Shown here: positions 1 to 64,000 of the stretch, piece by piece
Layout: each line of letters opens with the position of its first letter
Numbering within the stretch: the first letter of the stretch is position 1
Assembly: GCF_902167635.1 (NCBI RefSeq)
Contig: NZ_CABHMS010000011.1
Location: forward strand, 2,501 to 66,500
DNA: 64,000 nt
Reading direction: 5' to 3'
Source: Chitinophaga vietnamensis
GTDB lineage: Bacteria; Bacteroidota; Bacteroidia; Chitinophagales; Chitinophagaceae
Translations under genes and position numbers: made by a program
Notes under the pieces: model-generated
What the model saw: only the letters and a program-made list of their open reading frames with translations
The model's database searches: none
What the model was told of the DNA's origin: nothing

Positions 1-56
1 AAAGGTAGGCGGATTTTTTATATCACCAACTTTTTTTTGAAACTATTTTAAACAGA

Positions 57-93
57 AACGCCGCAACCCTTTGTGGTAAAGGATTACAGCGTT
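57..93. terminator. Terminator hairpin beyond truA
   Basis: Two 16-nt arms (57-72 and 78-93) enclose a 5-nt loop. Read as minus-strand RNA (the truA transcript) the stem is fully paired if G-U pairs are allowed. On the plus strand the same positions become A-C mismatches, but that side is followed by seven T (96-102). It may serve truA and also a plus-strand gene to the left of the window. Confidence 0.55.
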
Positions 94-108
94 CATTTTT
101 TTCATCAG

Positions 109-864
109 TTATCTATCTATCCGCTGTAATAATCCCTCCGGATAACTTACTTTCATCAAAAACAAGCCTTGTGGCGGCACTGCAAAATCAGCTTTTGTAC
201 AATCCCTGCTTTCAATTGCTTCCCTGAACTGATCCATCGTCAGCTTACCACGACCTACCCGTAACATCGTACCAACAAGGCCTCGCACCATTCCGCGCAG
301 AAAACGGTTAGCGGTAACGTTATAGACTATACGTTCTTCCGACACCTCCCAATGCGATTCCCCGATCGTACAGAGAAATGTTTTCACCTGCGTATTCCGT
401 TTAGAGAAAGTGGTGAAATCTTTATACTCCCTGATCACCGCAGCGGCTTCCTGCAATGCATCGATATTCATCTTATAAGGAAAGAAGTAGCCCCTGTCTT
501 TCATAAAAGGGTCCTTATGGGTATATAGCGTGTATTCATAAGAGCGGCCCAGAGCGGCGAAGCGGCAATGCGCATCAGGCGGCACGCGGTACACCTGTTT
601 CAGCACTACATCTTCCGGCAGGATGGCATTGATCTTATACAGGAACTGCGGATGCAAGGGCAATGCGGTATCGAAATGCAGAAAGTTCTGCATGGCGTTC
701 ACACCGGCATCTGTGCGGCTGGAGCCCGTGCTCACAATCGTATCGCGGAACAAGATGCTCAGGGCCTTGTCTATCTCTGCTTGTACGGTATGTGCATTTT
801 CCTGTATCTGGAACCCGCTGTACTGCGCGCCTTTATATGCTACCTCGATAAAATACCTGTTCAT
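109..864 (-). CDS. truA: tRNA pseudouridine synthase A
   Basis: Converts uridines 38-40 in the anticodon stem-loop of many tRNAs to pseudouridine (known for the family). The 251-aa length is typical. The catalytic motif RTDAGVNA is visible with the nucleophile Asp at about residue 52; most homologues have His where this one has Asn (RTDAGVHA). The open frame extends 66 codons further upstream, but that part is low-similarity sequence that would run through the terminator at 883-911. The ATG at 864 gives the usual family N-terminus (MNRYFIEVAYKG). It is last in a minus-strand run after the biotin carrier and DUF4476 genes, and probably has its own promoter. Confidence 0.95.
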   Translation of the reverse strand: MNRYFIEVAYKGAQYSGFQIQENAHTVQAEIDKALSILFRDTIVSTGSSRTDAGVNAMQNFLHFDTALPLHPQFLYKINAILPEDVVLKQVYRVPPDAHCRFAALGRSYEYTLYTHKDPFMKDRGYFFPYKMNIDALQEAAAVIREYKDFTTFSKRNTQVKTFLCTIGESHWEVSEERIVYNVTANRFLRGMVRGLVGTMLRVGRGKLTMDQFREAIESRDCTKADFAVPPQGLFLMKVSYPEGLLQRIDR

Positions 865-882
865 GGGCGCGAAGTTAAAATA

Positions 883-911
883 AAAAACGTCCGGGGTCGC
901 CGGACGTTTTT
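883..911 (-). terminator. Rho-independent terminator after the DUF4476 gene
   Basis: Perfect 12-bp inverted repeat (arms 883-894 and 900-911, core ACGTCCGG) with a 5-nt loop. Reading on the minus strand it ends in a run of T. It lies 20 nt past the DUF4476 stop codon and just upstream of truA, so truA is at least partly uncoupled from the upstream genes. Confidence 0.8.
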
Positions 912-931
912 GTGAACAGATGAAGGTAAAA

Positions 932-2470
932 TTATTTATGCAGCATCGCTTTGAAGCGGCCTTTGTAATAAGAGTCGGTGAGTACACTCTCCAGAGAGCT
1001 GTATTTCTCTGAATCATACGTGATCGGGTAAGCCGTATCCAGCAAGCGATAGCGCGTTTCATCGGAAGACATCAGCTGGGCCAGCGTTTTGATCTGCGCC
1101 GTTTCCATGCAGTAGTTGCGGCTTTGCCGGCGGAATACATCAAGCATGCTATCGTCGCTCTTAGCAGCAACGAACCTGCGCAACAGTTTGCGGAAGGTGC
1201 CATCGTCCATTACATTGGCACAGTCGCTGTTGACAAGGCGGGGCGTATTTTTCTTCACACTGGTTTCATCATTGGGCGATGGTGTGCCTGCTGCCGGTGT
1301 AGCAGCCGTTGCATCCGCTGTGATGGCGGCTTCATCATCGGATTTGCGTTTCTTTTTCTTTCTTGTTTCAGCAGGCTGGTCATAGACGGCCAGACCATAG
1401 CCACTGGTATCAGTAACGATCTCACCGGAGCGTGAATCGTCGCGGTGCCGTTTTTTCCTTTTAACAGACGCCGGTTGTTCATCGGTACTAACAGGAGCGG
1501 GCGTTTCCGGCGCGGCGGCCACTGGTACCGATGCAGGCGCTACTGCTGTAGCGGCGGGCGCATTTTTATCATCCTGAAATTCTATGAAATCGGGATCCCC
1601 TTCTTTCTTTTTGTGACGTTTCTGTTTTTTGGGAGCAACATCATCTGCCGGCGCGGCGGCGTCCTTCACCGCTTCTTTTGCCGCCTCTTCTGTGGCGGCT
1701 TCGCTGGCAGCAGCTTTATTTTCATTCGCGAGCACATCTTTCAACAGCGCTTGTTCTTCTTCGGTGAGCGGCTCCCTGTCGCCCTTCTGCTTTTTATTCT
1801 TTGGTTTCTTTACTGCTGCATCTGCCGCATCAGTGGCTGCGGGTGCGGGTTTGGCAGGAGCTACCTCTTCTACCACGTCTCTGTCGTCTGCACTTACCAC
1901 TACTTTATCGAGTGCGGAAGAAAAGGAATTACCAGTGGGGGCGGGCTTTTTAGACGCTGCACCAATAGTAGCTTTGCCGGCGAAGGTGGTTTCGATGTCT
2001 TTTTGCATATTGGCCATCATCTCCTTGCGGGCAGTATCCTGATCTGCCGGTTTTTCTTCTGTAGCAGCAGTGGTAGTTTCCTGTTCAGCGGGGGCTGCTG
2101 CCGGAGTGGCGTCGCCATTATCCGCTTTGATCTCACGGAAAGATTGCAGATTATAGAGCGTATATCCATCCGCGCCTTGTTTCAACAGGAAGCCCTGGTC
2201 TTTCTGCGAGATCCTGACAGCGAAATGTTGCTCAGGCGCCTGGTTTTGCGGGAAACCTACGGTGATAGGGTTGGTACCGGCATCCAGCTTGGGGATAACG
2301 ATATACCCTCTTTCGGTGGAACTCAGCACCTGGCCATTATGTTTCACATAAAACGGCTGTCCTTTTTCACTCTGGATATAAACGTAATAGTGTTTGTCCT
2401 GTGCCCACACGCGGGTGCAGAGTAACAGGCACGCCCATACGTACAATACTGTCCTGTATTTGAGATGCAT
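932..2470 (-). CDS. Exported DUF4476-domain protein
   Basis: 512 aa. A signal peptide (residues 1-23, ending ...RVWAQ) is followed by a folded N-terminal part to about residue 110. Next comes a long low-complexity middle (about 115-400) rich in Ala, Pro, Glu and Lys with many KKxK runs. The C-terminal ~95 residues look like DUF4476: a Phe-containing helix, a Cys, a Thr-Ala-Gln motif, Arg-Tyr, then Ala-Tyr and Asp-Tyr positions (family match by eye). The function is unknown; it is predicted to be periplasmic or surface-associated. The repetitive coding sequence makes long open frames on the opposite strand, which are not real genes. It lies 37 nt downstream of the biotin carrier gene. Confidence 0.8.
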   Translation of the reverse strand: MHLKYRTVLYVWACLLLCTRVWAQDKHYYVYIQSEKGQPFYVKHNGQVLSSTERGYIVIPKLDAGTNPITVGFPQNQAPEQHFAVRISQKDQGFLLKQGADGYTLYNLQSFREIKADNGDATPAAAPAEQETTTAATEEKPADQDTARKEMMANMQKDIETTFAGKATIGAASKKPAPTGNSFSSALDKVVVSADDRDVVEEVAPAKPAPAATDAADAAVKKPKNKKQKGDREPLTEEEQALLKDVLANENKAAASEAATEEAAKEAVKDAAAPADDVAPKKQKRHKKKEGDPDFIEFQDDKNAPAATAVAPASVPVAAAPETPAPVSTDEQPASVKRKKRHRDDSRSGEIVTDTSGYGLAVYDQPAETRKKKKRKSDDEAAITADATAATPAAGTPSPNDETSVKKNTPRLVNSDCANVMDDGTFRKLLRRFVAAKSDDSMLDVFRRQSRNYCMETAQIKTLAQLMSSDETRYRLLDTAYPITYDSEKYSSLESVLTDSYYKGRFKAMLHK

Positions 2471-2507
2471 ACTAAAAAAGATATAAAAAACTGTCCTTGT
2501 GCAAATA

Positions 2508-3005
2508 TTATTCCAGCACTATCAGCACTTCGCCTTTTTCTACGGCGGTGCGCTCGGTTACTTTCACTTCTTTTACTACGGCATCGGCGCTGGCTTTGAA
2601 AACGTTTTCCATTTTCATGGCCTCCAATATCAGTACAGGATCGCCTTTGCGGATAGTTTGCCCGGGGCTTACCAGCACTTTGAGTACCAGGCCGGGCATG
2701 GGTGCTTTGATGTCGTTCACTTTTTTGGCCATGGCGTCTTTGATGCCCATGGAAGCGAGCAACTGATCAATCGGTTCTTCAATGGCAACTTCGTACTGTT
2801 GCTGGTTGATCTGTAATACCACTGTTTTGGTATCCCTGTCCACCTTCAGTACCTGTGCCTGGTAGCTATGGCCATCCATGATAATGCTGTAATCACCGGT
2901 GGGGAGCCTGGCTGCGGACCAATCTACTGCTTCGTTATTGCAAGTAAGCAGTGTATCGTTATTCACGGTAAACGTAGATTTACCATTCACTATTGCTTTG
3001 ATCAT
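2508..3005 (-). CDS. Biotin carboxyl carrier (biotin/lipoyl attachment) protein
   Basis: 165-aa carrier subunit of a biotin-dependent acyl-CoA carboxylase or decarboxylase. The C-terminal ~75 residues form a biotinyl domain with the motif EAMKMEN, the biotinylated Lys at about residue 131. It is preceded by the usual PMPG turn (residues 102-105). The N-terminal half resembles the propionyl/methylmalonyl-CoA carboxylase type of carrier rather than a fatty-acid AccB. The carboxylase and carboxyltransferase subunits are not in the window, so the partner is unknown. It is the first gene of a short minus-strand run and diverges from the M1 peptidase gene. Confidence 0.85.
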   Translation of the reverse strand: MIKAIVNGKSTFTVNNDTLLTCNNEAVDWSAARLPTGDYSIIMDGHSYQAQVLKVDRDTKTVVLQINQQQYEVAIEEPIDQLLASMGIKDAMAKKVNDIKAPMPGLVLKVLVSPGQTIRKGDPVLILEAMKMENVFKASADAVVKEVKVTERTAVEKGEVLIVLE

Positions 3006-3034
3006 AATGCTTTTTTAATGGCCTGTTAGCTTAA

Positions 3035-3042
3035 CAAAAATA
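3035..3042 (-). promoter_or_regulatory. -7 box for the biotin carrier gene
   Basis: Perfect TAnnTTTG match (TATTTTTG on the minus strand) 30 nt upstream of the start codon. No clear TTTG box was found at the expected -33 distance. Confidence 0.45.
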
Positions 3043-3082
3043 GCATTTTTAACCACTCAGGCTTGTTTTTGGCTCATTTGTT

Positions 3083-3090
3083 TAAATTTG
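3083..3090 (+). promoter_or_regulatory. -7 box for the M1 peptidase gene
   Basis: TAAATTTG, a perfect match to the Bacteroidota -7 consensus, 50 nt upstream of the chosen start at 3141. A TTG lies 17 nt upstream of it. It supports the downstream ATG as the true start, because the ATG at 3105 would leave almost no leader. Confidence 0.5.
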
Positions 3091-3140
3091 GCCCTATTTA
3101 AATTTTGCAAACAATACATTTGTTCAAAACACCTTATTTC

Positions 3141-5675
3141 ATGAATCAACACCTGAAGCAATCCCTCCTGGGCCTGCTGATCGGCGGGATAGCCACTGTG
3201 GGAATGACCCGCCCTTCCGTGGCCCAAGCTGTAAAACCACCCCAGGAAGACTCCCTGCTGAAGATCTACCGGGCATCTGCCACCAAGATCAACAATCTCG
3301 TACACACCAAGCTGGACGTACGTTTCGATTACGCCAAAAGATATCTGTACGGGAAAGCATGGATCACCCTGAAACCCCATTTCTATCCTACCGACTCCCT
3401 CACCCTGGATGCAAAAGGCATGGACATTAAAGAAGTGGCCCTCGTAAAAGGCGGCAAAAACAATCCGCTGAAATATACTTACGACCAGCTGCAACTGCAC
3501 ATCGATCTGGATAAAACCTACGATGCGGCCGAATCCTACACCATCTACATCAGTTATACTGCGAAGCCCAATGAGCTGAAAGCCAAAGGCAGCGCGGCCA
3601 TCTCCGATGCCAAAGGTCTTTATTTCATCAACCCGGATGGTAAAGAACCCAACAAACCAACCCAGATATGGACCCAGGGCGAAACAGAAAGCTCTTCCGC
3701 CTGGTTCCCAACTATCGATAAAACCAACCAGAAATGTACCGAGGAGATCAGCATGACGGTGGATAAAAAATATGTGACCCTCTCCAACGGTAAGCTCATA
3801 AGCCAGAAACACAATGCCGACGGCACCCGCACCGATACCTGGAAGATGGACCTGCCACATTCTCCCTACCTTTTCATGATGGCCGTTGGCGATTATGCGA
3901 TTGTAAAAGACAACTGGCGCGGAAAAGAAGTGAGTTATTATGTAGAACGCCCCTTTGAAAAATATGCGAAGCAGATATTCGGTAATACACCGGAGATGCT
4001 CACCTTCTACTCAAAGATACTCGGCTATGAATACCCCTGGGTAAAATATTCCCAGATCACCGGCCGCGATTACGTTTCCGGCGCGATGGAAAATACCACC
4101 GCCACCCTGCATGGTGAATTTATGCAGAAGACAGACCGCGAACTGCTCGATAACAACTATTACAACGAATGCGTGATCGCGCATGAGCTGTTCCATCATT
4201 GGTTTGGCGACCTTGCCACTGCCGAATCCTGGAGCAATCTCACCATGAATGAATCTTTCGCAGACTATAGCGAATACCTCTGGCTGGAACATAAATATGG
4301 TAAAGACGCTGCAGATGAACACAGTTTCGAAGCCGCACAGTCTTATATGTCGATGGTACAATATGCCGGCGACAAAGACCTCGTACGCTTCCATTACCGC
4401 GACAGAGAAGATATGTTTGACCAGGTGAGCTACCAGAAAGGCGGACGTATCCTGCATATGCTGCGCAATGCTGTTGGTGATTCTGCCTTCTTCAAATCAC
4501 TTCAACTCTACCTGAAAACAAATGCATTCAAAGCCACAGAAGCGCATCAGCTGCGCCTCGCCTTTGAAGAAGTGACCGGCCAGGATATGAACTGGTTCTT
4601 CAATCAATGGTACTTTGGCCAGGGCTTCCCTGAACTGGACATCAGCTATAAATACACCAACAACAAAGTAACGGTGATCCTGCAACAGATCCAGAAAAGC
4701 GACAAAGTATGGCAGCTGCCCATGGCGATCGATATTTACGCCGGCGGCCAGAAAGTACGCCACCAGGTAACGATGAAGAACCGCGTAGATTCCTTCACAT
4801 TTGCTTACAGCATCAGACCAGACCTGGTGAATGTGGATGCAGACAAGGTTATTTTATCGAAGAAAGATGATCACCGTGATTTTGCCACCTATGCCTTCCA
4901 ATATGCACATGCACCCAACTATATGGACCGCCGCATTGCCATTGAAGAAGCCGTAGAGCAACAAGGCAATAACCCGGAAGCGGTAAAACTGTTGCAGGCA
5001 GCGTTAAAAGATAAATTCGCCGGGCTCCGCTCCTACACCGCTTCAGCACTGAGTTTGAAGCATACTGCGGTAAAAGCGGCCGTACTTGAACAGCTCATCG
5101 CCATGAGCAAACAGGATGAAAATGCACTCGTGCGCGCTGCCGCAGTGAAACAGATCGCAGACCTCAAAGACCCGCAATACGCCGCATTGCTGGAAGCCGC
5201 CACCAAAGACCGTTCTTATGGCGTGCAGGCAGCTGGCCTGGAAGGCCTGGCCGATCTCGATCTTGAGAAAGCATATACTATTGCCAAACAGTTATCAGCG
5301 GATACCAAAGGCAAACTGGTTAGTGCGGTATCGTTGGTGTTTGCACGCAAAGGCAATGCAGAAGACCTGGGCTTCGTTGCAAACAAATTCGATGAAACCA
5401 GCGGCCAGGACAAGCTCAACGCGGCTTTCGACTATCTTGGTTTCCTCTCAAGGGTGAACAACACGCCGGCCGTGATCCGCGGTGTGGACCAGGTGAAAGC
5501 CATGGTAGACCAGTTCAACAACAACCAGGTGAACGCCTACATCGTAAACTGGTTACAGGAGATCGCCAACATGAAAGCAGAAGCGGCAGGTAAGGCTGGT
5601 GATACCGATAAGAGTGAGTTGCGCAAGCAAGCTGATTACATGCGGAAGATCGCAGACCAGATCAAAAATAAATAA
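3141..5675 (+). CDS. Exported M1-family zinc aminopeptidase
   Basis: 844 aa. Metallopeptidase that removes N-terminal residues from peptides (family knowledge). A signal peptide spans residues 1-29. The substrate-recognition motif GAMEN is at about residue 313 and the zinc site HELFHHWFGD at about 347, with the second Glu ligand in NESFAD about 20 residues later. All expected catalytic residues are present. After the catalytic region the C-terminal ~250 residues are Ala/Leu-rich helical repeats of HEAT type, as in many M1 enzymes. The frame opens 12 codons earlier, but the ATG at 3141 starts a proper signal peptide (MNQHLKQSLLGLLIGG). It is probably periplasmic and single-gene, ending at a shared terminator. 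Confidence 0.92.
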   Translation: MNQHLKQSLLGLLIGGIATVGMTRPSVAQAVKPPQEDSLLKIYRASATKINNLVHTKLDVRFDYAKRYLYGKAWITLKPHFYPTDSLTLDAKGMDIKEVALVKGGKNNPLKYTYDQLQLHIDLDKTYDAAESYTIYISYTAKPNELKAKGSAAISDAKGLYFINPDGKEPNKPTQIWTQGETESSSAWFPTIDKTNQKCTEEISMTVDKKYVTLSNGKLISQKHNADGTRTDTWKMDLPHSPYLFMMAVGDYAIVKDNWRGKEVSYYVERPFEKYAKQIFGNTPEMLTFYSKILGYEYPWVKYSQITGRDYVSGAMENTTATLHGEFMQKTDRELLDNNYYNECVIAHELFHHWFGDLATAESWSNLTMNESFADYSEYLWLEHKYGKDAADEHSFEAAQSYMSMVQYAGDKDLVRFHYRDREDMFDQVSYQKGGRILHMLRNAVGDSAFFKSLQLYLKTNAFKATEAHQLRLAFEEVTGQDMNWFFNQWYFGQGFPELDISYKYTNNKVTVILQQIQKSDKVWQLPMAIDIYAGGQKVRHQVTMKNRVDSFTFAYSIRPDLVNVDADKVILSKKDDHRDFATYAFQYAHAPNYMDRRIAIEEAVEQQGNNPEAVKLLQAALKDKFAGLRSYTASALSLKHTAVKAAVLEQLIAMSKQDENALVRAAAVKQIADLKDPQYAALLEAATKDRSYGVQAAGLEGLADLDLEKAYTIAKQLSADTKGKLVSAVSLVFARKGNAEDLGFVANKFDETSGQDKLNAAFDYLGFLSRVNNTPAVIRGVDQVKAMVDQFNNNQVNAYIVNWLQEIANMKAEAAGKAGDTDKSELRKQADYMRKIADQIKNK

Positions 5676-5683
5676 AAGATAAA

Positions 5684-5716
5684 AGCCCTTGAAGCGCTCC
5701 ATGCGTTTCAAGGGCT
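5684..5716. terminator. Shared terminator, GCCCTTGAAGCGC type
   Basis: 14-nt arms (5684-5697 and 5703-5716) with one G-U pair and a 5-nt loop, between two convergent genes. The hairpin contains the stop codon of the minus-strand DUF1835 gene. Three more hairpins with the same core occur at 16572, 55183 and 58320. Confidence 0.8.
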
Positions 5717-6626
5717 ATATCGAAACAATACGTTTAAGTGCTGTATTCCAGCGCCACTGGCTGTTTTGAAGCCTTACGCCACCGAGCCACCGGTGTTCCA
5801 GCGAAACATAATCAATATAATTTTCTTCATTGTCCAGCACTTCACGGCCCAGCGCTGTGATCTTCAGCATCTGATCGATCTGTTCAATTACGCCGGCTCT
5901 GCGCATGCGCAGCGTATAGATATCCAGCTGAAAATCTCCGAAGCCATATATCTTCATCTCATCCCAGAAAAGTACGTAGAGATCATACCAGCGGTAATCT
6001 GCCAGCGAGAGCTTTTGCAGCAAGTATAGTTCCACTGCGCTTAACCCGTTGGTGGTATTGGGGAAACGTTGCAGATGCGCATGGATGGCGGCATGCAGGT
6101 GTGGCAGCTTTCCACCGGGCATCATGGCCATTGTTTCCAGTGCCAGCGGCGTATCGAGACAGTAGGCATCCCAGGCATCGGTAGCCATTTGGAGGTCGTC
6201 GCTATCGAGTATGACGCGTGTTTCAAAAATTGACTTGAGGGTATTGGCATCGCGTTGATGCGGCAGATCCACCAGGCTGATATTGGGCAGCGGCTTTAGT
6301 TGTTGCCGGATATAATGCAGCATGAACAACTGGTTGATCTGGCAAAAGAGATCGTATTCGAACCAGAGTATTATTTCGGTCCAGGAGCCGGAGCTATTGA
6401 GCTTTTCCAGCTCCTGGACTACATTGGAGTAATAAGTTTGTTTATCAATGCCATATTGAAATTCGAGGTGTTTGGCGCGGCTTTCAAAGAAGACGGATGG
6501 ATCTTTGGTGTGTTTTACTTTTCCTTCGCACAGCATCTCCCTGCATACGATGTAATCTCCTGGCAGGCCACTTTGTTTAAAAAGGGCTACGATGGCATCT
6601 CCATTCAACACGTGCAGATATGACAT
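5715..6626 (-). CDS. DUF1835-domain protein
   Basis: 303 aa, cytoplasmic, no signal peptide. The N-terminus (MSYLHVLNGDAIVALF) has the HVLNGD start typical of the DUF1835 family, followed by a conserved region with WFEYDLFCQ at about residue 107. The C-terminal third resembles the DUF3658-like companion domain (tentative). The biochemical role is unknown. It is the last gene of a minus-strand group headed by lemA; the gap to the upstream TPM gene is only 18 nt, so they may be co-transcribed. Confidence 0.8.
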   Translation of the reverse strand: MSYLHVLNGDAIVALFKQSGLPGDYIVCREMLCEGKVKHTKDPSVFFESRAKHLEFQYGIDKQTYYSNVVQELEKLNSSGSWTEIILWFEYDLFCQINQLFMLHYIRQQLKPLPNISLVDLPHQRDANTLKSIFETRVILDSDDLQMATDAWDAYCLDTPLALETMAMMPGGKLPHLHAAIHAHLQRFPNTTNGLSAVELYLLQKLSLADYRWYDLYVLFWDEMKIYGFGDFQLDIYTLRMRRAGVIEQIDQMLKITALGREVLDNEENYIDYVSLEHRWLGGVRLQNSQWRWNTALKRIVSI

Positions 6627-6644
6627 AAAAGATATTTTCTGTTG

Positions 6645-7427
6645 TTACCAACTGCCGCTGGCGCCGCCGCCGCCACCAGAGCCGCCTCCGAAGCCGCCGA
6701 AGCCGCCGCCTCCACCACCGCCGGACCAGCCGCCGCCGTCTCCACCGGACCAACCGCCGCCGAAACCGCCTATTACAGGCCATATCCAGCCGCCTCTCCG
6801 GTTGTAGGTAGTGCCTCGTCCGCCGCCACCGCTGCCGCCACCACGGCTGAACAGCGAGATGATGATAACGACGATGATAATGATAATGAATATTGTGCCG
6901 GTGCTGAGGCCAGGATCGCTTTGGCGGGGATCGGCTTTGTATTCGCCTTTCATCACCTTGATCACCGCATCGGTGGCGCCATCCAGGCCTTCATAATAGT
7001 GACCTTCGCGGAAGGCTGGACTGATGATATTGGTAATGATCTGGTTGGCGAGCGCGTCTGGCACACCGCCTTCCATACCGCTGCCTGTTTCAATTCTGAC
7101 CTTTCTGTCATTAACCGAAACAAGTATAAGCAGTCCATTGTTCTTGCCTTTTGTACCGATGCCCCAGTCGCGCAGGATCTTGATAGCGACCTGGCTGATA
7201 TCATACTCTCCTACAGATTTCATGGTAACGATAGCGATCTGTGTGGAGGTACTGTCGTAATAGGCCACCAGCTTACGTTCCAGCGCATCGTCCTCGCTTT
7301 TGAGGAGAACGCCGGCGAAATCGTTCACCAGTGCGGGGGGATTAGGACGAGGAGGGATGGGCTGTGCTTGGGCCATGAGGCCGGATAATAACAGCAATCC
7401 GGGTAAAAACCAGCGTAATATCCTCAT
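6645..7427 (-). CDS. TPM-domain membrane protein with glycine-rich tail
   Basis: 260 aa. A signal peptide (about residues 1-21) is followed by a TPM domain at about 25-165, starting NPPALVNDFAGVL and containing the typical IAIVTMKSV and RDWGIGTKGKNNGLLILVS-type strands. A single membrane helix at about 175-192 is followed by a tail made mostly of Gly, Trp, Ser and Arg, ending SGSW. This is the YgcG-like architecture: a domain outside the cytoplasm with a short disordered anchor. The glycine-rich codons create spurious proline-rich frames on the other strand. Together with the next TPM gene and lemA it forms a set that recurs in many bacteria; its function is not established. Confidence 0.88.
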   Translation of the reverse strand: MRILRWFLPGLLLLSGLMAQAQPIPPRPNPPALVNDFAGVLLKSEDDALERKLVAYYDSTSTQIAIVTMKSVGEYDISQVAIKILRDWGIGTKGKNNGLLILVSVNDRKVRIETGSGMEGGVPDALANQIITNIISPAFREGHYYEGLDGATDAVIKVMKGEYKADPRQSDPGLSTGTIFIIIIIVVIIISLFSRGGGSGGGGRGTTYNRRGGWIWPVIGGFGGGWSGGDGGGWSGGGGGGGFGGFGGGSGGGGGASGSW

Positions 7428-7463
7428 TGTATGTAAGCTAAAAAACGTTTTAAAAGAGCGGCA

Positions 7464-7919
7464 TCAGCGGCCGATCACGATATCATCGGGTAATTCGTTG
7501 GTATCGTCTGCTTCATGCGGGAACCAGGTGCGGAGGGATTCTCCGATCTCCCGGATGCAGGCCTCGATGCCTGAGATGATCTGATTATCCTGGAAATGTG
7601 TTCTCAGCAGTGTGGCTTCCTGTTGCCAGAAATCATCGCCTACTTTATCGTGAATACCCTGATCGCCGAGAATGGCGAACTGGCGGTCTTTCAGGGCTAC
7701 GTATACGAGCACGCCATTGCGTTGTTTTGTTTTTTCCATGCCGAGGGAAACGAAGGCTTCCTTCGCCCTGTCCAGCGGATCAACGTACGTGCAGTGGCTT
7801 TCCACGAACAGCCTGATCTCTCCGGATGTCAGTCTTTCTGCCACACGGATGGCTTGTACCAGTCTGTTTTTCTCCTCTTCGGAAAAAATCTCTTTTCTTT
7901 TAAAAGGGAAAATGCGCAT
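7464..7919 (-). CDS. Short TPM-domain protein
   Basis: 151 aa from the ATG at 7919. The protein is a stand-alone TPM domain with the conserved opening FPFKRKEIFSEEE, then AIRVAERLTSGEIRLFVE and a GVLVYVALKDRQFAILGD segment. It has no signal peptide; such proteins are often cytoplasmic or membrane-peripheral partners of the longer TPM protein (inference). An ATG eight codons earlier (7943) is possible, but it lies inside a perfect 15-bp hairpin and would add residues not usual for the family. It sits between lemA and the glycine-rich TPM gene in one minus-strand run. Confidence 0.88.
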   Translation of the reverse strand: MRIFPFKRKEIFSEEEKNRLVQAIRVAERLTSGEIRLFVESHCTYVDPLDRAKEAFVSLGMEKTKQRNGVLVYVALKDRQFAILGDQGIHDKVGDDFWQQEATLLRTHFQDNQIISGIEACIREIGESLRTWFPHEADDTNELPDDIVIGR

Positions 7920-7938
7920 AAGCGATCCATTTATGGAG

Positions 7939-7972
7939 GTCATGAATGACGGTGTAGACCGTCATTCATGAC
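7939..7972 (-). other. Hairpin between lemA and the TPM gene
   Basis: Perfect 15-bp inverted repeat (arms 7939-7953 and 7958-7972) with loop GTAG. There is no T-run, so it is more likely an RNA-processing or stability hairpin inside the lemA-TPM transcript than a strong terminator. Confidence 0.5.
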
Positions 7973-7981
7973 TGATATAGT

Positions 7982-8560
7982 TTAGAACTGAACTTTAGGA
8001 GCATTCTTCGCGGATTCGTCAGCAGCGAAGTAGCCTTTTTCCTTGAAGCCGGTGATACCTGCCACGATGTTATTAGGGAAGGTACGTACGGTGCCGTTGT
8101 AATCATTTACGGCATCGTTGAAATCGTTGCGGGCTACGTTGATCCTGTTTTCAGTGCCTTCCAGCTGCACTTGCAGGTCACGAAAATTCTGATTGGCTTT
8201 CAGGTCAGGGTAGGCTTCAGATACGGCGAGCAGGCGGCCGAGGGCCTGACTGAGCTGACCTTGCGCTGCCTGGTACTGCTGAATTTTTTCAGGAGAGAGA
8301 TCGTTGGCGTCTACCTTGATCTGTGTAGCACTTGCACGTGCTTCCATTACTTTGGTAAGGGTTTCAGTTTCGAAGTTAGCCGCTCCCTTTACGGTGCTCA
8401 CCAGGTTAGGGATCAGGTCCGCACGGCGCTGGTAGCTGCTTTGCACGGCGCCCCATTTATTTTTTACGTTCTCATCTTTCTTCACCATGCCATTGTACTT
8501 TCCGCAACCTACGAACACTAATAATGCGAGAATAATAACGACAATGATTCCTTTTTTCAT
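7982..8560 (-). CDS. lemA: LemA family protein
   Basis: 192 aa. One N-terminal membrane helix (residues 3-18, with a Cys at about 19 that may be a lipidation site) is followed by a long helical bundle containing the family signature: VKNKWGAVQSSYQRRADLIPNLV, in which the Gln-Arg-Arg-Asp-Leu-Ile-Pro-Asn-Leu-Val part is nearly universal. The function is unclear in the family; it is membrane-anchored. It is first in a lemA-TPM-TPM-DUF1835 run. The divergent upstream neighbour is a receiver-domain gene 359 nt away. Confidence 0.93.
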   Translation of the reverse strand: MKKGIIVVIILALLVFVGCGKYNGMVKKDENVKNKWGAVQSSYQRRADLIPNLVSTVKGAANFETETLTKVMEARASATQIKVDANDLSPEKIQQYQAAQGQLSQALGRLLAVSEAYPDLKANQNFRDLQVQLEGTENRINVARNDFNDAVNDYNGTVRTFPNNIVAGITGFKEKGYFAADESAKNAPKVQF

Positions 8561-8919
8561 CTGAATAAATTTTTAGGTTTAAGTGCCGGCATCTGTGCAA
8601 AACGCATTCCCGTTTTCGGGGTCTGCCGGTAGAAGTATTGATTTAACCGGTGAACATAATAAAAAGGGCGGTAAACGCCAGCTTTTCTTATCTCCACGAA
8701 AATATGGAAAGAAAAGCAGTAAACGACTAAATTACCGAAACGATGAATTTAAAAAAAAGTTCATTCATATCTTGAAAATTTCCCCGTAATACATTATGTT
8801 TATATGTACCTTTACGCTGAATTTGCGAATGGGACAGAATGGACACAAAATCGTTTTTTTACAGGTTTCATTGTTCCTAACTCATTTATTATTACTAACT
8901 TGGAACTAAGTCTGCCTAA
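8561..8919. other. Divergent intergenic region lemA / receiver gene
   Basis: 359 nt separating two divergent genes. The left part (8583-8740) is moderately GC-rich with an open frame that looks spurious. The right part is AT-rich. A possible promoter for the receiver gene is TTG at 8871 and TAACTTGG at 8896-8903 (7 of 8 consensus positions, 22-nt spacer), which would give a very short leader. No convincing promoter was found for lemA and no RNA gene was recognised. Confidence 0.4.
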
Positions 8920-9384
8920 ATGAGTGCTCAACACATCCATATACTCTATATCGACGATGAAATACATAATCTGAATGCTTTCAAGGCTTCATTCAGACGA
9001 CTTTACAACGTATTCACCGCCACTTCCGCAGAAGAAGCAGAAAAGCTGCTGGAAGATCATGAGTTTCATATCATCATCTCCGATCAGCGTATGCCGAGGA
9101 TGACTGGCATCGAATTTTTTGAATCGATACTGGAAAGATACCCCGAACCCATCCGCATGTTGCTGACCGGTTATGCCGATATTAATGCAGTAGTAGATGC
9201 TATCAACAAAGGACAGGTGTATAAATATTTCTCCAAACCCTGGAACGAAGAAGAGCTGAAACATAATATAGACAAGGCTTTCGAAGTATACTCCCTCCGC
9301 AAGGAAAACAAGGAACTCACTGCCAAACTGCTGGACGTAAACGAAAAGCTCGAATTTCTGGTAAGACAGAAGTTGATTTCCTGA
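8920..9384 (+). CDS. Stand-alone response regulator receiver protein
   Basis: 154 aa. Receiver domain from about residue 5 to 120 with the acidic pair in ILYIDDE, the phospho-acceptor Asp at about 55 (SDQRMP), the Thr in LLTGYAD and the Lys in SKPWNEEE. A short helical tail of about 30 residues follows, with no output domain. The receiver is of the type found in front of HD-GYP or kinase domains (DQRMP, PIRMLLTGYAD). It is strikingly similar to the receiver of the hybrid kinase at 50350, sharing the run LNAFKASFRR. No kinase gene lies beside it, so its partner is elsewhere, possibly in the 46-52 kb cluster (inference). Confidence 0.9.
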   Translation: MSAQHIHILYIDDEIHNLNAFKASFRRLYNVFTATSAEEAEKLLEDHEFHIIISDQRMPRMTGIEFFESILERYPEPIRMLLTGYADINAVVDAINKGQVYKYFSKPWNEEELKHNIDKAFEVYSLRKENKELTAKLLDVNEKLEFLVRQKLIS

Positions 9385-9522
9385 TTTACGGATTGCCTGA
9401 TTTATGAATTGACCCCGATCAAATCCCCCAAATCCCAAAATCCTCAAATCCGAAAATTCAAAAATCCCGACATTCGAAAATCCGTTAACTTGCAGCCTTT
9501 GTGAAACTTAATTTCTTCAATC

Positions 9523-10893
9523 ATGCAAGTTTGGAAAGATTACCAGGCCCAACATAAAGACCGTTTCCTGGATGAATTGCTCGCATTGTTACGCATTCCT
9601 TCTGTGAGTGCGGATTCCCGTTACAACAATGATACAGCGCAGTGCGCAGCAGCCGTTAAGCAACGCCTGATCGAAGCTGGCGCCGATAACGTAGAAGTAT
9701 GCCCCACTGCCGGCCATCCCATCGTGTATGGCGAAAAAATCATCAACCCTTCTTTACCCACCGTATTGGTTTACGGCCACTATGACGTGCAACCCGCAGA
9801 TCCGCTGGAACTGTGGCACAGCGGCCCTTTTGAGCCAGTGATCAAAAACGGTAACATATATGCCCGCGGCAGCGCGGACGACAAAGGCCAGTTCTACATG
9901 CACGTGAAAGCCTTTGAAACAATGAACAAAACCAACACCCTCCCCTGCAATATCAAATTTATGATCGAAGGGGAAGAAGAGGTAGGTTCTGCCAACCTCG
10001 GCGTTTTTGTTAAAGCCAACAAAGATCGTCTGAAAGCCGATGTGGTGCTGATCTCCGACACCTCTATGATCAGCCTGGAAAATCCTTCCATCGACACGGG
10101 CCTGCGCGGCCTCGCCTACATGGAAGTAGAAGTGACCGGCCCTAACCGCGACCTTCACAGCGGCGTTTACGGTGGCGCCGTTGCCAACCCCGCCACCATC
10201 CTGGCTAAAATGATCGCCAGCATGCACGACGACAATAATCACATCACCATACCAGGCTTCTACGATAAAGTACAGCAGCTCTCAGCTGAAGAAAGAGCCG
10301 CCCTCAACGCCGCTCCTTTCAACGAAGAAGAGTACAAGCAAGACCTCGGCGTAGATGAATTGTGGGGAGAAAAAGGCTATACTACCATCGAAAGAACCGG
10401 TATCCGTCCTACCCTCGAAGTAAACGGCATCTGGGGCGGTTACACCGGCGAAGGTTCCAAAACAGTACTGCCCTCCAAAGCATTCGCAAAGATCTCCATG
10501 CGCCTCGTTCCTAACCAGGACTGGCACGAGATCTCCGATCTGTTTGCCAAACATTTCACTGCTATCGCTCCGAAGAGCGTGAAAGTGAAAGTGACAGCGC
10601 ATCACGGCGGCAGCCCATATGTTACGCCTACTGATTCCGTTGCTTTCAAAGCAGCACACAAGGCTATCAGCACCACTTTCGGTAAAGAGCCGATCCCGGT
10701 GCGCGGCGGCGGCAGCATTCCCATTGTGGCACTGTTTGAAAAAGAACTGGGCCTCAAAACCGTATTGATGGGCTTTGGTCTCGACAGCGATAACCTGCAC
10801 TCTCCCAACGAAAAATACGGCCTCGATAATTATTACAAAGGCATTGAAACAATTCCTTATTTCCACCAGTTCTTTGCGGAACTAAGTAAATAA
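9523..10893 (+). CDS. M20-family dipeptidase
   Basis: 456 aa, cytoplasmic metallopeptidase of the M20 family, which uses two zinc ions to hydrolyse dipeptides. Motifs in order: VYGHYDVQP at about residue 86 (His and Asp), RGSADDKGQ at about 117 (bridging Asp), EGEEEVGS at about 150 (general-base Glu and zinc ligand), then DLHSGVYGG in the dimerisation/lid domain at about 210, and a C-terminal HSPNEKYG with the last His ligand. Length is normal for the group. It stands alone between the receiver gene and the S4 protein, and is followed by a large inverted repeat. Confidence 0.92.
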   Translation: MQVWKDYQAQHKDRFLDELLALLRIPSVSADSRYNNDTAQCAAAVKQRLIEAGADNVEVCPTAGHPIVYGEKIINPSLPTVLVYGHYDVQPADPLELWHSGPFEPVIKNGNIYARGSADDKGQFYMHVKAFETMNKTNTLPCNIKFMIEGEEEVGSANLGVFVKANKDRLKADVVLISDTSMISLENPSIDTGLRGLAYMEVEVTGPNRDLHSGVYGGAVANPATILAKMIASMHDDNNHITIPGFYDKVQQLSAEERAALNAAPFNEEEYKQDLGVDELWGEKGYTTIERTGIRPTLEVNGIWGGYTGEGSKTVLPSKAFAKISMRLVPNQDWHEISDLFAKHFTAIAPKSVKVKVTAHHGGSPYVTPTDSVAFKAAHKAISTTFGKEPIPVRGGGSIPIVALFEKELGLKTVLMGFGLDSDNLHSPNEKYGLDNYYKGIETIPYFHQFFAELSK

Positions 10894-10900
10894 GAGAGGA

Positions 10901-10976
10901 ATTTTCGGATTTTTTGATGTGAGAATTGGATGGACCTGATACTTCAAAAAATTCTTACATCAAAAAATCCGAAAAT
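10901..10976 (+). repeat. Long inverted repeat after the dipeptidase gene
   Basis: Arms of 27 nt (10901-10927 and 10950-10976) are identical except for one position, which is a G-U pair in plus-strand RNA. The loop is 22 nt. There is no strong T-run. The hairpin begins 7 nt after the stop codon and occupies almost the whole gap to the S4 gene. It belongs to the group of long intergenic palindromes discussed in the findings. Confidence 0.8.
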
Positions 10977-10991
10977 CTTAACTGTTCAATA

Positions 10992-11378
10992 ATGGAAAAA
11001 TTACGTGTAGACAAATACCTCTGGGCGATCCGCGTGTTCAAAACCCGCAGTCAGGCTGCTGATGCCTGCGATGGAGGTAAAGTGAAAATGAACGGTAATA
11101 CCGTGAAAGCCGCCAAACCTGTTGCTGTTGGCGACAAATTTGAAATTAAAACGGAAGCCCGCAAATGGGTGATCGAAGTAACCGGACTGCTTTATAACCG
11201 CGTTGCTTATAGCGAAGCTATCAAATACTACGTAGACAATACTCCTGAAGAAGATAAACTCGCCCCTGCCTATGTAGCGGCTGTTTTCCAGACCGGTAAA
11301 CGGCAAAGCAAGATCGGGCGCCCCACCAAAAAGGAACGCCGTACCCTCGACGATTTCATGGGCAACGAAGAAGAATAG
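10992..11378 (+). CDS. S4-domain RNA-binding protein, Hsp15-like
   Basis: 128 aa. An S4 RNA-binding domain occupies the first ~65 residues (RVDKYLWAIRVFKTRSQAADAC...GKVKMNG). A basic C-terminal tail follows (RQSKIGRPTKKERRTLDDF), as in the Hsp15/HslR family that binds free 50S subunits carrying nascent chains. The frame extends 22 codons upstream through the inverted repeat, but family members start at MEKLRVDKYL, so the ATG at 10992 is chosen. Confidence 0.9.
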   Translation: MEKLRVDKYLWAIRVFKTRSQAADACDGGKVKMNGNTVKAAKPVAVGDKFEIKTEARKWVIEVTGLLYNRVAYSEAIKYYVDNTPEEDKLAPAYVAAVFQTGKRQSKIGRPTKKERRTLDDFMGNEEE

Positions 11379-11382
11379 TCAC

Positions 11383-11715
11383 TCAGGGATAAGCGGCACG
11401 CAACGCAGCGCGCGCTTCTGCCGCATTGATCTCATCTGCATTGTACAAAGCGCATACGTTGCCATTCGTACGTGAAAAATGTGCGGCACTGGCCAGATTA
11501 TCTAATTGAGTGAGGGTCATCCAGTCGCTCACACAATCCCTGATGATCGGGCAAGTAAGCCCCAAACCATCTTCCGTAGTGATCATATAATCTCCTCCGG
11601 TAAGCAGGTCGTGGAATTGTTGCGCCTGATTGTTGAACTGAAATACCGTATTGCAGTTCTGCGGTTGTATGCCTGTTCTGGCAGTGGTGAAAGAAGGAAG
11701 TTTCATGGTGATCAT
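11383..11715 (-). CDS. Hypothetical protein
   Basis: 110 aa, not recognised. The start is ATG at 11715 or, giving MKLPSFTTARTG, at 11706. There is no signal peptide or membrane segment; three Cys are scattered along it and the C-terminus is Ala-rich. It is convergent with the S4 gene, with only 4 nt between the stop codons. It is called a gene mainly because it fills the gap in a sensible orientation and has a balanced composition; competing frames on the plus strand are shorter and less protein-like. Confidence 0.5.
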   Translation of the reverse strand: MITMKLPSFTTARTGIQPQNCNTVFQFNNQAQQFHDLLTGGDYMITTEDGLGLTCPIIRDCVSDWMTLTQLDNLASAAHFSRTNGNVCALYNADEINAAEARAALRAAYP

Positions 11716-11816
11716 TTTGAGGTGATACTAACAATACAATTACCCAAAGAGAATAGTTTAAACTGAAATGCTATAACAGCCGTGGGTGTTATATTCATAA
11801 ACAAAACCCTGTTTTT

Positions 11817-12659
11817 ATGAATGACCTCCAGAAGCTCAAAGTGCCCCCTACCTCTACGCTGGTGCTACAGTATGCACAAAAGTTCTATACCGGCAAAAAA
11901 GAAAAGCAATACCTTCAACTGATCGATTACAGTGGCGTAGCTGAGTTGGCGGCAAAGATAGACGCACTGTACAGCTCCTTCGATGAATTGATATGTCTCC
12001 GTAAATTCTGTATCCGGGAGATGATCCGGGAACGTTTTCTCGAAAACGGTATTCAGCAAGTACTGATCCTTGGTGGGGGCCTCGACCCGGTAACCATATT
12101 CCTGATGGAGCAATACGGCAACCGTATCAGCCATGTTTTTGAGGTCGACAACGGGTTTATAGAAGAGAAGGAGCAGCTGTTCCGCCAGCTGTTCGACTAT
12201 GGGCGGCGCATGCATTTCATCAAATGCGATATCACCGACAGCGACCTGCTGATGGCCAAGCTGGCCGTAGCCGGCTACCAGCCTGGCATTCCTACCATCG
12301 TCATCTTTGAAGGGGTGATCCATTATATCACCAATACCGAATTTGTATCGCTGTTCAGGTATTTCATGACCGACGATCATCGCAACATTGTGCTGATGGA
12401 TTATTCCCTGGTGCTGGAAGAGGCCACAGCAGCCTTTTACCAGCTACATAAGAATTTCCTGGATATGGTGGCCGATAGCCTGCGTATACCTTTCAACGTC
12501 AACTACCGCGATACAATACTGGACCTCGTAAGCCAGCTGGATGGCCAAGATGCCCGTATTCATACCTATCACGAGCTGGAAAAGCGGCTGTATGGCGAAA
12601 CCCGGCTATTCAAAGCCCGCGGGGAGGGCATTTTAGAGGTCATGAGCTTTCATATCTGA
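11817..12659 (+). CDS. Class I SAM-dependent methyltransferase, LCM-like
   Basis: 280 aa. Resembles the leucine carboxyl methyltransferase/PPM family of SAM-dependent enzymes. The glycine loop is VLILGGGLDPVT at about residue 82, an acidic residue that would hold the ribose follows in HVFEVDN at about 108, and a conserved FEGVIHYIT motif lies at about 163. In bacteria this family often modifies small molecules or polyketides; the substrate cannot be told from the sequence. It is a single gene upstream of lysA, which has its own promoter. Confidence 0.8.
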   Translation: MNDLQKLKVPPTSTLVLQYAQKFYTGKKEKQYLQLIDYSGVAELAAKIDALYSSFDELICLRKFCIREMIRERFLENGIQQVLILGGGLDPVTIFLMEQYGNRISHVFEVDNGFIEEKEQLFRQLFDYGRRMHFIKCDITDSDLLMAKLAVAGYQPGIPTIVIFEGVIHYITNTEFVSLFRYFMTDDHRNIVLMDYSLVLEEATAAFYQLHKNFLDMVADSLRIPFNVNYRDTILDLVSQLDGQDARIHTYHELEKRLYGETRLFKARGEGILEVMSFHI

Positions 12660-12743
12660 ATCTCCCTATATGAAAAAATTGCTTATTTAACCAGTAAAAA
12701 GCGGCGTGTTCCGAGTTTTATGAAAATTCTCGTTTTTGCGTAG

Positions 12744-12751
12744 TAATTTTG
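12744..12751 (+). promoter_or_regulatory. -7 box for lysA
   Basis: TAATTTTG, a perfect TAnnTTTG match, 30 nt upstream of the lysA start codon. No clean TTTG was found at -33. Confidence 0.5.
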
Positions 12752-12781
12752 CCCACTCATTCTTAAACCAAGGATTTATCA

Positions 12782-14008
12782 ATGCCTAAGCAAAGCGACG
12801 TACTCACTGCCGACTTTCTCGTGAAAGTGGCCCAGGAATTTGGTACACCGGTATACATCTACCATGCAGAGAAGATCAAAACCCAATATGAGAAGCTGCA
12901 AAAGGCCTTCCATAAGGCAGATACCCGCTTCTTTTACGCCTGTAAGGCATTGACCAATATCAACATCCTGAAGTATATCAACTCCATCGGCTGCGGCCTG
13001 GATACGGTATCCATCCAGGAAGTACAGCTGGGCCTCAAAGCCGGCTTTGATCCCAAGAACATCATCTTCACCCCTAACTGTGTAGACCTGCAGGAAATCA
13101 TTGCAGCCAAAGACCTGGGCGTGATCATCAATATCGATAATATCTCTATCCTGGAGCAGTTTGGCAACAAGTTCGGCGATAGCTATCCGATCTGTATCCG
13201 ACTGAATCCACACATCATGGCAGGAGGTAACTTCAAGATTTCCACCGGGCATATCGATAGCAAGTTCGGTATCTCCATTCACCAGCTGCGTCATATCGAG
13301 CGCATTGTGAAATCCACCAAACTGAAGGTGACCGGCCTGCACATGCATACCGGCTCCGAGATCAAAGACGTAGATGTGTTCCTGCGTGGCGTGGAGATCA
13401 TGTTCGAGATGGCACAGCATTTCCCGGACCTGCAATCCATCGATCTGGGCAGCGGCTTCAAAGTGGCCTACCAGCAAGGCGATCCTGAAACGGATATCGA
13501 TTTGCTGGGTAAAAAACTGACCGACGCCTTCAACAAATTTGCAGCGCAATACAGCCGTCCACTCCAACTGTGGTTTGAGCCAGGAAAGTACCTGGTGAGC
13601 CAGTGCGGTTACTTTGTGGTGAAAGCCAACGTGATCAAACAAACCACTGCCACCGTGTTCGTGGGCGTGAACTCCGGCTTCAATCATCTGATCAGGCCTA
13701 TGTTCTACGATGCGTTCCACCTGATCCGGAACATTTCCAATCCCAAAGGCACCGAGCGTATCTACACCGTGGTGGGTAACATCTGCGAAACCGATACCTT
13801 CGGCTGGGACCGCAAGATCAACGAAGTAAGGGAAGGCGATCTGCTTGTATTCTACAATGCCGGCGCCTACGGTTTTGAAATGTCGTCCAACTTCAACTCC
13901 CGCCTGAAACCCGCGGAAGTACTGATCAAAGACGGTAAAGCACAACTGATCCGCAAACGCGATACGATAGATGATCTGCTGAAAAACCAAATAGAAGTAA
14001 ATATTTAG
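12782..14008 (+). CDS. lysA: Diaminopimelate decarboxylase
   Basis: 408 aa, PLP-dependent fold-type III decarboxylase that makes L-lysine from meso-diaminopimelate, the last step of lysine synthesis. The PLP-binding Lys is in YACKALTN at about residue 55. The family motifs HMHTGSEI (about 194), DLGSGF (about 220) and the active-site Cys in GNICETDTFG (about 335) follow, then YNAGAYGFEMSSNFN with the substrate-binding Tyr. Length and motifs are complete. It stands alone and ends at a 36-bp inverted repeat. Confidence 0.95.
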   Translation: MPKQSDVLTADFLVKVAQEFGTPVYIYHAEKIKTQYEKLQKAFHKADTRFFYACKALTNINILKYINSIGCGLDTVSIQEVQLGLKAGFDPKNIIFTPNCVDLQEIIAAKDLGVIINIDNISILEQFGNKFGDSYPICIRLNPHIMAGGNFKISTGHIDSKFGISIHQLRHIERIVKSTKLKVTGLHMHTGSEIKDVDVFLRGVEIMFEMAQHFPDLQSIDLGSGFKVAYQQGDPETDIDLLGKKLTDAFNKFAAQYSRPLQLWFEPGKYLVSQCGYFVVKANVIKQTTATVFVGVNSGFNHLIRPMFYDAFHLIRNISNPKGTERIYTVVGNICETDTFGWDRKINEVREGDLLVFYNAGAYGFEMSSNFNSRLKPAEVLIKDGKAQLIRKRDTIDDLLKNQIEVNI

Positions 14009-14018
14009 ATATTTTCAT

Positions 14019-14092
14019 ATTTCGGTATTTAGAAATTGTATTGACGTTTTGTTGAACAACAAAACATCAATACAATTTCTAAATACCGAAAT
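14019..14092 (+). repeat. Long inverted repeat after lysA
   Basis: Two 36-nt arms (14019-14054 and 14057-14092) with a 2-nt loop, identical except for one position (C-A in plus-strand RNA, G-U in minus-strand RNA). It starts 10 nt after the lysA stop codon. It lacks a T-run and is far longer than a normal terminator. Confidence 0.85.
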
Positions 14093-14116
14093 TCATAAAT
14101 CCCAAAATATTTCCCC

Positions 14117-14124
14117 TAACTTTG
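14117..14124 (+). promoter_or_regulatory. -7 box for the GAF-protein gene
   Basis: TAACTTTG, a perfect -7 consensus, 79 nt upstream of the ATG at 14204 and just beyond the lysA hairpin. No clear -33 box. Confidence 0.5.
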
Positions 14125-14203
14125 CGTCTACAATAATATCCCCCTTGTTCCTGCGCTGTTTTCCATTGTGATTGGATTGAAATAACTTAGTTATTGTTAG
14201 ATT

Positions 14204-16537
14204 ATGAAGCTTTTAACTGCACACCAGGATCTGTTTAAAGACGAACAGTTGATCTCAACCAGGATTTCATTTGCTCCCTTTATACGTTTTCTCAAAGATA
14301 AAATCCGGCAAAATCATGATGGCCGGGCTACTTACTATAAATACATCATCGATAAATTCGAGGAAAACCCTGCCCTGCTGCAGCCGCTCCCCGAAGATGC
14401 CGACCTGGAGCCTTACCGCGAATACCTCGATATGGTGACCGCCGCTATCTTCCCTGTTACCATCGACAGCAAGAAAGATATCTACGGTATCAGCATACCA
14501 TACAAATTTGCCATCTTTTATTATTCCGAGATGTTCCAGCATCTCTTCACCGAAAACGGCACCATGCTGGCCGCCGTACCCCGCGGGGTTTCCCTCGCGA
14601 AGGTGAAGAAAGATAAGAAAATGTGGCTCTACAAGCTGATCCTGGAACGCATTTACCATTTCCCGATGGGGTATCAGAACGAGATCATTCATACCATCGA
14701 AGCGCCGGACGGATTGAGGCGTCATGTGAAAGTCAATATTGACGCACGTTTCGTGGATGTGAAGGTCAACAACGATGTACCTGCCACGCTCGACTACAAC
14801 CAGTTCTGCACCAAACAGGTGACCATGGAAAGGCTGGAAGAGTTTATCCCGCTGGATAAATTCAGCCTGGAGGGCTTTGCCATCTGGACCGTGGAAGACG
14901 TGACCCAGGCCGAAGCCCTCAACACCGTGAAAGGCCTCGTGATGAATATGCAATCCAGCAATGAACTGGAAAGCTACCGCACCCTCGAAAGATTGATACC
15001 CGCCGTATTAGGCATCTTCGATATCACCGCGCACGTGGTCCCCTTCCCGGAAGTGAACGGCAAACCCGTGCTGGAAGAGCAATTCGCAATATCCGACCCC
15101 ATGCTGGGCGTAGGTAATAAGAAACAGCAGCAAACACTTTTTGCACAAGTACAGGAACACTTATCAAAGCACCGCATGCCGCTGATCATCCCGGAAGTAT
15201 CGGAAGACAGCATCGCCGCCTATCCGTTCCTGAAATTTCTTCCGCTGAAAAAAGTGAGGAGCTTTATCCTCTTCCCTATCACCCATAAAAACGAAATCCT
15301 CGGTGTGCTGGAACTGGCTTCTTCCCGGCCCAATGCGCTGTCGGAAAGGCCTTTGTGGCAACTGCAAAATATTTATCCGTTACTGGTATTGATGCTCAAC
15401 CGCAGCATCGGGATACTGGAAAGTCGTATCAACGAAGTGATCAAAGAACAGTTCACCGCGCTGCAACCCGCTGTGGAGTGGAAGTTCGTGGATGCCGCCT
15501 GGAAATATCTCCTCACGCCGGAAACAGAAAGAAAAGATATCGGTAACATCAGCTTTGATGAAGTGTACCCCTTGTACGGCGCCGTTGATATCCGCAACTC
15601 TTCTGTGGAACAGGGCAATGCCATCCGGGAAGACCTGCAGGAACAATTGCAGCTGATCGGTGAAACATTACAAGCCATCGCCAAAGAAGTGCCGCTGCCG
15701 CTGCTGGAAGAGCTGCAGTTCAAAACGCAGGACCTGCTCAATAACCTCAGCCACAACCTGCAGGCCGGCGAAGATGTGAAGGTGAACGACTTCATGGACC
15801 AGGAAGTACAACCGGTACTGGAACACCTTTGTGAAAGCAACGACAAACTGCAACCGGTACTGCAAAATTATTTTTCCAAAGTAGATAAGTCCGAAGGCCA
15901 TGTATTCCACCACCGCAGGGAGTATGAGGAAAGTCTTGCGCAAGTGAATGCCGCTATCAGCCAGTACCTGGAAAAAGAAAGGCAATACATTCAGCAATCG
16001 TTTCCCTGCTATTTTGAAAAGTACCGCACGGATGGTATTGAATACACTATCTACATCGGGCAGTCGATTGCGCAGGAGAAGAAGTTCGATTCGCTCTACC
16101 TCCGTAACCTGCGCCTGTGGCAACTTTCATCGATGGCCAACATTGCGCGCATCACGCACAAGCTCAGTCCCAAGCTGAAGATACCCTTGATGACCACCCA
16201 GATGATCCTGATGCACAGCGCACCTATCACCATCAGCTTCCGCAACGACGAACGCCGTTTCGATGTGGAAGGCGCTTACAACATACGCTATGAGATCATC
16301 AAGAAAAGGATCGATAAAGTACATGTAAAAGATACCGGCGAAAGGCTCACTCAACCCGGCACCGTAGCCATCGTATATTCCAATGTGCGGGAGATGGAAG
16401 AATACCAAAAGTATATCACCTTCCTCCAAAGTAAAAATATCCTGAAACCTGAAGTTGAAATGCTGGACCTGGAAGAGCTCCAGGGTGTGAGCGGGCTGAA
16501 AGCCTTGCGGGTAACGGTAAACCTTGAACAGGAATAA
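14204..16537 (+). CDS. Large GAF-domain protein
   Basis: 777 aa, soluble, no signal peptide or membrane helix. A central GAF-like sensory domain at about residues 255-400 can be suspected from the pattern LERLIPAVLGIFDITAHVVPF ... IILFPITHKNEILGVLELASS, typical of GAF cores. The N-terminal ~250 and C-terminal ~370 residues match nothing I recognise; both are rich in charged helices. No kinase, cyclase or DNA-binding domain is evident. It is probably a Bacteroidota-specific cytoplasmic sensor or scaffold (inference). It is a single gene that converges on the metallophosphoesterase gene. Confidence 0.8.
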   Translation: MKLLTAHQDLFKDEQLISTRISFAPFIRFLKDKIRQNHDGRATYYKYIIDKFEENPALLQPLPEDADLEPYREYLDMVTAAIFPVTIDSKKDIYGISIPYKFAIFYYSEMFQHLFTENGTMLAAVPRGVSLAKVKKDKKMWLYKLILERIYHFPMGYQNEIIHTIEAPDGLRRHVKVNIDARFVDVKVNNDVPATLDYNQFCTKQVTMERLEEFIPLDKFSLEGFAIWTVEDVTQAEALNTVKGLVMNMQSSNELESYRTLERLIPAVLGIFDITAHVVPFPEVNGKPVLEEQFAISDPMLGVGNKKQQQTLFAQVQEHLSKHRMPLIIPEVSEDSIAAYPFLKFLPLKKVRSFILFPITHKNEILGVLELASSRPNALSERPLWQLQNIYPLLVLMLNRSIGILESRINEVIKEQFTALQPAVEWKFVDAAWKYLLTPETERKDIGNISFDEVYPLYGAVDIRNSSVEQGNAIREDLQEQLQLIGETLQAIAKEVPLPLLEELQFKTQDLLNNLSHNLQAGEDVKVNDFMDQEVQPVLEHLCESNDKLQPVLQNYFSKVDKSEGHVFHHRREYEESLAQVNAAISQYLEKERQYIQQSFPCYFEKYRTDGIEYTIYIGQSIAQEKKFDSLYLRNLRLWQLSSMANIARITHKLSPKLKIPLMTTQMILMHSAPITISFRNDERRFDVEGAYNIRYEIIKKRIDKVHVKDTGERLTQPGTVAIVYSNVREMEEYQKYITFLQSKNILKPEVEMLDLEELQGVSGLKALRVTVNLEQE

Positions 16538-16571
16538 TTTCCCTGATTTAACGCGAAGATTAACGAGATTC

Positions 16572-16606
16572 AAGCCCTTGAAGCGCTTTGAGCGCTTCAA
16601 GGGCTT
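16572..16606. terminator. Bidirectional terminator, GCCCTTGAAGCGC type
   Basis: Perfect 16-bp stem (16572-16587 and 16591-16606) with loop TTG, followed by a T-rich run on the plus strand. It lies between the convergent GAF-protein and metallophosphoesterase genes. Confidence 0.88.
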
Positions 16607-16623
16607 CTTTTTTATTTAAATCT

Positions 16624-19600
16624 CTAAAACTTAAATCCCAATGTTACATACGGCACGGTCTCTTCCCTCGAATGCCCTATCACCGCTGTTACGATGAGCG
16701 CATTCACCGGCGCCAGATAAATACCGCCGCCATAGCCATCATGCCATACATGTGAGGTTTCGCCGGGTGTCCATACACGGCCTACATCGTTGAAGGCCAA
16801 CAGCCCTACGCCGGCAGGCAGGATGTATGTTTTGAGATCAAACAGCTTTACTCTTATTTCGGTATTGTTATATACCCCGGCATCGCCCGCGAAGCGGTAG
16901 TTGCGGTAACCACGAAGACTTTGCACCCCGCCGATGGTATAAGCCTGGAAATATTCGAAGTTGCCCCATACCTTGCCACCACCGAAGCGGCTAACGATCA
17001 CAAAGTTGGCCGGAACGCGGAAACTCATATACACACTCAGATCCGTGAGCAGGCTGGAATAGTGATTACTATTGTTATTCAGCCCGAAGTTGCCATTGAA
17101 GGTGGTGGTCCAGAGGATACCGCGGGCCGGTATCAGTTTGTTATCTCTCGTATCTATCTGCGCGATCACTTTTCCACCGGCATATGATTTATTGTTATAG
17201 ATGCTGGCGCTGTCGAGTTTATTTACCGCGAAGTTGGTGATGAAACGATTGTCGTTCTCACTTTTATTAAATGCATAGTTGCTGACAACAGGGCCATACG
17301 ACAGGCTGAAATGGTTGCTCAGACTGGTTCTCAGCAATGCTTCCGCGCTATAGAGGTTGAACCTTGCGCGGTAGTAGCTGATTCTTTTACCATTGGATTT
17401 ATCAAATATTGTTTCGTTGCCGTAGCCGAAGAAATTGATGGTGTTGTTGGGCGCTTTGGCACTGGCATTGACGAGCAGGTCGGATTTACCGATTACGTCG
17501 GTGTATTCGCCCATATATTTAAAGTTCCAGGCGCGGGTGGCCAGTGCATGTGTGGCTATGAAAGTATGTTTGGCGCCGAAGGGTTCTTTACGCCAACTCT
17601 GTTTCAGGTATTGCAGCGCTACGCCCAGCAGCACGCCATCATCGCGGTTATAGGCGCCGGCGAGCATGGGCGTGAGCTTGTTGTATTTAAAGGCGTTACG
17701 GTCGTAGGCGATGTTCTCCGGTTTGTTGGACAGCTTCAGTTTATCATGGCCGTGGAGCTGGAATGTATCGCTGGCACTGCGTTTATCGTATATGCGTATA
17801 CGTTTGCCACCAGATGCGGTGGAGCTATCGATGAAAGTATCTGCATCGGCGCCGCCTATCAGCCGGATGCGGATGGGGGTGCCATGATCGCCTTTGATCT
17901 CGAAGCGGTCGTGACCACCGAGGCCATATACGTTCACTTCTTTTGTTACTTTGGGATCGAAGGTGCGGGAATAGATGTTCTGTTGTACTTCTCCTTTCTT
18001 GCTGATCTTGTAGATATTCAGTTCCACCGCGCCTCCCGCCTGTTTATCGATCGTAAAAAGCTCGTTCTTCTCTGTACCCGGTACGTCCACGCCTTTCGCA
18101 AGGAAGCGGTAGTACTTCATAATATTTTTCTCCATGATGCCGCGGCGCGCTTTGAGCGTGTTAAGCATCCAGGGGCTCAACATACTTTTTACGGTGTCGG
18201 GGAAAGCGTTGACAGCAGCTTCCAGCACGCTGTCGGTCATGCGTTTCAGGAATTTATCGCTTTGCTTTTTCCAGTCGTGTTCATCCAGTTCATTGAGGAA
18301 GGAGCGATCGAAGTAGCGCGCGCTGAAGTTGAAACCATTGATATCAGGTATCTTGTCGCGGAAACCTTGAATGGCTGGAAGCAGCCATGGACGGGATATA
18401 AGACCGGGCAGCAATCCGCTGTTCACAAAGAATGCCTGATCGCGGTCGCGGGGCACGGGGTAGTAATAATCCTGTCCTTTGTGTTTCTCTTTATACCATC
18501 TCCACTGATCGTCATGACGATCAAAATCCATGATATACATATCGAGGATACGTGCGCGCAGCACGGCTTTCTGGTCTACATGGATATCGTTGTCGCCCAG
18601 TATTTTCTTCAATACTTTCGGTGTATTGTATGTTTTTTCGTTCTTACCGGTTTTGGGTTCGCGTTCTTCCATCAGGTACACGTCGTTACCGAAATCATGT
18701 GCATAGATGCCGAGGGCGGTATCTACGGGCATATAAACGAAGGTGGGATGCGTATGCGGCACATCGGCGGCTTCGGCCAGCACGCTCACTGCCAACGGTG
18801 CATAAGGGTTGGCGGCGGATATCTGGTCTTGCACCAGTTCGCGCGCTACGGTTTCGCGGAGCATTTCCGGGATGGCGGCGAGTGGATATTTTTTGAGAGA
18901 ACGAATGGCGTATTCCGTGCCGGTACTGTCTTCTACCCGGAGCGAACGGGTTTGCTTACCGCCGCCGCGTTGTAATATTTTCAGTCCGCCTTTGGTGTTG
19001 CGGAAATCGAGCACCGGAAATTTGAGCGGCGTAGCCCAGATTTCGCGGTAATTTTTTCCAAGCAGGAAGAGGTGAAATTTATTCACATGAGCGTATTGCG
19101 TATCTGGCGCCATCGACACGAAAGCCGGCAGCGATGAGGATTGCGTGAACTGCAGGCCTTCTTTCGGCAGGTCGGAAAGATGCATCAATTGCTGGCTGAA
19201 GGCGGGATGTGCGGTATCTGCCGCCAGGTAATATTGTACCTGCACGGTACCATCGGCCAATAGTTCTATAGCGCTGAAACCATTGTCGGAAGTGGCAAAG
19301 CGCGATTTCGCGCCGCGCTTCACGCGGTTGTTTTTGGCGCCGCTGCCGCTCACAATGTAACTGTTCTGCTGATCCTGTATGTACTGTAAAGTATGGTCAT
19401 GGCCGGAAACGAATACCACCGGCCCATGCGGGCGCAGGGCGGCTTCCACGCCTTTGACCATCTCCTTGTATTTGGGATGAGGGAGATCTTCATGCGTACC
19501 GAACACGCCGCGCGCCAGCGGATAGATGGAACCTATCACCGGCAAAGGCAGGTACAGCCAGGGTTTGAGATCGGTGAGCGGGAAGATATGTTGCTTAACG

Positions 19601-20274
19601 GTATAATATCCACCGTGGATGCCATAGCTGCGGAAAGGGTGATGCGTGGCAAAGATGATCAGCTTATTCCGGTTGAGCGCTACTATTTCAGACAGTTTGG
19701 TGAGCACTTCGTCTTTGTCTTTGCAATCGCAGGAAGATTCCACGCCTGGCTTGGCGTAGGGAAACACCCACCATTCGCTGTCCATGATGATGAGGGTGAC
19801 ATCCTTGGAGAGCTTTACTTCTACAGGGCCGGGGCAGCCGTCTTTCGGCAGGAAGTCGACATTATCGAGGTGCAGTGAATCGATATATTGTTGCTGGTTG
19901 CGGATCACCTGCCAGCCATCGGGCTTGCTCTTGTCCCAGTCGTGGTTACCGGGTATGAAGATGCCGTGGCTATTGGTGCCGCGCACGAGGTTCACCTGGT
20001 AGTCGAGTATTTCTTTGGCGACGGGATAGGTGCTGCTGCCGGAGTCGGGTAACCCTTTCGGATATACGTTATCACCGAGGAAGAGGACCGTATTGCGGCT
20101 ATCTTGCAGGTCGAATGTGCTGCGTACTGCGTCCACTACGGGGTTGCGGCCATTGCTATGCAGTTCGCCGGCATCGCCGATGAGGATGATGCGTTTCACT
20201 ACAGGCTGCTGCGCCTTTACGGCGATGGCGGCCCAGAGCAATAATAAAAGACAGATGAGGGCTCTCTTGATCAT
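16624..20274 (-). CDS. Metallophosphoesterase fused to an outer-membrane beta-barrel
   Basis: 1216 aa. A signal peptide (residues 1-21, ...VKAQ) is followed by a calcineurin-type phosphoesterase domain at about 28-330. Its metal-site motifs are GDAGE, LGDNVYPKG, PGNHDWD, ATHHPFRSYG and VSGHDHTLQ. A long middle region (about 400-830) contains repeated polar beta-rich segments. The last ~350 residues look like an Omp85/surface-antigen barrel, with alternating aromatic strands, GGVQSLRGYRNYRF and a C-terminal Phe (GFKF), the usual barrel-ending signal. The enzyme would therefore be carried by an outer-membrane barrel. Its substrate is unknown. The start codon overlaps the stop of the upstream SdiA-regulated-like gene by 4 nt, indicating one operon. 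Confidence 0.85.
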   Translation of the reverse strand: MIKRALICLLLLLWAAIAVKAQQPVVKRIILIGDAGELHSNGRNPVVDAVRSTFDLQDSRNTVLFLGDNVYPKGLPDSGSSTYPVAKEILDYQVNLVRGTNSHGIFIPGNHDWDKSKPDGWQVIRNQQQYIDSLHLDNVDFLPKDGCPGPVEVKLSKDVTLIIMDSEWWVFPYAKPGVESSCDCKDKDEVLTKLSEIVALNRNKLIIFATHHPFRSYGIHGGYYTVKQHIFPLTDLKPWLYLPLPVIGSIYPLARGVFGTHEDLPHPKYKEMVKGVEAALRPHGPVVFVSGHDHTLQYIQDQQNSYIVSGSGAKNNRVKRGAKSRFATSDNGFSAIELLADGTVQVQYYLAADTAHPAFSQQLMHLSDLPKEGLQFTQSSSLPAFVSMAPDTQYAHVNKFHLFLLGKNYREIWATPLKFPVLDFRNTKGGLKILQRGGGKQTRSLRVEDSTGTEYAIRSLKKYPLAAIPEMLRETVARELVQDQISAANPYAPLAVSVLAEAADVPHTHPTFVYMPVDTALGIYAHDFGNDVYLMEEREPKTGKNEKTYNTPKVLKKILGDNDIHVDQKAVLRARILDMYIMDFDRHDDQWRWYKEKHKGQDYYYPVPRDRDQAFFVNSGLLPGLISRPWLLPAIQGFRDKIPDINGFNFSARYFDRSFLNELDEHDWKKQSDKFLKRMTDSVLEAAVNAFPDTVKSMLSPWMLNTLKARRGIMEKNIMKYYRFLAKGVDVPGTEKNELFTIDKQAGGAVELNIYKISKKGEVQQNIYSRTFDPKVTKEVNVYGLGGHDRFEIKGDHGTPIRIRLIGGADADTFIDSSTASGGKRIRIYDKRSASDTFQLHGHDKLKLSNKPENIAYDRNAFKYNKLTPMLAGAYNRDDGVLLGVALQYLKQSWRKEPFGAKHTFIATHALATRAWNFKYMGEYTDVIGKSDLLVNASAKAPNNTINFFGYGNETIFDKSNGKRISYYRARFNLYSAEALLRTSLSNHFSLSYGPVVSNYAFNKSENDNRFITNFAVNKLDSASIYNNKSYAGGKVIAQIDTRDNKLIPARGILWTTTFNGNFGLNNNSNHYSSLLTDLSVYMSFRVPANFVIVSRFGGGKVWGNFEYFQAYTIGGVQSLRGYRNYRFAGDAGVYNNTEIRVKLFDLKTYILPAGVGLLAFNDVGRVWTPGETSHVWHDGYGGGIYLAPVNALIVTAVIGHSREETVPYVTLGFKF

Positions 20275-21122
20275 TTGTGCGTATACGTAAATTTAAGAAT
20301 GTTGGCCACGCCATCGTATCCTCCTTCGTTGGAGATATACATGTCGCCGCCGGGTGCAAAGGCCAGTCCTTCCGGTTGCCGGAACAGCCGGTGTTTCAGA
20401 TTATATGCTTCCTGTACATGTCCTTGCAGGTCGGAGATCACCAGCAGGCCATTGACAGAAGCCAGGATGTATAAACGTTTTTCGATGGGATGAATAGCGG
20501 CCGCCGAGGGCTTGAAAAAGCGCATGTCGTTGCCAGCCAGCTGTGCGATCTCTTTGGCGTTGAAATGAAATACCGGCGTGGTATCGAAGGCCATGCGTTG
20601 CAGATCGAAGCGATAAGCGCTGGTGATGCCCGCTTTTTTGTCGTCCGCACAATTCTTGCAGATCATGATGATGCTGTTCCGTGCGCTATCGTAGTAAGTG
20701 GTCTCAAACTCGTTCTTGCCGGGCTTTTCCAGCTTATAATGCGTGCTCGAAATAGTATCCGTAAACGGATCGTGTATGCGGTACAGTGAGCCGCCGCTCT
20801 TGAGCACGAACCAGCCGCTGTCTGTTCTGCAAACATCTTCATAATCGGCATTCTTGGCGAATTTCCAGGAGTCGTAGGGGCCGGCGCCCGTCACATCTAT
20901 CCGGTAAAGCCTTCCTTCTTCATCATTCACCGCAATGATATTATGTTCATCGGGAAACAGTGCGATGCCGGAGATCTCCTGCATGGATTCCCGTACGCGG
21001 TAGCGCACCGGCTCAAGCAGGTGGTAGCCCTTGGGAGAAGCGTATACCTTCTGTTCCCTGTCGGCGAACATGTTGCAGGACAATAACAACAGGCAAAATA
21101 TTAAGGGGAACCGGACAATCAT
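20271..21122 (-). CDS. SdiA-regulated-like lipoprotein
   Basis: 283 aa. A lipoprotein signal peptide with lipobox LLLSC (Cys at about residue 16) is followed by a beta-propeller-like region of the SdiA-regulated family: ESMQEISGIALFPDEHNIIAV at about 47, DYEDVCRTDSGWFVL at about 93, and RQPEGLAFAPGGDMYISNEGG near the end. Proteins of this family are exported beta-propellers with no agreed function. Four-nt overlap with the downstream metallophosphoesterase-barrel gene implies translational coupling, so the two probably act together at the cell envelope, possibly as surface phosphate-ester handling (inference). Confidence 0.85.
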   Translation of the reverse strand: MIVRFPLIFCLLLLSCNMFADREQKVYASPKGYHLLEPVRYRVRESMQEISGIALFPDEHNIIAVNDEEGRLYRIDVTGAGPYDSWKFAKNADYEDVCRTDSGWFVLKSGGSLYRIHDPFTDTISSTHYKLEKPGKNEFETTYYDSARNSIIMICKNCADDKKAGITSAYRFDLQRMAFDTTPVFHFNAKEIAQLAGNDMRFFKPSAAAIHPIEKRLYILASVNGLLVISDLQGHVQEAYNLKHRLFRQPEGLAFAPGGDMYISNEGGYDGVANILKFTYTHK

Positions 21123-21191
21123 ATCGATGCTTTATGCCATAAATTTAACTCAAAAATGCAGTAACTTCCCTTCCGATTTAATCATCTCCAT

Positions 21192-22439
21192 ATGCAAAGT
21201 ACAGCTATCATAGACGCGGCGAAAGATTATGTAACCTCTCAATACCAGGAGCACCCGCACCCGGAGCTCGTGTATCACAACCTTGTTCACACACAGCAGG
21301 TAGTGGCGGCAGCCGCCCAGATCGCGGCCCATTACCGTTTACAGGACGATGAGCTGGCGGCCGTATATATTGCTGCATGGTTCCATGATATCGGTTATTT
21401 GCTTGGAGCACCTAAACAACATGAAGAACACGGCGCCGAAGCGGCGGTCCGTTTCCTGCAGGAACACGAAGGTACGGAAGCCTTGCAACAGCTGGTAAAA
21501 GGATGTATCCTCGCTACCAAAATGCCGCAATCGCCTACGTCGCTCATCGAGCAGATCGTTTGCGATGCTGACCTCTTCCATCTCGGCACCAAAGAATACA
21601 ACGATCGTAACAAACTGCTGCGCCATGAAGTGGAAATAACCTACCAGAAAGGCATTTCGCAAACCGACTGGCTGCGTGGCAATATCCGCTTCCTCAGCGA
21701 ACATCACTACTGGACCGACTACTGCCAGACCCTCTTGAAAGAACAGAAAGAAGAGAACCTGCAGAAGATGAAAAAGAAACTGGAGAAGAAAGACGCAGAA
21801 GAGGCCACCAGCACAGAAAGCCCGGCCACGCCGCAGGAAGGCAATGAAACAGCTACCGCCTCCCTGCCTCTCAAAAAGAAAGAAAAAGAAAAGAAACTTA
21901 AAAAGCCGGAACGTGGCGTGGAAACGATGTTCCGCATCACCGCCACCAACCACATACGCCTTAGTTCCATGGCCGATACCAAGGCGCATATCATGATCTC
22001 CGTCAACTCTATCATCATCTCTTTCATGCTCTCTGTGCTCATTGGCAGACTGGAAGACTATCCCAATATGGTGTTGCCGGCAATCCTCTTTGTTACCACC
22101 TCGGTGATCACGGTAACGTTTGCCGTACTGGCCACCCGGCCCAATATTACGCGAGGCACTTTCACGAAAGATGATATCGCCAATAAAAAAGCGAACCTCT
22201 TGTTCTTCGGTAATTTCTATAAGATGGACCTTGAAGAGTACAAATGGGGCATGCGGCAGATGATGAATGATGCGGATTATCTCTATGGCAGCATGACGCA
22301 GGACGTGTATCACCTGGGCGTGGTGCTCGGCCGCAAATACAAGCTGCTGCGCATTTCATACAATGTATTTATGTTCGGTCTGATCGCCTCTGTGATCGCA
22401 TTTATGACCGCTGCCATCTTCTTCCCAGTAAAAGCATAG
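21192..22439 (+). CDS. HD-domain protein fused to a Pycsar-effector-type membrane domain
   Basis: 415 aa in three parts. Residues 1-180 are an HD phosphohydrolase domain with the metal ligands in order: His33, His65-Asp66 (FHDIGY) and Asp125 or Asp127 (CDADLF). Residues about 185-240 form a very charged Lys/Glu linker. Residues about 240-415 match the DUF5706 or PycTM family, with helices at about 268-288, 293-313 and 390-410. PycTM proteins are the membrane effectors of Pycsar anti-phage systems, which are triggered by cyclic CMP or UMP. No pyrimidine cyclase gene lies nearby, so a defence role is not shown. The gene is followed after 6 nt by ppk1, so they are probably one operon. Confidence 0.8.
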   Translation: MQSTAIIDAAKDYVTSQYQEHPHPELVYHNLVHTQQVVAAAAQIAAHYRLQDDELAAVYIAAWFHDIGYLLGAPKQHEEHGAEAAVRFLQEHEGTEALQQLVKGCILATKMPQSPTSLIEQIVCDADLFHLGTKEYNDRNKLLRHEVEITYQKGISQTDWLRGNIRFLSEHHYWTDYCQTLLKEQKEENLQKMKKKLEKKDAEEATSTESPATPQEGNETATASLPLKKKEKEKKLKKPERGVETMFRITATNHIRLSSMADTKAHIMISVNSIIISFMLSVLIGRLEDYPNMVLPAILFVTTSVITVTFAVLATRPNITRGTFTKDDIANKKANLLFFGNFYKMDLEEYKWGMRQMMNDADYLYGSMTQDVYHLGVVLGRKYKLLRISYNVFMFGLIASVIAFMTAAIFFPVKA

Positions 22440-22445
22440 TGTAGT

Positions 22446-24422
22446 ATGGCTGCTTTATATAACCGCGATCTCAGCTGGTTGTCGTTCAACTACCGCGTGC
22501 TGCTGATGGCACAGGAACAACGGGTACCACTATACGAAAGAATTAAATTCCTGTCGATATTTTCTTCTAACCTTGATGAGTTCTTCCGCGTGAGAATGCC
22601 GGCCATACTGGCGGTGAACCGGGTGCTCGACAAAGAGCCCTTTACCGGCGGCGATGAAACCGTAAGCGTCAATACATTGTCGGAAGTGCTGGGAGAGATA
22701 CATCGGCAGCAGGAACAATATGGCAAAATATTCACTACAGAGATATTGCCTGCCCTGCTGCAACAGGGCATACATCTTTATTATAACGAAGCATTCAGTC
22801 CGGCGCACCAGGCTATTGCACGCGAATACCTGCTCACTACCGTGCTGGCCTATCTTCAGCCGGTATGGCTGAAACATGGCGACCAGCCTTTCTTTCCCGA
22901 GAATAATGCCCTGTACCTGGCAGTGGCCGTATCTCCCGAAAATGTATCTCAACAACAACAATATGTGATTGTAAATATTCCTGGTGTGTTGCCGCGTTTT
23001 TTGCAATTGCCTTTCAGCGAGGGGCAGCATCATATCGCCATCCTGGACGATGTGATCCGGACGCAGCTCGATTATCTCTTCCCGGGATATACGATTAACG
23101 ATTGCTACAGCTTCAAACTCACGCGCAATGCGGAGATGGATATGGACGAATTTAAAGGAGATATCCTGGAAGAAGTAGAAACGTTGATCCGTAAACGTGA
23201 GTTGGGCGTGCCTACCCGCTTTCTTTATGATGCCCGCATGCCCGCGCCCTTGCGGCATTTCCTGGCACAGCAGTTTGATATCCGCGATGACGAGATGGTG
23301 GCCGGCGGCCGTTATCATAACCTGAAAGACCTGGCCAACCTGCCCATGCCGGTAGCGCTCCCCGATGCCCTCTACCCGCGGCAGGAGGCGGCGCCGATAG
23401 CCGCGGCCGCCCAAACAGATCATATACTGGACCTCATCGCGCAAAAAGACCTGCTGATCCATCTCCCCTATCAACAATATGATTACATCCTGCGCTTCTT
23501 CAACGAAGCCGCCATTGATCCGGAAGTAACTGAAATATATGTGACCCTTTACCGCATTGCCTCCGGCTCGCAGATCGCGCAGGCGCTCATCAGCGCTGCC
23601 CGCAATGGTAAATCGGTAACGGTGTTCGTGGAACTGAAAGCCCGCTTTGATGAAGCTAACAATATCCGCTGGTCCAAACAGATGAAGGCCGCCGGCGTCA
23701 GGATCGTATACAGCATCCCCGGTATGAAGGTACATGCCAAAACCGCGCTGGTAAAGCGCCGCAGAGGTTATCAACATCTTTATTCCGGCCTGATCGCCAC
23801 GGGTAATTTCAATGAAAGCACGGCCCGTTTTTATACCGACCATGTGCTGTTCACCTCTCACCTGGCTATCACGCGCGAAATGGAATTGTTATTCCTTTAC
23901 CTGCAAAGCCGTAAGCAGCCGGTAGATTACAATTTCCTGCAATTCCGCGAACTGCTGGTGGCACAGTTCAATCTCACGCAGCGTTTTATAGAGATGATCG
24001 ATCGCGAGATTATACATGCCAAAGCAGGCCGCCCGGCGCGCATCCTCATCAAACTTAATAATCTACAGGAAAAAGAAATGATCAACAAACTGTACGAGGC
24101 CGCAGAAGCAGGCGTACAGCTGGATTTGATCATACGCAGCATCTGCTGTCTCGTGCCCGCCGCGAATATGCGCGTGGTGCGGATTGTAGACAGATACCTG
24201 GAACATGCCCGGGTATTTGTGTTTCATAATAATGGAGAAGAAGAAATTTACATTGGCTCGGCCGACTGGATGAACCGTAACCTGCACCGGCGCATCGAGG
24301 TATGTGCCCCCGTGTATGACCCGGCCCTGAAAAAGCAATTGAAAGATATCGTGGAACTACAGCTGGCCGACGGCACGCATGCCCAGGAAGCAATCCGGGA
24401 CTATGTTCGGAAAATGCTGTAA
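22446..24422 (+). CDS. ppk1: Polyphosphate kinase 1
   Basis: 658 aa. Makes polyphosphate from ATP reversibly, through a phospho-histidine intermediate. The N-terminal domain starts with the typical NRDLSWLSFNYRVL. The conserved His residues are in GMKVHAKTAL (about residue 428) and YLEHARVFVF (about 585). GSADWMNRNL, a phospholipase-D-like catalytic motif, lies at about 600. The size is slightly short of the ~690 aa of E. coli PPK1 but all catalytic blocks are present. It follows the HD/PycTM gene by 6 nt and precedes a thioredoxin-like gene by 27 nt. Confidence 0.95.
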   Translation: MAALYNRDLSWLSFNYRVLLMAQEQRVPLYERIKFLSIFSSNLDEFFRVRMPAILAVNRVLDKEPFTGGDETVSVNTLSEVLGEIHRQQEQYGKIFTTEILPALLQQGIHLYYNEAFSPAHQAIAREYLLTTVLAYLQPVWLKHGDQPFFPENNALYLAVAVSPENVSQQQQYVIVNIPGVLPRFLQLPFSEGQHHIAILDDVIRTQLDYLFPGYTINDCYSFKLTRNAEMDMDEFKGDILEEVETLIRKRELGVPTRFLYDARMPAPLRHFLAQQFDIRDDEMVAGGRYHNLKDLANLPMPVALPDALYPRQEAAPIAAAAQTDHILDLIAQKDLLIHLPYQQYDYILRFFNEAAIDPEVTEIYVTLYRIASGSQIAQALISAARNGKSVTVFVELKARFDEANNIRWSKQMKAAGVRIVYSIPGMKVHAKTALVKRRRGYQHLYSGLIATGNFNESTARFYTDHVLFTSHLAITREMELLFLYLQSRKQPVDYNFLQFRELLVAQFNLTQRFIEMIDREIIHAKAGRPARILIKLNNLQEKEMINKLYEAAEAGVQLDLIIRSICCLVPAANMRVVRIVDRYLEHARVFVFHNNGEEEIYIGSADWMNRNLHRRIEVCAPVYDPALKKQLKDIVELQLADGTHAQEAIRDYVRKML

Positions 24423-24449
24423 ATTACGGGATACGACAAATATCTATTT

Positions 24450-24950
24450 ATGAAGAAGTATGTATGGACCTTGCTATTGAGCCTGGGCTTTATCATTCCT
24501 GCCTCCGCGCAAACCCTCGACCTGGAGCACATCTACAACCCTGCCGCTGACGCAAAGGCGGATGTTTCGGCGGCTGTAAAAGAAGCGGCCAAAGAAAACA
24601 AACATGTGCTGTTACAGGTAGGCGGCAACTGGTGCATCTGGTGCAAAAGGATGTATAAGTTCATCGAGGAAGACGCAGACCTGAAAACGGCCATGGACAA
24701 GAGTTATGTGGTGTATCATCTCAATTACAGTAAAGAAAACAAAAACCTGCCGCTGCTGAAAGAACTGGGATATCCGCAGCGTTTTGGCTTCCCGGTACTG
24801 GTGGTACTGGATGCAAAAGGCAATCGCCTGCATACCCAAAACACCGGCCTGCTGGAATCCGCAGATTCTTACGACAAGAAGAAACTGATGGAATTCCTCA
24901 AACAGTGGAGCCCCGCTGCCTTGCAGCCTTCCCATTACATCAATGAATAA
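24450..24950 (+). CDS. Exported thioredoxin-fold protein
   Basis: 166 aa. A signal peptide (residues 1-20) is followed by a thioredoxin fold of the thioredoxin_7/DsbD-C type with redox motif GNWCIWCKRM (Cys at about 59 and 62). The fold also has a cis-Pro in GFPVLVVLDAKGN. It probably reduces or isomerises disulfides in the periplasm. It is in tandem with ppk1 and followed after 9 nt by the DUF4442 gene. Confidence 0.85.
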   Translation: MKKYVWTLLLSLGFIIPASAQTLDLEHIYNPAADAKADVSAAVKEAAKENKHVLLQVGGNWCIWCKRMYKFIEEDADLKTAMDKSYVVYHLNYSKENKNLPLLKELGYPQRFGFPVLVVLDAKGNRLHTQNTGLLESADSYDKKKLMEFLKQWSPAALQPSHYINE

Positions 24951-24959
24951 TCATTCGAT

Positions 24960-25466
24960 ATGAGTAACGGCGTTACTACTTTTAATACGGATGCAGTGCA
25001 ATCTTTCCGGAGGTTTGCACTGCATCCGTTTAAATTTTCGGCCTACCTTTTCTGGAAGCTGCCCGCAGCCTGGCTTGCCGGCGTGCGCCTGCAATCGCTC
25101 GATGAGGATACCTGCGTTACGTCTGTGCCTTTCCGCTGGCTCTCGCAGAACCCATTCCGTTCTACCTACTTCGCCTGCCTGGCGATGGCCGCAGAACTGA
25201 GCACCGGCCTGCCTTCCATTATGTATGTGCGGGGAGCTCCCAAGCGTGTATCCCTGCTCGTTACCCAGCTGGAGGCCACCTTTTTGAAAAAGGCCACCGG
25301 CATCACTTACTTCACCTGTCATGAGCTGGCTGCCATCAGAGCCGCCATAGAAAAGGCCCTCACGACAAATGAACCTGCTACTGTCACCCTTCATGTGGAT
25401 GGTAAAAATAAAGACGGCATATTAATTGCCTCCTTCGCTGTCACCTGGTCGTTCAAATCCAAATAA
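24960..25466 (+). CDS. DUF4442 (thioesterase-like hot-dog) protein
   Basis: 168 aa. Resembles DUF4442, a hot-dog-fold family related to acyl-CoA thioesterases: PFKFSAYLFWKLPAAWLAGVRL at the N-terminus, then VPFRWLSQNPFRSTYFACLAMAAELSTGL with the conserved Asn-Pro-Phe. No signal peptide. The substrate is unknown. The downstream gene starts 16 nt past the stop codon, so the group from 21192 to 26886 may be one transcript. Confidence 0.75.
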   Translation: MSNGVTTFNTDAVQSFRRFALHPFKFSAYLFWKLPAAWLAGVRLQSLDEDTCVTSVPFRWLSQNPFRSTYFACLAMAAELSTGLPSIMYVRGAPKRVSLLVTQLEATFLKKATGITYFTCHELAAIRAAIEKALTTNEPATVTLHVDGKNKDGILIASFAVTWSFKSK

Positions 25467-25482
25467 ACAATTCCCAAAAATT

Positions 25483-26886
25483 ATGAAAATAGCTTTTCAT
25501 GGCGCAGCCCGCACCGTAACCGGATCAAAGCACTTGATCACATTGAAGAATGGAAAAAAAATTTTACTGGACTGCGGTATGTTCCAGGGCATGGGTAAAG
25601 ATACCGATGCCATGAACCGCGATTTCGGTTTCGATCCACAGGAAGTAACGTACATGTTACTATCGCACGCCCACGTGGATCATACCGGTCTTATTCCGCG
25701 CCTCGTGAAGATGGGCTACAAAGGCCCTATCTACTGCACGCCCGCCACCCGCGACATGGCCGAAATCCTCCTGCTCGATTCTGCCGAGATACAGGAAGAT
25801 GATATCAAATTCTCCAACAAAAAAAGAGCACAGGAAGGACAACCTTACCTGCAGCCACTTTACACGGTGGAAGATGCCAAAGCATCCATTCGCTCGCTGA
25901 AGCCCACGCAATACGATACCTGGGTAAGCATCGATCCTGATATCCAGGTTATGTTCACCGACGCAGGACATATCGTAGGCGCCGCCGCTGTACATGTGCG
26001 CATTACTGAAAACGGCAAAACAGAACAGATCTCCTTCAGCGGCGATATTGGCCGCTACAATGATGCCATCCTGAAATCACCGAAAGTATTTCCACAGGCG
26101 GATTACATCCTCATCGAATCTACCTATGGCAGCACCTTACACGCCGATGCCAAACCATCCGATGCTGAACTGCTGCGCTACATACAGGAAACCTGCGTAG
26201 AGAAAAAAGGAAAGCTCATCATCCCTGCATTCAGCGTAGGTCGTACACAGGAGCTGCTGTATACCCTCAACAACGCACAACTCGCCGGCACGCTGCCTAA
26301 AGTAGATATCTTCGTAGACAGCCCGCTTTCTACAGAAGCCACTGAAGTAACCAAAGCCCACCCGGAAGTTTTCAACAAAGAAGTACAGGACCTTTTGAAA
26401 ACTGATGCCGATCCTTTTGACTTCCCCGGTTTGCGTTATGTAAAATCCGTCGATGAGTCCAAAGCACTGAACTACCGCAAAGAGCCTTGTGTGATCATCT
26501 CCGCCTCCGGCATGGCTGAAGCCGGCCGTGTGAAACACCACATCGCCAACAATATCGACGAGCCGCAAAATACTATCCTCATCGTGGGTTATTGCGAGCC
26601 CGAATCATTAGGTGGCCGCCTGATGCGCGGCGCCAAAGAAGTATCTATCTACGGCACCCGCTATGAAGTAAAGGCCGAAGTAGGCGTGATCCGCTCCATG
26701 AGCGCCCATGGCGACTACGAAGACCTCAGCCAATGGCTCTCCTGCCAGAACCCGAGGGATATTAAAAAATTATTCCTCGTTCACGGCGAATACGAAGTAC
26801 AACAGATCTTCCGCAACTGGCTCCTCAAAAAAGATTTCCTGGATATCGAAATTCCGGAAAGACATTATGAGATCGGCTTGTCTTAA
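25483..26886 (+). CDS. MBL-fold beta-CASP metallo-hydrolase (RNA-processing type)
   Basis: 467 aa. Metallo-beta-lactamase core with the zinc motif LLSHAHVDHTG at about residue 64, and a later His/Asp site in TDAGHIVGAA at about 160. The beta-CASP insertion and RMMBL C-terminus follow: STYGS, DSPLSTEATEV, ISASGMAEAGRVKHH and SMSAHGDYEDL. This combination marks ribonucleases related to RNase J or CPSF-73, although this subgroup's targets are not settled. The frame opens 19 codons earlier inside the DUF4442 gene; the ATG at 25483 gives the family start MKIAFHGAARTVTGS. Confidence 0.9.
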   Translation: MKIAFHGAARTVTGSKHLITLKNGKKILLDCGMFQGMGKDTDAMNRDFGFDPQEVTYMLLSHAHVDHTGLIPRLVKMGYKGPIYCTPATRDMAEILLLDSAEIQEDDIKFSNKKRAQEGQPYLQPLYTVEDAKASIRSLKPTQYDTWVSIDPDIQVMFTDAGHIVGAAAVHVRITENGKTEQISFSGDIGRYNDAILKSPKVFPQADYILIESTYGSTLHADAKPSDAELLRYIQETCVEKKGKLIIPAFSVGRTQELLYTLNNAQLAGTLPKVDIFVDSPLSTEATEVTKAHPEVFNKEVQDLLKTDADPFDFPGLRYVKSVDESKALNYRKEPCVIISASGMAEAGRVKHHIANNIDEPQNTILIVGYCEPESLGGRLMRGAKEVSIYGTRYEVKAEVGVIRSMSAHGDYEDLSQWLSCQNPRDIKKLFLVHGEYEVQQIFRNWLLKKDFLDIEIPERHYEIGLS

Positions 26887-26984
26887 GCGAAGTTTGTCTT
26901 ACTCAGGATTATATTGATTGAAAGGATTAGCAGGATTTTTTTACCGGTAGAATTGGTAGAAAAATCCTGCTGATCTTTTAATCA
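26884..26984 (+). repeat. Dispersed palindromic element, copy 1
   Basis: Starts at the stop codon (TAA at 26884) with TTTGTCTTACTCAGGATTA, then GATTGAAAGGATTAGCAGGA followed by a T-run. An imperfect inverted copy of the second half lies at 26955-26984. The same ~55-nt left arm recurs at 54371-54430, also starting at a stop codon. It fills most of the gap to the DoxX-like gene. Confidence 0.75.
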
Positions 26985-27011
26985 TCACGCCCCTCGTCAA
27001 CCACATTTGCT

Positions 27012-28064
27012 ATGCAGAAAATCCCTTTTGCCAAGAAATTCATTACCTGTGCACTTGCAGGATTAGTATTTGGTGCTTGTATACTGCGGCAGGGTATTAC
27101 CTTTTTTCGAACATGGATCTCTATAGGGTTGCTCACCATCGTCCCTTTCCTTTTTTTAGTTGCTGCCGTCATTTATGCTTTTATATGGCAGGCCCGGAAA
27201 ACCAACAGGCCAGCTACACTTGCCTTCTGGCAAGGTTTAATCCGGTATGGTGTGGCATATGATCTGGCATCATTCGGGTGGGAGAAGATCTGTCATTTTC
27301 AGCTGGTGATGCCGCAGAGCAAGCTCGATCTGCCGTACAGCAGCCTTTCGCCATCCGATCTGTTCTGGGCTTTCTTCAGTCATTCTTATCTTTTAGGTTG
27401 CATGATAGCAGGATTGCAAATTGCAGGGGCTTTCATGCTGCTCTTTGGAAGAACAAGGCTGATAGGTGTGTTTGTGCTGCTTCCTGTGTTGGCTAACATT
27501 TTACTGATGGATATTATCTATCAGATCGGCGGCAGTGTAGTTGTGCATGCTTCCATCATGTTATCGGGCACGCTTTATTTTCTCTTTATAGAATTCAAGC
27601 GGTTAAAAGAATTTTTTCTTGCTGCAAAAGATCAATTACCTGCGTTGAACCTGTCGCGATTTTATAAGATAGCCATTCGTTTCTCCATCATTTATATTCC
27701 GCTGCTGTTGATTGCTATGCATGGCAAGCCAGATAAGCATCCGGAGCTAACTGGTAAATATGAAGTGAAACAACTGAAAATAAATCAGCTGCCGCAATAC
27801 CGCACCAGTTGTGCTGATAGCATACTTACAGTGGTTTACTTTGATATCAAAAATGGTTGTGTATTTGAATTCAATTCCCCGCAAAAAAGATGGAATGGTA
27901 CTTATACGCTGGCTAACAATCACCTGGAGATCGGTTGGCGCTCACCTTCAGATATGCCTGTTTTCAACGGAATGATATTGCCGGATGGCAGCTCCGGGCA
28001 TTTAATGCTGACTGGAATGCTGGGGAAAGATTCCATCAATATCACTTTAGAAAAACACTTGTGA
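27012..28064 (+). CDS. DoxX-like multi-pass membrane protein
   Basis: 350 aa. About seven hydrophobic segments: residues 10-25, 35-60, 75-92, 108-135, 143-162, 172-195 and 230-248. The middle resembles the DoxX/DoxD family, with the gluing pattern WEKICHFQLVMP followed by a Gly-rich membrane pair. A soluble C-terminal domain of ~100 residues (GKYEVKQLKINQLP to the end) is beta-rich and probably periplasmic. The codon use is more AT-rich than the neighbouring genes, and it stands alone behind the palindromic element, which could indicate later acquisition (inference). Function unknown. Confidence 0.75.
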   Translation: MQKIPFAKKFITCALAGLVFGACILRQGITFFRTWISIGLLTIVPFLFLVAAVIYAFIWQARKTNRPATLAFWQGLIRYGVAYDLASFGWEKICHFQLVMPQSKLDLPYSSLSPSDLFWAFFSHSYLLGCMIAGLQIAGAFMLLFGRTRLIGVFVLLPVLANILLMDIIYQIGGSVVVHASIMLSGTLYFLFIEFKRLKEFFLAAKDQLPALNLSRFYKIAIRFSIIYIPLLLIAMHGKPDKHPELTGKYEVKQLKINQLPQYRTSCADSILTVVYFDIKNGCVFEFNSPQKRWNGTYTLANNHLEIGWRSPSDMPVFNGMILPDGSSGHLMLTGMLGKDSINITLEKHL

Positions 28065-28075
28065 GTGAAATAAAA

Positions 28076-28102
28076 AAGGCCATCATTTTTAATGATGACC
28101 TT
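28076..28102. terminator. Bidirectional terminator
   Basis: 12-bp stem with one mismatch (arms 28076-28087 and 28091-28102), with an A-run before it and T residues in the loop. It lies between the convergent DoxX-like gene and tRNA-Glu. Confidence 0.65.
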
Positions 28103-28114
28103 GTAAGTGATTTG

Positions 28115-28186
28115 TACCACGTACGGGAATCGAACCCGTGATTCCTCCGTGAAAGGGAGGCGTCTTAACCCCTTGACCAACGCGGC
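28115..28186 (-). tRNA. tRNA-Glu (anticodon TTC), copy 1
   Basis: 72 nt. The cloverleaf can be read on the minus strand: acceptor GCCGCGT pairs with ACGTGGT (two G-U pairs), anticodon stem CCTCC/GGAGG around loop CTTTCAC, and T-arm GGGTTCGATTCCC. CCA is not encoded. Identical in sequence to the second copy 155 nt upstream on the same strand. Confidence 0.95.
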
Positions 28187-28204
28187 GTTTTTCGATTGGG
28201 ATTG

Positions 28205-28234
28205 CAAAGATAAGCAAATGTTTTACTCTGCAAA
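28205..28234 (-). promoter_or_regulatory. Promoter of tRNA-Glu copy 1
   Basis: On the minus strand, TTTG (28231-28234), an 18-nt spacer and TATCTTTG (28205-28212), a perfect match to the Bacteroidota consensus, 19 nt before the tRNA 5' end. Confidence 0.8.
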
Positions 28235-28310
28235 ATTTTTTTGAAATAAATGTTCCGTTGCAAGATTGTTTATTTTAAAAGACCGGAACATCTTCATTGA
28301 AAAAGAAAAA

Positions 28311-28332
28311 GGGCTTCTCATAAGAGAAGCCC
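28311..28332 (-). terminator. Terminator of tRNA-Glu copy 2
   Basis: GGGCTTCTC paired with its exact complement around a 4-nt loop. On the minus strand it runs into a T-rich stretch. It separates the two tRNA genes into independent transcripts. Confidence 0.85.
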
Positions 28333-28341
28333 TCGGCTCTG

Positions 28342-28413
28342 TACCACGTACGGGAATCGAACCCGTGATTCCTCCGTGAAAGGGAGGCGTCTTAACCCCT
28401 TGACCAACGCGGC
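28342..28413 (-). tRNA. tRNA-Glu (anticodon TTC), copy 2
   Basis: 72 nt, identical to copy 1 at 28115, with the same acceptor, anticodon and T-arm features and no encoded CCA. It has its own promoter and terminator, so the pair is a tandem duplication of the whole gene body rather than a polycistronic pair. Confidence 0.95.
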
Positions 28414-28430
28414 GTATTGTTTTGGGATGG

Positions 28431-28461
28431 CAAAGGTATGATCTTCTTTCATATTTCCAAA
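28431..28461 (-). promoter_or_regulatory. Promoter of tRNA-Glu copy 2
   Basis: Minus-strand TTTG (28458-28461), a 19-nt spacer and TACCTTTG (28431-28438): perfect -33/-7 match, 18 nt before the tRNA. Confidence 0.8.
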
Positions 28462-28487
28462 AAAATTTTCCTTAACCGAAATTTATA

Positions 28488-28518
28488 TTGATTTATACGG
28501 GTATAGCTTGTAAATTCG
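28488..28518 (+). promoter_or_regulatory. Probable promoter of the GAPDH gene
   Basis: TTG (28488-28490), a 20-nt spacer and TAAATTCG (28511-28518; 7 of 8 consensus positions), 36 nt upstream of the start codon at 28554. It excludes the upstream in-frame ATG at 28488 as a real start. Confidence 0.55.
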
Positions 28519-28553
28519 CCTTCGATTTTTTCATACTCAAATCACGATGTAAA

Positions 28554-29570
28554 ATGGGAACTACTCTCAAAATTGGTATTAATGGTTTCGGCCGTATTGG
28601 CCGTTTGGTATACCGCCAGATTTACAAAATGCCCGGCATTGATGTGGTAGCAATCAATGACCTCACCAGCCCCGCTGTGCTGGCGCATTTGCTGAAATAT
28701 GATTCAGCTCAGGGTAGGTTTGATGCAGAAGTAAAACATTCTGAGAACGCAATTAATGTGAACGGTGAAGATGTGAAAATATATGCACAGAAAGACCCGT
28801 CTCAAATTCCATGGAAAGACCATGAGATCGATGTTGTAATCGAATGTACCGGTTTCTTCGCCGACAAGGATAAAGCTTCTGCCCACCTGAAAGCTGGCGC
28901 AAAAAGAGTAGTGATCTCCGCTCCTGCTACCGGTGATCTGAAAACGATCGTTTTCAACGTAAACCACGCCATCCTTGATGGTAGCGAAACTGTTATCTCC
29001 TGCGCTTCCTGCACTACCAACTGCCTCGCTCCTATGGCGAAAGTACTGCAAGACAAATTCGGTATCGTTAGCGGTCTGATGACCACCGTACACGCTTACA
29101 CTAACGACCAGAACACCCTGGATGCTCCGCACCCGAAAGGTGACCTGCGCCGTGCACGTGCTGCTGCCGCCAACATCGTTCCTAACAGCACCGGCGCCGC
29201 TAAAGCAATCGGCCTCGTGCTGCCCGAACTGAAAGGCAAACTCGATGGCGGCGCTCAACGCGTTCCTACCATCACTGGTTCCTTAACTGAACTCACCACC
29301 ATCCTCGGTAAAAAAGTAACTGCTGAAGAAATCAACGCAACGATGAAAGCCGCTGCCAATGAGTCTTTCGGCTACACTGAAGATGAAATCGTAAGTTCTG
29401 ATGTGATCGGAATGCACTTCGGTTCCCTGTTCGACGCTACACAAACGAAAGTATTGACTGTTGGCGATCACCAACTGGTGAAAACCGTTTCCTGGTACGA
29501 TAACGAAATGAGCTATGTTTCTCAGCTGGTACGTACTGTGAAGTACTTCGCCGGTCTGATCAGCAAATAA
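28554..29570 (+). CDS. gap: Glyceraldehyde-3-phosphate dehydrogenase, type I
   Basis: 338 aa. Oxidises glyceraldehyde-3-phosphate to 1,3-bisphosphoglycerate with NAD in glycolysis. The Rossmann motif INGFGRIGR lies at residues 9-17. The catalytic Cys is at 153 (SCASCTTNC), the His in TTVHAYT at about 180, and the phosphate-binding segment [12 protein letters not shown] follows. Full length for the family. The frame opens 22 codons earlier, but [13 protein letters not shown] is the proper N-terminus. The codon use is more biased towards a few preferred codons than in the neighbours, as expected for high expression. Confidence 0.97.
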
Positions 29571-29580
29571 AACCATTCAT

Positions 29581-29700
29581 GTGGCTCCGTCAGCGGAGCC
29601 ACTGTCTTGAAATTCCGCGGAACTACACCACAGCAGCGATATAGCCGGATTTTTCCTGGCGGCATGATTGCTTTGTGCTGTCGGCTCCGCGGTTTTTTTT
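29581..29700 (+). promoter_or_regulatory. Structured gap-pgk intergenic element
   Basis: A GC-rich hairpin GTGGCTCCG/CGGAGCCAC (29581-29602) lies 10 nt after the gap stop codon. Its 3' half can instead pair with a second GGCTCCG at 29683-29689. Two CCGCGG palindromes (29615-29620 and 29687-29692) enclose an ACAGC/GCTGT pair, and the element ends in eight T (29693-29700). It may be a terminator or attenuator controlling read-through from gap into pgk. Confidence 0.5.
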
Positions 29701-29723
29701 ATTCTGTTATTAAACTAATACCC

Positions 29724-30917
29724 ATGAGCAAGTTCTCCGATTATAATTTCAATGGCCGGAAAGCCTTGATACGCGTGGATTTCAACGTTCCGCTGAACGA
29801 TCAGTTCGAAATCACCGACGATACCCGCATGCGCGCAGCCGTGCCCACCATCCAGAAAATCCTGAAAGATGGCGGCGCCGTGATCCTCATGTCGCACCTC
29901 GGCCGCCCGAAAGATGGCCCTACCGATAAATATTCACTCAAACATCTTGTATATCATCTCATTTCCTTGCTGGGTGGCGCTACCGTAAAATTCGCGGAAG
30001 ACTGCATCGGCCCCGTAGCCGAGAAAGCCGCTGCCGACCTGCAAATGGGCGAAGTGCTCCTGCTGGAAAACCTTCGCTTTCATAAAGCGGAAGAAAAAGG
30101 CGATGCCGCCTTCGCAGAACAACTCGCCAAACTGGGCAACGTTTATGTAAACGATGCCTTCGGTACCGCCCACCGCGCGCATGCCTCCACGGCCGTGATC
30201 GCACAATTCTTCGCACCGGAAAACCGTATGTTCGGACTGCTGATGGAAGCAGAAGTGAACAACGCAGAAAAAGTGCTCAACAACGCAGAAGCCCCGTTCA
30301 CAGCCATTCTCGGTGGCGCTAAAGTGAGCGACAAAATCCTCATCATCGAAACACTGATGGACCGCGCCAACAACATCATCATCGGTGGCGGTATGGCCTA
30401 CACCTTCCTCAAAGCCCAGGGCAAAGAGATCGGTAACTCCCTCTGTGAAAATGATAAACTCGATCTCGCCAACGAACTGATCGAAAAAGCAAAGACCAAA
30501 GGCGTACAACTCGTACTGCCAGTGGATTCCATAGCGGCGGATAAATTTGCGGAAGATGCCGCCACACAGATCGTATCCAATGACAACATCCCCGCAGGAT
30601 GGATGGGCCTCGACGTAGGACCTAAATCTGTAGCGCTTTTCAGCCAGGTTATCAGCACATCTAAAACCATTCTGTGGAATGGCCCGATGGGTGTATTTGA
30701 AATGAAACCTTTCCAGGGTGGTACCAAAGGCGTAGCAGATGCGATCGTAGCAGCTACTGCCAAAGGTGCTTTCTCGCTCGTTGGCGGCGGCGACTCTGTA
30801 GCCGCAGTGAACCAGTTCGGACTGGCAGATAAGGTAAGTTATGTATCTACCGGCGGCGGCGCCATGCTCGAATTTTTCGAAGGCAAGGTACTGCCCGGTA
30901 TCGCAGCTATTCAATAA
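29724..30917 (+). CDS. pgk: Phosphoglycerate kinase
   Basis: 397 aa. Transfers the acyl phosphate of 1,3-bisphosphoglycerate to ADP. The N-terminal substrate-binding segment RVDFNVPLN is at residues 17-25, then SHLGRPK at about 59, the hinge region and GGAKVSDK, and the C-terminal nucleotide-binding GGGDSVAAV. Length is normal. The frame is open 39 codons upstream into the intergenic hairpins; the ATG at 29724 matches the family start. With gap it forms a two-gene glycolytic unit separated by a structured spacer. A 14-nt direct repeat TTCAATAAAGAAGT (30910 and 30926) covers and follows the stop codon. Confidence 0.97.
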
Positions 30918-30945
30918 AGAAGTTCTTCAATAAAGAAGTATGCGT

Positions 30946-30969
30946 CAGGTTACCCTCAGGGGTAACCTG
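30946..30969. terminator. Hairpin between pgk and the glycosyltransferase gene
   Basis: Perfect 10-bp stem CAGGTTACCC (30946-30955) with its complement (30960-30969) around TCAG, between convergent genes. It has no clear T-run, so it may be a weak or Rho-assisted terminator. Confidence 0.6.
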
Positions 30970-30976
30970 CGTCGCT

Positions 30977-31897
30977 TTATGCAACATGCTCGCGTAGCTT
31001 CACGAACATCTTCAAACAAAATAAAGTCTTGCGGAACTCGCTCCGCTTCTTCATCGCCAGGAAATAATGCCTGTACCGGAAGAATAAAGACATCCGCAAA
31101 AAGTTATTCGACAGCGAATAACTTTGATAACTCTGTTGCAATTTATTCAGCACCTGCTTCTCCTTCATCAGCGACGGCGGGCAGCTGCGGTAAAATATCT
31201 CCGCACGCTTTCTGGCCTCTGCTATCTTCACATATTTATCTTTCTTCTTCGATGTGATGTTGTAACCATGTTGCCGCCATTTTACCAGGGCCTGATCAAA
31301 ATATTTGATCGTACCGCTGAAAGTGGCTACAAATGCGAGCCACAGGTCATGCGGCATTTCCACCGGAAATGGCATGGCGCGTTGTACCACCTCTTTTTTC
31401 ATGATCAGCGCATGCCCGCCCACACAGTTGTCCGTAGCAAAATAAAGCGGGTTATCAAAGTCCTGCAGATTTTTGAGGTCCTTATGTGTGCGGCCCAAAC
31501 TGTTGAGATCCTCGTCTACAAAGGCCGAATCGCAATAGATCATCGGATATGCCTCCATCGCATCCATCAACAGCATTGTTTTTTCCAGGTCCCAAACATC
31601 ATCCTGATCTGCCAGGGAAATATAATCACCCGTGGCCAATGAACATCCTTTCTCGAAATTTTTCACATAGCCCAGGTTAGACGGATTGGTGTAAACCCGC
31701 AACTGTGGATACTTTGCAGCATATGCTTGCAGGATGGCCGGCGTTTTGTCTTTACTGCCATCATCCACCACAATGATTTCCAGGTTGGGATAAGTTTGAT
31801 GTACCAGTGAATCCAGTTGCTCTTCCAGGAATCGCTCTCCGTTATAAGTGGCTACTACAATAGATACCAACGGATATTTCCGGTCAGGAATATTCAT
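30977..31897 (-). CDS. Family 2 glycosyltransferase
   Basis: 306 aa. A GT-A glycosyltransferase of family GT2. The nucleotide-sugar binding N-terminus VSIVVATYNGERFLEEQL is at residues 11-28. The first Asp motif VVDDGSKD is at about 44, the metal-binding DQDD at about 97 and a catalytic-type HDLWLAF at about 192. It resembles rhamnosyl- or glucosyl-transferases that extend cell-surface polysaccharides. It is a single gene, not part of a polysaccharide locus, and divergent from the antiporter gene. Confidence 0.88.
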   Translation of the reverse strand: MNIPDRKYPLVSIVVATYNGERFLEEQLDSLVHQTYPNLEIIVVDDGSKDKTPAILQAYAAKYPQLRVYTNPSNLGYVKNFEKGCSLATGDYISLADQDDVWDLEKTMLLMDAMEAYPMIYCDSAFVDEDLNSLGRTHKDLKNLQDFDNPLYFATDNCVGGHALIMKKEVVQRAMPFPVEMPHDLWLAFVATFSGTIKYFDQALVKWRQHGYNITSKKKDKYVKIAEARKRAEIFYRSCPPSLMKEKQVLNKLQQSYQSYSLSNNFLRMSLFFRYRHYFLAMKKRSEFRKTLFCLKMFVKLREHVA

Positions 31898-31923
31898 ATG
31901 TTATTCAATCAGTTGATCAGGCG

Positions 31924-31954
31924 CAAAAGTAAGCTGTCTGTTTTATCAGATCAA
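31924..31954 (-). promoter_or_regulatory. Promoter of the glycosyltransferase gene
   Basis: Minus-strand TTG (31952-31954), a 20-nt spacer and TACTTTTG (31924-31931), a perfect -7 box 27 nt upstream of the start codon. Confidence 0.7.
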
Positions 31955-31990
31955 TATTTTTTATCTTTCGGAACATTTAACCCTTGGCGC

Positions 31991-33400
31991 ATGAATAAAC
32001 GTTTGCTCTGGTATCCTGTCATCATTGGAATTTTCGTGGCCTTGATCTGGCTGATCCTTCACAAAGGGCAATCATTGCCGGTGAAGCCTGCTGTTACGGT
32101 TACCAATAACGCTGTTCCCGCTGCAGCGGCCGCCGGCAGCTGGTGGCAGTATTTTGAGAACCTGAAACATCCGCTTAGTCTGCTCCTCCTGCAGATCATC
32201 GTGATCATGCTGGCATCGCGGCTTTTCGGCATCCTGGCCAACAAGATGAAGCAGCCCGCTGTAGTAGGCGAGATCATCGCCGGCGTATTGCTGGGCCCTT
32301 CCCTGCTGGGATGGCTCTCTCCTTCGTTTTCAGGCTTCCTGTTCCCGGTAGATTCCATGAAAAATTTACAGTTCCTCAGCCAGATAGGCCTGGCATTTTT
32401 CATGTTCATCGTAGGCATGGAGCTGGATATCAGCAAGATCAGGAACAAGGCCCATGATGCGGTGATGATCAGTCACGCCAGTATTGTTGTGCCTTTTTTC
32501 CTGGGCGTATGGCTGGCTTATTTTCTTTTCACACGCTTTGCGCCTGCGCAGGTGAGCTTCCTCTCTTTTGCGCTGTTCATGGGCATCGCGATGAGCATCA
32601 CCGCATTTCCGGTACTGGCGCGCATTGTACAGGAAAGAAAACTAACCGGTACTCCGCTCGGCACGATGGCCATCACCTGCGCCGCCGCCGATGATGTAAC
32701 GGCATGGTGCATCCTGGCAGCCGTAGTAGCCATTGTGAATGCCGGCAGCGTATGGACGGCCGTGCTCACCATTATACTCGCCATAATTTTTGTTGCAGTG
32801 ATGCTGTATTTTGTACGGCCACAGCTAAGTCGCGCCCTGCGGGCATTACAAACCAGGGGTAAAGAAAAGAGCGCCATATCCCTCGTGTTCTTTATACTGC
32901 TGGTATCTGCCTGGATGGCCGAAGTGATCGGCATACACGCACTGTTCGGCGCCTTCCTCGCCGGTGTAATCATGCCGCAGGAAGCGTCTGTAAAAAGAAT
33001 ATTGACAGATAAGGTGGAAGATGTGAGCGTATTGCTGTTACTGCCTATCTTCTTTGCATATACCGGCTTGAGAACACATATCGGATTATTGAACCAGGGC
33101 CATTTGTGGATGGCATGCGGGATGATCATGCTGGTAGCTGTTGCCGGTAAATTCGGCGGTAGTGCAATTACCGCCCGCCTGATGGGCCAGTCCTGGAACC
33201 AGTCTTTGGCCATCGGCGCATTGATGAATACCCGCGGCCTTATGGAACTGGTAGTACTGAATATCGGTTACGACCTCGGCATCCTCTCCCCCGAAATATT
33301 CGCCATGATGGTATTGATGGCGCTGGGCACCACCTTCATGACCGGCCCCTTGCTGGACCTTCTCGCAGCGAGTGAAAGGCGACGGATGATCACCGTATAA
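31991..33400 (+). CDS. Cation:proton antiporter, CPA2/Kef type
   Basis: 469 aa. Na+/H+ exchanger family (monovalent cation:proton antiporter 2). An N-terminal helix (residues 8-23) is followed by about 12 membrane helices with the CPA2 landmarks VVGEIIAGVLLGPSLLG, ITAFPVLARIV, AADDVTAWC (the paired Asp of the ion site) and a late NTRGLMELVVLNIGYDLGIL. It lacks the C-terminal RCK/TrkA domain of full Kef proteins. The open frame extends 58 codons upstream over the divergent promoter region; the ATG at 31991 is preferred. It is predicted to exchange K+ or Na+ for H+ across the inner membrane. Confidence 0.9.
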   Translation: MNKRLLWYPVIIGIFVALIWLILHKGQSLPVKPAVTVTNNAVPAAAAAGSWWQYFENLKHPLSLLLLQIIVIMLASRLFGILANKMKQPAVVGEIIAGVLLGPSLLGWLSPSFSGFLFPVDSMKNLQFLSQIGLAFFMFIVGMELDISKIRNKAHDAVMISHASIVVPFFLGVWLAYFLFTRFAPAQVSFLSFALFMGIAMSITAFPVLARIVQERKLTGTPLGTMAITCAAADDVTAWCILAAVVAIVNAGSVWTAVLTIILAIIFVAVMLYFVRPQLSRALRALQTRGKEKSAISLVFFILLVSAWMAEVIGIHALFGAFLAGVIMPQEASVKRILTDKVEDVSVLLLLPIFFAYTGLRTHIGLLNQGHLWMACGMIMLVAVAGKFGGSAITARLMGQSWNQSLAIGALMNTRGLMELVVLNIGYDLGILSPEIFAMMVLMALGTTFMTGPLLDLLAASERRRMITV

Positions 33401-33446
33401 AGCAAAAGGGCCACACATATTGCGTGGCCCTTTTGCTTTATACGGT
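33392..33446. terminator. Bidirectional terminator-like long palindrome
   Basis: Perfect 23-bp stem (33392-33414 and 33424-33446) with a 9-nt loop. The inner part contains AAAGGGCCAC and its complement followed by CTTTTGC, so it works as a terminator in both directions. It contains the stop codon of the antiporter gene and lies just before the convergent lytic transglycosylase stop codon. Confidence 0.88.
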
Positions 33447-33452
33447 AATGTA

Positions 33453-34730
33453 TTATTTCTTCTTTTTCTTCTTGCCACCAGCATGATGCTTCTTGCTGCT
33501 GTGGTGGTGCTTTTTGCCGGAGCTATGAACAGGAGCTTTCTTCGCAACAGTAGCGCTCTTCTCAGGTACGCGTGCCGGCGGCGGGAATTTGGTTTTATCC
33601 ACACCTACTGCCTTATCATCCAGTGTCATTTGTACAGACTCTTTCAGGATATCTTCTTTCATCGCCATGAACTGCTTCATCTTTTCTTTTGGGATGCGCA
33701 GGTCATATGCATTGGCAGGAGAAGCCATCGCTTTGGCGAAACCAGGATTGAGGCGGTCCAGTTCGGGTACTTCCACTTCCAGTTTCTTTGCAATTGCTTC
33801 CAGGCGGTATTTACCGGTTACGTTGATCTCAACGGTGTTGTAGATCTCTTCTTCTGTGAGCGGGCCTCTGTTTACAACGCCGGCAGTAGAGAAGCTCATA
33901 CCGCCGCCGCTTACATTTTCAGCGGGCATGCTTACCGCGGTGTTGTCATCGCTTACACCGAAGAAGTTATTGAATCGGTCGAGGATGTAACCAGTAGCAA
34001 TAAATTTGTAAACATGGTTACGTGATTCTGCTGGCAGGAAATATTGCATGCCCCAGAAGTCCTCACGGCCGCTGGCTTTCATGGCGCGTTGTACGCCGCC
34101 GGCGCCGCAGTTATAAGCCGCTACCACGAGGAGCCAGTCGCCAAACTGATCATACAGTTGGTTGAGGTACTGTGCAGCAGCAAGGGTGGATTTATAAAAG
34201 TCTTTTCTTTCATCCAGTTTTCTGCCAACGCTCAGGCCGAAGATACGTGCAGTACCGGCCATGAATTGCCAGGCGCCTACTGCACCCACTCTGGAGCGGG
34301 CATTGGTATTGAAGCTGGATTCAATTACGGCCAGGTATTTCATTTCCTCCGGGATGCCATGTTCACGGAACACTTTTTCCACCATGGCGAAATAAGGCTG
34401 GCCTCTTTCGATCATGATCTGAAGGTGCTGGCTGTAACGGGTAGCATAGTTATTCACATAACCCGCTACCAGGTTGTTGTTGATCTGCTCGTACACTTTG
34501 GCATTGCGGATCGCGTTGGGCAAGCTTTGCGCTGCCTTCTTCACTGCCACCGAAGTAGAGGAGGGAACGGTAGAATCCTTTGGTAACCGCACTTTCGTGT
34601 GGTTAAGGATGGCGGTATCCGGCGCACTGCTGAAGTACGCCTTCTCTTTAGGTATGCTGCTGCTACCCATCGCTTTCACACTTCCCAAACTTAATGCTGG
34701 CAACAGCGTAAGTAAAAAGATTTTCGTCAT
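33453..34730 (-). CDS. Lytic transglycosylase, MltD-like, with His/Lys tail
   Basis: 425 aa. Cleaves peptidoglycan glycan strands. A signal peptide (residues 1-20) is followed by an SLT domain at about 115-250 with the catalytic Glu in YLAVIESSFNTNA and the conserved GAVGAWQFM and AAYNCGAGGV motifs. A beta-rich segment of LysM type follows at about 295-350 (KYRLEAIAKKLEVEVPELDRLNP). The last ~25 residues are almost only His, Lys, Ser and Gly. An ATG eight codons upstream (34754) is possible, but the ATG at 34730 leaves a normal signal peptide. It lies 10 nt after gatA. Confidence 0.9.
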   Translation of the reverse strand: MTKIFLLTLLPALSLGSVKAMGSSSIPKEKAYFSSAPDTAILNHTKVRLPKDSTVPSSTSVAVKKAAQSLPNAIRNAKVYEQINNNLVAGYVNNYATRYSQHLQIMIERGQPYFAMVEKVFREHGIPEEMKYLAVIESSFNTNARSRVGAVGAWQFMAGTARIFGLSVGRKLDERKDFYKSTLAAAQYLNQLYDQFGDWLLVVAAYNCGAGGVQRAMKASGREDFWGMQYFLPAESRNHVYKFIATGYILDRFNNFFGVSDDNTAVSMPAENVSGGGMSFSTAGVVNRGPLTEEEIYNTVEINVTGKYRLEAIAKKLEVEVPELDRLNPGFAKAMASPANAYDLRIPKEKMKQFMAMKEDILKESVQMTLDDKAVGVDKTKFPPPARVPEKSATVAKKAPVHSSGKKHHHSSKKHHAGGKKKKKK

Positions 34731-34740
34731 ACAATTTATT

Positions 34741-36213
34741 TTAAACAGTCGCAACCTGCTCCTCGGCCATCAGATGCTGGGCTATCCGTAACAGGTTTGC
34801 TTCGTCAAATTTCTTTGTGATGATCTGAACACCATAGGGCATCCCGTTTGAATGCCGGTGCAAAGGTACAGATATAGCTGGAACCCCTGCGAGGTTGGCC
34901 AGCACAGTATATATATCTGCCAGGTACATAGCTATAGGGTCGTCGGTTTTCTCCCCTAATTTAAATGCCGTTGAAGGCACTGTTGGCATCAAAATGGCGT
35001 CGTACTGATCTAATATTTCGTTCAGTTTATCTGTTACCAGGCGCCTTACTTGCTGAGCTTTCGTGAAATAGGCATCATAATAACCTGCACTCAGCACGAA
35101 AGTTCCCAGTAAGATACGACGTTTTACCTCTTTACCAAACCCTTCTGACCTACTTTTTTTGTAAAAATCTGTCAGCTCGATGTTTTGTTCGCTCGTCCGG
35201 TGGCCATATTTCACCCCATCATAGCGGGAAAGGTTCGAAGATGCTTCCGCGGTGGTGAGCACGTAATAGGCCGGCACCACATAATCCAGGTACTCGAAAC
35301 TGGTTCCTGTAACCGTATGCCCGGAAGCAACCAGGCTTTCAAAGAAGTCTATGTAACCATGTTTCATCTCCGGGTCCAGCCCGTCGTGATACAATGCGTC
35401 CCTTAAATACGCAAATTTCCAGGATTTATTGTGCGACAAAGCCACTTGATAATCAGGCACTTCCTTTTGAGATGCCGTGCTATCGTACTCATCTGGTCCT
35501 GCCATCACTTGCAGAACAGCGGCCACATCAGCAATATTCTTGCCGAAAATGCCGATCTGATCGAAGGAAGAGGCGTAGGCGATCAATCCATAGCGGGAGA
35601 TGCGGCCATAGGTAGGTTTCAGCCCCACAATGCCGCAGAAATCCGCCGGCTGGCGTACTGACCCGCCAGTGTCGCTGCCCAGGCTTACCAGGCAGAGGTC
35701 TGCCTGTACTGCCACCGCCGAACCACCGGAAGAACCGCCCGGTACCCGGGAAGTATCCAGCGCATTCAGCACCGGGCCATAAGCAGAGTTTTCATTGGTA
35801 GATCCCATTGCAAATTCGTCGCAGTTGAGCGTACCAATGATAATGGCATCTGCCGCCAGCAGTCTTTCCACTGCGGTGGCAGAATATAATGATTCGAAGC
35901 CTTCCAGTATGTGCGAAGCGGCGCTTAAACGATGGCCCTTATAGCAGATCACATCCTTGATGCCTACCACTACGCCTGCCAGCGAACCTAGCGGCTCACC
36001 AGCCTGGATACGGGCATCCAGCTCACGTGCCTTTTCCAATGCTTCTTCCTCAAATACCTCTACAAAGGCGTTCAGCTGTTTTGACTGTGCTATACGGTCA
36101 AGATAATACCGCACCTGCTCCGTGCAGCTGATGCTGCCGGCGTATAATGCTTTATGAAAAGTATTTATACTGCTGTATTCAGACGAAGCCAAACCAGTTA
36201 AATTTAAATTCAA
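34741..36213 (-). CDS. gatA: Asp-tRNA(Asn)/Glu-tRNA(Gln) amidotransferase subunit A
   Basis: 490 aa. Glutaminase subunit that supplies ammonia for converting mischarged Glu-tRNA(Gln) or Asp-tRNA(Asn). The amidase signature is complete: Lys in VVGIKDV (about residue 86), cis-Ser and nucleophile Ser in GGSSGGSAVAV and GSDTGGSVRQP (about 158-190). No ATG occurs in the first ~130 codons, so the start is a TTG, either at 36213 or at 36192. The first TTG lies only about 8 nt after the T-run of the tatA terminator. GatB and GatC genes are not in the window. Confidence 0.93.
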   Translation of the reverse strand: MNLNLTGLASSEYSSINTFHKALYAGSISCTEQVRYYLDRIAQSKQLNAFVEVFEEEALEKARELDARIQAGEPLGSLAGVVVGIKDVICYKGHRLSAASHILEGFESLYSATAVERLLAADAIIIGTLNCDEFAMGSTNENSAYGPVLNALDTSRVPGGSSGGSAVAVQADLCLVSLGSDTGGSVRQPADFCGIVGLKPTYGRISRYGLIAYASSFDQIGIFGKNIADVAAVLQVMAGPDEYDSTASQKEVPDYQVALSHNKSWKFAYLRDALYHDGLDPEMKHGYIDFFESLVASGHTVTGTSFEYLDYVVPAYYVLTTAEASSNLSRYDGVKYGHRTSEQNIELTDFYKKSRSEGFGKEVKRRILLGTFVLSAGYYDAYFTKAQQVRRLVTDKLNEILDQYDAILMPTVPSTAFKLGEKTDDPIAMYLADIYTVLANLAGVPAISVPLHRHSNGMPYGVQIITKKFDEANLLRIAQHLMAEEQVATV

Positions 36214-36226
36214 TAAAGATAAAAAA

Positions 36227-36243
36227 GCTCCTTTGTCAGGAGC
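36227..36243 (-). terminator. Terminator of tatA
   Basis: GCTCCT/AGGAGC (6 bp) around a 5-nt loop, followed on the minus strand by six T. It ends immediately before the gatA start, so gatA translation begins right at the terminator. Confidence 0.75.
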
Positions 36244-36258
36244 CGTTCTACTATCAGA

Positions 36259-36519
36259 TTAACCGTTGTGTTGTTGTGTATCGGTAGTAGATGGTGTGGT
36301 AGGTGGCGCAGGTTTTTCCCTCATGCCTTCTTCAATTTCCTGGCGCACATTGTTCTTTGCGTCATTGAACTCACGGATACCCTTACCCAGTCCGCGCATC
36401 AGCTCAGGGATCTTTTTACCGCCAAACAGGAGCAATACCACGATTGCGATCAAAAGCAGCTCGGACATACCGATATCCTGAAGAATTAAGAGCGGTGATT
36501 TTACGAAAACAGCAGTCAT
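36259..36519 (-). CDS. tatA: Twin-arginine translocase subunit TatA/TatE
   Basis: 86 aa. Pore-forming subunit of the Tat system, which moves folded proteins across the inner membrane. One membrane helix (residues about 18-34, [16 protein letters not shown]) is followed by the conserved FGGKKIPEL hinge and an amphipathic helix ([17 protein letters not shown]). The disordered tail is rich in Pro, Thr and Gln. The ATG at 36519 is used; an internal Met at residue 18 is less likely. TatC is not in the window. An exported superoxide dismutase with a Tat-like leader is encoded at 45006. Confidence 0.92.
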
Positions 36520-36550
36520 CTCAATTGTTTGTTGTGTTAAATTCAGTCAA

Positions 36551-36558
36551 CAAAGATA
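36551..36558 (-). promoter_or_regulatory. -7 box for tatA
   Basis: Minus-strand TATCTTTG, perfect consensus, 32 nt upstream of the tatA start. No TTTG was found at -33. Confidence 0.5.
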
Positions 36559-36632
36559 AACTATAAAATCGGCTTTTTCACCCCGTCTGTAAAGCTTTCG
36601 GAGTTTTAATTTGATTTTAACGAAAACGAAAA

Positions 36633-36656
36633 AAGCGGAACCGGCTGGCCCCGCTT
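36633..36656 (-). terminator. Terminator of rplS
   Basis: AAGCGG/CCGCTT pair with additional GC pairs inside, followed on the minus strand by a run of T. It lies 26 nt after the rplS stop codon. Confidence 0.7.
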
Positions 36657-36681
36657 ATTACTAATTTCCCTGTATTTTATA

Positions 36682-37029
36682 CTAAACCCTTTTTTCTTTG
36701 ATACGGGCTGCTTTACCAGCGCGCTCACGCAGGTAATACAGTCTGGCTCTGCGTACTTTACCAACTTTGTTCAGCACGATGCTGTCGATGTTGGGAGAGT
36801 ACATCGGAAACAGCCTTTCTACACCAATACCGTCAGAAATTTTTCTAACAGTGAAAGACGCAGTAAATCCTGTACCCTGGATTTTCACCACATCACCTTT
36901 AAAGGACTGAATCCTTTCTTTATTACCTTCCACGATTTTATAATTGACAGTGACGTTGTCGCCTGCTTTAAACTTCGGGTACTGTTTTTTTGCTGTCAGT
37001 TGCTCGTGAACAAACGAAATTGCGTTCAT
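36682..37029 (-). CDS. rplS: 50S ribosomal protein L19
   Basis: 115 aa, normal length for L19. It sits at the 30S-50S interface. Conserved blocks are visible: [25 protein letters not shown], the [16 protein letters not shown] motif, and [24 protein letters not shown]. It follows trmD but has its own excellent promoter and terminator, so it can be expressed separately from rpsP-rimM-trmD. Confidence 0.97.
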
Positions 37030-37051
37030 CTTTCAAATATTTATGGGAGTG

Positions 37052-37083
37052 CAAAAGTAATTCAAGAATTCACATTTACCAAA
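37052..37083 (-). promoter_or_regulatory. Promoter of rplS
   Basis: Minus-strand TTTG (37080-37083), a 20-nt spacer and TACTTTTG (37052-37059). Perfect -33 and -7 boxes, 22 nt before the start codon. Confidence 0.82.
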
Positions 37084-37147
37084 TTAATCGTTGGTAAATC
37101 TTGAGATTACTTAATATTGATAAAAATATAATTTCTAATACATTCAT

Positions 37148-37819
37148 TTACAGAAGATCCGGGCGACGCTCTTTGGTCCGCTCTATTGCCTGCTGATGAC
37201 GCCAATCATCGATCTTTTTATGATCGCCGCTCAACAGCACCTCCGGCACTTTCCAGCCCCTGAATTCTACCGGGCGGGTATATACCGGCGGCGCCAGCAG
37301 ATTGTCCTGGAAAGAGTCGAAAAGGGCACTGGTTTCGTCATTCAGCACGCCAGGCAGCAAACGCCCGATGGCATCCACCAATATGGCCGCCCCCAGCTCT
37401 CCGCCGGAAAGCACAAAATCCCCGATGGAGATCTCCTTTGTGATGAAATGGTCCCGGATACGCTGGTCGATCCCTTTGTAGTGCCCGCACAGCATGAGCA
37501 GGTTACCTTTGAGCGACAGCTGATTAGCCATCTTCTGGTTAAAAGTTTCCCCGTCGGGCGTCAGGTAAATGACTTCATCGTACTGCGTTTTGGCTTGAAG
37601 CGATTCAATCGCATTCACAATTGGTTCCAGCATCATTACCATGCCGGCGCCGCCGCCAAATTGGTAATCATCCACCTGGCCATGTTTCAGCGTCGAGTAT
37701 TCCCGCAGGTGGTGTACATGTACTTCCAGTAAGCCTTTGGCCTGCGCGCGCTTCATGATGGAGTGTGAAAGCGGGCTTTCCAGTAATTCCGGCAGCACGG
37801 TGATTATGTCAATACGCAT
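37148..37819 (-). CDS. trmD: tRNA (guanine-N1)-methyltransferase
   Basis: 223 aa. Methylates G37 of tRNAs reading CNN codons with SAM. The trefoil-knot motifs are present: [15 protein letters not shown] at about residue 114 and [16 protein letters not shown] (about 132), then [15 protein letters not shown]. The short C-terminal domain is as in other bacterial TrmD. It follows rimM by 42 nt, part of the usual rpsP-rimM-trmD order. Confidence 0.95.
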
Positions 37820-37861
37820 GTTCTTTGCGAGCCCTTTATACAGTTGCGCCCCTGTTTAATA

Positions 37862-38383
37862 TCAGCTGGTATACAGCTCAATAAGGCCATCCGGCAGGTT
37901 CAGGTGCAGCACCTGATTTTTCTTGTCCACCTTCACAAGTGATTGCTCGTTTACCGGCAACAGGGCTTCTTTGCCCTGGATCATCACTTTTACCAGCACC
38001 TGCATCGGCATTTCAATCACTTCTGCCACTACGCCCAGGGCGCCATGCTGCTCATCTTCCACCATGTACCCCAGCAATGCCAGCGGAGAAGAGGAGGCTG
38101 CCTGCGCCTTGAAATCATCTTCCTGCAGGTATACCTGGCCTGGCAGCAGCTTTTGCGCCGCTTCCTTGGTATCAATGCCTTCCAGTTTGATATAGATATG
38201 CTCGGCATCCTTAACAGTGGCCTGTTGCAGGAAATAAGGTAAAAAGCTGTTCTTCCGCTCTTCGAGGAAAATGGCCGTCACGCCCTTCAGGGCAGAGCGC
38301 TTGCCGAGGCTATGCCTCACCAGGATCTCCCCTTGCAGCCCGTGAGCAGAAACGAGTTTACCGATACTGAAATAATTGGACAT
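37862..38383 (-). CDS. rimM: Ribosome maturation factor RimM
   Basis: 173 aa. Binds S19 and assists 16S rRNA maturation. The N-terminal beta-barrel motif GKLVSAHGLQGEILVRHSL is at residues 8-26, and the PRC-barrel C-terminal domain ends with LLPVNEQSLVKVDKKNQVLHLNLPDGLIELY. Members of this family start as here (MSNYFSIGKLVSAHG). It lies between rpsP and trmD, separated from rpsP by a 16-bp hairpin. Confidence 0.92.
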   Translation of the reverse strand: MSNYFSIGKLVSAHGLQGEILVRHSLGKRSALKGVTAIFLEERKNSFLPYFLQQATVKDAEHIYIKLEGIDTKEAAQKLLPGQVYLQEDDFKAQAASSSPLALLGYMVEDEQHGALGVVAEVIEMPMQVLVKVMIQGKEALLPVNEQSLVKVDKKNQVLHLNLPDGLIELYTS

Positions 38384-38421
38384 CAGAATAATTCCTCAAT
38401 CAATCGAAAATCATGAAATAA

Positions 38422-38457
38422 AAAAGGAAATATTTGCGGCTGCAAATATTTCCTTTT
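38422..38457 (-). terminator. Attenuator-like terminator between rpsP and rimM
   Basis: Perfect 16-bp stem (38422-38437 and 38442-38457) with a 4-nt loop, followed on the minus strand by a run of T. It lies 27 nt after the rpsP stop codon, so it should limit read-through to rimM-trmD and give more S16 than RimM. Confidence 0.8.
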
Positions 38458-38483
38458 CAGGTATTTCTTAAAACGTTGCCGTT

Positions 38484-38936
38484 TTATGCTTCTGTACCTT
38501 CTCCTTCTGCAGATGGAGCAGCAGGAGTGTCTTCTACTTTCCTAACGATAGGAGCAGCCATCTTTGCTTTCCTGTGACCGTCGCGGCGAGCGGATACTTT
38601 TTGCTCGTGTTCAGCTTGCCATTGAGCAAATTTCTGATAAGCAGTAGGCTCGTCGAACAGGTTCAGGCTTACACCCCTTAAGAGGTGTTTCAAATACAAT
38701 ACACCTTTGAAAGAGAGGATTCTTCTTACGGTATCAGTAGGCTGAGCACCTTTCTGCAACCAACGCAATGCTTTTTCAGTATCGATGTTGATGGAAGCAG
38801 GTACTGTCAGCGGATTGTAAGTACCGATTTTCTGGATGAATTTACCATCTCTTGGAGCGCGAGCGTCAGCTACTACGATAAAATAGAAAGGCCTTTTTTT
38901 CGCGCCATGTCTCTGCAGTCTGATTTTTACTGGCAT
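38484..38936 (-). CDS. rpsP: 30S ribosomal protein S16
   Basis: 150 aa. The first ~80 residues are the S16 fold: [39 protein letters not shown] is the conserved opening and [19 protein letters not shown] follows. The remaining ~65 residues are a charged extension ending in Ala/Pro/Glu-rich residues. This long tail is usual in Bacteroidota S16 and absent from E. coli S16 (82 aa). It is the first gene of the rpsP-rimM-trmD group. Confidence 0.97.
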
Positions 38937-38993
38937 AAATAAGTCGAGTTATTTTTTGCGAGTTAGGAAATATTGTTTAGTTAATTAGGGATG

Positions 38994-39024
38994 CAAATGT
39001 AATCCCTAAATTGAAATTAGCAAA
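38994..39024 (-). promoter_or_regulatory. Promoter of rpsP-rimM-trmD
   Basis: Minus-strand TTTG (39021-39024), a 19-nt spacer and TACATTTG (38994-39001). Perfect boxes; the leader to the rpsP start is about 50 nt. Confidence 0.82.
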
Positions 39025-39047
39025 AAAAATTTATTCCCAGGGAAATA

Positions 39048-40373
39048 TTAGCGGACCATGCCCTTCAGTCCGCGGCCACCACCGCCAAATTTGTTCATCA
39101 TTTTCATCATCTGGCGCATCTGTTCGAACTGCTTCATGAACTGGTTCACGTCCTGGATATCTTTGCCGGAGCCTTTCGCAATACGTTTACGGCGGCTGCC
39201 GTCGATCAGGTCGGGGTTGCCTCTCTCGGCCGGTGTCATGGAATTGATCATGGCTTCGATGCCTTTGAAGGCATCATCGCTGATATCAATATCCTTGATC
39301 GCCTTGCCTACGCCCGGGATCATGCCCATCAGGTCTTTCAGGTTACCCATCTTCTTGATCTGCTGGAGCTGCTCCTTGAAATCGTCGAAATCGAACTGGT
39401 TCTGGCGGATCTTTTTCTCGAGCTTTTTGGCCTGCTCTTCGTTGAACTGTGCCTGGGCGCGTTCTACGAGGGTGGTGATATCACCCATGCCGAGGATACG
39501 TTGGGCCATACGTTCCGGGTAGAAAACATCGAGGGTATCGAGTTTTTCACCCATGCTCACGAACTTGATCGGCTTTTCCACGGTGTATTTAATGGTAAGG
39601 GCCGCACCACCGCGGGTATCACCATCGAGTTTGGTGAGCACCACGCCGCTGAAATCGAGACGTTCGTTGAAGGCTTTGGCAGTGTTCACCGCATCCTGGC
39701 CGGTCATGGAATCCACTACAAAGAGGATTTCCTGCGGCTTCACAGCGGATTTTACGTTGGCCACTTCGGTCATCATCGCCTCGTCTACGGCCAGACGGCC
39801 GGCGGTATCGATGATGATGATGTTATTATTCTGTGCCTTGGCATGTTTCACGGCATTTTCCGCGATCTGCACGGCATTCTTGTTCTCAGGCTCGCTGTAT
39901 ACTTCCACGCCGATCTGTTCTCCCAGCACTTTCAGCTGGTCGATCGCCGCGGGACGGTAGATATCTGCCGCTACCAGCAAAGGCTTCTTGCCTTTCTTGG
40001 ATTTGAGGTAGTTGGCCAGTTTACCGGAGAAGGTGGTTTTACCGGAACCCTGCAAACCCGCGATCAGGATGATGGTGGGATTGCTTTTGATATCCAGTTC
40101 TGCTTCGGTACCGCCCATCAGCTCGGTGAGCTCGTCTTTCACGATCTTCACCATCAGCTGGCCCGGAGAAATGGCGGTGATTACCTTTTCGCCCAGGGCT
40201 TTATCTTTTACTTTATCAGTAAACTCTTTTGCAATTTTATAGTTCACGTCCGCGTCCACCAGTGCACGGCGGATTTCCTTGACGGTGGTGGCGATATTTA
40301 TTTCGGAGATACGGCCTTCCCCTTTGAGCTGTTTAAACGCGGAATCAAGCCTCTCTGATAATGATTCAAACAT
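39048..40373 (-). CDS. ffh: Signal recognition particle protein Ffh
   Basis: 441 aa. GTPase that binds signal sequences and 4.5S RNA and delivers ribosomes to the membrane. The N domain is at residues 1-90. The G domain has GLQGSGKTTFSGKLA (about 105), DTAGRLAVDEAMM (about 188) and TKLDGDTRGGAAL (about 245). The Met-rich M domain fills the last ~145 residues and ends in a Gly-rich GGGGRGLKGMVR. The frame is open 28 codons upstream; the ATG at 40373 gives the family start MFESLSERLDSAF. Confidence 0.96.
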   Translation of the reverse strand: MFESLSERLDSAFKQLKGEGRISEINIATTVKEIRRALVDADVNYKIAKEFTDKVKDKALGEKVITAISPGQLMVKIVKDELTELMGGTEAELDIKSNPTIILIAGLQGSGKTTFSGKLANYLKSKKGKKPLLVAADIYRPAAIDQLKVLGEQIGVEVYSEPENKNAVQIAENAVKHAKAQNNNIIIIDTAGRLAVDEAMMTEVANVKSAVKPQEILFVVDSMTGQDAVNTAKAFNERLDFSGVVLTKLDGDTRGGAALTIKYTVEKPIKFVSMGEKLDTLDVFYPERMAQRILGMGDITTLVERAQAQFNEEQAKKLEKKIRQNQFDFDDFKEQLQQIKKMGNLKDLMGMIPGVGKAIKDIDISDDAFKGIEAMINSMTPAERGNPDLIDGSRRKRIAKGSGKDIQDVNQFMKQFEQMRQMMKMMNKFGGGGRGLKGMVR

Positions 40374-40395
40374 TGTTGGTATTTTAAACGGACTG

Positions 40396-40403
40396 CAAAT
40401 GTA
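40396..40403 (-). promoter_or_regulatory. -7 box for ffh
   Basis: Minus-strand TACATTTG, perfect consensus, 22 nt upstream of the ffh start. It sits between the start and the long palindrome; the -33 position overlaps the palindrome and has no TTTG. Confidence 0.55.
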
Positions 40404-40415
40404 GTTGTTTTGGCT

Positions 40416-40482
40416 TAAAGCATAAAGACATTGGGCGATTTTGACGCTGTGCATCAAAATCGCCCAATGTCCTTATGCTTTA
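40416..40482 (-). repeat. Long inverted repeat after rpoD
   Basis: 29-nt arms (40416-40444 and 40454-40482), identical except for one position that is a G-U pair in minus-strand RNA, with a 9-nt loop. It begins 11 nt past the rpoD stop codon on the minus strand. There is no T-run. Confidence 0.85.
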
Positions 40483-40493
40483 TCCTGTTGCGT

Positions 40494-41363
40494 TTAGGCG
40501 CCGAGATAGTTTCTCAGCAGCTTGCTGCGGGACGTGGTTCTTAATTTGGTGATGGCCTTGTCTTTGATCTGGCGCACCCTTTCGCGGGTGAGGCCAAATT
40601 TTTCACCGATATCTTCGAGCGACATGGGATGTTCCACTGCGATACCGAAGTAGAGCATGATCACGTCTTTCTGGCGATCGGTGAGGGTAGACAGGGAGCG
40701 TTCGATCTCGCGGCGGAGGGAGTCGTGATGGTCGAGTTCTTCATCCGCGCTCACAGCATTCGGATTTTCGAGCACGTCCAGCAGGGAATTGTCTTCCCCA
40801 TCGATGAAAGGCGCATCCATAGATACGTGACGGGCGGCTACGCCGAGAGTGGCTTCTACTTCGTCGGTGTTGATTTCGAGGATGGTGGCCAGTTCGTCGG
40901 GAGAAGGCTCTCTTTCAAACTCTTGTTCCAGCTGGGAATAAGCCTTGCTGATCTTGTTGCTAAGGCCCACTTTGTTGAGCGGGAGGCGTACGATCCTGGA
41001 TTGTTCAGCCAGTGCCTGGAGGATTGATTGGCGGATCCACCATACGGCATAGGAGATGAATTTAAAACCGCGCGTTTCATCAAAACGTTGTGCAGCTTTA
41101 ATTAACCCCAGGTTGCCTTCGTTGATCAAATCGCTGAGCGACAGACCCTGGTTCTGATACTGTTTGGCAACGGATACCACAAAGCGGAGGTTGGCTTTTG
41201 TAAGCTTTTCCAGTGCTCTCTGATCGCCCTGCTTGATCCGGATAGCGAGGTTTACCTCTTCTTCCGGCGTAATTAAATCCACTTTCCCAATCTCCTGCAA
41301 GTACTTCTCCAGGGACTGAGATTCCCTGTTGGTAATGGATTTAGTGATTTTGAGTTGGCGCAT
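40494..41363 (-). CDS. rpoD: Primary sigma factor RpoD
   Basis: 289 aa from the ATG at 41363 (the ATG at 41369 would give 291). It is the short group 1 sigma factor of Bacteroidota, which recognises the TTTG/TAnnTTTG promoters seen throughout the window. Region 1.2 starts with [12 protein letters not shown], region 2.3-2.4 has [18 protein letters not shown], region 3 [13 protein letters not shown] and region 4.2 the helix-turn-helix in [23 protein letters not shown]. The N-terminal region 1.1 of larger sigma-70 proteins is absent, as is usual in the phylum. Confidence 0.96.
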
Positions 41364-41422
41364 TGACATAAAGTCGGAACAGTTACAGGTTAATAAAAAG
41401 TTAAGATTTGATGAATGCCTGA

Positions 41423-41453
41423 CAAAAATAACTTTTTTTAGACACCGCCCAAA
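41423..41453 (-). promoter_or_regulatory. Promoter of rpoD
   Basis: Minus-strand TTTG (41450-41453), a 19-nt spacer and TATTTTTG (41423-41430), perfect boxes about 60 nt upstream of the start. Confidence 0.8.
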
Positions 41454-41660
41454 AAAAATCTAAGGTTTTTAAATCCTTTTCAAACAAAATCGATTGATCA
41501 TTAAGCGCTTCCAAATTTTTCCTAAAAGCCGCTACTATCAAGGTATCGCCTGTTGGCCATCAAATGCAGTTTTTTTATATTATTATAATTGATAATAACT
41601 TCGATTTAACTAACGTGTGGAAACTTTTCTGTAACGTGTTAAAAAAAAACCGTAAATTAT

Positions 41661-41690
41661 TTTGACAGAATAAAAATATTTCTATAATTG
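41661..41690 (+). promoter_or_regulatory. Promoter of the START-like gene
   Basis: TTTG (41661-41664), an 18-nt spacer and TATAATTG (41683-41690; one mismatch to TAnnTTTG), 37 nt before the ATG. Confidence 0.65.
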
Positions 41691-41726
41691 CAAACTGATG
41701 ATATTGATTTACTAATTATTTGAGAG

Positions 41727-42107
41727 ATGTCCAAGAAAGTGCTATATGAGCTGGAATTCCCGGTTAGATGCTCCCCCGGTATTTTATACGAATTCTTATC
41801 TACCCCCGCCGGGCTGCAGGAATGGTTCGCAGATAAAGTAGATTTCCGTGATAATGTTTTTTCTTTCTCCTGGAACGGAACTGCTGAAGAAGCTGAAGTA
41901 CTGGAGCAGGAAGAGGATGAATTTATACGTTTACACTGGACGCACGCACCCAAAGATGAATACTTTGAATTCCGCATCCAGATATCTGAGGTAACCAATG
42001 AAACCATCCTGGTAGTGAAAGATTTCGCAGAGAAGAAGGAAATCAAAGACCAGAGCCAACTTTGGGAATACCAGGTAAAAGATCTTTTTCACCGTATCGG
42101 AAACTGA
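41727..42107 (+). CDS. START-like domain protein
   Basis: 126 aa, complete SRPBCC/START-like domain: an N-terminal strand and helix YELEFPVRCSPGILYEFLSTPAGLQEWFADKV, typical of the AHSA1-like superfamily, followed by antiparallel strands with many acidic residues and a C-terminal helix QLWEYQVKDLFHRIG. Such proteins bind hydrophobic ligands or act with Hsp90-type chaperones, but the Bacteroidota subgroup has no known function. It converges with the next gene (8 nt between stop codons). Confidence 0.85.
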   Translation: MSKKVLYELEFPVRCSPGILYEFLSTPAGLQEWFADKVDFRDNVFSFSWNGTAEEAEVLEQEEDEFIRLHWTHAPKDEYFEFRIQISEVTNETILVVKDFAEKKEIKDQSQLWEYQVKDLFHRIGN

Positions 42108-42114
42108 TTCAGCC

Positions 42115-42720
42115 CTAACTATTCAACAGATCCAGCAGGGCTGCATATGCCGCCGCTACTCCGTTTATTACGTCCTTCCAGTCTTCCAGCGCAAAAGGTT
42201 TGGCCAGCTTAATAAAACCGTGACGGTCCAGCAATAATTTCCATTCTTCAAAACTAAAACTCCCAATGGGCCTGTAATTACTATTCCCGAAATCATGTTG
42301 CCAGGGATCTTCCTGCATATACACCTGAAAATCCCTTTCAGCCAACTGCGTGTAGCCGTTCAATAAAGCAGTCAGGTATCTTTCCTTTACAGTGCCCGCC
42401 AGGTGCAGGGTACAGCTGAAATAATGCCCCCACCAGAACATTGTTCTGAAAGCAAATACCTCGCTCCTGCTAAAAAATCGGGGATAGTCCAATATTACCC
42501 ATGGCAATCCTTTGTATTGCTCTCCTCTTGATATTTTCGGGCCAGCGGCCAGCCACTCCGGCGCCAGCTGATGCCGGTGCTGCTCATCCGCGGCGGCCAG
42601 CGCTTGTTGCATCTCCCCCATCCACACCATCACCTTGTGCATTACGCTGTTCTTCAGCTGTATCCATTGCGCATCCCGCACGATGGCCGCTTCTTCCGGC
42701 GTCAGATAAAAATTTTCCAT
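42115..42720 (-). CDS. Hypothetical protein
   Basis: 201 aa, not recognised. Cytoplasmic, mostly helical, rich in Trp and aromatic residues (LPWVILDYPRFFSR and MFWWGHYFSCTLH). No catalytic motif is evident. It lies between the START-like gene and lptF/G, reading away from the latter. The opposite-strand open frame that covers its 5' end is clearly a shadow. Confidence 0.75.
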   Translation of the reverse strand: MENFYLTPEEAAIVRDAQWIQLKNSVMHKVMVWMGEMQQALAAADEQHRHQLAPEWLAAGPKISRGEQYKGLPWVILDYPRFFSRSEVFAFRTMFWWGHYFSCTLHLAGTVKERYLTALLNGYTQLAERDFQVYMQEDPWQHDFGNSNYRPIGSFSFEEWKLLLDRHGFIKLAKPFALEDWKDVINGVAAAYAALLDLLNS

Positions 42721-42830
42721 ATAATTTAACGCTATTTTCAGGCCTTCCTTATGCTCCTTTATGAAATCATACTAACTTTACAATTTATAGAATCCTATAA
42801 ATTCGCAGGAGTCTAATACAATTTTTATCA

Positions 42831-44270
42831 GTGAAAAAACTCGACAAACTCATTATAAAAACATTCCTGGGTCCATTTATCGCCACCTTTTTCGTGACCT
42901 TGTTTGTGCTCATCATGCAATTCCTGTGGAAGTACATCGACGATCTGGTGGGTAAAGGACTTGATACCAGCGTGATCATTCAGCTGATCGCCTACACCAG
43001 CGCCACGCTGGTAACACTGGCACTTCCGCTGGCCGTGCTGCTGTCGTCGATCATGACCTTTGGTAACCTAGGGGAGAGTTTCGAGCTGGTAGCACTGAAA
43101 TCTTCCGGTATCTCTCTGCTGCGCTTCATCCGCCCGCTACTGGTGGTGTGCAGCATCATCGGTGTCCTGGCTTTTCTTTTCGCCAACTATGTGATACCAG
43201 TAGCTAACCTGCAGGCAAAATCCCTGCTTTATGATATTACAAACTCAAAACCTGCGTTTAATATCAAGGCAGGCGTTTTTTATAAAGATATTCCAGGCTA
43301 CACTATCAAGGTAGCACAGAAAGATAAAGATAACCAAACCATTCACCAGGTGATGATCTTTGATCATTCCACCGGCGGTGGCGGCGACAAGATGATCATG
43401 GCAGAGAAAGGCCAGATGGTACTTACTGCCAACAAACGTTTTCTCTATTTTATCCTGGAAAACGGCTGGCGTTATGAAGAGCGGGGCAACCGTGGTTATA
43501 CCGTGCCGGGAGATATGATCAGGCTGGGATTCAAGAAATACAGCAAAGCCTTTGACCTCAGCTCTTTTGCCTTCAACCGCCTCAACATGGACCTTTTCGC
43601 TTCCAACCAGCAGATGCTGAACATCCGGCAGCTGGACTGGGCGATAGACTCCCTGCAAAAGGTGGAAGACGCCTCCGGTAAAGTGATCAACGCTTATGTG
43701 ACCACCCGCTTTCCTTTCTACAAATGGAAAGATACCGGCTGGGCCGCCTCCGCGCCGCCTCTGAAAGTAAAAGACTTTCAGGACGTGATCCCTGAAAAAC
43801 AACGCCGCACCGTATTGGAAAGGGCGGAACAAACCAACAGGGAAATTTTAAGCGCGCTGGAAAGTCCGGTAAGAGAATATGAAGACAAACATGCTTCGAT
43901 ACTGATGCACAAAGTAGAGTGGCAACGCAAATTCACGCTGGCAGCGGCCTGCATCGTAATGTTCCTCATTGGTGCGCCCTTAGGGTCTATCATCAGAAAA
44001 GGCGGGCTGGGAACGCCGCTGGTATTTGCGGTGATCTTCTTTGTGATCTTTAACGTATTTTTCATGATCGGGGAGAAAATGGCCCGCAGCGGGGTGATGT
44101 TTACCTGGTCGGGCATGTGGCTCTCCAACTTCGTATTGATGCCGATCGCAGGCTTTTTGATCTATAAAGCCATGAATGATTCGCAGCTATTCAATAAAGA
44201 GTTTTATTTTCGTATTATACAAACGGTCAAGAAGTTTTGGCAGAGATTTAAAAAGCAACCTACAATTTAA
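42831..44270 (+). CDS. LptF/LptG family lipopolysaccharide export permease
   Basis: 479 aa. Membrane component of the Lpt ABC exporter that extracts lipopolysaccharide from the inner membrane. Six membrane helices: residues about 10-32, 55-78 and 98-120 before a large periplasmic beta-jellyroll domain (about 130-330), then three more at about 362-380, 390-410 and 420-445. The first helix contains the typical FLGPFIATFFVTLFVL. The start codon is GTG at 42831 (no ATG near). LptB and LptA/C/D are not in the window. The jellyroll has the usual FNIKAGVFYKDIPGYTIKV segment. Confidence 0.9.
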   Translation: MKKLDKLIIKTFLGPFIATFFVTLFVLIMQFLWKYIDDLVGKGLDTSVIIQLIAYTSATLVTLALPLAVLLSSIMTFGNLGESFELVALKSSGISLLRFIRPLLVVCSIIGVLAFLFANYVIPVANLQAKSLLYDITNSKPAFNIKAGVFYKDIPGYTIKVAQKDKDNQTIHQVMIFDHSTGGGGDKMIMAEKGQMVLTANKRFLYFILENGWRYEERGNRGYTVPGDMIRLGFKKYSKAFDLSSFAFNRLNMDLFASNQQMLNIRQLDWAIDSLQKVEDASGKVINAYVTTRFPFYKWKDTGWAASAPPLKVKDFQDVIPEKQRRTVLERAEQTNREILSALESPVREYEDKHASILMHKVEWQRKFTLAAACIVMFLIGAPLGSIIRKGGLGTPLVFAVIFFVIFNVFFMIGEKMARSGVMFTWSGMWLSNFVLMPIAGFLIYKAMNDSQLFNKEFYFRIIQTVKKFWQRFKKQPTI

Positions 44271-44281
44271 AACCTACAGAT

Positions 44282-44956
44282 TTGAAAACGCTGCTTACAC
44301 TGTTCAGAAAGAATGCGTATTTCTTTCTCCCCTTTTTACTCTGGGTGATAGTGGGAGGAGTTATGCTGATGACGCACAGCCAGCGGGAGTTGTTCCTGGA
44401 TATTAACGGTGTACATTCCAGCTGGGCCGACGTGCTGATAACGGGCATCACCTACCTGGGTGATGGTATTATGTTCGGGTTATTGCTATTGCTGATGTTG
44501 ATCACCAGGCGATTCCGGCTTTTCTTTATGGGACTGGCCACTTTCCTGTTGGCAACGATCATCGTACAGGTATCCAAACATTACTTTAATGCGCCGCGGC
44601 CGCTCAACTACTTTGGCGAGGAGATGGCCACCCTGGTGCATACCGTAAAATGGGTAACGGTTCATGGCAGTTACAGTTTCCCCTCCGGCCACACGGCCGG
44701 GGCATTCGGGATGTTCAGCTTTCTGGCTATCGTAGTGCCGAACAAAAAATGGGGGCTGTTATTTGTGATACTTGCACTCATGGCTGCCTATTCCCGTATC
44801 TACCTGGCACAGCACTTCTTCGCAGATGTGTATGTGGGCAGTATCGTAGGCACTTTATGCACGATCATAGTATCAGGACTTTTCAATTACCGCAATACGA
44901 CGCAATCGCCGGAAGTTTGCGCGGAAAGCTTGCTGGGAGCGAATGCGCCAGCCTGA
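44282..44956 (+). CDS. PAP2-family lipid phosphatase
   Basis: 224 aa. Five to six membrane helices with the three PAP2 motifs: KHYFNAPRP (Lys and Arg) at about residue 99, SFPSGHTAGAF with the catalytic His at about 140, and SRIYLAQHFFADV with the second His and Asp at about 170-180. It would remove phosphate from phosphatidate, undecaprenyl diphosphate or lipid A. The start is a TTG at 44282; beginning at the next ATG (residue 26) would cut the first membrane helix. It follows lptF/G by 11 nt, so both form an envelope-lipid operon (inference). Confidence 0.9.
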   Translation: MKTLLTLFRKNAYFFLPFLLWVIVGGVMLMTHSQRELFLDINGVHSSWADVLITGITYLGDGIMFGLLLLLMLITRRFRLFFMGLATFLLATIIVQVSKHYFNAPRPLNYFGEEMATLVHTVKWVTVHGSYSFPSGHTAGAFGMFSFLAIVVPNKKWGLLFVILALMAAYSRIYLAQHFFADVYVGSIVGTLCTIIVSGLFNYRNTTQSPEVCAESLLGANAPA

Positions 44957-44970
44957 GATCATAAATAAAA

Positions 44971-44997
44971 AGCCCCCACGCGAAACACGTGGGGGCT
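44971..44997. terminator. Bidirectional terminator
   Basis: Stem AGCCCCCACG with its complement CGTGGGGGCT around a 7-nt loop, with an A-run before and a T-run after it. It lies between the convergent PAP2 and sod genes. Confidence 0.9.
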
Positions 44998-45005
44998 TTT
45001 TTTAT

Positions 45006-45743
45006 TTATGCTAATGCTGCTTTATATCTTTTCTCTACTTCATTCCAGTTGATAACATCCCAGAATGCGTTGATATAATCAGGGCGTTTGTTCTGATATT
45101 TCAGGTAGTAAGCATGTTCCCATACATCGAGGCCGAGCACGGGGATACCTTTGTCCTTCACGATATTATGCATGAGCGGATTGTCCTGGTTGGGGGTGTT
45201 GATCACTGCCAGTTTCTTTTCAGGCGTAACGATGAGCCATGCCCAGCCGGAGCCGAATACCGTTTTGGCGGCATCGTTGAATTTGGTCTGAAATTGCTCA
45301 AAGGAGCCGAGATCTTTTGCGATAGCGGCTTTCAGCTTATCCGAAGGTGTTGTTTTCTGTGGAGAGAGCAGCGTCCAGAAAAGGGAGTGATTGTAATGGC
45401 CGCCGCCGTTGTTGCGGATGGCTTTATCTTTTTCCGTCACTTTGTGGAGGATCTCTTCGAGTGAGGCGGAAGCAAAGGCGGTGTCTTTGATCGCGTCGTT
45501 GAGGTTTTTCACATAAGCGCCATGGTGTTTATCGTGATGGATCTCCATGGTGAGCTTGTCGATATGTGGTTCGAGGGCATCATAAGCGAAAGGCAGAGCG
45601 GGTAATGTAAAGGGCGCCTTAGGATCAGTCATGCCTGTGTGTTGGCTGGCAGGAGCGGCGCTCGCCAGGTTGCTCAATGAACCGCTTAATACTGCGGCGC
45701 CGGCCGCCATGCCGGTGAGCTTTATAAATTCTCTTTTGTTCAT
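45006..45743 (-). CDS. Exported Fe/Mn superoxide dismutase
   Basis: 245 aa. Dismutates superoxide. A Tat-like leader NKREFIKLTG (Lys-Arg instead of Arg-Arg) with a hydrophobic stretch (residues 12-28) marks export, unlike the usual cytoplasmic enzyme. The dismutase domain starts with PFTLPALPFAYDALEPH and has metal ligands in MEIHHDKHHGAYV, NHSLFW and DVWEHAYYLKYQN. GSGWAWL and the DVWEHAYYL motif are typical of the Fe/Mn group; metal choice cannot be told here. It is single, with a perfect -7 box upstream. Confidence 0.93.
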   Translation of the reverse strand: MNKREFIKLTGMAAGAAVLSGSLSNLASAAPASQHTGMTDPKAPFTLPALPFAYDALEPHIDKLTMEIHHDKHHGAYVKNLNDAIKDTAFASASLEEILHKVTEKDKAIRNNGGGHYNHSLFWTLLSPQKTTPSDKLKAAIAKDLGSFEQFQTKFNDAAKTVFGSGWAWLIVTPEKKLAVINTPNQDNPLMHNIVKDKGIPVLGLDVWEHAYYLKYQNKRPDYINAFWDVINWNEVEKRYKAALA

Positions 45744-46251
45744 ATGAAAAGATTGAATTTGTTATGCTGATGGTATTCACAAAGCTAAATGTTCGCAGGG
45801 TAAAAAAATCATCAAATTTTACACCAACCCATAACGCTTTCAAAATCTGTTGAATATTTAAGGGTATCTATACCATTGAGAACCAAAGACCGGAAAAATT
45901 TATACTTATCATTTCCTCAAAAAACGCCACCTTGTTTATGAATTATTATGGAAATAATACTATTTTACCTTTACCTTCATGTGAAGATGTATCGATTTTA
46001 ATCTATTCAACGATGAATTATTTATCCCGGGGCAACGCTAACTGCGGAGGATAGAGAGATGTAACATCCCTTGCTACTATGACCAACAAAACGCATTGAG
46101 CATATCACAATGCCAGGATGTATCGTTGTTAGCACGACTCGTGTTTCTGTGAATAGACTGATGATGTAAAATCCATACCATAAAGCAGCTTATTAAAACA
46201 TACCGGGCCACCCTGGTTATAAAACTAATTTTATTAAAGCATCCCAGTTAC
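45744..46251. other. 508-nt intergenic region sod / acyltransferase-like gene
   Basis: Divergent spacer. Next to sod it carries a perfect -7 box (45780-45787, minus). The middle (45840-46020) is AT-rich with short repeats; 46020-46170 is more GC-rich and holds short open frames only. A weak plus-strand -7 match, TAATTTTA (46226-46233, 7 of 8), lies 18 nt before the ATG at 46252. No RNA gene or repeat was recognised, but the length leaves room for regulatory sites of the cluster that follows. Confidence 0.45.
45780..45787 (-). promoter_or_regulatory. -7 box for the sod gene
   Basis: Minus-strand TAGCTTTG, a perfect consensus, 37 nt upstream of the sod start. A TTTG lies 25 nt further, a longer spacer than normal. 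Confidence 0.55.
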
Positions 46252-46971
46252 ATGCTTAAGGTAAGAGTATTCAAGGCGATAGAATATCCTGAAGAATGTT
46301 TGCAATATATTGCAGGGCACCGCAAAGTGCTGGAGGCTTATGGTGTGACCAAGGTCACCTCGGCCAATGTGGACTGGATGTATGAGCCTTATACTTATAT
46401 CATTACCGTAAGCAATGATGATTATTCCAAGATGTATGGCGGATGCCGCATTCAGCTCGCAGGTGGCAGTGTGCCTTTGCCAATTGAATCGGCGATCAAC
46501 AACATGGATCCCCGTATATACGGTATCGTGAAAGACCTGGCTGCCGCTGGCGGTACCGGCGAATTCTGCGGGCTCTGGAACTCCCGCGAAGTGGCGGGTT
46601 GGGGCATTGGCAGTATTGTACTTTTTCGTGTAGTCAATGCCGTATTGGATCAGCTGCCTGTCACCACTTTCCTCGGGTTCTGCGCGCAAACGACCTTCCG
46701 CAACAGCATCCGCACAGGCTATCAGATCATGACCAATATCGGCAACCAGGGTACGTTCTATTATCCCAAAGAAGACCTGATCGCGACGGCCTTGATCCTG
46801 AAAGATCCGCTGGAACTGAAAAGTGCGCATCCGGAAGACCGGGAAAGAATGTTAAACCTCCGCCATCATCCCGTTCAGACCATTGTAGAAAAAGGCCCTA
46901 AAGGTGAAATGCAGGTAGATTACGATCTTCGCATCATGTCGGCAGAACTGAGCAAGCTGCCTTTCGTGTGA
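46252..46971 (+). CDS. LuxI/GNAT-like acyltransferase candidate
   Basis: 239 aa, soluble, no signal peptide. I recognise it as belonging to a Bacteroidota family of unknown function with a GNAT-like look: an N-terminal VRVFKAIEYPEECLQYIAGHRKVLEAYG, a central conserved MYGGCRIQLAGG and AAGGTGEFCGLWNSREVAGWGIGS (Arg-x3-Gly-x-Gly, resembling the acyl-CoA loop of GNAT or autoinducer synthases), then NEGTFYYPK-type sequence (NQGTFYYPKEDLIATALILKD). The role is inferred from context: it starts a tight cluster with a ThiF/E1-like gene (28 nt downstream) and three signalling genes. It might acylate a small molecule or protein; no enzyme test exists here. Confidence 0.65.
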   Translation: MLKVRVFKAIEYPEECLQYIAGHRKVLEAYGVTKVTSANVDWMYEPYTYIITVSNDDYSKMYGGCRIQLAGGSVPLPIESAINNMDPRIYGIVKDLAAAGGTGEFCGLWNSREVAGWGIGSIVLFRVVNAVLDQLPVTTFLGFCAQTTFRNSIRTGYQIMTNIGNQGTFYYPKEDLIATALILKDPLELKSAHPEDRERMLNLRHHPVQTIVEKGPKGEMQVDYDLRIMSAELSKLPFV

Positions 46972-46999
46972 AGCAATATATAAACAGCACTATAAAACG

Positions 47000-48118
47000 A
47001 TGAACACAACGATAGCCAACGCAATACTGGCCAGTACGCGAGATCAATATCAACGACAAGTCCAATTCTTCCGGTTAAACGATCCTTCGCAGGCAACAGC
47101 ACTCATTTCTCTCCTTGAACAACACCCCGATATCAAAGTTTTCGACAGACTGCTGACACAGCTGGCAGAACTGGTAAAACTGCGCCATCCTTCGCAGCTC
47201 CTGACGGAAGAAGCCACCCAGGAACATGTTGCAGCAATCCTCGGCAACACAGCGCCGGAGGCCTATGGCGTATGGGTATACTATCCCTGGTCTGGCCGCA
47301 TTGTGCATATCGTGGATGAAGATGAATTTATAGAACTGCGTACCAGCAGGAATAAACAAAAGATCACAACGGCCGACCTGCAAACGCTGCGCAGCAAAAA
47401 AATTGGCGTAATGGGTTTGTCGGTAGGACAATCGGTAGCGCTCACCCTCGCCATGGAAAGGCTTTGCGGCGAATTGCGCATCGCGGATTTTGATCACCTC
47501 GACCTGAGCAATATGAACCGCATCCGTACCGGCGTTCAAAATATCGGTATCCTCAAAACCGTGCTGGTAGCCCGGGAAATTGCGGAAATCGATCCTTTTC
47601 TGAAAGTAGTGTGTTATGATGAAGGAATATCGGAAGAAAATATCGGCGCTTTTCTGACAGACAATGGCAAGCTGGATATTCTTGTAGAAGAATGCGACAG
47701 CCTGGACATCAAGATATTAAGCCGTCACAAGGCGCGCGAACTGGGTATCCCGGTATTGATGGATACCAGCGACCGAGGCATGGTGGACATAGAAAGATTT
47801 GATCTCCAGCCTGATTTACCTATCTTGCATGGCAGAGTACCAGAACATCTTACGCCCGCAGATATCCGCCAGATGCAGGGCCCGGCGCGGATGGCTATGG
47901 TAGACAGTATCGTGGAGTTCAAAGCACTGTCTGCCAAAATGCAACAATCATTGCAGGAAATAGGCAAAAGTATTACCACCTGGCCACAGCTGGCATCGGC
48001 GGTAATGCTCGGTGGCGCTGCGATAGGCCATGTTTGCAGAGAGCTCGCGCTCGGCAACTCATTACCATCCGGCAGGTATTATGTAGACCTGGAACAGATT
48101 TTTAAACAACCAAACTGA
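47000..48118 (+). CDS. ThiF/E1-like adenylating enzyme (Rv1355c-type)
   Basis: 372 aa. Residues about 1-125 are a helical domain, residues 126-290 a ThiF/MoeB/E1 Rossmann domain: KKIGVMGLSVGQSVALTL (nucleotide loop), RIADFDHLDLSNMNRIRTG (Asp and Arg that bind ATP) and LVEECDSLDIKI. Known E1-like proteins adenylate the C-terminus of a small protein or activate a carboxylate. It matches the Rv1355c family, whose longer members add an FMN nitroreductase domain; here this is missing. The zinc CxxC pairs of MoeB/ThiF are absent. No ubiquitin-like partner is visible, so the target is unknown. The next gene starts 13 nt after its stop. Confidence 0.75.
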   Translation: MNTTIANAILASTRDQYQRQVQFFRLNDPSQATALISLLEQHPDIKVFDRLLTQLAELVKLRHPSQLLTEEATQEHVAAILGNTAPEAYGVWVYYPWSGRIVHIVDEDEFIELRTSRNKQKITTADLQTLRSKKIGVMGLSVGQSVALTLAMERLCGELRIADFDHLDLSNMNRIRTGVQNIGILKTVLVAREIAEIDPFLKVVCYDEGISEENIGAFLTDNGKLDILVEECDSLDIKILSRHKARELGIPVLMDTSDRGMVDIERFDLQPDLPILHGRVPEHLTPADIRQMQGPARMAMVDSIVEFKALSAKMQQSLQEIGKSITTWPQLASAVMLGGAAIGHVCRELALGNSLPSGRYYVDLEQIFKQPN

Positions 48119-48131
48119 TCGATCTGAAACA

Positions 48132-50300
48132 ATGCTACATCTGAACAAACCGGTTATTTATAAATTCGTATGCCTGTTACTGTTAGTAATGGCCCGCTGT
48201 ATACCTGTTTGGGCAGATACCATAGAAATATCCCCTGCCACGCCCATACAGCTCGCCGAATACGGGCAGATCGAATACCTGCTCGATCCCACCGGCCAGA
48301 TGCAGTTTAAAGACGTGATGAAGGAAGACAAATTCCAGAAGCTGGGGAAACAGATTCCGAATTTCGGTCTTACCAAAGATGCCATCTGGCTGCGGTTCAC
48401 CATTCACAATAACAGCGCCGGCGACGATCTGATGTTCGATGTCACCTACCCCATCCTTGATCTCATCGATCTTTATTTTCCCGACGACAGCGGCCAATAC
48501 AAAGTAGTACCCGGCGGCGAGCTGCGTCCTTTCAATAAGCGACCGGTTAACCATCAGAATTTTGTATACAATATCAGGATACCTAACGGTACCGCACAAA
48601 CGTTTATCTTCCGTATACAAAGCCGGGAAGCCATACTGGTGCCCATTTACATTGGCACGCCCAGGGAGATCTACAATAAACTTTATAATGACGACCTCCT
48701 GTTATCTATCTACATAGGTATCATCCTCGTCATGATCTTTTATAACACTTTTATCTTCTTCTCCGTACGCGACTGGAGTTATTTCTATTACATTATTTAC
48801 ATCGCGTGCGTGGGCCTGGCACAGGTATGCCTGCATGGTTTCGGCTACCGTTTCTTCTGGCATGAGAACCTGTTCATCACGGAGCAAAGCGTGCTATGGG
48901 CGGGGGCCTTGTCGGGTATTTCGGTCTTGTTATTTGTACAGAACTTCCTGCATGTGAAAGAGCGCGCGCCCTGGGCTTACCGCATTTTCACCTTCTTCAT
49001 TATCGTATATTCCAGTACGTTAGTACTATCGCTGCTCGGTTATTTTTCTATAGCTTATGGCCTGATCGATATCCTGGCGATTACCGGTGTGAGTTTCATC
49101 TTATTGTTTGCCGTGTCGCAGGCTTTCCGGCATTCCAAGCCGGCGCGCATCTTTGTACTGGCCTGGACTATCTTCATTGTAGCGGTGATCACCTTTGTTT
49201 TGAAAGATGTAGGTATCATCCCGTATAATATCTTCACCAGTCACATCCTGCTGATCGGTTCCGGTATGGAAGTAGTATTGCTGTCCTTTGCGCTGGCCGA
49301 CAAGATCAACACTTTCAAAGCCGAGAAAGAAGCCTCACAGGCGCTGGCCCTGCAGATATCCAAGGAAAACGAGCAACTGGTAAGAGAGCAGAACATCATA
49401 CTGGAAGCCAAAGTACAGGAACGTACGGAAGAATTACAGAACAGTAACCGCGACCTGAACGTAGCGCTCACCAACCTGAAAGATACACAGACCCGTCTTG
49501 TGGAGAAGGAGAAAATGGCATCACTCGGTCAGCTCACCGCGGGCATTGCGCATGAGATCAACAACCCGATCAATTTTGTTACCTCCAATATCAAACCGCT
49601 GAAACTCGATATCGCCGACCTGCAAAGCCTGCTCAACAAATACGCTGAGCTGGGCGAGGCCGCAGATATGAAGTCGGAGCTGGCATCCATAGAACAATTT
49701 AAAAAAGAGATCGATATCGATTATATTCACGAAGAGATATCTTCCCTGATCAAGGGTATTGAAGATGGCGCGGCACGTACCGCTGAAATTGTGAAGGGAC
49801 TGCGTACCTTCAGCCGCCTCGATGAAAGCGACGTAAAATCCATTGACATCCACGAAGGGCTTGATTCCACGCTGGTGCTATTACGCAATGCCATTCCGCC
49901 GCATGTGACCATCATCAAGCAATACAGCGAATTACCGAAAGTGGAGTGCTACGCGGGCAAAGTGAACCAGGTGTTTATGAACATCCTCTCCAATGCGCTG
50001 AACGCTATCAAGATGAAGAAGGAACAACGCAATGAATCCATCATCATCGCTACCCGCCAGGAAGGAGAATTTGTAGTGATCAGCATCAAAGACAGCGGCA
50101 TTGGTATGTCGGCCGCCGTGAAAGAAAAGATCTTTGATCCTTTCTTTACCACCAAAGATGTAGGGGAAGGAACCGGGCTGGGATTATCTATCGTTTTCAG
50201 TATCATAGAAAAACATAAAGGCAGGATCATTGTTAATTCGGCGCCAGACAAGGGTGCAGAATTTATTATATATTTACCACTAAGACTGGATTTTCAATAA
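48132..50300 (+). CDS. 7TMR-DISM sensor histidine kinase
   Basis: 722 aa. A signal peptide (residues 1-28) is followed by an extracytoplasmic 7TMR-DISMED2 sensory domain (about 40-180), seven membrane helices (about 185-405, beginning LLSIYIGIILVMIFYN), a coiled coil (about 410-460) and a HisKA/HATPase kinase. The phosphorylated His is at about 474 (TAGIAHEINNPINFV), Asn box NILSNALNAIKM, G1 KDSGIGM and G2 GEGTGLGLSIVF. The kinase is of the AtoS/NtrB-like type. The extracytoplasmic domain has a carbohydrate-binding-like jellyroll fold in related proteins, so a small extracellular ligand is likely. It is the sensor of the 46-52 kb cluster. Confidence 0.88.
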   Translation: MLHLNKPVIYKFVCLLLLVMARCIPVWADTIEISPATPIQLAEYGQIEYLLDPTGQMQFKDVMKEDKFQKLGKQIPNFGLTKDAIWLRFTIHNNSAGDDLMFDVTYPILDLIDLYFPDDSGQYKVVPGGELRPFNKRPVNHQNFVYNIRIPNGTAQTFIFRIQSREAILVPIYIGTPREIYNKLYNDDLLLSIYIGIILVMIFYNTFIFFSVRDWSYFYYIIYIACVGLAQVCLHGFGYRFFWHENLFITEQSVLWAGALSGISVLLFVQNFLHVKERAPWAYRIFTFFIIVYSSTLVLSLLGYFSIAYGLIDILAITGVSFILLFAVSQAFRHSKPARIFVLAWTIFIVAVITFVLKDVGIIPYNIFTSHILLIGSGMEVVLLSFALADKINTFKAEKEASQALALQISKENEQLVREQNIILEAKVQERTEELQNSNRDLNVALTNLKDTQTRLVEKEKMASLGQLTAGIAHEINNPINFVTSNIKPLKLDIADLQSLLNKYAELGEAADMKSELASIEQFKKEIDIDYIHEEISSLIKGIEDGAARTAEIVKGLRTFSRLDESDVKSIDIHEGLDSTLVLLRNAIPPHVTIIKQYSELPKVECYAGKVNQVFMNILSNALNAIKMKKEQRNESIIIATRQEGEFVVISIKDSGIGMSAAVKEKIFDPFFTTKDVGEGTGLGLSIVFSIIEKHKGRIIVNSAPDKGAEFIIYLPLRLDFQ

Positions 50301-50349
50301 TCAATCTATAACCCGTTAGTTGTATCAGTAATAACCATAAGTCCCTTTA

Positions 50350-51447
50350 ATGAAAGAAAACCGCATACGTATATTGTACATTGATGATGAGGTCCATAAC
50401 CTGAATGCGTTCAAGGCCAGTTTCCGCAGGAGTTATGAGATCTACACTGCCAGCTCCGCGCAGGAAGGCAAGCAATTGCTCAAGGAGATCATGGTGCATA
50501 TCATCATCGCCGACCAGAAGATGCCAGTATCTACCGGGGTGGAGTTTTTCAATGAGATCAAAGATATCCTGCCTGATCCCATGCGCATATTGCTCACCGG
50601 TTATACAGATGTTGAAGATATTATTGATGCGATCAACCGCGGTCATATCTTTTCCTATATCAAAAAACCCTGGGATGAACATGAGCTGCACAAAACCATC
50701 AACAATGCATACGAGATCTATTCTACCCGGAAACAGCTGAAAGAAAAGATTGAAGAGCTGGAAAAAACCAATGATGAACTGAACCGGTTCATATATTCCA
50801 CTTCCCACGATCTTCGTTCACCGCTGATGTCGGTACTGGGGATCATCAATCTTTCCCGGCTGGACAATTCCGTCACAGATCCGAACGGCTACCTCAATAT
50901 GGTGGAATCCTGTGTGCTCAAGCTGGACGGATTTATACAGAAGATCATTGAATACTACCGCAATTCCAGGCTGGAAGTGGAATATGAGAAGATCGATTTC
51001 AACAATCTGCTGAGTGATTGTGTATCGGTGTTCCAGCCACAGAATACAGATATCCGTTTCCAGACGCAGGTAGACCAGGCCATTGATTTCCGCGGAGATA
51101 CCTTCCGCATCAGCGTTATCCTCAATAACCTGATCTCCAATGCAGTAAAATATCAGAAACCGGATGAAGCCCATCCGATGGTACATCTGTCCGTAAAAGT
51201 AGAACCTCACAAGGCCACTATATGTATCCGGGATAATGGTATTGGCATTCTGAGCGAGCATCTGAATAATATCTTCAAAATGTTCTTCCGTTCAAAAAAT
51301 AATAACAAGCCAGGCAGCGGTATCGGTTTGTATATCGTGAAAGAGGCCCTGAGCAAGATCGGCGGTAATATTAACGTCGAATCGAAATATGGAGAAGGCA
51401 CTCAATTTGAAATTACGATCCCGAACAGAAATGAATTCGATACCTGA
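50350..51447 (+). CDS. Receiver-histidine kinase hybrid
   Basis: 365 aa, cytoplasmic. The receiver domain (about 5-120) has phospho-Asp at 55 (ADQKMPVSTG) and the conserved Lys in KKPWDEH. It is followed by a kinase: His at 153 (YSTSHDLRSPLMS), Asn box NNLISNAVKYQ, G1 RDNGIGI, F-box and G2 KPGSGIGLYIVKE. Receiver-first order means it probably accepts phosphate from the 7TMR-DISM kinase and then phosphorylates the next receiver protein. The receiver closely resembles the lone receiver at 8920 (both contain LNAFKASFRR). It overlaps the following gene by 17 nt. Confidence 0.88.
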   Translation: MKENRIRILYIDDEVHNLNAFKASFRRSYEIYTASSAQEGKQLLKEIMVHIIIADQKMPVSTGVEFFNEIKDILPDPMRILLTGYTDVEDIIDAINRGHIFSYIKKPWDEHELHKTINNAYEIYSTRKQLKEKIEELEKTNDELNRFIYSTSHDLRSPLMSVLGIINLSRLDNSVTDPNGYLNMVESCVLKLDGFIQKIIEYYRNSRLEVEYEKIDFNNLLSDCVSVFQPQNTDIRFQTQVDQAIDFRGDTFRISVILNNLISNAVKYQKPDEAHPMVHLSVKVEPHKATICIRDNGIGILSEHLNNIFKMFFRSKNNNKPGSGIGLYIVKEALSKIGGNINVESKYGEGTQFEITIPNRNEFDT

Positions 51448-51850
51448 CTTGCGTGTCATACTGATTGACGACAACGAGATTGACCTGCTGCTGCATGAGA
51501 AGTTGATCACCTTTCAACACATCAGCAGAACAGTGCTTTCTTTCACCAATCCAAACAAGGCGCTGGAATTTCTTTCCAGCAATATTTCCCTGCCACGGAT
51601 ACCGCCCACGGTGATCCTGCTGGACATCCAGATGCCGGAGATGGACGGCTTCGAATTTATGCAGGCCTTTGACGCCTATCCGCATAAGATCAAATCGCAA
51701 TGCCATATCATCATGGTATCATCTACCCTCGATTATGGTGATATTACCCGTACCAATGCCAGTCCGATGGTAACAAAATTACTCCGGAAACCCTTACTGG
51801 TAAAGGATTTAAAAGAAACCATCGAAGGTATTTTCAAAGATTTTTTATAA
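51431..51850 (+). CDS. Stand-alone receiver protein
   Basis: 139 aa receiver domain with acidic pair DDNE (about residue 13), phospho-Asp at 65 (LLDIQMPEMDG), Ser/Thr in MVSSTLD and Lys in LRKPLLVKD. No output domain. The chosen ATG at 51431 overlaps the end of the kinase hybrid by 17 nt; an ATG at 51389 is possible but would add residues inside the kinase gene. Last gene of the signalling cluster; it may relay phosphate to a target elsewhere. Confidence 0.87.
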   Translation: MNSIPDLRVILIDDNEIDLLLHEKLITFQHISRTVLSFTNPNKALEFLSSNISLPRIPPTVILLDIQMPEMDGFEFMQAFDAYPHKIKSQCHIIMVSSTLDYGDITRTNASPMVTKLLRKPLLVKDLKETIEGIFKDFL

Positions 51851-51876
51851 AATGTTTTATTTTCAGATAAAAAATA

Positions 51877-51884
51877 TATTTTTG
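51877..51884 (+). promoter_or_regulatory. -7 box for tRNA-Ala
   Basis: TATTTTTG, perfect consensus, 29 nt upstream of the tRNA 5' end. No clean -33 box. Confidence 0.5.
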
Positions 51885-51912
51885 CATCCCGCAAGGGAAA
51901 ACACCAGTACAC

Positions 51913-51985
51913 GGGGGATTAGCTCATCTGGTAGAGCGCAAGCATGGCATGTTTGAGGTGACCGGTTCGATCCCGGTATCCTCCA
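51913..51985 (+). tRNA. tRNA-Ala (anticodon GGC)
   Basis: 73 nt. Acceptor GGGGGAT/ATCCTCC (one G-U), D-arm with AGCTCATCTGGTAGAGC, anticodon stem CAAGC/GTTTG around loop ATGGCAT (anticodon GGC) and T-arm CCGGTTCGATCCCGG. CCA not encoded. Confidence 0.92.
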
Positions 51986-51994
51986 CCGAGTAAA

Positions 51995-52021
51995 AGTCCG
52001 GACCTACCACAGGTCCGGACT
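51995..52021 (+). terminator. Terminator of tRNA-Ala
   Basis: Perfect 11-bp stem AGTCCGGACCT with its complement around a 5-nt loop, followed by five T. It begins 10 nt after the tRNA. Confidence 0.9.
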
Positions 52022-52087
52022 TTTTCATTTATGCCGGTACATCTCTCCCTCAATTTGATAAATTGCATTTCCTAATCAGACCATGAT

Positions 52088-54373
52088 ATGAATTTAGAAG
52101 AACTGGAACGGTTGTACAACGAACAGGAATATAACACCGCCATCAACGAGCTTAGCCCCTATCTGAAGAATCACCCCAATGACGCGCCAGCGTGGCATCT
52201 GCTCGGCCTGTGCTATATGGAAACAGCCAAAACCATGGAAACAACCGAGGATACGCTCGCCACTTACGAAAACGCTTATGAAGCCTTCGGCAATGCGCTC
52301 GACAACGATCCGCAACATACGCCCGCCCGGCTTCACCGCGCTTTCCTCGGCTCCAATATTTTTGAAGACCGCCCCGACAGCGCCATTGAAGACTGCGAGC
52401 TGCTCCTCAGCAGCGACGATGCCCTCACACGCGCCAAAGGCTACATTTATCGCTACCACACCTGGGTACTGAAAAAAGACAGCACACGCGCGCTGGAAGA
52501 TATACAGCAATGCCTCGCTATCTACGAAACCGTTTACCAGGATAACCTCCCGCAGCTCAATGCCGCACGCTTCGAATGCTATTCCCGCATCGGCGACGTA
52601 TGGTACTACGCAGAAGATAAACCTAAAGCGCTCGACTACTACCGCCAGGCATTCGACTGTTTGCCTTATAACAGCCGCAATATTGCCACCGCGCGCTTTG
52701 CGCTTGAAATGGGCGACTACGAACTCATGGAACGCATACTGCACCTGGAAAGCGCCACCGAAAGCAACTACGCCTACGAAAACGTGCTCACCATGCTCAA
52801 ACAAATGCAGGCACTGCTCGACAGCGGCGTACGTAATGTAATGCTGGCCCGCGCCTTCTGCTGGGGCATCATCGACTATATCTCTTATTTCTTCGGGGAA
52901 GATGAAAACGAAGCTACACTCGAACAAATATCACTCGGCAAACGCTGCATCGCAGACTATCCGGAGGAAGCCTATTTCTATCACTTCACCGGCTCTGCAT
53001 TCTATCATATCGGCAGCTACAAAGAAGCACTGCCCTACTTTGAAAAAGCCAATGCCCTCGGGCCTTATCCTTCCGGCGTATTGCGCTGGTACCACGCTGT
53101 ATACTGCACCAGCGGCGCTTTTCCGCCATCATGGCCCGACAGCCGGCATCCTATCCCGGCGGATTGGTACACCTCCGGCCTCACTTGCAGCGATACCATC
53201 GACTCCACCGAAGATCCGGAAGTACGTCGCGCACTGCTGCCTGTAAAAAAATATCTCTACAAAAGATCCTTCGATCTCTTCTATCCTTACTGGCATGACA
53301 ATACCGGCGATAGCACCGCCGGCCATCCGCACGTCTTTGCGATGTGCTGCAACAATTACGGTATCACCCTCAGCGAATTGGGAGAACATGAAGAAGCCAT
53401 CCGCATACATACCATCGGGTATGAGCTCTCTCCTTTCTGGGAACAGCTGGAATCCAGGGCCAACGCCGAACACCATACCGGCCGCCTGGAAGCCGCCATT
53501 GCAGATCGTTCCAGCATTTTAAAGGATTACACCGACTTCCTGCCGCTGATGTATTATGTATCTATTCATGAACGCATCATCGAGGATCTCTGTACCCTGC
53601 AACGCTACCAGGAAGCCTATACGCTTTATAATAACATCCTCACAGAATACGATACCTGGATATCCAAAGAGATGGAAGAGGCCAGCGAATATGAACGCAC
53701 CACCATCATCTACAATATCGACCGTATCAAAACAGGGCGCGCCTTCATCAAAACCGACAACGAGAACGACCTCGATCAACGTATCGAAGCGCTGCAACGC
53801 CACCTTGCGGAAAAGCCCGACGATAGCGACGCCTATTTCAATCTCATGTACCTCTATTTCGATGCGGGCCAATACGAACACTGTATCGGCGCCATCAACA
53901 ACCGCATCTCCATCGGAGGCATAGAAGATATTCCTTTGCTGTCGCAGATGAAGATCTGGTACTTCAGAGGCAAAGCCGAGCTGAAACTTGGCCGCTATGC
54001 CGACGCCGTCAACGACCTGCAAGCTACCCTCCGCCTCATGGAGGCCGAAGACGACGACAAGCCCACCAATCATTTCAGCGTATATGCGTTCCTGTCAGAA
54101 GCCTATCTCGGCCTGCAAGACTACCTGCAATGCATCGACTACGGCACCCGTTGCGCCAGCATGTACACCGATATGAACTGGGCCTGGGACAAAGAAGCCT
54201 CCGGCATCCACTACATCCTCGCCTGCGCCTGGGAAGCGCAGGGCAACATCAGCAACGCCAAAAAACATATCGATACCATCCTCAAAAACGCACCAGATTA
54301 CACCCCCGCCGTTGAAAAGAAAGAAACCCTCAAAGGTGGCGGGTTATTCGCCTTTCTGAAAAGGAAAAAATAA
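52088..54373 (+). CDS. TPR-repeat protein
   Basis: 761 aa, cytoplasmic (no signal peptide). It is built of tetratricopeptide-like helical repeats across the whole length, clear ones at about residues 7-40 (YNTAINELSPYLKNHPNDAPAWHLLG), 155-190, 290-330 (AYFYHFTGSAFYHIGSYKEALPYFEKA), 410-450 and 585-680. It ends GGGLFAFLKRKK. It probably acts as a protein-interaction scaffold; the partner is unknown. The stop codon is the first base triplet of a 205-bp palindrome (54371-54575). Confidence 0.85.
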   Translation: MNLEELERLYNEQEYNTAINELSPYLKNHPNDAPAWHLLGLCYMETAKTMETTEDTLATYENAYEAFGNALDNDPQHTPARLHRAFLGSNIFEDRPDSAIEDCELLLSSDDALTRAKGYIYRYHTWVLKKDSTRALEDIQQCLAIYETVYQDNLPQLNAARFECYSRIGDVWYYAEDKPKALDYYRQAFDCLPYNSRNIATARFALEMGDYELMERILHLESATESNYAYENVLTMLKQMQALLDSGVRNVMLARAFCWGIIDYISYFFGEDENEATLEQISLGKRCIADYPEEAYFYHFTGSAFYHIGSYKEALPYFEKANALGPYPSGVLRWYHAVYCTSGAFPPSWPDSRHPIPADWYTSGLTCSDTIDSTEDPEVRRALLPVKKYLYKRSFDLFYPYWHDNTGDSTAGHPHVFAMCCNNYGITLSELGEHEEAIRIHTIGYELSPFWEQLESRANAEHHTGRLEAAIADRSSILKDYTDFLPLMYYVSIHERIIEDLCTLQRYQEAYTLYNNILTEYDTWISKEMEEASEYERTTIIYNIDRIKTGRAFIKTDNENDLDQRIEALQRHLAEKPDDSDAYFNLMYLYFDAGQYEHCIGAINNRISIGGIEDIPLLSQMKIWYFRGKAELKLGRYADAVNDLQATLRLMEAEDDDKPTNHFSVYAFLSEAYLGLQDYLQCIDYGTRCASMYTDMNWAWDKEASGIHYILACAWEAQGNISNAKKHIDTILKNAPDYTPAVEKKETLKGGGLFAFLKRKK

Positions 54374-54575
54374 GCGCGAAGGTTGTCTTACTCAGGATTA
54401 AATGATTGAAAGGATTAGCAGGATTTTTTATTGAGATTATGAGGATTTGAAAAGGATTCGCGAAGATCATCTCGATTTGATCTTCGTGAATCCTTTTCAA
54501 ATCCTCATAATCTCAATAAAAAATCCTGCTAATCCTTTCAATCATTTAATCCTGAGTAAGACAAACTCCGCGTTA
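54371..54575 (+). repeat. Very long palindromic element, copy 2
   Basis: The outer ends (TAAGCGCG and CGCGTTA) and the inner arms form an inverted repeat of 205 bp. The core arms 54383-54469 and 54478-54564 are 87 nt each and identical at 86 positions; the exception is a G-U pair in plus-strand RNA. The loop is 8 nt. The left arm begins at the TPR stop codon and matches the element at 26884 (shared TTGTCTTACTCAGGATTA and GATTGAAAGGATTAGCAGGA). It fills the gap to the YdeI-like gene. Confidence 0.88.
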
Positions 54576-54588
54576 TTATCTTTGCACT

Positions 54589-55176
54589 ATGAAACCCACT
54601 TTTTTTGCAACTCCCGCGGCGTTCCGCAAATGGCTGGAACAGCATCATCAGCAGGAAAAGGAGCTGCTGGTAGGCTTTTACAAAACTGGTAGCGGCAAGC
54701 CAAGCATTACGTGGCCGGAATCGGTGGATGAGGCGCTGTGCTTTGGCTGGATCGATGGCGTGCGGAAATCGATAGATGAGCACAGCTATACCATCCGTTT
54801 TACGCCTCGCAAACCCGGTAGCATATGGAGTGCGATAAACATCGCGAAAATAGCAGTGTTGAAAGAAAAGGGCTTATTATACCCTGCCGGTATTGCCGCC
54901 TTTGAGCAACGGAAAGAAGGGCGCTCAAATCTTTATTCCTTCGAGCAGAAAGAACCTATCGTGCTCGATAAAGAAAGTGAGAAATTATTCAAGGCCAACA
55001 AAGCTGCCTGGAAGTTCTTTACAAGCCAGGCTCCTTCCTATCAAAAAGTGATCACCTGGAAAATTATCAGCGCGAAGCAGGAAGCTACCCGCCAGAAACG
55101 TTTACAGGAGGCCATTACAGCATCTGCAGAAGGAAAGAAAGTAGCGTGGTACGCAAAATATTCTTCAAAGAAATAA
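54589..55176 (+). CDS. YdeI/OmpD-associated family protein
   Basis: 195 aa, no signal peptide. The conserved family blocks are present: FRKWLEQHHQQEKELLVGFYKTGSG at the N-terminus, TWPESVDEALCFGWIDGVRKSIDE in the centre, and SYTIRFTPRKPGSIWSAINIAKI. The family is widespread in Bacteroidota with no firmly known role; some members affect peptide-antibiotic tolerance. The C-terminus is Lys-rich. It starts 14 nt beyond the palindromic element and ends before a 26-bp palindromic terminator. Confidence 0.85.
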   Translation: MKPTFFATPAAFRKWLEQHHQQEKELLVGFYKTGSGKPSITWPESVDEALCFGWIDGVRKSIDEHSYTIRFTPRKPGSIWSAINIAKIAVLKEKGLLYPAGIAAFEQRKEGRSNLYSFEQKEPIVLDKESEKLFKANKAAWKFFTSQAPSYQKVITWKIISAKQEATRQKRLQEAITASAEGKKVAWYAKYSSKK

Positions 55177-55182
55177 TAGAAA

Positions 55183-55208
55183 AAGCCCTTGAAGCGCTTC
55201 AAGGGCTT
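55183..55208. terminator. Terminator, GCCCTTGAAGCGC type
   Basis: Perfect 26-bp palindrome (core AAGCCCTTGAAGC and its complement), preceded by A and followed by TATA-rich sequence, between convergent genes. Confidence 0.85.
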
Positions 55209-55228
55209 ATATATTTTTGGAAAGATGA

Positions 55229-55633
55229 TCAACTACAATTCACCATCCACTGAACCCCGAACTTGTCGGTAAGCATTCCAAATTTTGACGACCAAAATGT
55301 TTTGGTTAATGGCATCATCACATTACCGCCCGCTGCCAGCGAATTGAATATTTTCTCTGCCTGCTCCGGCTGATCCAGGTTTACAGCGATCGTAAAATTT
55401 GTACCGTCTGTAACTGGTCCCATCACAGCGTCGCTGGCCATCAGGTGAAATTCATTGGATTTCAGTTCTGCATGCATCACCATGTCATGCTTTTCGGGCG
55501 GCATTCTGTCTTTCTCCGGCGATTCACCGATCGTCATGATCTGCAACTCTCCGCCGAGTGCATCTTTATAAAAGTTCATGGCTTCGCGCGTGTTGTTTTT
55601 ACTGAATGTCAGATAGGAACTCAGACTTAACAT
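55229..55633 (-). CDS. VOC family protein, PhnB-like
   Basis: 134 aa. One glyoxalase/bleomycin-resistance-type (VOC) module pair: LSSYLTFSKNNTREAMNFYKDALGGEL at the N-terminus, central MVMHAELKSNEFHLMASD, and C-terminal FWSSKFGMLTDKFGVQWMVN. The pattern is close to the PhnB subgroup. The metal-binding residues of true glyoxalases are only partly kept, so the reaction is unknown. Single gene, opposite the YdeI-like gene. Confidence 0.88.
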   Translation of the reverse strand: MLSLSSYLTFSKNNTREAMNFYKDALGGELQIMTIGESPEKDRMPPEKHDMVMHAELKSNEFHLMASDAVMGPVTDGTNFTIAVNLDQPEQAEKIFNSLAAGGNVMMPLTKTFWSSKFGMLTDKFGVQWMVNCS

Positions 55634-55703
55634 GACGTGTATTTTTAGGGTGAGGAATGAATTACAGGATGTACATTAAAGTTAGGGAAAGATCATCACA
55701 TAA

Positions 55704-56927
55704 TTAACTTATCAATACCCTGTTCCGCACCAGCAGGCAGGCCCCGATAATACCGGCACGTTCTCCCAGCCGGGATATCTTCAGTTTGGTATCGGTGTTT
55801 ACCAGACTTAGCGAATATTTTTTTACGGCACTTTGTATAGGCAGCAGGATGTAATCCTGTGTGGCGGCCAGACTACCGCCAAGTATCACTAGCTCAGGAT
55901 TGAAGATATTGATGAGCAGGGCAATGCCACGGCCCAGGTTCTCCCCTATTTTTGCGATCAGCTCAATGGCCAGCACATCGTCATGATTGGCTGCATCGAT
56001 AATATCCTGCAATTCGATACCCGCGCGGGGCCGGTGTTTGCTGTCGAGCAACGATGCCGCGCCCTGATCCAGCCTTTGCAGGAACATGCGCGTAAGCGCC
56101 CAGCCCGAGGCCTCTGTTTCCAGGCATCCCCGCTTGCCGCAATGACAAATGATCTCGTTGTCGAAAAGGGGGATATGCCCAAACTCGCCACTGTAGCCAG
56201 ATTTACCATAATACAATTGACCATCTACCAATACGCCCATGCCAATGCCATAGTCGAGGTTGAGGAACAATACCTGCTTCTCTGCATACACCGGATCAGA
56301 GCAGCATTCGCCATAGGCCATCGCGCGTGAATCATTTTCCAGAAATACCCGTATGCCTACTCTCGATTCTATCACTTTGCTCAATGGCTGGCCATCAAAA
56401 TGAAAAAAGCTGTGACTATGCCCCGTGGCGTAATTGATGCGCCCTGCGAGATTCAGCCCGATGCCCAGTATCTTTTCTTTAGGCGCCGTCAGCTCATCTA
56501 CAAATTTGTTGATCAGCAAACACAGCTCATCCAGCGATTCCTGGCTGTTATTGAGCTGATAAGGCAATTGCTCTACGGTATGTACCATGTTCTTTTGCAG
56601 GTCCGACAGGCCCAGGTTGAGGTGGTTCTGTTTCACATCCACCCCGATAAAAAATGCGGAGTCGGGCACAAGGCCATAGAGATTGGGTTTGCGGCCACCG
56701 GTAGATTCCACTTTGCCGTAATCGCGCACAAGGCCATCGCGTATCAGCTCGTTGAGCAGTTCGGTTACTTTAGGTGCGCTCAGGTTAAATGCCTTACACA
56801 AGTCGCTGATGGTGGTATGGCCGGAGCTGGCGAAATAGGCCAGGAAGGCCTTTTTCTGTTGCACATTCTTGAATGGTACACCGGTCAGGTTCACCCGGTT
56901 CAGCTCCTGAAAAAAAGTTCTTGCCAT
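55704..56927 (-). CDS. ROK-family transcriptional regulator
   Basis: 407 aa. An N-terminal winged helix-turn-helix (about residues 25-80, TTISDLCKAFNLSAPKVTELLNELIRDGLV) is followed by a ROK domain (85-400) with the ATP/sugar motif GIGLNLAGRIN, the glucose-binding GYSGEFGHIP and the zinc site CHCGKRGCLE. NagC/Mlc-type repressors of this form bind sugars or phosphosugars and control their use. No sugar-catabolism gene lies beside it, so its regulon is elsewhere. It diverges from a Crp-type regulator across a spacer with repeated TTAGC boxes. Confidence 0.9.
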   Translation of the reverse strand: MARTFFQELNRVNLTGVPFKNVQQKKAFLAYFASSGHTTISDLCKAFNLSAPKVTELLNELIRDGLVRDYGKVESTGGRKPNLYGLVPDSAFFIGVDVKQNHLNLGLSDLQKNMVHTVEQLPYQLNNSQESLDELCLLINKFVDELTAPKEKILGIGLNLAGRINYATGHSHSFFHFDGQPLSKVIESRVGIRVFLENDSRAMAYGECCSDPVYAEKQVLFLNLDYGIGMGVLVDGQLYYGKSGYSGEFGHIPLFDNEIICHCGKRGCLETEASGWALTRMFLQRLDQGAASLLDSKHRPRAGIELQDIIDAANHDDVLAIELIAKIGENLGRGIALLINIFNPELVILGGSLAATQDYILLPIQSAVKKYSLSLVNTDTKLKISRLGERAGIIGACLLVRNRVLIS

Positions 56928-56952
56928 ACAGCCTATTGGTTGAAGCGCCTAA

Positions 56953-57011
56953 GTTAGCATCTGTGCCGCTAATTTTTAGCAAAAGATGTTAGCAATGGCA
57001 TTTTTGCCATT
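56953..57011. promoter_or_regulatory. TTAGC-box cluster between ROK and Crp genes
   Basis: TTAGC occurs at 56954-56958, 56976-56980 and 56989-56993, and its reverse complement GCTAA at 56968-56972, forming the palindrome GCTAATTTTTAGC. An additional hairpin AATGGCA-TTTT-TGCCATT (56994-57011) is next to it. This fits a regulator operator in the divergent promoter region. Confidence 0.45.
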
Positions 57012-57028
57012 TTTTCTATATTCGGCCC

Positions 57029-57604
57029 ATGTTTGAAGTATTCCGACAATACCTGTTAAGCAAGGCGGCATTTACTCCGGAGGAACTGGCGCAGATCGAA
57101 GAGAAAAGTGTGGTCAAGAAGCTACGGCGCAAACAATACCTCCTGCAGGAAGGCCATCTGTGGAAGCATTACGCTTTCGTTTGCAAGGGATGCCTGCGCA
57201 CCTACCAGGTAGATGACAAGGGCGTAGAACATATCTTCCGTTTCTCTCCCGAGCACTGGTGGGCAGGCGACCGCGAAAGCCTGATCAATGGCACACCTTC
57301 CACCAGCAATATTGATGCGCTGGAAGACAGTGTATTGTTATTATTTACGAGAGATGATTTTGACGCGCTGCGCCGCAGCATCCCCGCGATGGAGGAAGTA
57401 GTAAACACCTTGCTGAGCCGCAGTTATATGGCGGCCAACAAACGTATCCAATCGGCCATCAGCCGCAGCACTGAAGAACGCTACAAAGAGTTCATTGAGC
57501 AGTACCCCGACCTGTTGAATCGTATCCCCTTGCATATGATCGCTTCCTACCTGGGCGTTACCGCCGAAACCCTCAGTCGCATCCGCGCCCGCAATGTATC
57601 GTAA
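57029..57604 (+). CDS. Crp/Fnr-family transcriptional regulator
   Basis: 191 aa. An N-terminal cyclic-nucleotide-binding-like beta-barrel (about residues 5-125) is joined to a C-terminal HTH (IASYLGVTAETLSRIRA). The barrel contains KQYLLQEGHLWKHYAFVCKGCLR, typical of the Bacteroidota Crp/Fnr group that usually does not bind cAMP. No Fe-S Cys cluster is seen, so it is not a classical FNR. It is divergent from the ROK regulator and precedes the F420-type oxidoreductase gene by about 100 nt. Confidence 0.9.
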   Translation: MFEVFRQYLLSKAAFTPEELAQIEEKSVVKKLRRKQYLLQEGHLWKHYAFVCKGCLRTYQVDDKGVEHIFRFSPEHWWAGDRESLINGTPSTSNIDALEDSVLLLFTRDDFDALRRSIPAMEEVVNTLLSRSYMAANKRIQSAISRSTEERYKEFIEQYPDLLNRIPLHMIASYLGVTAETLSRIRARNVS

Positions 57605-57707
57605 CGTAATCAGCTGCATCTTGACAAACATCAAGGTTTTTTCCTGTCAATAGTCAATGGCGCGGCCTCTCGCGGAGTGGCATCTTTGCGCCATTAAATC
57701 TTTTCAT

Positions 57708-58313
57708 ATGAAAATAGGTGTAATTGGTGCAGGCGCCATCGGGATGGCATTTGCCCGCAAGGCTGCAGCAGCAGGCTACGAAGTACTGATCAGCAACAGT
57801 CGCGGCCCCGCCTCGCTGGCGGCCGCTATCGGCGATACGCCGGGTCTCGCCGCCACTACAAATGAAGCAGTGGCCGCAGCGGATATCATTTTGTTATCAG
57901 TGCCCTGGCAACATCTCGATGCCGCCACGCAATCCCTGCCGGATCTCAGCGGCAAGGTGGTGCTGGATGCTACCAACCCCGTGATCCTGCCAGGTTTTAT
58001 TTTGCCCGACCTGGGCGGCAAGGCTTCCAGTGAAATCGTGTCGGGAAAAGTAAAAGGCGCCGCCGTGGTAAAGGCCTTCAATACTTTATCACCCAAGCTG
58101 CTGGCGGCTCCTTCCTCGCAATTCGGCGGCCGCCGGGTGATTTTTTATGCTGGTGATGACGCTGCGGCCAAAGCCAGAGTAGCGGCCTTGCTGGAACAGA
58201 TGGGCTTCGCCGGCATCGACCTTGGCGGCCTGCTGCAAGGCGCTGCTATGCAACAATTCCCGGGTGGCCCGCTGGCAGGATTACACCTGGAACTGTTCCC
58301 TTTTGAAAACTAG
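57708..58313 (+). CDS. NADPH-dependent F420 reductase-like oxidoreductase
   Basis: 201 aa. A Rossmann domain with the dinucleotide loop GVIGAGAIGMAFARKAAAAGYEV at the N-terminus, then ILLSVPWQHLDAAT and DATNPV, and a central VKAFNTLSPK. This is the pattern of the F420-dependent NADP reductase/YceI-type family; in organisms without F420 the true substrate is unknown. The open frame extends 17 codons upstream, but MKIGVIGAGAIG is the proper start. It is possibly controlled by the upstream Crp-type regulator (inference from adjacency). Confidence 0.85.
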   Translation: MKIGVIGAGAIGMAFARKAAAAGYEVLISNSRGPASLAAAIGDTPGLAATTNEAVAAADIILLSVPWQHLDAATQSLPDLSGKVVLDATNPVILPGFILPDLGGKASSEIVSGKVKGAAVVKAFNTLSPKLLAAPSSQFGGRRVIFYAGDDAAAKARVAALLEQMGFAGIDLGGLLQGAAMQQFPGGPLAGLHLELFPFEN

Positions 58314-58319
58314 GTTCCC

Positions 58320-58350
58320 GCCCTTGAAGCGCTTGAAGCGCTTCAAGGGC
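58320..58350 (+). terminator. Terminator, GCCCTTGAAGCGC type
   Basis: Arms 58320-58331 and 58339-58350 (12 bp, GCCCTTGAAGCG and complement) around a 7-nt loop, 7 nt after the oxidoreductase stop codon and followed by TTTCTG. Fourth member of the terminator family. Confidence 0.85.
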
Positions 58351-58385
58351 TTTCTGCATTTCAGGTGTTTTGTTATGCGATAGAT

Positions 58386-58415
58386 TTTGTTAATTCCCAA
58401 AAAATAATACCTTTG
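58386..58415 (+). promoter_or_regulatory. Promoter of tRNA-Leu
   Basis: TTTG (58386-58389), an 18-nt spacer and TACCTTTG (58408-58415), perfect consensus. The leader before the tRNA is about 85 nt, longer than usual, and contains a small GCGTC/GGCGC hairpin. Confidence 0.75.
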
Positions 58416-58505
58416 CAATCCTTTTTGAGCAACGAAAGGCAGCTCTTTTTATGTATTTTCGCGCGGCGTCCTTGAGGCGCGGCAAGTACAAAGCTCTTTT
58501 ATTTA

Positions 58506-58587
58506 GCGGGTGTGGTGAAATTGGTAGACACGCCAGACTTAGGATCTGGTGCTTCACGGCATGGGGGTTCGAGTCCCTCCACCCGCA
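58506..58587 (+). tRNA. tRNA-Leu (anticodon TAG)
   Basis: 82 nt with a variable arm. Acceptor GCGGGTG/CACCCGC, anticodon stem CCAGA/TCTGG around CTTAGGA (anticodon TAG), a short variable stem, T-arm GGGGGTTCGAGTCCCTC, discriminator A. CCA not encoded. Confidence 0.93.
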
Positions 58588-58810
58588 CATCAACATATAA
58601 TATTATGTGGCAATGTGTCAATATGGCAACGTGATAATGCTTCTGCTCTCCCTCACTATCATTGTCACTTCAGCACATGTTTGATACAGCCCCACCTGAT
58701 TTATTAATTTTTTATTTCCTGCCATTCCTGCTTGCCGTTGTGACTTCATGGCAGAAAATCAAACAAGGAATCATTATTGCTTCATAAAGAACATTTTATA
58801 CAATTCAATT

Positions 58811-60190
58811 ATGGCAACCGTTACCAGAGAAAACATTGGTTTATTGAACGATAAGATCACTGTGAAAGTGAGCAAGGAAGATTACCTTCCTAATTTTGAC
58901 AAGGCAGTAAAACAATTCAGCAAAAGCGCAAACATACCCGGCTTCCGTAAAGGAATGGTGCCCGCTGGTATGGTGAAAAAAATGCACGGTGCCGCAATTT
59001 TCAGCGATGAAGTGTTGAAAACTGTGGAAAAAGAGCTGATGGGTTATATCCAGACAGAAAAACTGGACCTCTTCGGCCAGCCACTGTCTATCGACAAAGA
59101 AGCTAAAAACCTCGACTTCAACGCCCCGGCTGATTATGACTTCAACTTCGAAGTAGGCGTGAAACCAGCTTTCAACGTAACACCACTCGAAAATAACAAA
59201 ACCACCCTCACTAAATATAAAGTGACCGTTACCGACGACATGGTAAAGGACGAAATCGAGCGTCTGCAACTGAAAGGTGGTAAAATGACCGAGCCGGAAA
59301 CAGTTGATTCAGAAGATAACGTGATCAACGTTACTTTCGAAGAATCTGATGCCAAAGGCAACCTCGTAGAAGGCGGTATCGTAAAAGAAAATGCCCTGCT
59401 GGTAAAATATTTCAGCCCTGCTATCCAGGAACAGCTGAAAGGCAAAAAGAAAGATGATTCCATCGTTTTCCAATTGGCTACTTCTTTCGACGAACAACGC
59501 CTCGGCTGGATACTGAAAGATCTCGGCTTTGGTACTGACGATAAAGAAGCTGCACAGAAATACTTCAAACTCACGATCACCAAAGTAGGCCTGATCGAGA
59601 AAAGAGCACTCAACGAAGAATTCTTCAAAGAAGTTTATCCTGCGGATAACATCACCACTGAAGAGGCTTTCCGCGCTAAACTGAAAGGAGAGATCGAAAA
59701 ATACTGGGATAGCGAAACCCGTAACCACATGCACAACGACCTGTTCGAGATACTGGTTCACGAGACGCCCATAGATTTACCAAAAGATTTCCTGAAACGC
59801 TGGCTGCAGGTAGGCGGTGAAAAACCCAAAACCGCTGAAGAAGCAGAAAAAGAATTCCCGAGCTTCGACCATCAACTCCGCTGGACATTGATCAGCGATA
59901 AACTGGTTCGCGAAAATAAACTGGAAGTTTCTTTCGAAGAACTGAAAGAAAATGCCAAACAAAAAGTATTAGGCTATTACGGCGGCGCTGCTGCAGATGG
60001 TGCAGAATGGCTGGAAAGCTACCTGGAACGCCTGTTACAGGACGAGAAATTTGTTGACCAGACTTACCGTGAAATGATCACCCAGAAACTGTTCGACTGG
60101 GCTGAAAGCAAGGTGAATATTAAAGAAGAGGAAATCAAAGCAGAAGATTTTGTTAATTTACCTCATAAACATCACCATCATGAACATTAA
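58811..60190 (+). CDS. tig: Trigger factor
   Basis: 459 aa. Ribosome-associated chaperone that holds nascent chains. The ribosome-binding N-terminal domain is at residues 1-110 with PGFRKGMVPAGMVKK, a variant of the GFRxGxxP signature. A central PPIase-like domain (about 165-250) and a C-terminal helical arm follow. The end is very His-rich (HKHHHHEH). The frame is open 21 codons upstream; MATVTRENIG is the expected start. It overlaps clpP by 11 nt, so the start codon of clpP lies inside its His-rich tail, and it heads the tig-clpP(-clpX) unit. Confidence 0.94.
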   Translation: MATVTRENIGLLNDKITVKVSKEDYLPNFDKAVKQFSKSANIPGFRKGMVPAGMVKKMHGAAIFSDEVLKTVEKELMGYIQTEKLDLFGQPLSIDKEAKNLDFNAPADYDFNFEVGVKPAFNVTPLENNKTTLTKYKVTVTDDMVKDEIERLQLKGGKMTEPETVDSEDNVINVTFEESDAKGNLVEGGIVKENALLVKYFSPAIQEQLKGKKKDDSIVFQLATSFDEQRLGWILKDLGFGTDDKEAAQKYFKLTITKVGLIEKRALNEEFFKEVYPADNITTEEAFRAKLKGEIEKYWDSETRNHMHNDLFEILVHETPIDLPKDFLKRWLQVGGEKPKTAEEAEKEFPSFDHQLRWTLISDKLVRENKLEVSFEELKENAKQKVLGYYGGAAADGAEWLESYLERLLQDEKFVDQTYREMITQKLFDWAESKVNIKEEEIKAEDFVNLPHKHHHHEH

Positions 60191-60881
60191 TAACGAATTT
60201 AGAAAATATGCCATCCAGCATCGCGGAATCAGCAGCCTGGTAGTAGATAGCTACGCAAAAAGCCACCAGATCAACAGCTTGACTCCCTATATCCTCGAAG
60301 AACGCCAGATGAACATGACCCAGATGGACGTTTTCTCCAGGTTGATGGCTGATCGTATTATTTTCCTCGGCGACCCTGTGAACGATTATGTAGCGAACGT
60401 GATCACCGCACAGCTGCTGTTCCTGGAATCATCCGACCGCAACCGCGATATTCAGATGTACATCAATAGCCCCGGTGGTAGCGTTTACGCCGGCCTGGGC
60501 ATTTATGATACCATGCAGATCATTTCTCCTGATGTAGCCACTATCTGCACCGGTATGGCCGCCTCTTTCGGCGCTGTATTGCTGGTAGCCGGCACCAAAG
60601 GCAAACGCACTGCCCTGAAACACGCCCGCGTAATGATCCACCAGCCTCATGGCGGCGCAGAAGGCCAGACCTCCGATATCGAGATCACCGCCCGTGAGTT
60701 CGTTAAGTTGAAAAAAGAACTCAACGAAATCATCGCCGGCCACTGCGGTCAACCCGTGAAAAAAGTGGAAAAAGACTCTGATCGCGACTACTGGATGACT
60801 GCCGACGAAGCCAAAGAATATGGCATCATCGACGATGTGCTTCAGAAAAATCCGAAAAAACAACTGGATACTCCCCAGTAA
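60180..60881 (+). CDS. clpP: ATP-dependent Clp protease proteolytic subunit
   Basis: 233 aa. Serine peptidase that forms the degradation chamber with ClpX. The catalytic Ser is at about 129 (GMAASFGAVLL), His at about 154 (MIHQPHGG) and the third residue Asp at about 205. INSPGGSVYAGLGIYD is the substrate-channel motif. The ATG at 60180 overlaps the last 11 nt of tig, giving MNINNEFRKYA. An in-frame ATG at 60150 lies within the tig gene and is unlikely. Confidence 0.95.
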   Translation: MNINNEFRKYAIQHRGISSLVVDSYAKSHQINSLTPYILEERQMNMTQMDVFSRLMADRIIFLGDPVNDYVANVITAQLLFLESSDRNRDIQMYINSPGGSVYAGLGIYDTMQIISPDVATICTGMAASFGAVLLVAGTKGKRTALKHARVMIHQPHGGAEGQTSDIEITAREFVKLKKELNEIIAGHCGQPVKKVEKDSDRDYWMTADEAKEYGIIDDVLQKNPKKQLDTPQ

Positions 60882-60898
60882 CCGGTTAAGATAACTTT

Positions 60899-60925
60899 AA
60901 CAGTCCCGCCCGCAGCGGGACTGTT
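60899..60925 (+). terminator. Terminator of tig-clpP
   Basis: Perfect 11-bp stem AACAGTCCCGC with its complement, loop CCGCA, followed by several T. It separates clpP from clpX, which has its own -7 box. Confidence 0.88.
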
Positions 60926-60955
60926 TTTATTTATCCCGGGCCGGGAATTTTAGTG

Positions 60956-60963
60956 TAAATTTG
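60956..60963 (+). promoter_or_regulatory. -7 box for clpX
   Basis: TAAATTTG, perfect consensus, 60 nt before the clpX start. The -33 region (TTTA) is weak. Confidence 0.5.
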
Positions 60964-61022
60964 TAGGCCTGTGTTATTATCGCAGGAATGCCCAGGTTCG
61001 TCGAAAAATAATTTATTCCGAA

Positions 61023-62267
61023 ATGAAAGAATCGAAAATTCGTTGTTCCTTTTGCAACCGCTCCAAGGAAGAAGTGCAGATATTGATCGCCGGTGCGGAA
61101 GGACACATCTGTGAAAACTGCGTCGCCAACGCCCAGGAGATCATCGACCAGGAGCTCTTCGCCCCCGGCAAAAAAGCTGCTGCCGCTGCTCCCTCCCACT
61201 TTGTGCCCAAAGTGTCCAAACCAATGGAAATTAAAAAGTTCCTGGATGAATATGTGATCGGACAGGACGATGCCAAAAAAATACTCGCTGTAGCTGTCTA
61301 TAACCACTACAAAAGGTTGAACCAGCAGGTAGAAGATGATGAAGTGGAGATAGAAAAATCCAACATCATCATGGTGGGAGAAACCGGTACCGGTAAAACC
61401 CTCCTGGCCAAATCTATCGCCAAATTGCTCAACGTACCCTTCACCATCGTAGATGCTACCGTATTTACAGAAGCAGGTTACGTAGGCGAAGACGTAGAGA
61501 GTATCCTCAGCCGCCTCCTGCAGGTTTGCAACTACGATGTAGAAGCCGCGGAAAGAGGTATCGTATACATCGACGAGATCGACAAGATCGCACGCAAAAA
61601 TGATAACCCTTCCATCACCCGCGATGTAAGCGGTGAAGGCGTTCAACAAGGCCTCCTCAAACTGCTGGAAGGCACCGAAGTGCTCGTACCACCGCAGGGC
61701 GGCCGTAAACACCCGGAACAAAAACTGATCAAACTCAATACCCAGAACATCCTCTTCATCTGCGGAGGCGCATTCGACGGTGTTGACAAGATCATTAGCA
61801 GAAGGATACAAACCCACTCCATCGGCTTCAATGTTAACAAGGAAAAAGAAGAAGAAAGCAAAAAACAGATCCTGCGCTATGTAAATTCACAGGACCTGAA
61901 ATCTTTCGGCCTCATTCCTGAACTGCTGGGCCGTTTGCCGGTAGTCACCTACCTCAACTCTCTCGACAGAGACACCCTGAAAGCCATCCTTACACAGCCC
62001 AGAAATGCGCTCGTGAAACAATACAAAAAGCTCTTCAAGGTGGAAAACATCGACCTCGTGGTAGAAGACGATGCCGTGGAATATATCGTAGACAAAGCCA
62101 TGGAGTACAAACTCGGCGCACGCGGCCTCCGCTCCATCTGTGAAGTGGTGCTTAGCGATGCCATGTTTGAACTGCCATCCGCCAATGAAACCACCTTCGT
62201 GCTCTCCAAAGAGTACGCACAGGCCAAACTGGAACAGTCTACCCTGGTAAAACTTAAAGTGGCGTAA
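61023..62267 (+). CDS. clpX: ATP-dependent Clp protease ATPase subunit ClpX
   Basis: 414 aa. Unfolds substrates for ClpP. An N-terminal zinc-binding domain [11 protein letters not shown]...HICENCV (Cys at about 8, 11, 30 and 33) recognises adaptors. The AAA+ core has Walker [14 protein letters not shown] (about 118), Walker B YIDEIDKI (about 181), the pore loop GYVGEDVES and a sensor/arginine region in [13 protein letters not shown] and [11 protein letters not shown]. Length is normal. It lies 141 nt after clpP, with its own promoter. Confidence 0.96.
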
Positions 62268-62303
62268 GCACCATCATTCACCCGTCAAAAATTACTATTC
62301 ACT

Positions 62304-62597
62304 ATGCAAGAACTTATTCAACAATTACAGGAAAAGGCTGGTCTTACCGCCGAACAGGCCGAGCAGTCTATCAACGTAATCAAGGAATACGTAAAAGGCA
62401 AACTACCTCCTTTCATCGCAGGCACTGTGGATAACTGGTTCGCAGGCATGAGCGGCAATAAAGCCGAAGGCAAATCAGACAGCATCACAGACAAAGCCAG
62501 CGACTTCCTGGAAAATGTGAAAGACAAAGCGGAAGACTGGGTAGATGAAGCCAAACATAAAGTATCGGACTTCTTCAATAAAGAGAAAAAAGATTAA
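62304..62597 (+). CDS. Small helical hypothetical protein
   Basis: 97 aa, no signal peptide. The N-terminal half (LIQQLQEKAGLTAEQAEQSINVIKEYVKGKLPPFIAG) is an amphipathic helical unit of a type common in small Bacteroidota proteins. The C-terminal half is a repeated charged motif (KASDFLENVKDKAEDW, DEAKHKVSDFF, Lys-rich end) resembling apolipoprotein- or LEA-like amphipathic helices. The function is unknown. It starts 36 nt after clpX, so it may be co-transcribed with it, and a strong terminator follows. Confidence 0.75.
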   Translation: MQELIQQLQEKAGLTAEQAEQSINVIKEYVKGKLPPFIAGTVDNWFAGMSGNKAEGKSDSITDKASDFLENVKDKAEDWVDEAKHKVSDFFNKEKKD

Positions 62598-62631
62598 AAG
62601 AAAAACCCTCGCACTTGCGAGGGTTTTTCTT
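62598..62631. terminator. Terminator after the small helical protein
   Basis: Perfect 15-bp stem (62598-62612 and 62617-62631; core AACCCTCGC) around ACTT, with A before and T after. Works in both directions. Confidence 0.9.
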
Positions 62632-62640
62632 TTATAAAGA

Positions 62641-62785
62641 TAAATTTGATTGATCAGGGGGCTAACTGAGGGAAAGCTCAGTACTACAGATAACGTGGGA
62701 TTACAGGCTATAACGTCTACTTACATTTACATCTATCTGAAACCTTTCTTAAAGAAAAGCACCCTTTTACAGGGTGCTTTCATTT
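62641..62785 (+). ncRNA. Candidate small RNA with own promoter and terminator
   Basis: A perfect -7 box TAAATTTG lies at 62641-62648, so transcription could start near 62655. The following ~100 nt has no open frame but shows a hairpin ACTGAG-GGAAAG-CTCAGT (62674-62691) and a possible long-range AGATA/TATCT pairing. It ends at a terminator at 62756-62780. The arrangement of promoter, structured non-coding stretch and terminator suggests an sRNA of about 130 nt. No known RNA family was recognised, so this rests on structure alone. Confidence 0.45.
62756..62780. terminator. Terminator of the candidate small RNA
   Basis: Perfect 10-bp stem AAAGCACCCT with its complement AGGGTGCTTT around TTTAC, followed by TTTC-like sequence. 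No protein gene ends nearby on either strand. Confidence 0.85.
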
Positions 62786-63016
62786 GCGTAAAAGTGTTTC
62801 AAATCTTGATTTGATTTTGTGTTAAGGTTGATAAACGGTAAAGAGTGATGAATTAACCCAAATTTAACCTTCCTTTTGCAATTTTCTATAACACTAAAGG
62901 GGTAATATTTCATTTAATTGTCAAAAAAGATGAACGGTTTGTATGACGTCTCTTTTTACATTAAAAAAATCAACATCTTAAAAACGGATCAGGATCAGCT
63001 CTTATTTATCACCTAC
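62786..63016. other. AT-rich spacer before the acyl-CoA dehydrogenase stop codon
   Basis: Rest of the 419-nt gap 62598-63016. It is AT-rich with no recognised gene. No terminator hairpin was found directly after the acyl-CoA dehydrogenase stop codon on the minus strand. Confidence 0.4.
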
Positions 63017-64000
63017 TTATCTTAATGCCTCTCTGGCGATTACAATCTTCTGTATTTCCGAGGTACCTTCTCCGATGGTACATAATTTTGCATCCCGATA
63101 AAATTTCTCCACGGGAAAGTCTTTCGTATAGCCATACCCTCCGAACACCTGTACTGCATCATTGGCCACTTTCACGGCTACTTCCGATGCATAGTATTTG
63201 GCCATGGCGGCTTGCTGCGTCATTTTTACGTGCCTGTTTTTCATATCGGCCGCCTGCATGGTAAGCAGTTCAGCCGCTTCTATCTCCGTACACATATCCG
63301 CCAGTTTAAAGGAGATGCCCTGGAAGCTGGCAATAGGTTGATCAAATTGGTGGCGTTCCTGGGCGTATTTAAGGGCTGCATCACGAGCGCCCTTGGCAAT
63401 GCCCAGCGACAGTGCCGCAATGGAAATACGGCCGCCGTCCAGCACTTTCATGGATTGTATGAAGCCATCTCCCACCGCACCCAGCACATTAGCTGCAGGT
63501 ACGCGGCAATTATCAAATATCATTTCCGCAGTTTCAGAAGCGCGCATGCCGAGTTTATTCTCTTTCTTGCCGCCACTAAAACCTGCTGTACCCTTTTCCA
63601 CTACGAAGGCCGTCATACCGTGGCTGTCGCGCACATCGCCTGTACGGGCGATCACTACGGCCACATCGCAGCTCTTGCCATGCGTGATCCAGCATTTGGT
63701 GCCATTGATGATCCAGTCATCGCCATCTTTTTTGGCAATGCATTTCATATTCATGGCATCGGAACCGGTGTTTGGCTCAGTGAGGCCCCATGCGCCGATC
63801 CACTCTGCAGTGGCCAGTTTGGGGAGATAACGCTGCTTCTGTTCTTCATTGGCGAATTGCAGGATATGACCGGTGCACAATGAATTATGCGCAGCCACGC
63901 TCAGCCCGATAGCGCCACAGAAGCGGGCTATCTCGCTCACCACCGTTACATATTCAAGGTATCCGAGGCCGCTGCCGCCGTACTGTTCGGGCACCAATAC
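63017..64000 (-). CDS. Acyl-CoA dehydrogenase (5' end outside the window)
   Basis: Partial: the last 327 residues are present, and the frame runs on past the window edge (TTG at 63997 is an internal Leu codon, not a start). FAD enzyme that introduces the double bond in acyl-CoA beta-oxidation or amino-acid breakdown. Visible motifs: [86 protein letters not shown] and [17 protein letters not shown] with the FAD-contacting C-terminus. The catalytic Glu is in the usual GEGTSEI region for this subgroup. Substrate chain length cannot be told. Confidence 0.93.

Follow-up and report, generated by a model that had tools for sequence, protein, structure and literature searches.

The window, which is the whole 64,000-nucleotide stretch of DNA that was analyzed, originates from a Chitinophaga, a soil bacterium. 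Five open reading frames lie in succession on the plus strand, and spacings of 28, 13, and 49 nt, followed by an overlap, were obtained from their coordinates; the three gaps are identical to those given in the first-pass annotation. The features of the locus are as follows.

45744..46251, no strand: 508-nt upstream region, between a divergent superoxide dismutase gene and gene 1
45960-45989: block within the upstream region, conserved within Chitinophaga
46252..46971, plus strand: gene 1 (AT), candidate N-acyl amino acid synthase (open reading frame, 239 aa)
47000..48118, plus strand: gene 2, ThiF/E1-like cyclase (Rv1355c/TrzS family) that lacks the flavin-dependent oxidase half (372 aa; PF00899, NF005901)
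48132..50300, plus strand: gene 3, 7TMR-DISM histidine kinase (open reading frame, 722 aa; Pfam)
48132..49316, plus strand: sensor part of the kinase, residues 1-395 (7TMR-DISMED2 and 7TM region by Pfam; parsimony windows)
49209..49512, plus strand: zone of history change in the kinase gene, about residues 360-460 (sliding windows)
49452..50300, plus strand: kinase core, residues 441-722, with phosphoacceptor His474 (Pfam, conserved residues)
50350..51447, plus strand: gene 4, REC-histidine kinase hybrid (open reading frame, 365 aa; Pfam)
51389..51850, plus strand: gene 5, lone receiver (open reading frame, 153 aa; Pfam)

The length of 508 nt reported previously for the upstream region was reproduced. 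No RNA element above gathering score was found upstream of gene 1 in an Rfam search, and a promoter scan was uninformative (16 sites versus 13.0 expected). The overlap of 17 nt between genes 4 and 5 in the earlier annotation holds when gene 5 is started at the internal ATG at 51431, which gives 139 aa; a start at the 51389 ATG lengthens the overlap to 59 nt. Lone receivers at this position in most relatives are 128-163 aa in length.

The Pfam domains of genes 3, 4, and 5 confirm their initial assignment as a 7TMR-DISM histidine kinase, a receiver-kinase hybrid, and a lone receiver. Gene 3 contains 7TMR-DISMED2, 7TMR-DISM_7TM, and HATPase_c, with HisKA under its cut-off. The DISMED2, 7TM, and HisKA/HATPase parts that define a 7TMR-DISM kinase are present with catalytic residues, and His474 and the N-box and G-box residues are at least 97% conserved. 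An apparent signal peptide was read by eye in gene 3. Gene 4 contains Response_reg and HATPase_c, with conserved Asp55 in the receiver and His153 in the kinase, and gene 5 contains Response_reg, with Asp79 (153-aa numbering) located from the motif. Kinase, receiver-kinase, and receiver, candidate members of a multistep phosphorelay (HK-REC-(HPt)-REC), are all present with their key residues; no HPt gene was seen within the cluster, and neither an exporter nor a gene for DNA-binding output was recognized there. The locus of most relatives includes a divergent lone receiver that is lacking in the clade of the window. The same cluster recurs across Bacteroidota, which places the arrangement far beyond chance.

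Candidate Synthase and ThiF-Type Enzyme

No family in Pfam or NCBIfam was matched by gene 1. Relatives of the AT were found in 89 of 288 family genomes, about 30% of the sample, and their invariant columns include H23, W42, E104, and W109. When the AT profile was searched against 2280 proteins, ranks 1 and 2 were taken by two Rhodococcus proteins with weak scores (E values of 0.001 and 0.02), both of which are encoded adjoining Rv1355c-family genes. The GNAT family PF00583 is weakly matched by 8 of 60 AT members (best value 8e-4). None of the 60 matches the LuxI or FeeM families of Pfam at E 0.1, and no LuxI or FeeM match was returned by the profile against PDB sequences. The sequence gives weak support to the original description of gene 1 as LuxI/GNAT-like, and membership in LuxI was set aside at the level of sequence, with no LuxI-type match in Pfam, NCBIfam, or PDB sequences. 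TyzA has been reported to be FeeM/BjaI-like by structure. Gene 1 is regarded as a candidate N-acyl amino acid synthase, the synthase component that stays constant in the module.

The Rv1355c-type assignment of gene 2 was upheld by PF00899 (ThiF) together with a match to NF005901, the Rv1355c family, over the ThiF half. The latter score of 449 bits, at model positions 4-340 of 722, falls below the cut-off of 476 bits, which was set for the full-length fusion; the missing second half of the model corresponds to the flavin-oxidase half. The alignment of gene 2 with an Rv1355c-family protein of Rhodococcus extends through the ThiF half of the latter, and the two share motifs; the adenylation-domain motifs are kept, including EECDSLDIK. 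No fixed difference was found between oxidase-less and oxidase-fused ThiF relatives. The flavin-dependent oxidase is absent from gene 2 and its neighbors. Supply of the oxidase from elsewhere in the genome was considered and set aside; PF00881 has only two matches there, in reading frames 210 and 201 aa long, and either protein might still be a donor.

The studied members of the Rv1355c/TrzS family (TrzAS, OxzAB, and TyzACB) make acyl-oxazolones together with an adjoining N-acyltransferase, and with the oxidase disabled the ring still closes but is not desaturated (PMC12856293, PMC10404671). The enzyme pair in the window points to this chemistry, which is already in print. The published trzAS locus was noted only as adjoining c-di-GMP genes, and the physiological role of acyl-oxazolones has been termed a major unresolved question (PMC12856293).

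Constant Linkage and a Variable Tailoring Slot

The first-pass annotation suggested checking whether the acyltransferase-ThiF pair stays beside 7TMR-DISM kinases across Bacteroidota. For the acyltransferase this was borne out: in 129 of 131 distinct AT loci a 7TMR-DISM kinase follows in the same orientation, separated from the AT by 0-2 called genes, and the remaining two loci run off the contig with 94 and 1 bases left. Counted by family genomes with the AT, a downstream kinase on the same strand was found in 87 of 89, the other two matches being located at contig ends. The AT was detected in 13 of 395 genomes from a phylum-wide draw, each with the kinase (13/13). Within a set of 147 genomes, a sensor match of at least 147 bits, a threshold chosen after the list had been viewed, was obtained in 45 genomes, with one additional match cut by a contig edge; these 46 genomes are exactly the 46 that contain the AT. 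A ThiF-oxidase and kinase without the AT occur in a single genome (G271, locus L060).

ThiF as the constant partner was rejected, since it is one option among several beside the constant AT. Across the 122 loci with full kinases, the slot is occupied by a ThiF-oxidase fusion (52), ThiF (36), an ICMT-type methyltransferase (10), a class I methyltransferase (7), or an FAD oxidase (5), or it is empty (9); no class was given for 3. An oxidase accompanies ThiF in 52 of these 122 loci. In comparisons between a ThiF-oxidase locus and an FAD oxidase locus with ATs that are 82-87% identical, the sensors drop to 41-43% identity, a contrast that represents one evolutionary event across nine pairs. Loci L051 and L164 share a tailoring class and 80% identity of the AT, with sensors that are 30% identical. 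For the 25 non-ThiF loci, the tailoring class is predicted by the nearest neighbor of the sensor in 18 cases, the REC-kinase in 17, the core in 14, and the AT in 8. A link between the sensor and whether the oxidase half has been lost was rejected because the sensor tracks this character no better than the kinase core (8.7 versus 8.8 changes).

Mosaic History of the Locus

The loci are mosaic. The outer receivers, the kinase core, and the receiver-kinase follow genus, whereas the AT, ThiF, and the sensor domain depart from genus and vary together, with the break at about residues 360-460 of the kinase. By parsimony, genus-label changes number 15.0 for the REC-kinase and 16.2 for the kinase core (minimum 15), with 26.2 for the AT and 27.2 for the sensor. 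The upstream divergent receiver follows genus with 14.8 changes (minimum 13; AT 21.9, sensor 22.9, shuffled 32.4), as do the downstream receivers of relatives. Tailoring-label changes amount to 8.9 when counted on the sensor tree; for the same proteins, the core gives 15.4. In sliding windows along the kinase, genus changes pass from 26-30 through 22 and 21 to 17-20, and tailoring-label changes from 8-10 through 12 and 14 to 15-17. The AT, the tailoring gene, and the sensor are contiguous, and a single recombination could move all of them without a functional tie.

Among 245 pairs in which core and hybrid are both at least 70% identical, the identity correlation is 0.89 for AT and sensor and 0.57 for AT and core. 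Identities of AT and sensor are both high in 127 pairs and both low in 97; the AT is high with a low sensor in 20, and the reverse occurs once. In one AT-distant congener (L069), identity is 31% for the sensor and 82% for the kinase core. Plain distance correlations with the AT barely favor the sensor (0.47 versus 0.45 for the core), and distance-matrix coevolution was discarded as weak and unspecific. By genus label, variability peaks in the extracellular domain (27.8 changes), and phage or predator pressure could in principle have diversified the surface-exposed sensor and dragged the synthase genes along. This explanation is highly improbable: the AT and ThiF are cytoplasmic by sequence, yet they exceed the kinase core by far in variation, and the identities of AT and sensor move together.

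The tailoring label is followed as closely by the 7TM stretch (8.3 changes) as by the extracellular domain (9.7). The acylated product might stay in the membrane of the producer, where the kinase 7TM would report its level for feedback with no cell-to-cell message, and tryptazolones of actinobacteria are enriched in cell pellets (PMC12856293). Such an autocrine membrane-lipid monitor is quite unlikely; acyl-amino acid intermediates appear mostly in supernatants (PMC12856293), and fast joint variation among congeners would fit communication groups better than homeostasis.

Alternatively, the enzymes could make an antimicrobial or an envelope lipid whose production is controlled by kinases that sense stress, a competitor, or a nutrient, with joint variation arising from the contiguity of the genes only. 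Oxazolones are induced by antibiotics in several proteobacteria and are tied to stress (PMC12856293), the nearest-neighbor tracking is modest, and the AU tests are mixed: genus monophyly is rejected in only 3 of 6 (AT g20, AT g1, and sensor g20) and not for AT g14, sensor g14, or sensor g1. A regulated metabolite of this kind is nevertheless unlikely, since it leaves unexplained why the sensor half alone, and not the kinase core, departs from species history and why the AT is found in all 46 sensor-orthologue genomes; no immunity or exporter gene was recognized beside the cluster.

Proposed Signaling Module and Known Systems

The preferred reading, with a probability of roughly 0.6, is that the locus is a modular synthase-receptor small-molecule signaling system using modified N-acyl amino acids. 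The earlier proposal that genes 1 and 2 produce or modify a signal detected by genes 3-5 is supported by the AT-kinase linkage, the swapped tailoring enzymes, and the joint variation of synthase and sensor domain. We infer that the AT would couple an acyl group to an amino acid and that ThiF would activate the carboxylate with ATP and close the ring. The product in the window Chitinophaga would be a saturated acyl-oxazolone because the desaturating oxidase half is absent. In relatives, the enzyme in the tailoring slot, whether ThiF fused to an oxidase, an FAD oxidase, or an enzyme resembling carboxyl methyltransferases, would yield a different derivative in each lineage. The product would exit the cell or stay in the membrane and be recognized by the 7TMR-DISM sensor, and the kinase core would hand on phosphate; the recipients, the REC-kinase hybrid and the lone receiver, would act elsewhere in the cell. 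The AT, tailoring enzyme, and sensor domain would pass by inheritance or exchange as a single cassette that sets specificity, on a kinase backbone that stays constant.

A broader proposal, held tentatively at slightly below even odds, is that these loci form a widespread, undescribed Bacteroidota quorum-sensing family with N-acyl amino acid signals, interchangeable tailoring, matched 7TMR-DISM sensor domains, and pherotype-like groups that arise by cassette exchange. Tailoring would here comprise ring closure, desaturation, and carboxyl methylation. If true, this family would also give acyl-oxazolones a function and would supply Bacteroidota with a home-grown small-molecule signaling system with built-in signal diversity. 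A synthase locked to a receptor kinase offers a direct test of the acyl-oxazolone role, and the natural sensor swaps would be a ready panel for locating the residues with which 7TMR-DISM receptors bind their ligands, few of which are known.

In systems of the LuxM/LuxN type, the synthase gene adjoins the gene for a membrane hybrid histidine kinase that detects the acyl-homoserine lactone. The present loci share with them a presumed acylated small molecule and a membrane kinase gene beside the candidate synthase, and the sensor class differs. The order of signal peptide, DISMED2, 7TM, and kinase is that of 7TMR-DISM kinases (PF07695, PF07696). A literature search, judged from titles and abstract starts and with thin coverage of subscription journals, returned no paper on this locus and no 7TMR-DISM kinase with a linked synthase. 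As in OxzAB, TyzACB, and TrzAS, a gene for an Rv1355c-family ThiF-type cyclase adjoins that of an N-acyltransferase, here a candidate one; the window differs in lacking the flavin-dependent oxidase half and in having a dedicated 7TMR-DISM kinase cascade attached, and the tailoring slot varies among its relatives. In ComQXP(A) quorum sensing of Bacillus, the synthase genes and the sensor end of the membrane histidine kinase are hypervariable and the kinase end is conserved (PMC6334282). The present loci resemble this system as a contiguous synthase-sensor cassette with a hypervariable synthase and sensor half and a conserved kinase end; synthase and receptor genes are linked in the 129 of 131 loci, and synthase and sensor domain are jointly hypervariable over a conserved core, subject to the mixed AU tests. 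The ComQXP(A) signal is a peptide pheromone rather than the presumed N-acyl amino acid derivative, and ComA is a DNA-binding regulator, whereas the receivers here are stand-alone.

Gene content and expected product

The five genes were found at the positions and with the gaps recorded in the first-pass annotation. The window corresponds to contig C11 of a 6.3-Mb genome that encodes three DISMED2 proteins. The features are:

45960-45989 (+): block approximately 260 nt before gene 1
46252-51850 (+): five-gene cluster
Gene 1 (+): candidate acyltransferase (AT), 239 aa
Gene 2 (+): ThiF domain protein
Gene 3 (+): 7TMR-DISMED2/7TM histidine kinase (N-terminal sensor half and kinase core)
Gene 4 (+): receiver-kinase
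Gene 5 (+): lone receiver
51913-52024: tRNA-Ala(GGC) directly after the last receiver, then a 14-pair terminator-like hairpin

The block before gene 1 contains an exact 17-mer kept in eight other Chitinophaga loci and the dyad CTTCA-TG-TGAAG. It is present as a single copy in its own genome, allowing up to 3 mismatches, and matches no Rfam family above its gathering score.

The closest named relatives of gene 1 are from Chitinophaga species (91–93% identity). The domain scan of gene 1 gave no domain and no family, and the GNAT Pfam family matched 8 of 60 of its relatives weakly. When a gene 1 profile was compared with 2280 proteins, ranks 1 and 2 were two Rhodococcus proteins (E 0.001 and 0.02) whose genes adjoin Rv1355c-family genes.

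The Rv1355c family model NF005901 matches gene 2 with 449 bits, covering just the first 340 of 722 positions. The protein stops after the ThiF half, with the motifs of that half retained. Previously, in the relevant passages of PMC12856293 and PMC10404671, Rv1355c was identified as TrzS, which makes N-acyl tryptazolones with the acyltransferase TrzA, and TyzACB and OxzAB were presented as related pairs. As described in a section of PMC12856293, the ThiF half of TrzS closes the ring and the oxidase half then desaturates it; the saturated ring builds up when the oxidase is disabled or oxygen is low. Because gene 2 ends without an oxidase half, the window would be expected to yield an acyl-oxazolone whose ring stays saturated, or the compound that hydrolysis makes of it.

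Linkage of the candidate acyltransferase, tailoring enzyme and kinase

AT relatives were detected in 89 of 288 family genomes and 13 of 395 phylum genomes, and ThiF relatives in 56 of 294 and 11 of 395, respectively. The mapped neighbourhoods cover 140 AT loci, which reduce to 131 distinct ones. In 129 of the 131, AT is followed downstream on its own strand by a 7TMR-DISM kinase, and no more than two called genes intervene; at the other two the contig ends after 94 and 1 bases. By genome, the kinase accompanies AT in 87 of 89 in the family (contig ends account for the missing two) and in all 13 AT genomes of the phylum sample. ThiF, AT and the kinase occur together in 53 of the 56 ThiF genomes. 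Contig ends interrupt two others (G033 and G228), and G271 carries a ThiF-oxidase and the kinase without AT. In this last genome, which is 67% complete, the kinase pair directly follows the ThiF-oxidase (L060), with no AT recognised. A tandem pair of AT genes separates ThiF-oxidase and kinase at L045 (G089).

As a control in the opposite direction, 147 family genomes, assumed to be G000–G146, were screened with the sensor half of the window's kinase. AT adjoins 45 of the 46 matches of at least 147 bits, a line set after the list was seen (exception, G063:C32), and, by comparison of positions with the AT search, 1 of the 39 weaker matches (G105, cut by a contig edge). The genomes holding such a kinase and those holding AT are the identical 46.

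At AT loci without ThiF, the tailoring slot is empty or is filled by an ICMT/PEMT-type membrane methyltransferase (~212 aa), a class I methyltransferase (~254 aa) or an FAD-binding oxidase (~536 aa). The 122 loci with full kinases comprise 52 with ThiF-oxidase (two inferred from fragments), 36 with ThiF, 10 ICMT-type, 9 with none, 7 with class I methyltransferase, 5 with FAD oxidase and 3 left without a label, in proportions that mirror locus sampling. An N-acyl amino acid could plausibly be completed by any of ring closure, desaturation and carboxyl methylation. Gene order is AT-ThiF or ThiF-AT.

Of the 138 loci with a kinase, 123 have a receiver-kinase as its neighbour and 7 have a lone receiver; at the remaining 8 the kinase adjoins a different feature or the edge of the contig. 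A lone receiver replaces the receiver-kinase at methyltransferase-type loci L142, L152, L161, L168, L171 and L175. A 105-aa gene often adjoins the divergent receiver (L143, L150, L154 and similar loci); the L143 copy, the sole one scanned, is a thioredoxin.

Mosaic history and joint variation

Trees of AT, sensor half, core and receiver-kinase were made for 113 loci, and the fewest label changes were counted over 20 resamplings of 150 columns. Genus labels (51 loci, 16 genera, minimum 15) change 15.0 times for receiver-kinase, 16.2 for core, 26.2 for AT and 27.2 for sensor. Tailoring labels, with both ThiF forms merged, change 8.9 times for sensor, 12.7 for AT, 15.4 for core and 15.6 for receiver-kinase. 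The sensor half and core differ in both counts, so a single protein combines two parts of different history. In 70-column windows along the kinase, the genus count passes from 26–30 to 17–20 and the tailoring count from 8–10 (14 in the first window) to 15–17, with the switch at approximately residues 360–460. Genus is tracked by the divergent upstream receiver (81 loci; 14.8 changes, minimum 13) and by the downstream receivers (8.8, minimum 8). ThiF departs from it (15.1, minimum 9; core, 10.7). Between the window and G177, of one genus, identities are 47% for AT, 51% for ThiF, 31% for sensor, 82% for core and 91% for receiver-kinase; an example from genus g14 gives 32% for AT and sensor, 87% for core and 91% for receiver-kinase.

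Fast divergence instead of exchange is possible for some genera, since the AU tests of monophyly for g14, g20 and g1 gave mixed p values (AT tree, 0.07, 5e-88 and 0.01; sensor tree, 0.24, 1e-4 and 0.24). In the core and receiver-kinase trees, each of these genera already forms one side of a branch (support 87–100). Distance correlations are hardly apart for sensor (0.47) and core (0.45). For 25 non-ThiF loci, the nearest neighbour predicted tailoring in 18 by sensor, 17 by receiver-kinase, 14 by core and 8 by AT. On the trees, label changes gave no tracking of oxidase-half presence by the sensor.

For 245 non-independent pairs with core and receiver-kinase each at least 70% identical, identity correlations were 0.89 for AT-sensor, 0.57 for AT-core and 0.55 for sensor-core. 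AT and sensor are both high in 127 pairs and both low in 97; AT is high with sensor low in 20, and the reverse holds in 1. Because the genes are contiguous, joint variation by itself is no proof of function. Between L095/L096/L098 and L059/L099/L100, AT identity is at least 82% and sensor identity just 41–43%, with different tailoring enzymes on the two sides; this one evolutionary event suggests that the sensor may read the finished product. For like AT with the same tailoring (70 pairs), median sensor identity is 78.7% (range 30–98). At L051/L164, of the same tailoring class, AT is 80% and sensor 30% identical.

Comparison with known systems

The proposal that the first two genes make or modify a signal detected by the last three is backed by the genome evidence in a sharper form than first stated. 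The comparisons support a putative module in which the acyltransferase is constant, the tailoring enzyme can be exchanged, and the kinase carries a matched sensor domain on a backbone that is conserved. The locus was not found in print in a literature search of partial coverage. In the pertinent portions of PMC12856293, oxazolones are likened to cell-cell signals and trzAS adjoins c-di-GMP genes; no passage on a histidine kinase or two-component system was found in that portion of the article. The layout of window-type loci is the same in kind as that of the Bacillus quorum-sensing system ComQXP, with its hypervariable synthase and sensor end and conserved kinase end (PMC6334282), and differs from it in predicted chemistry, sensor class and predicted output.
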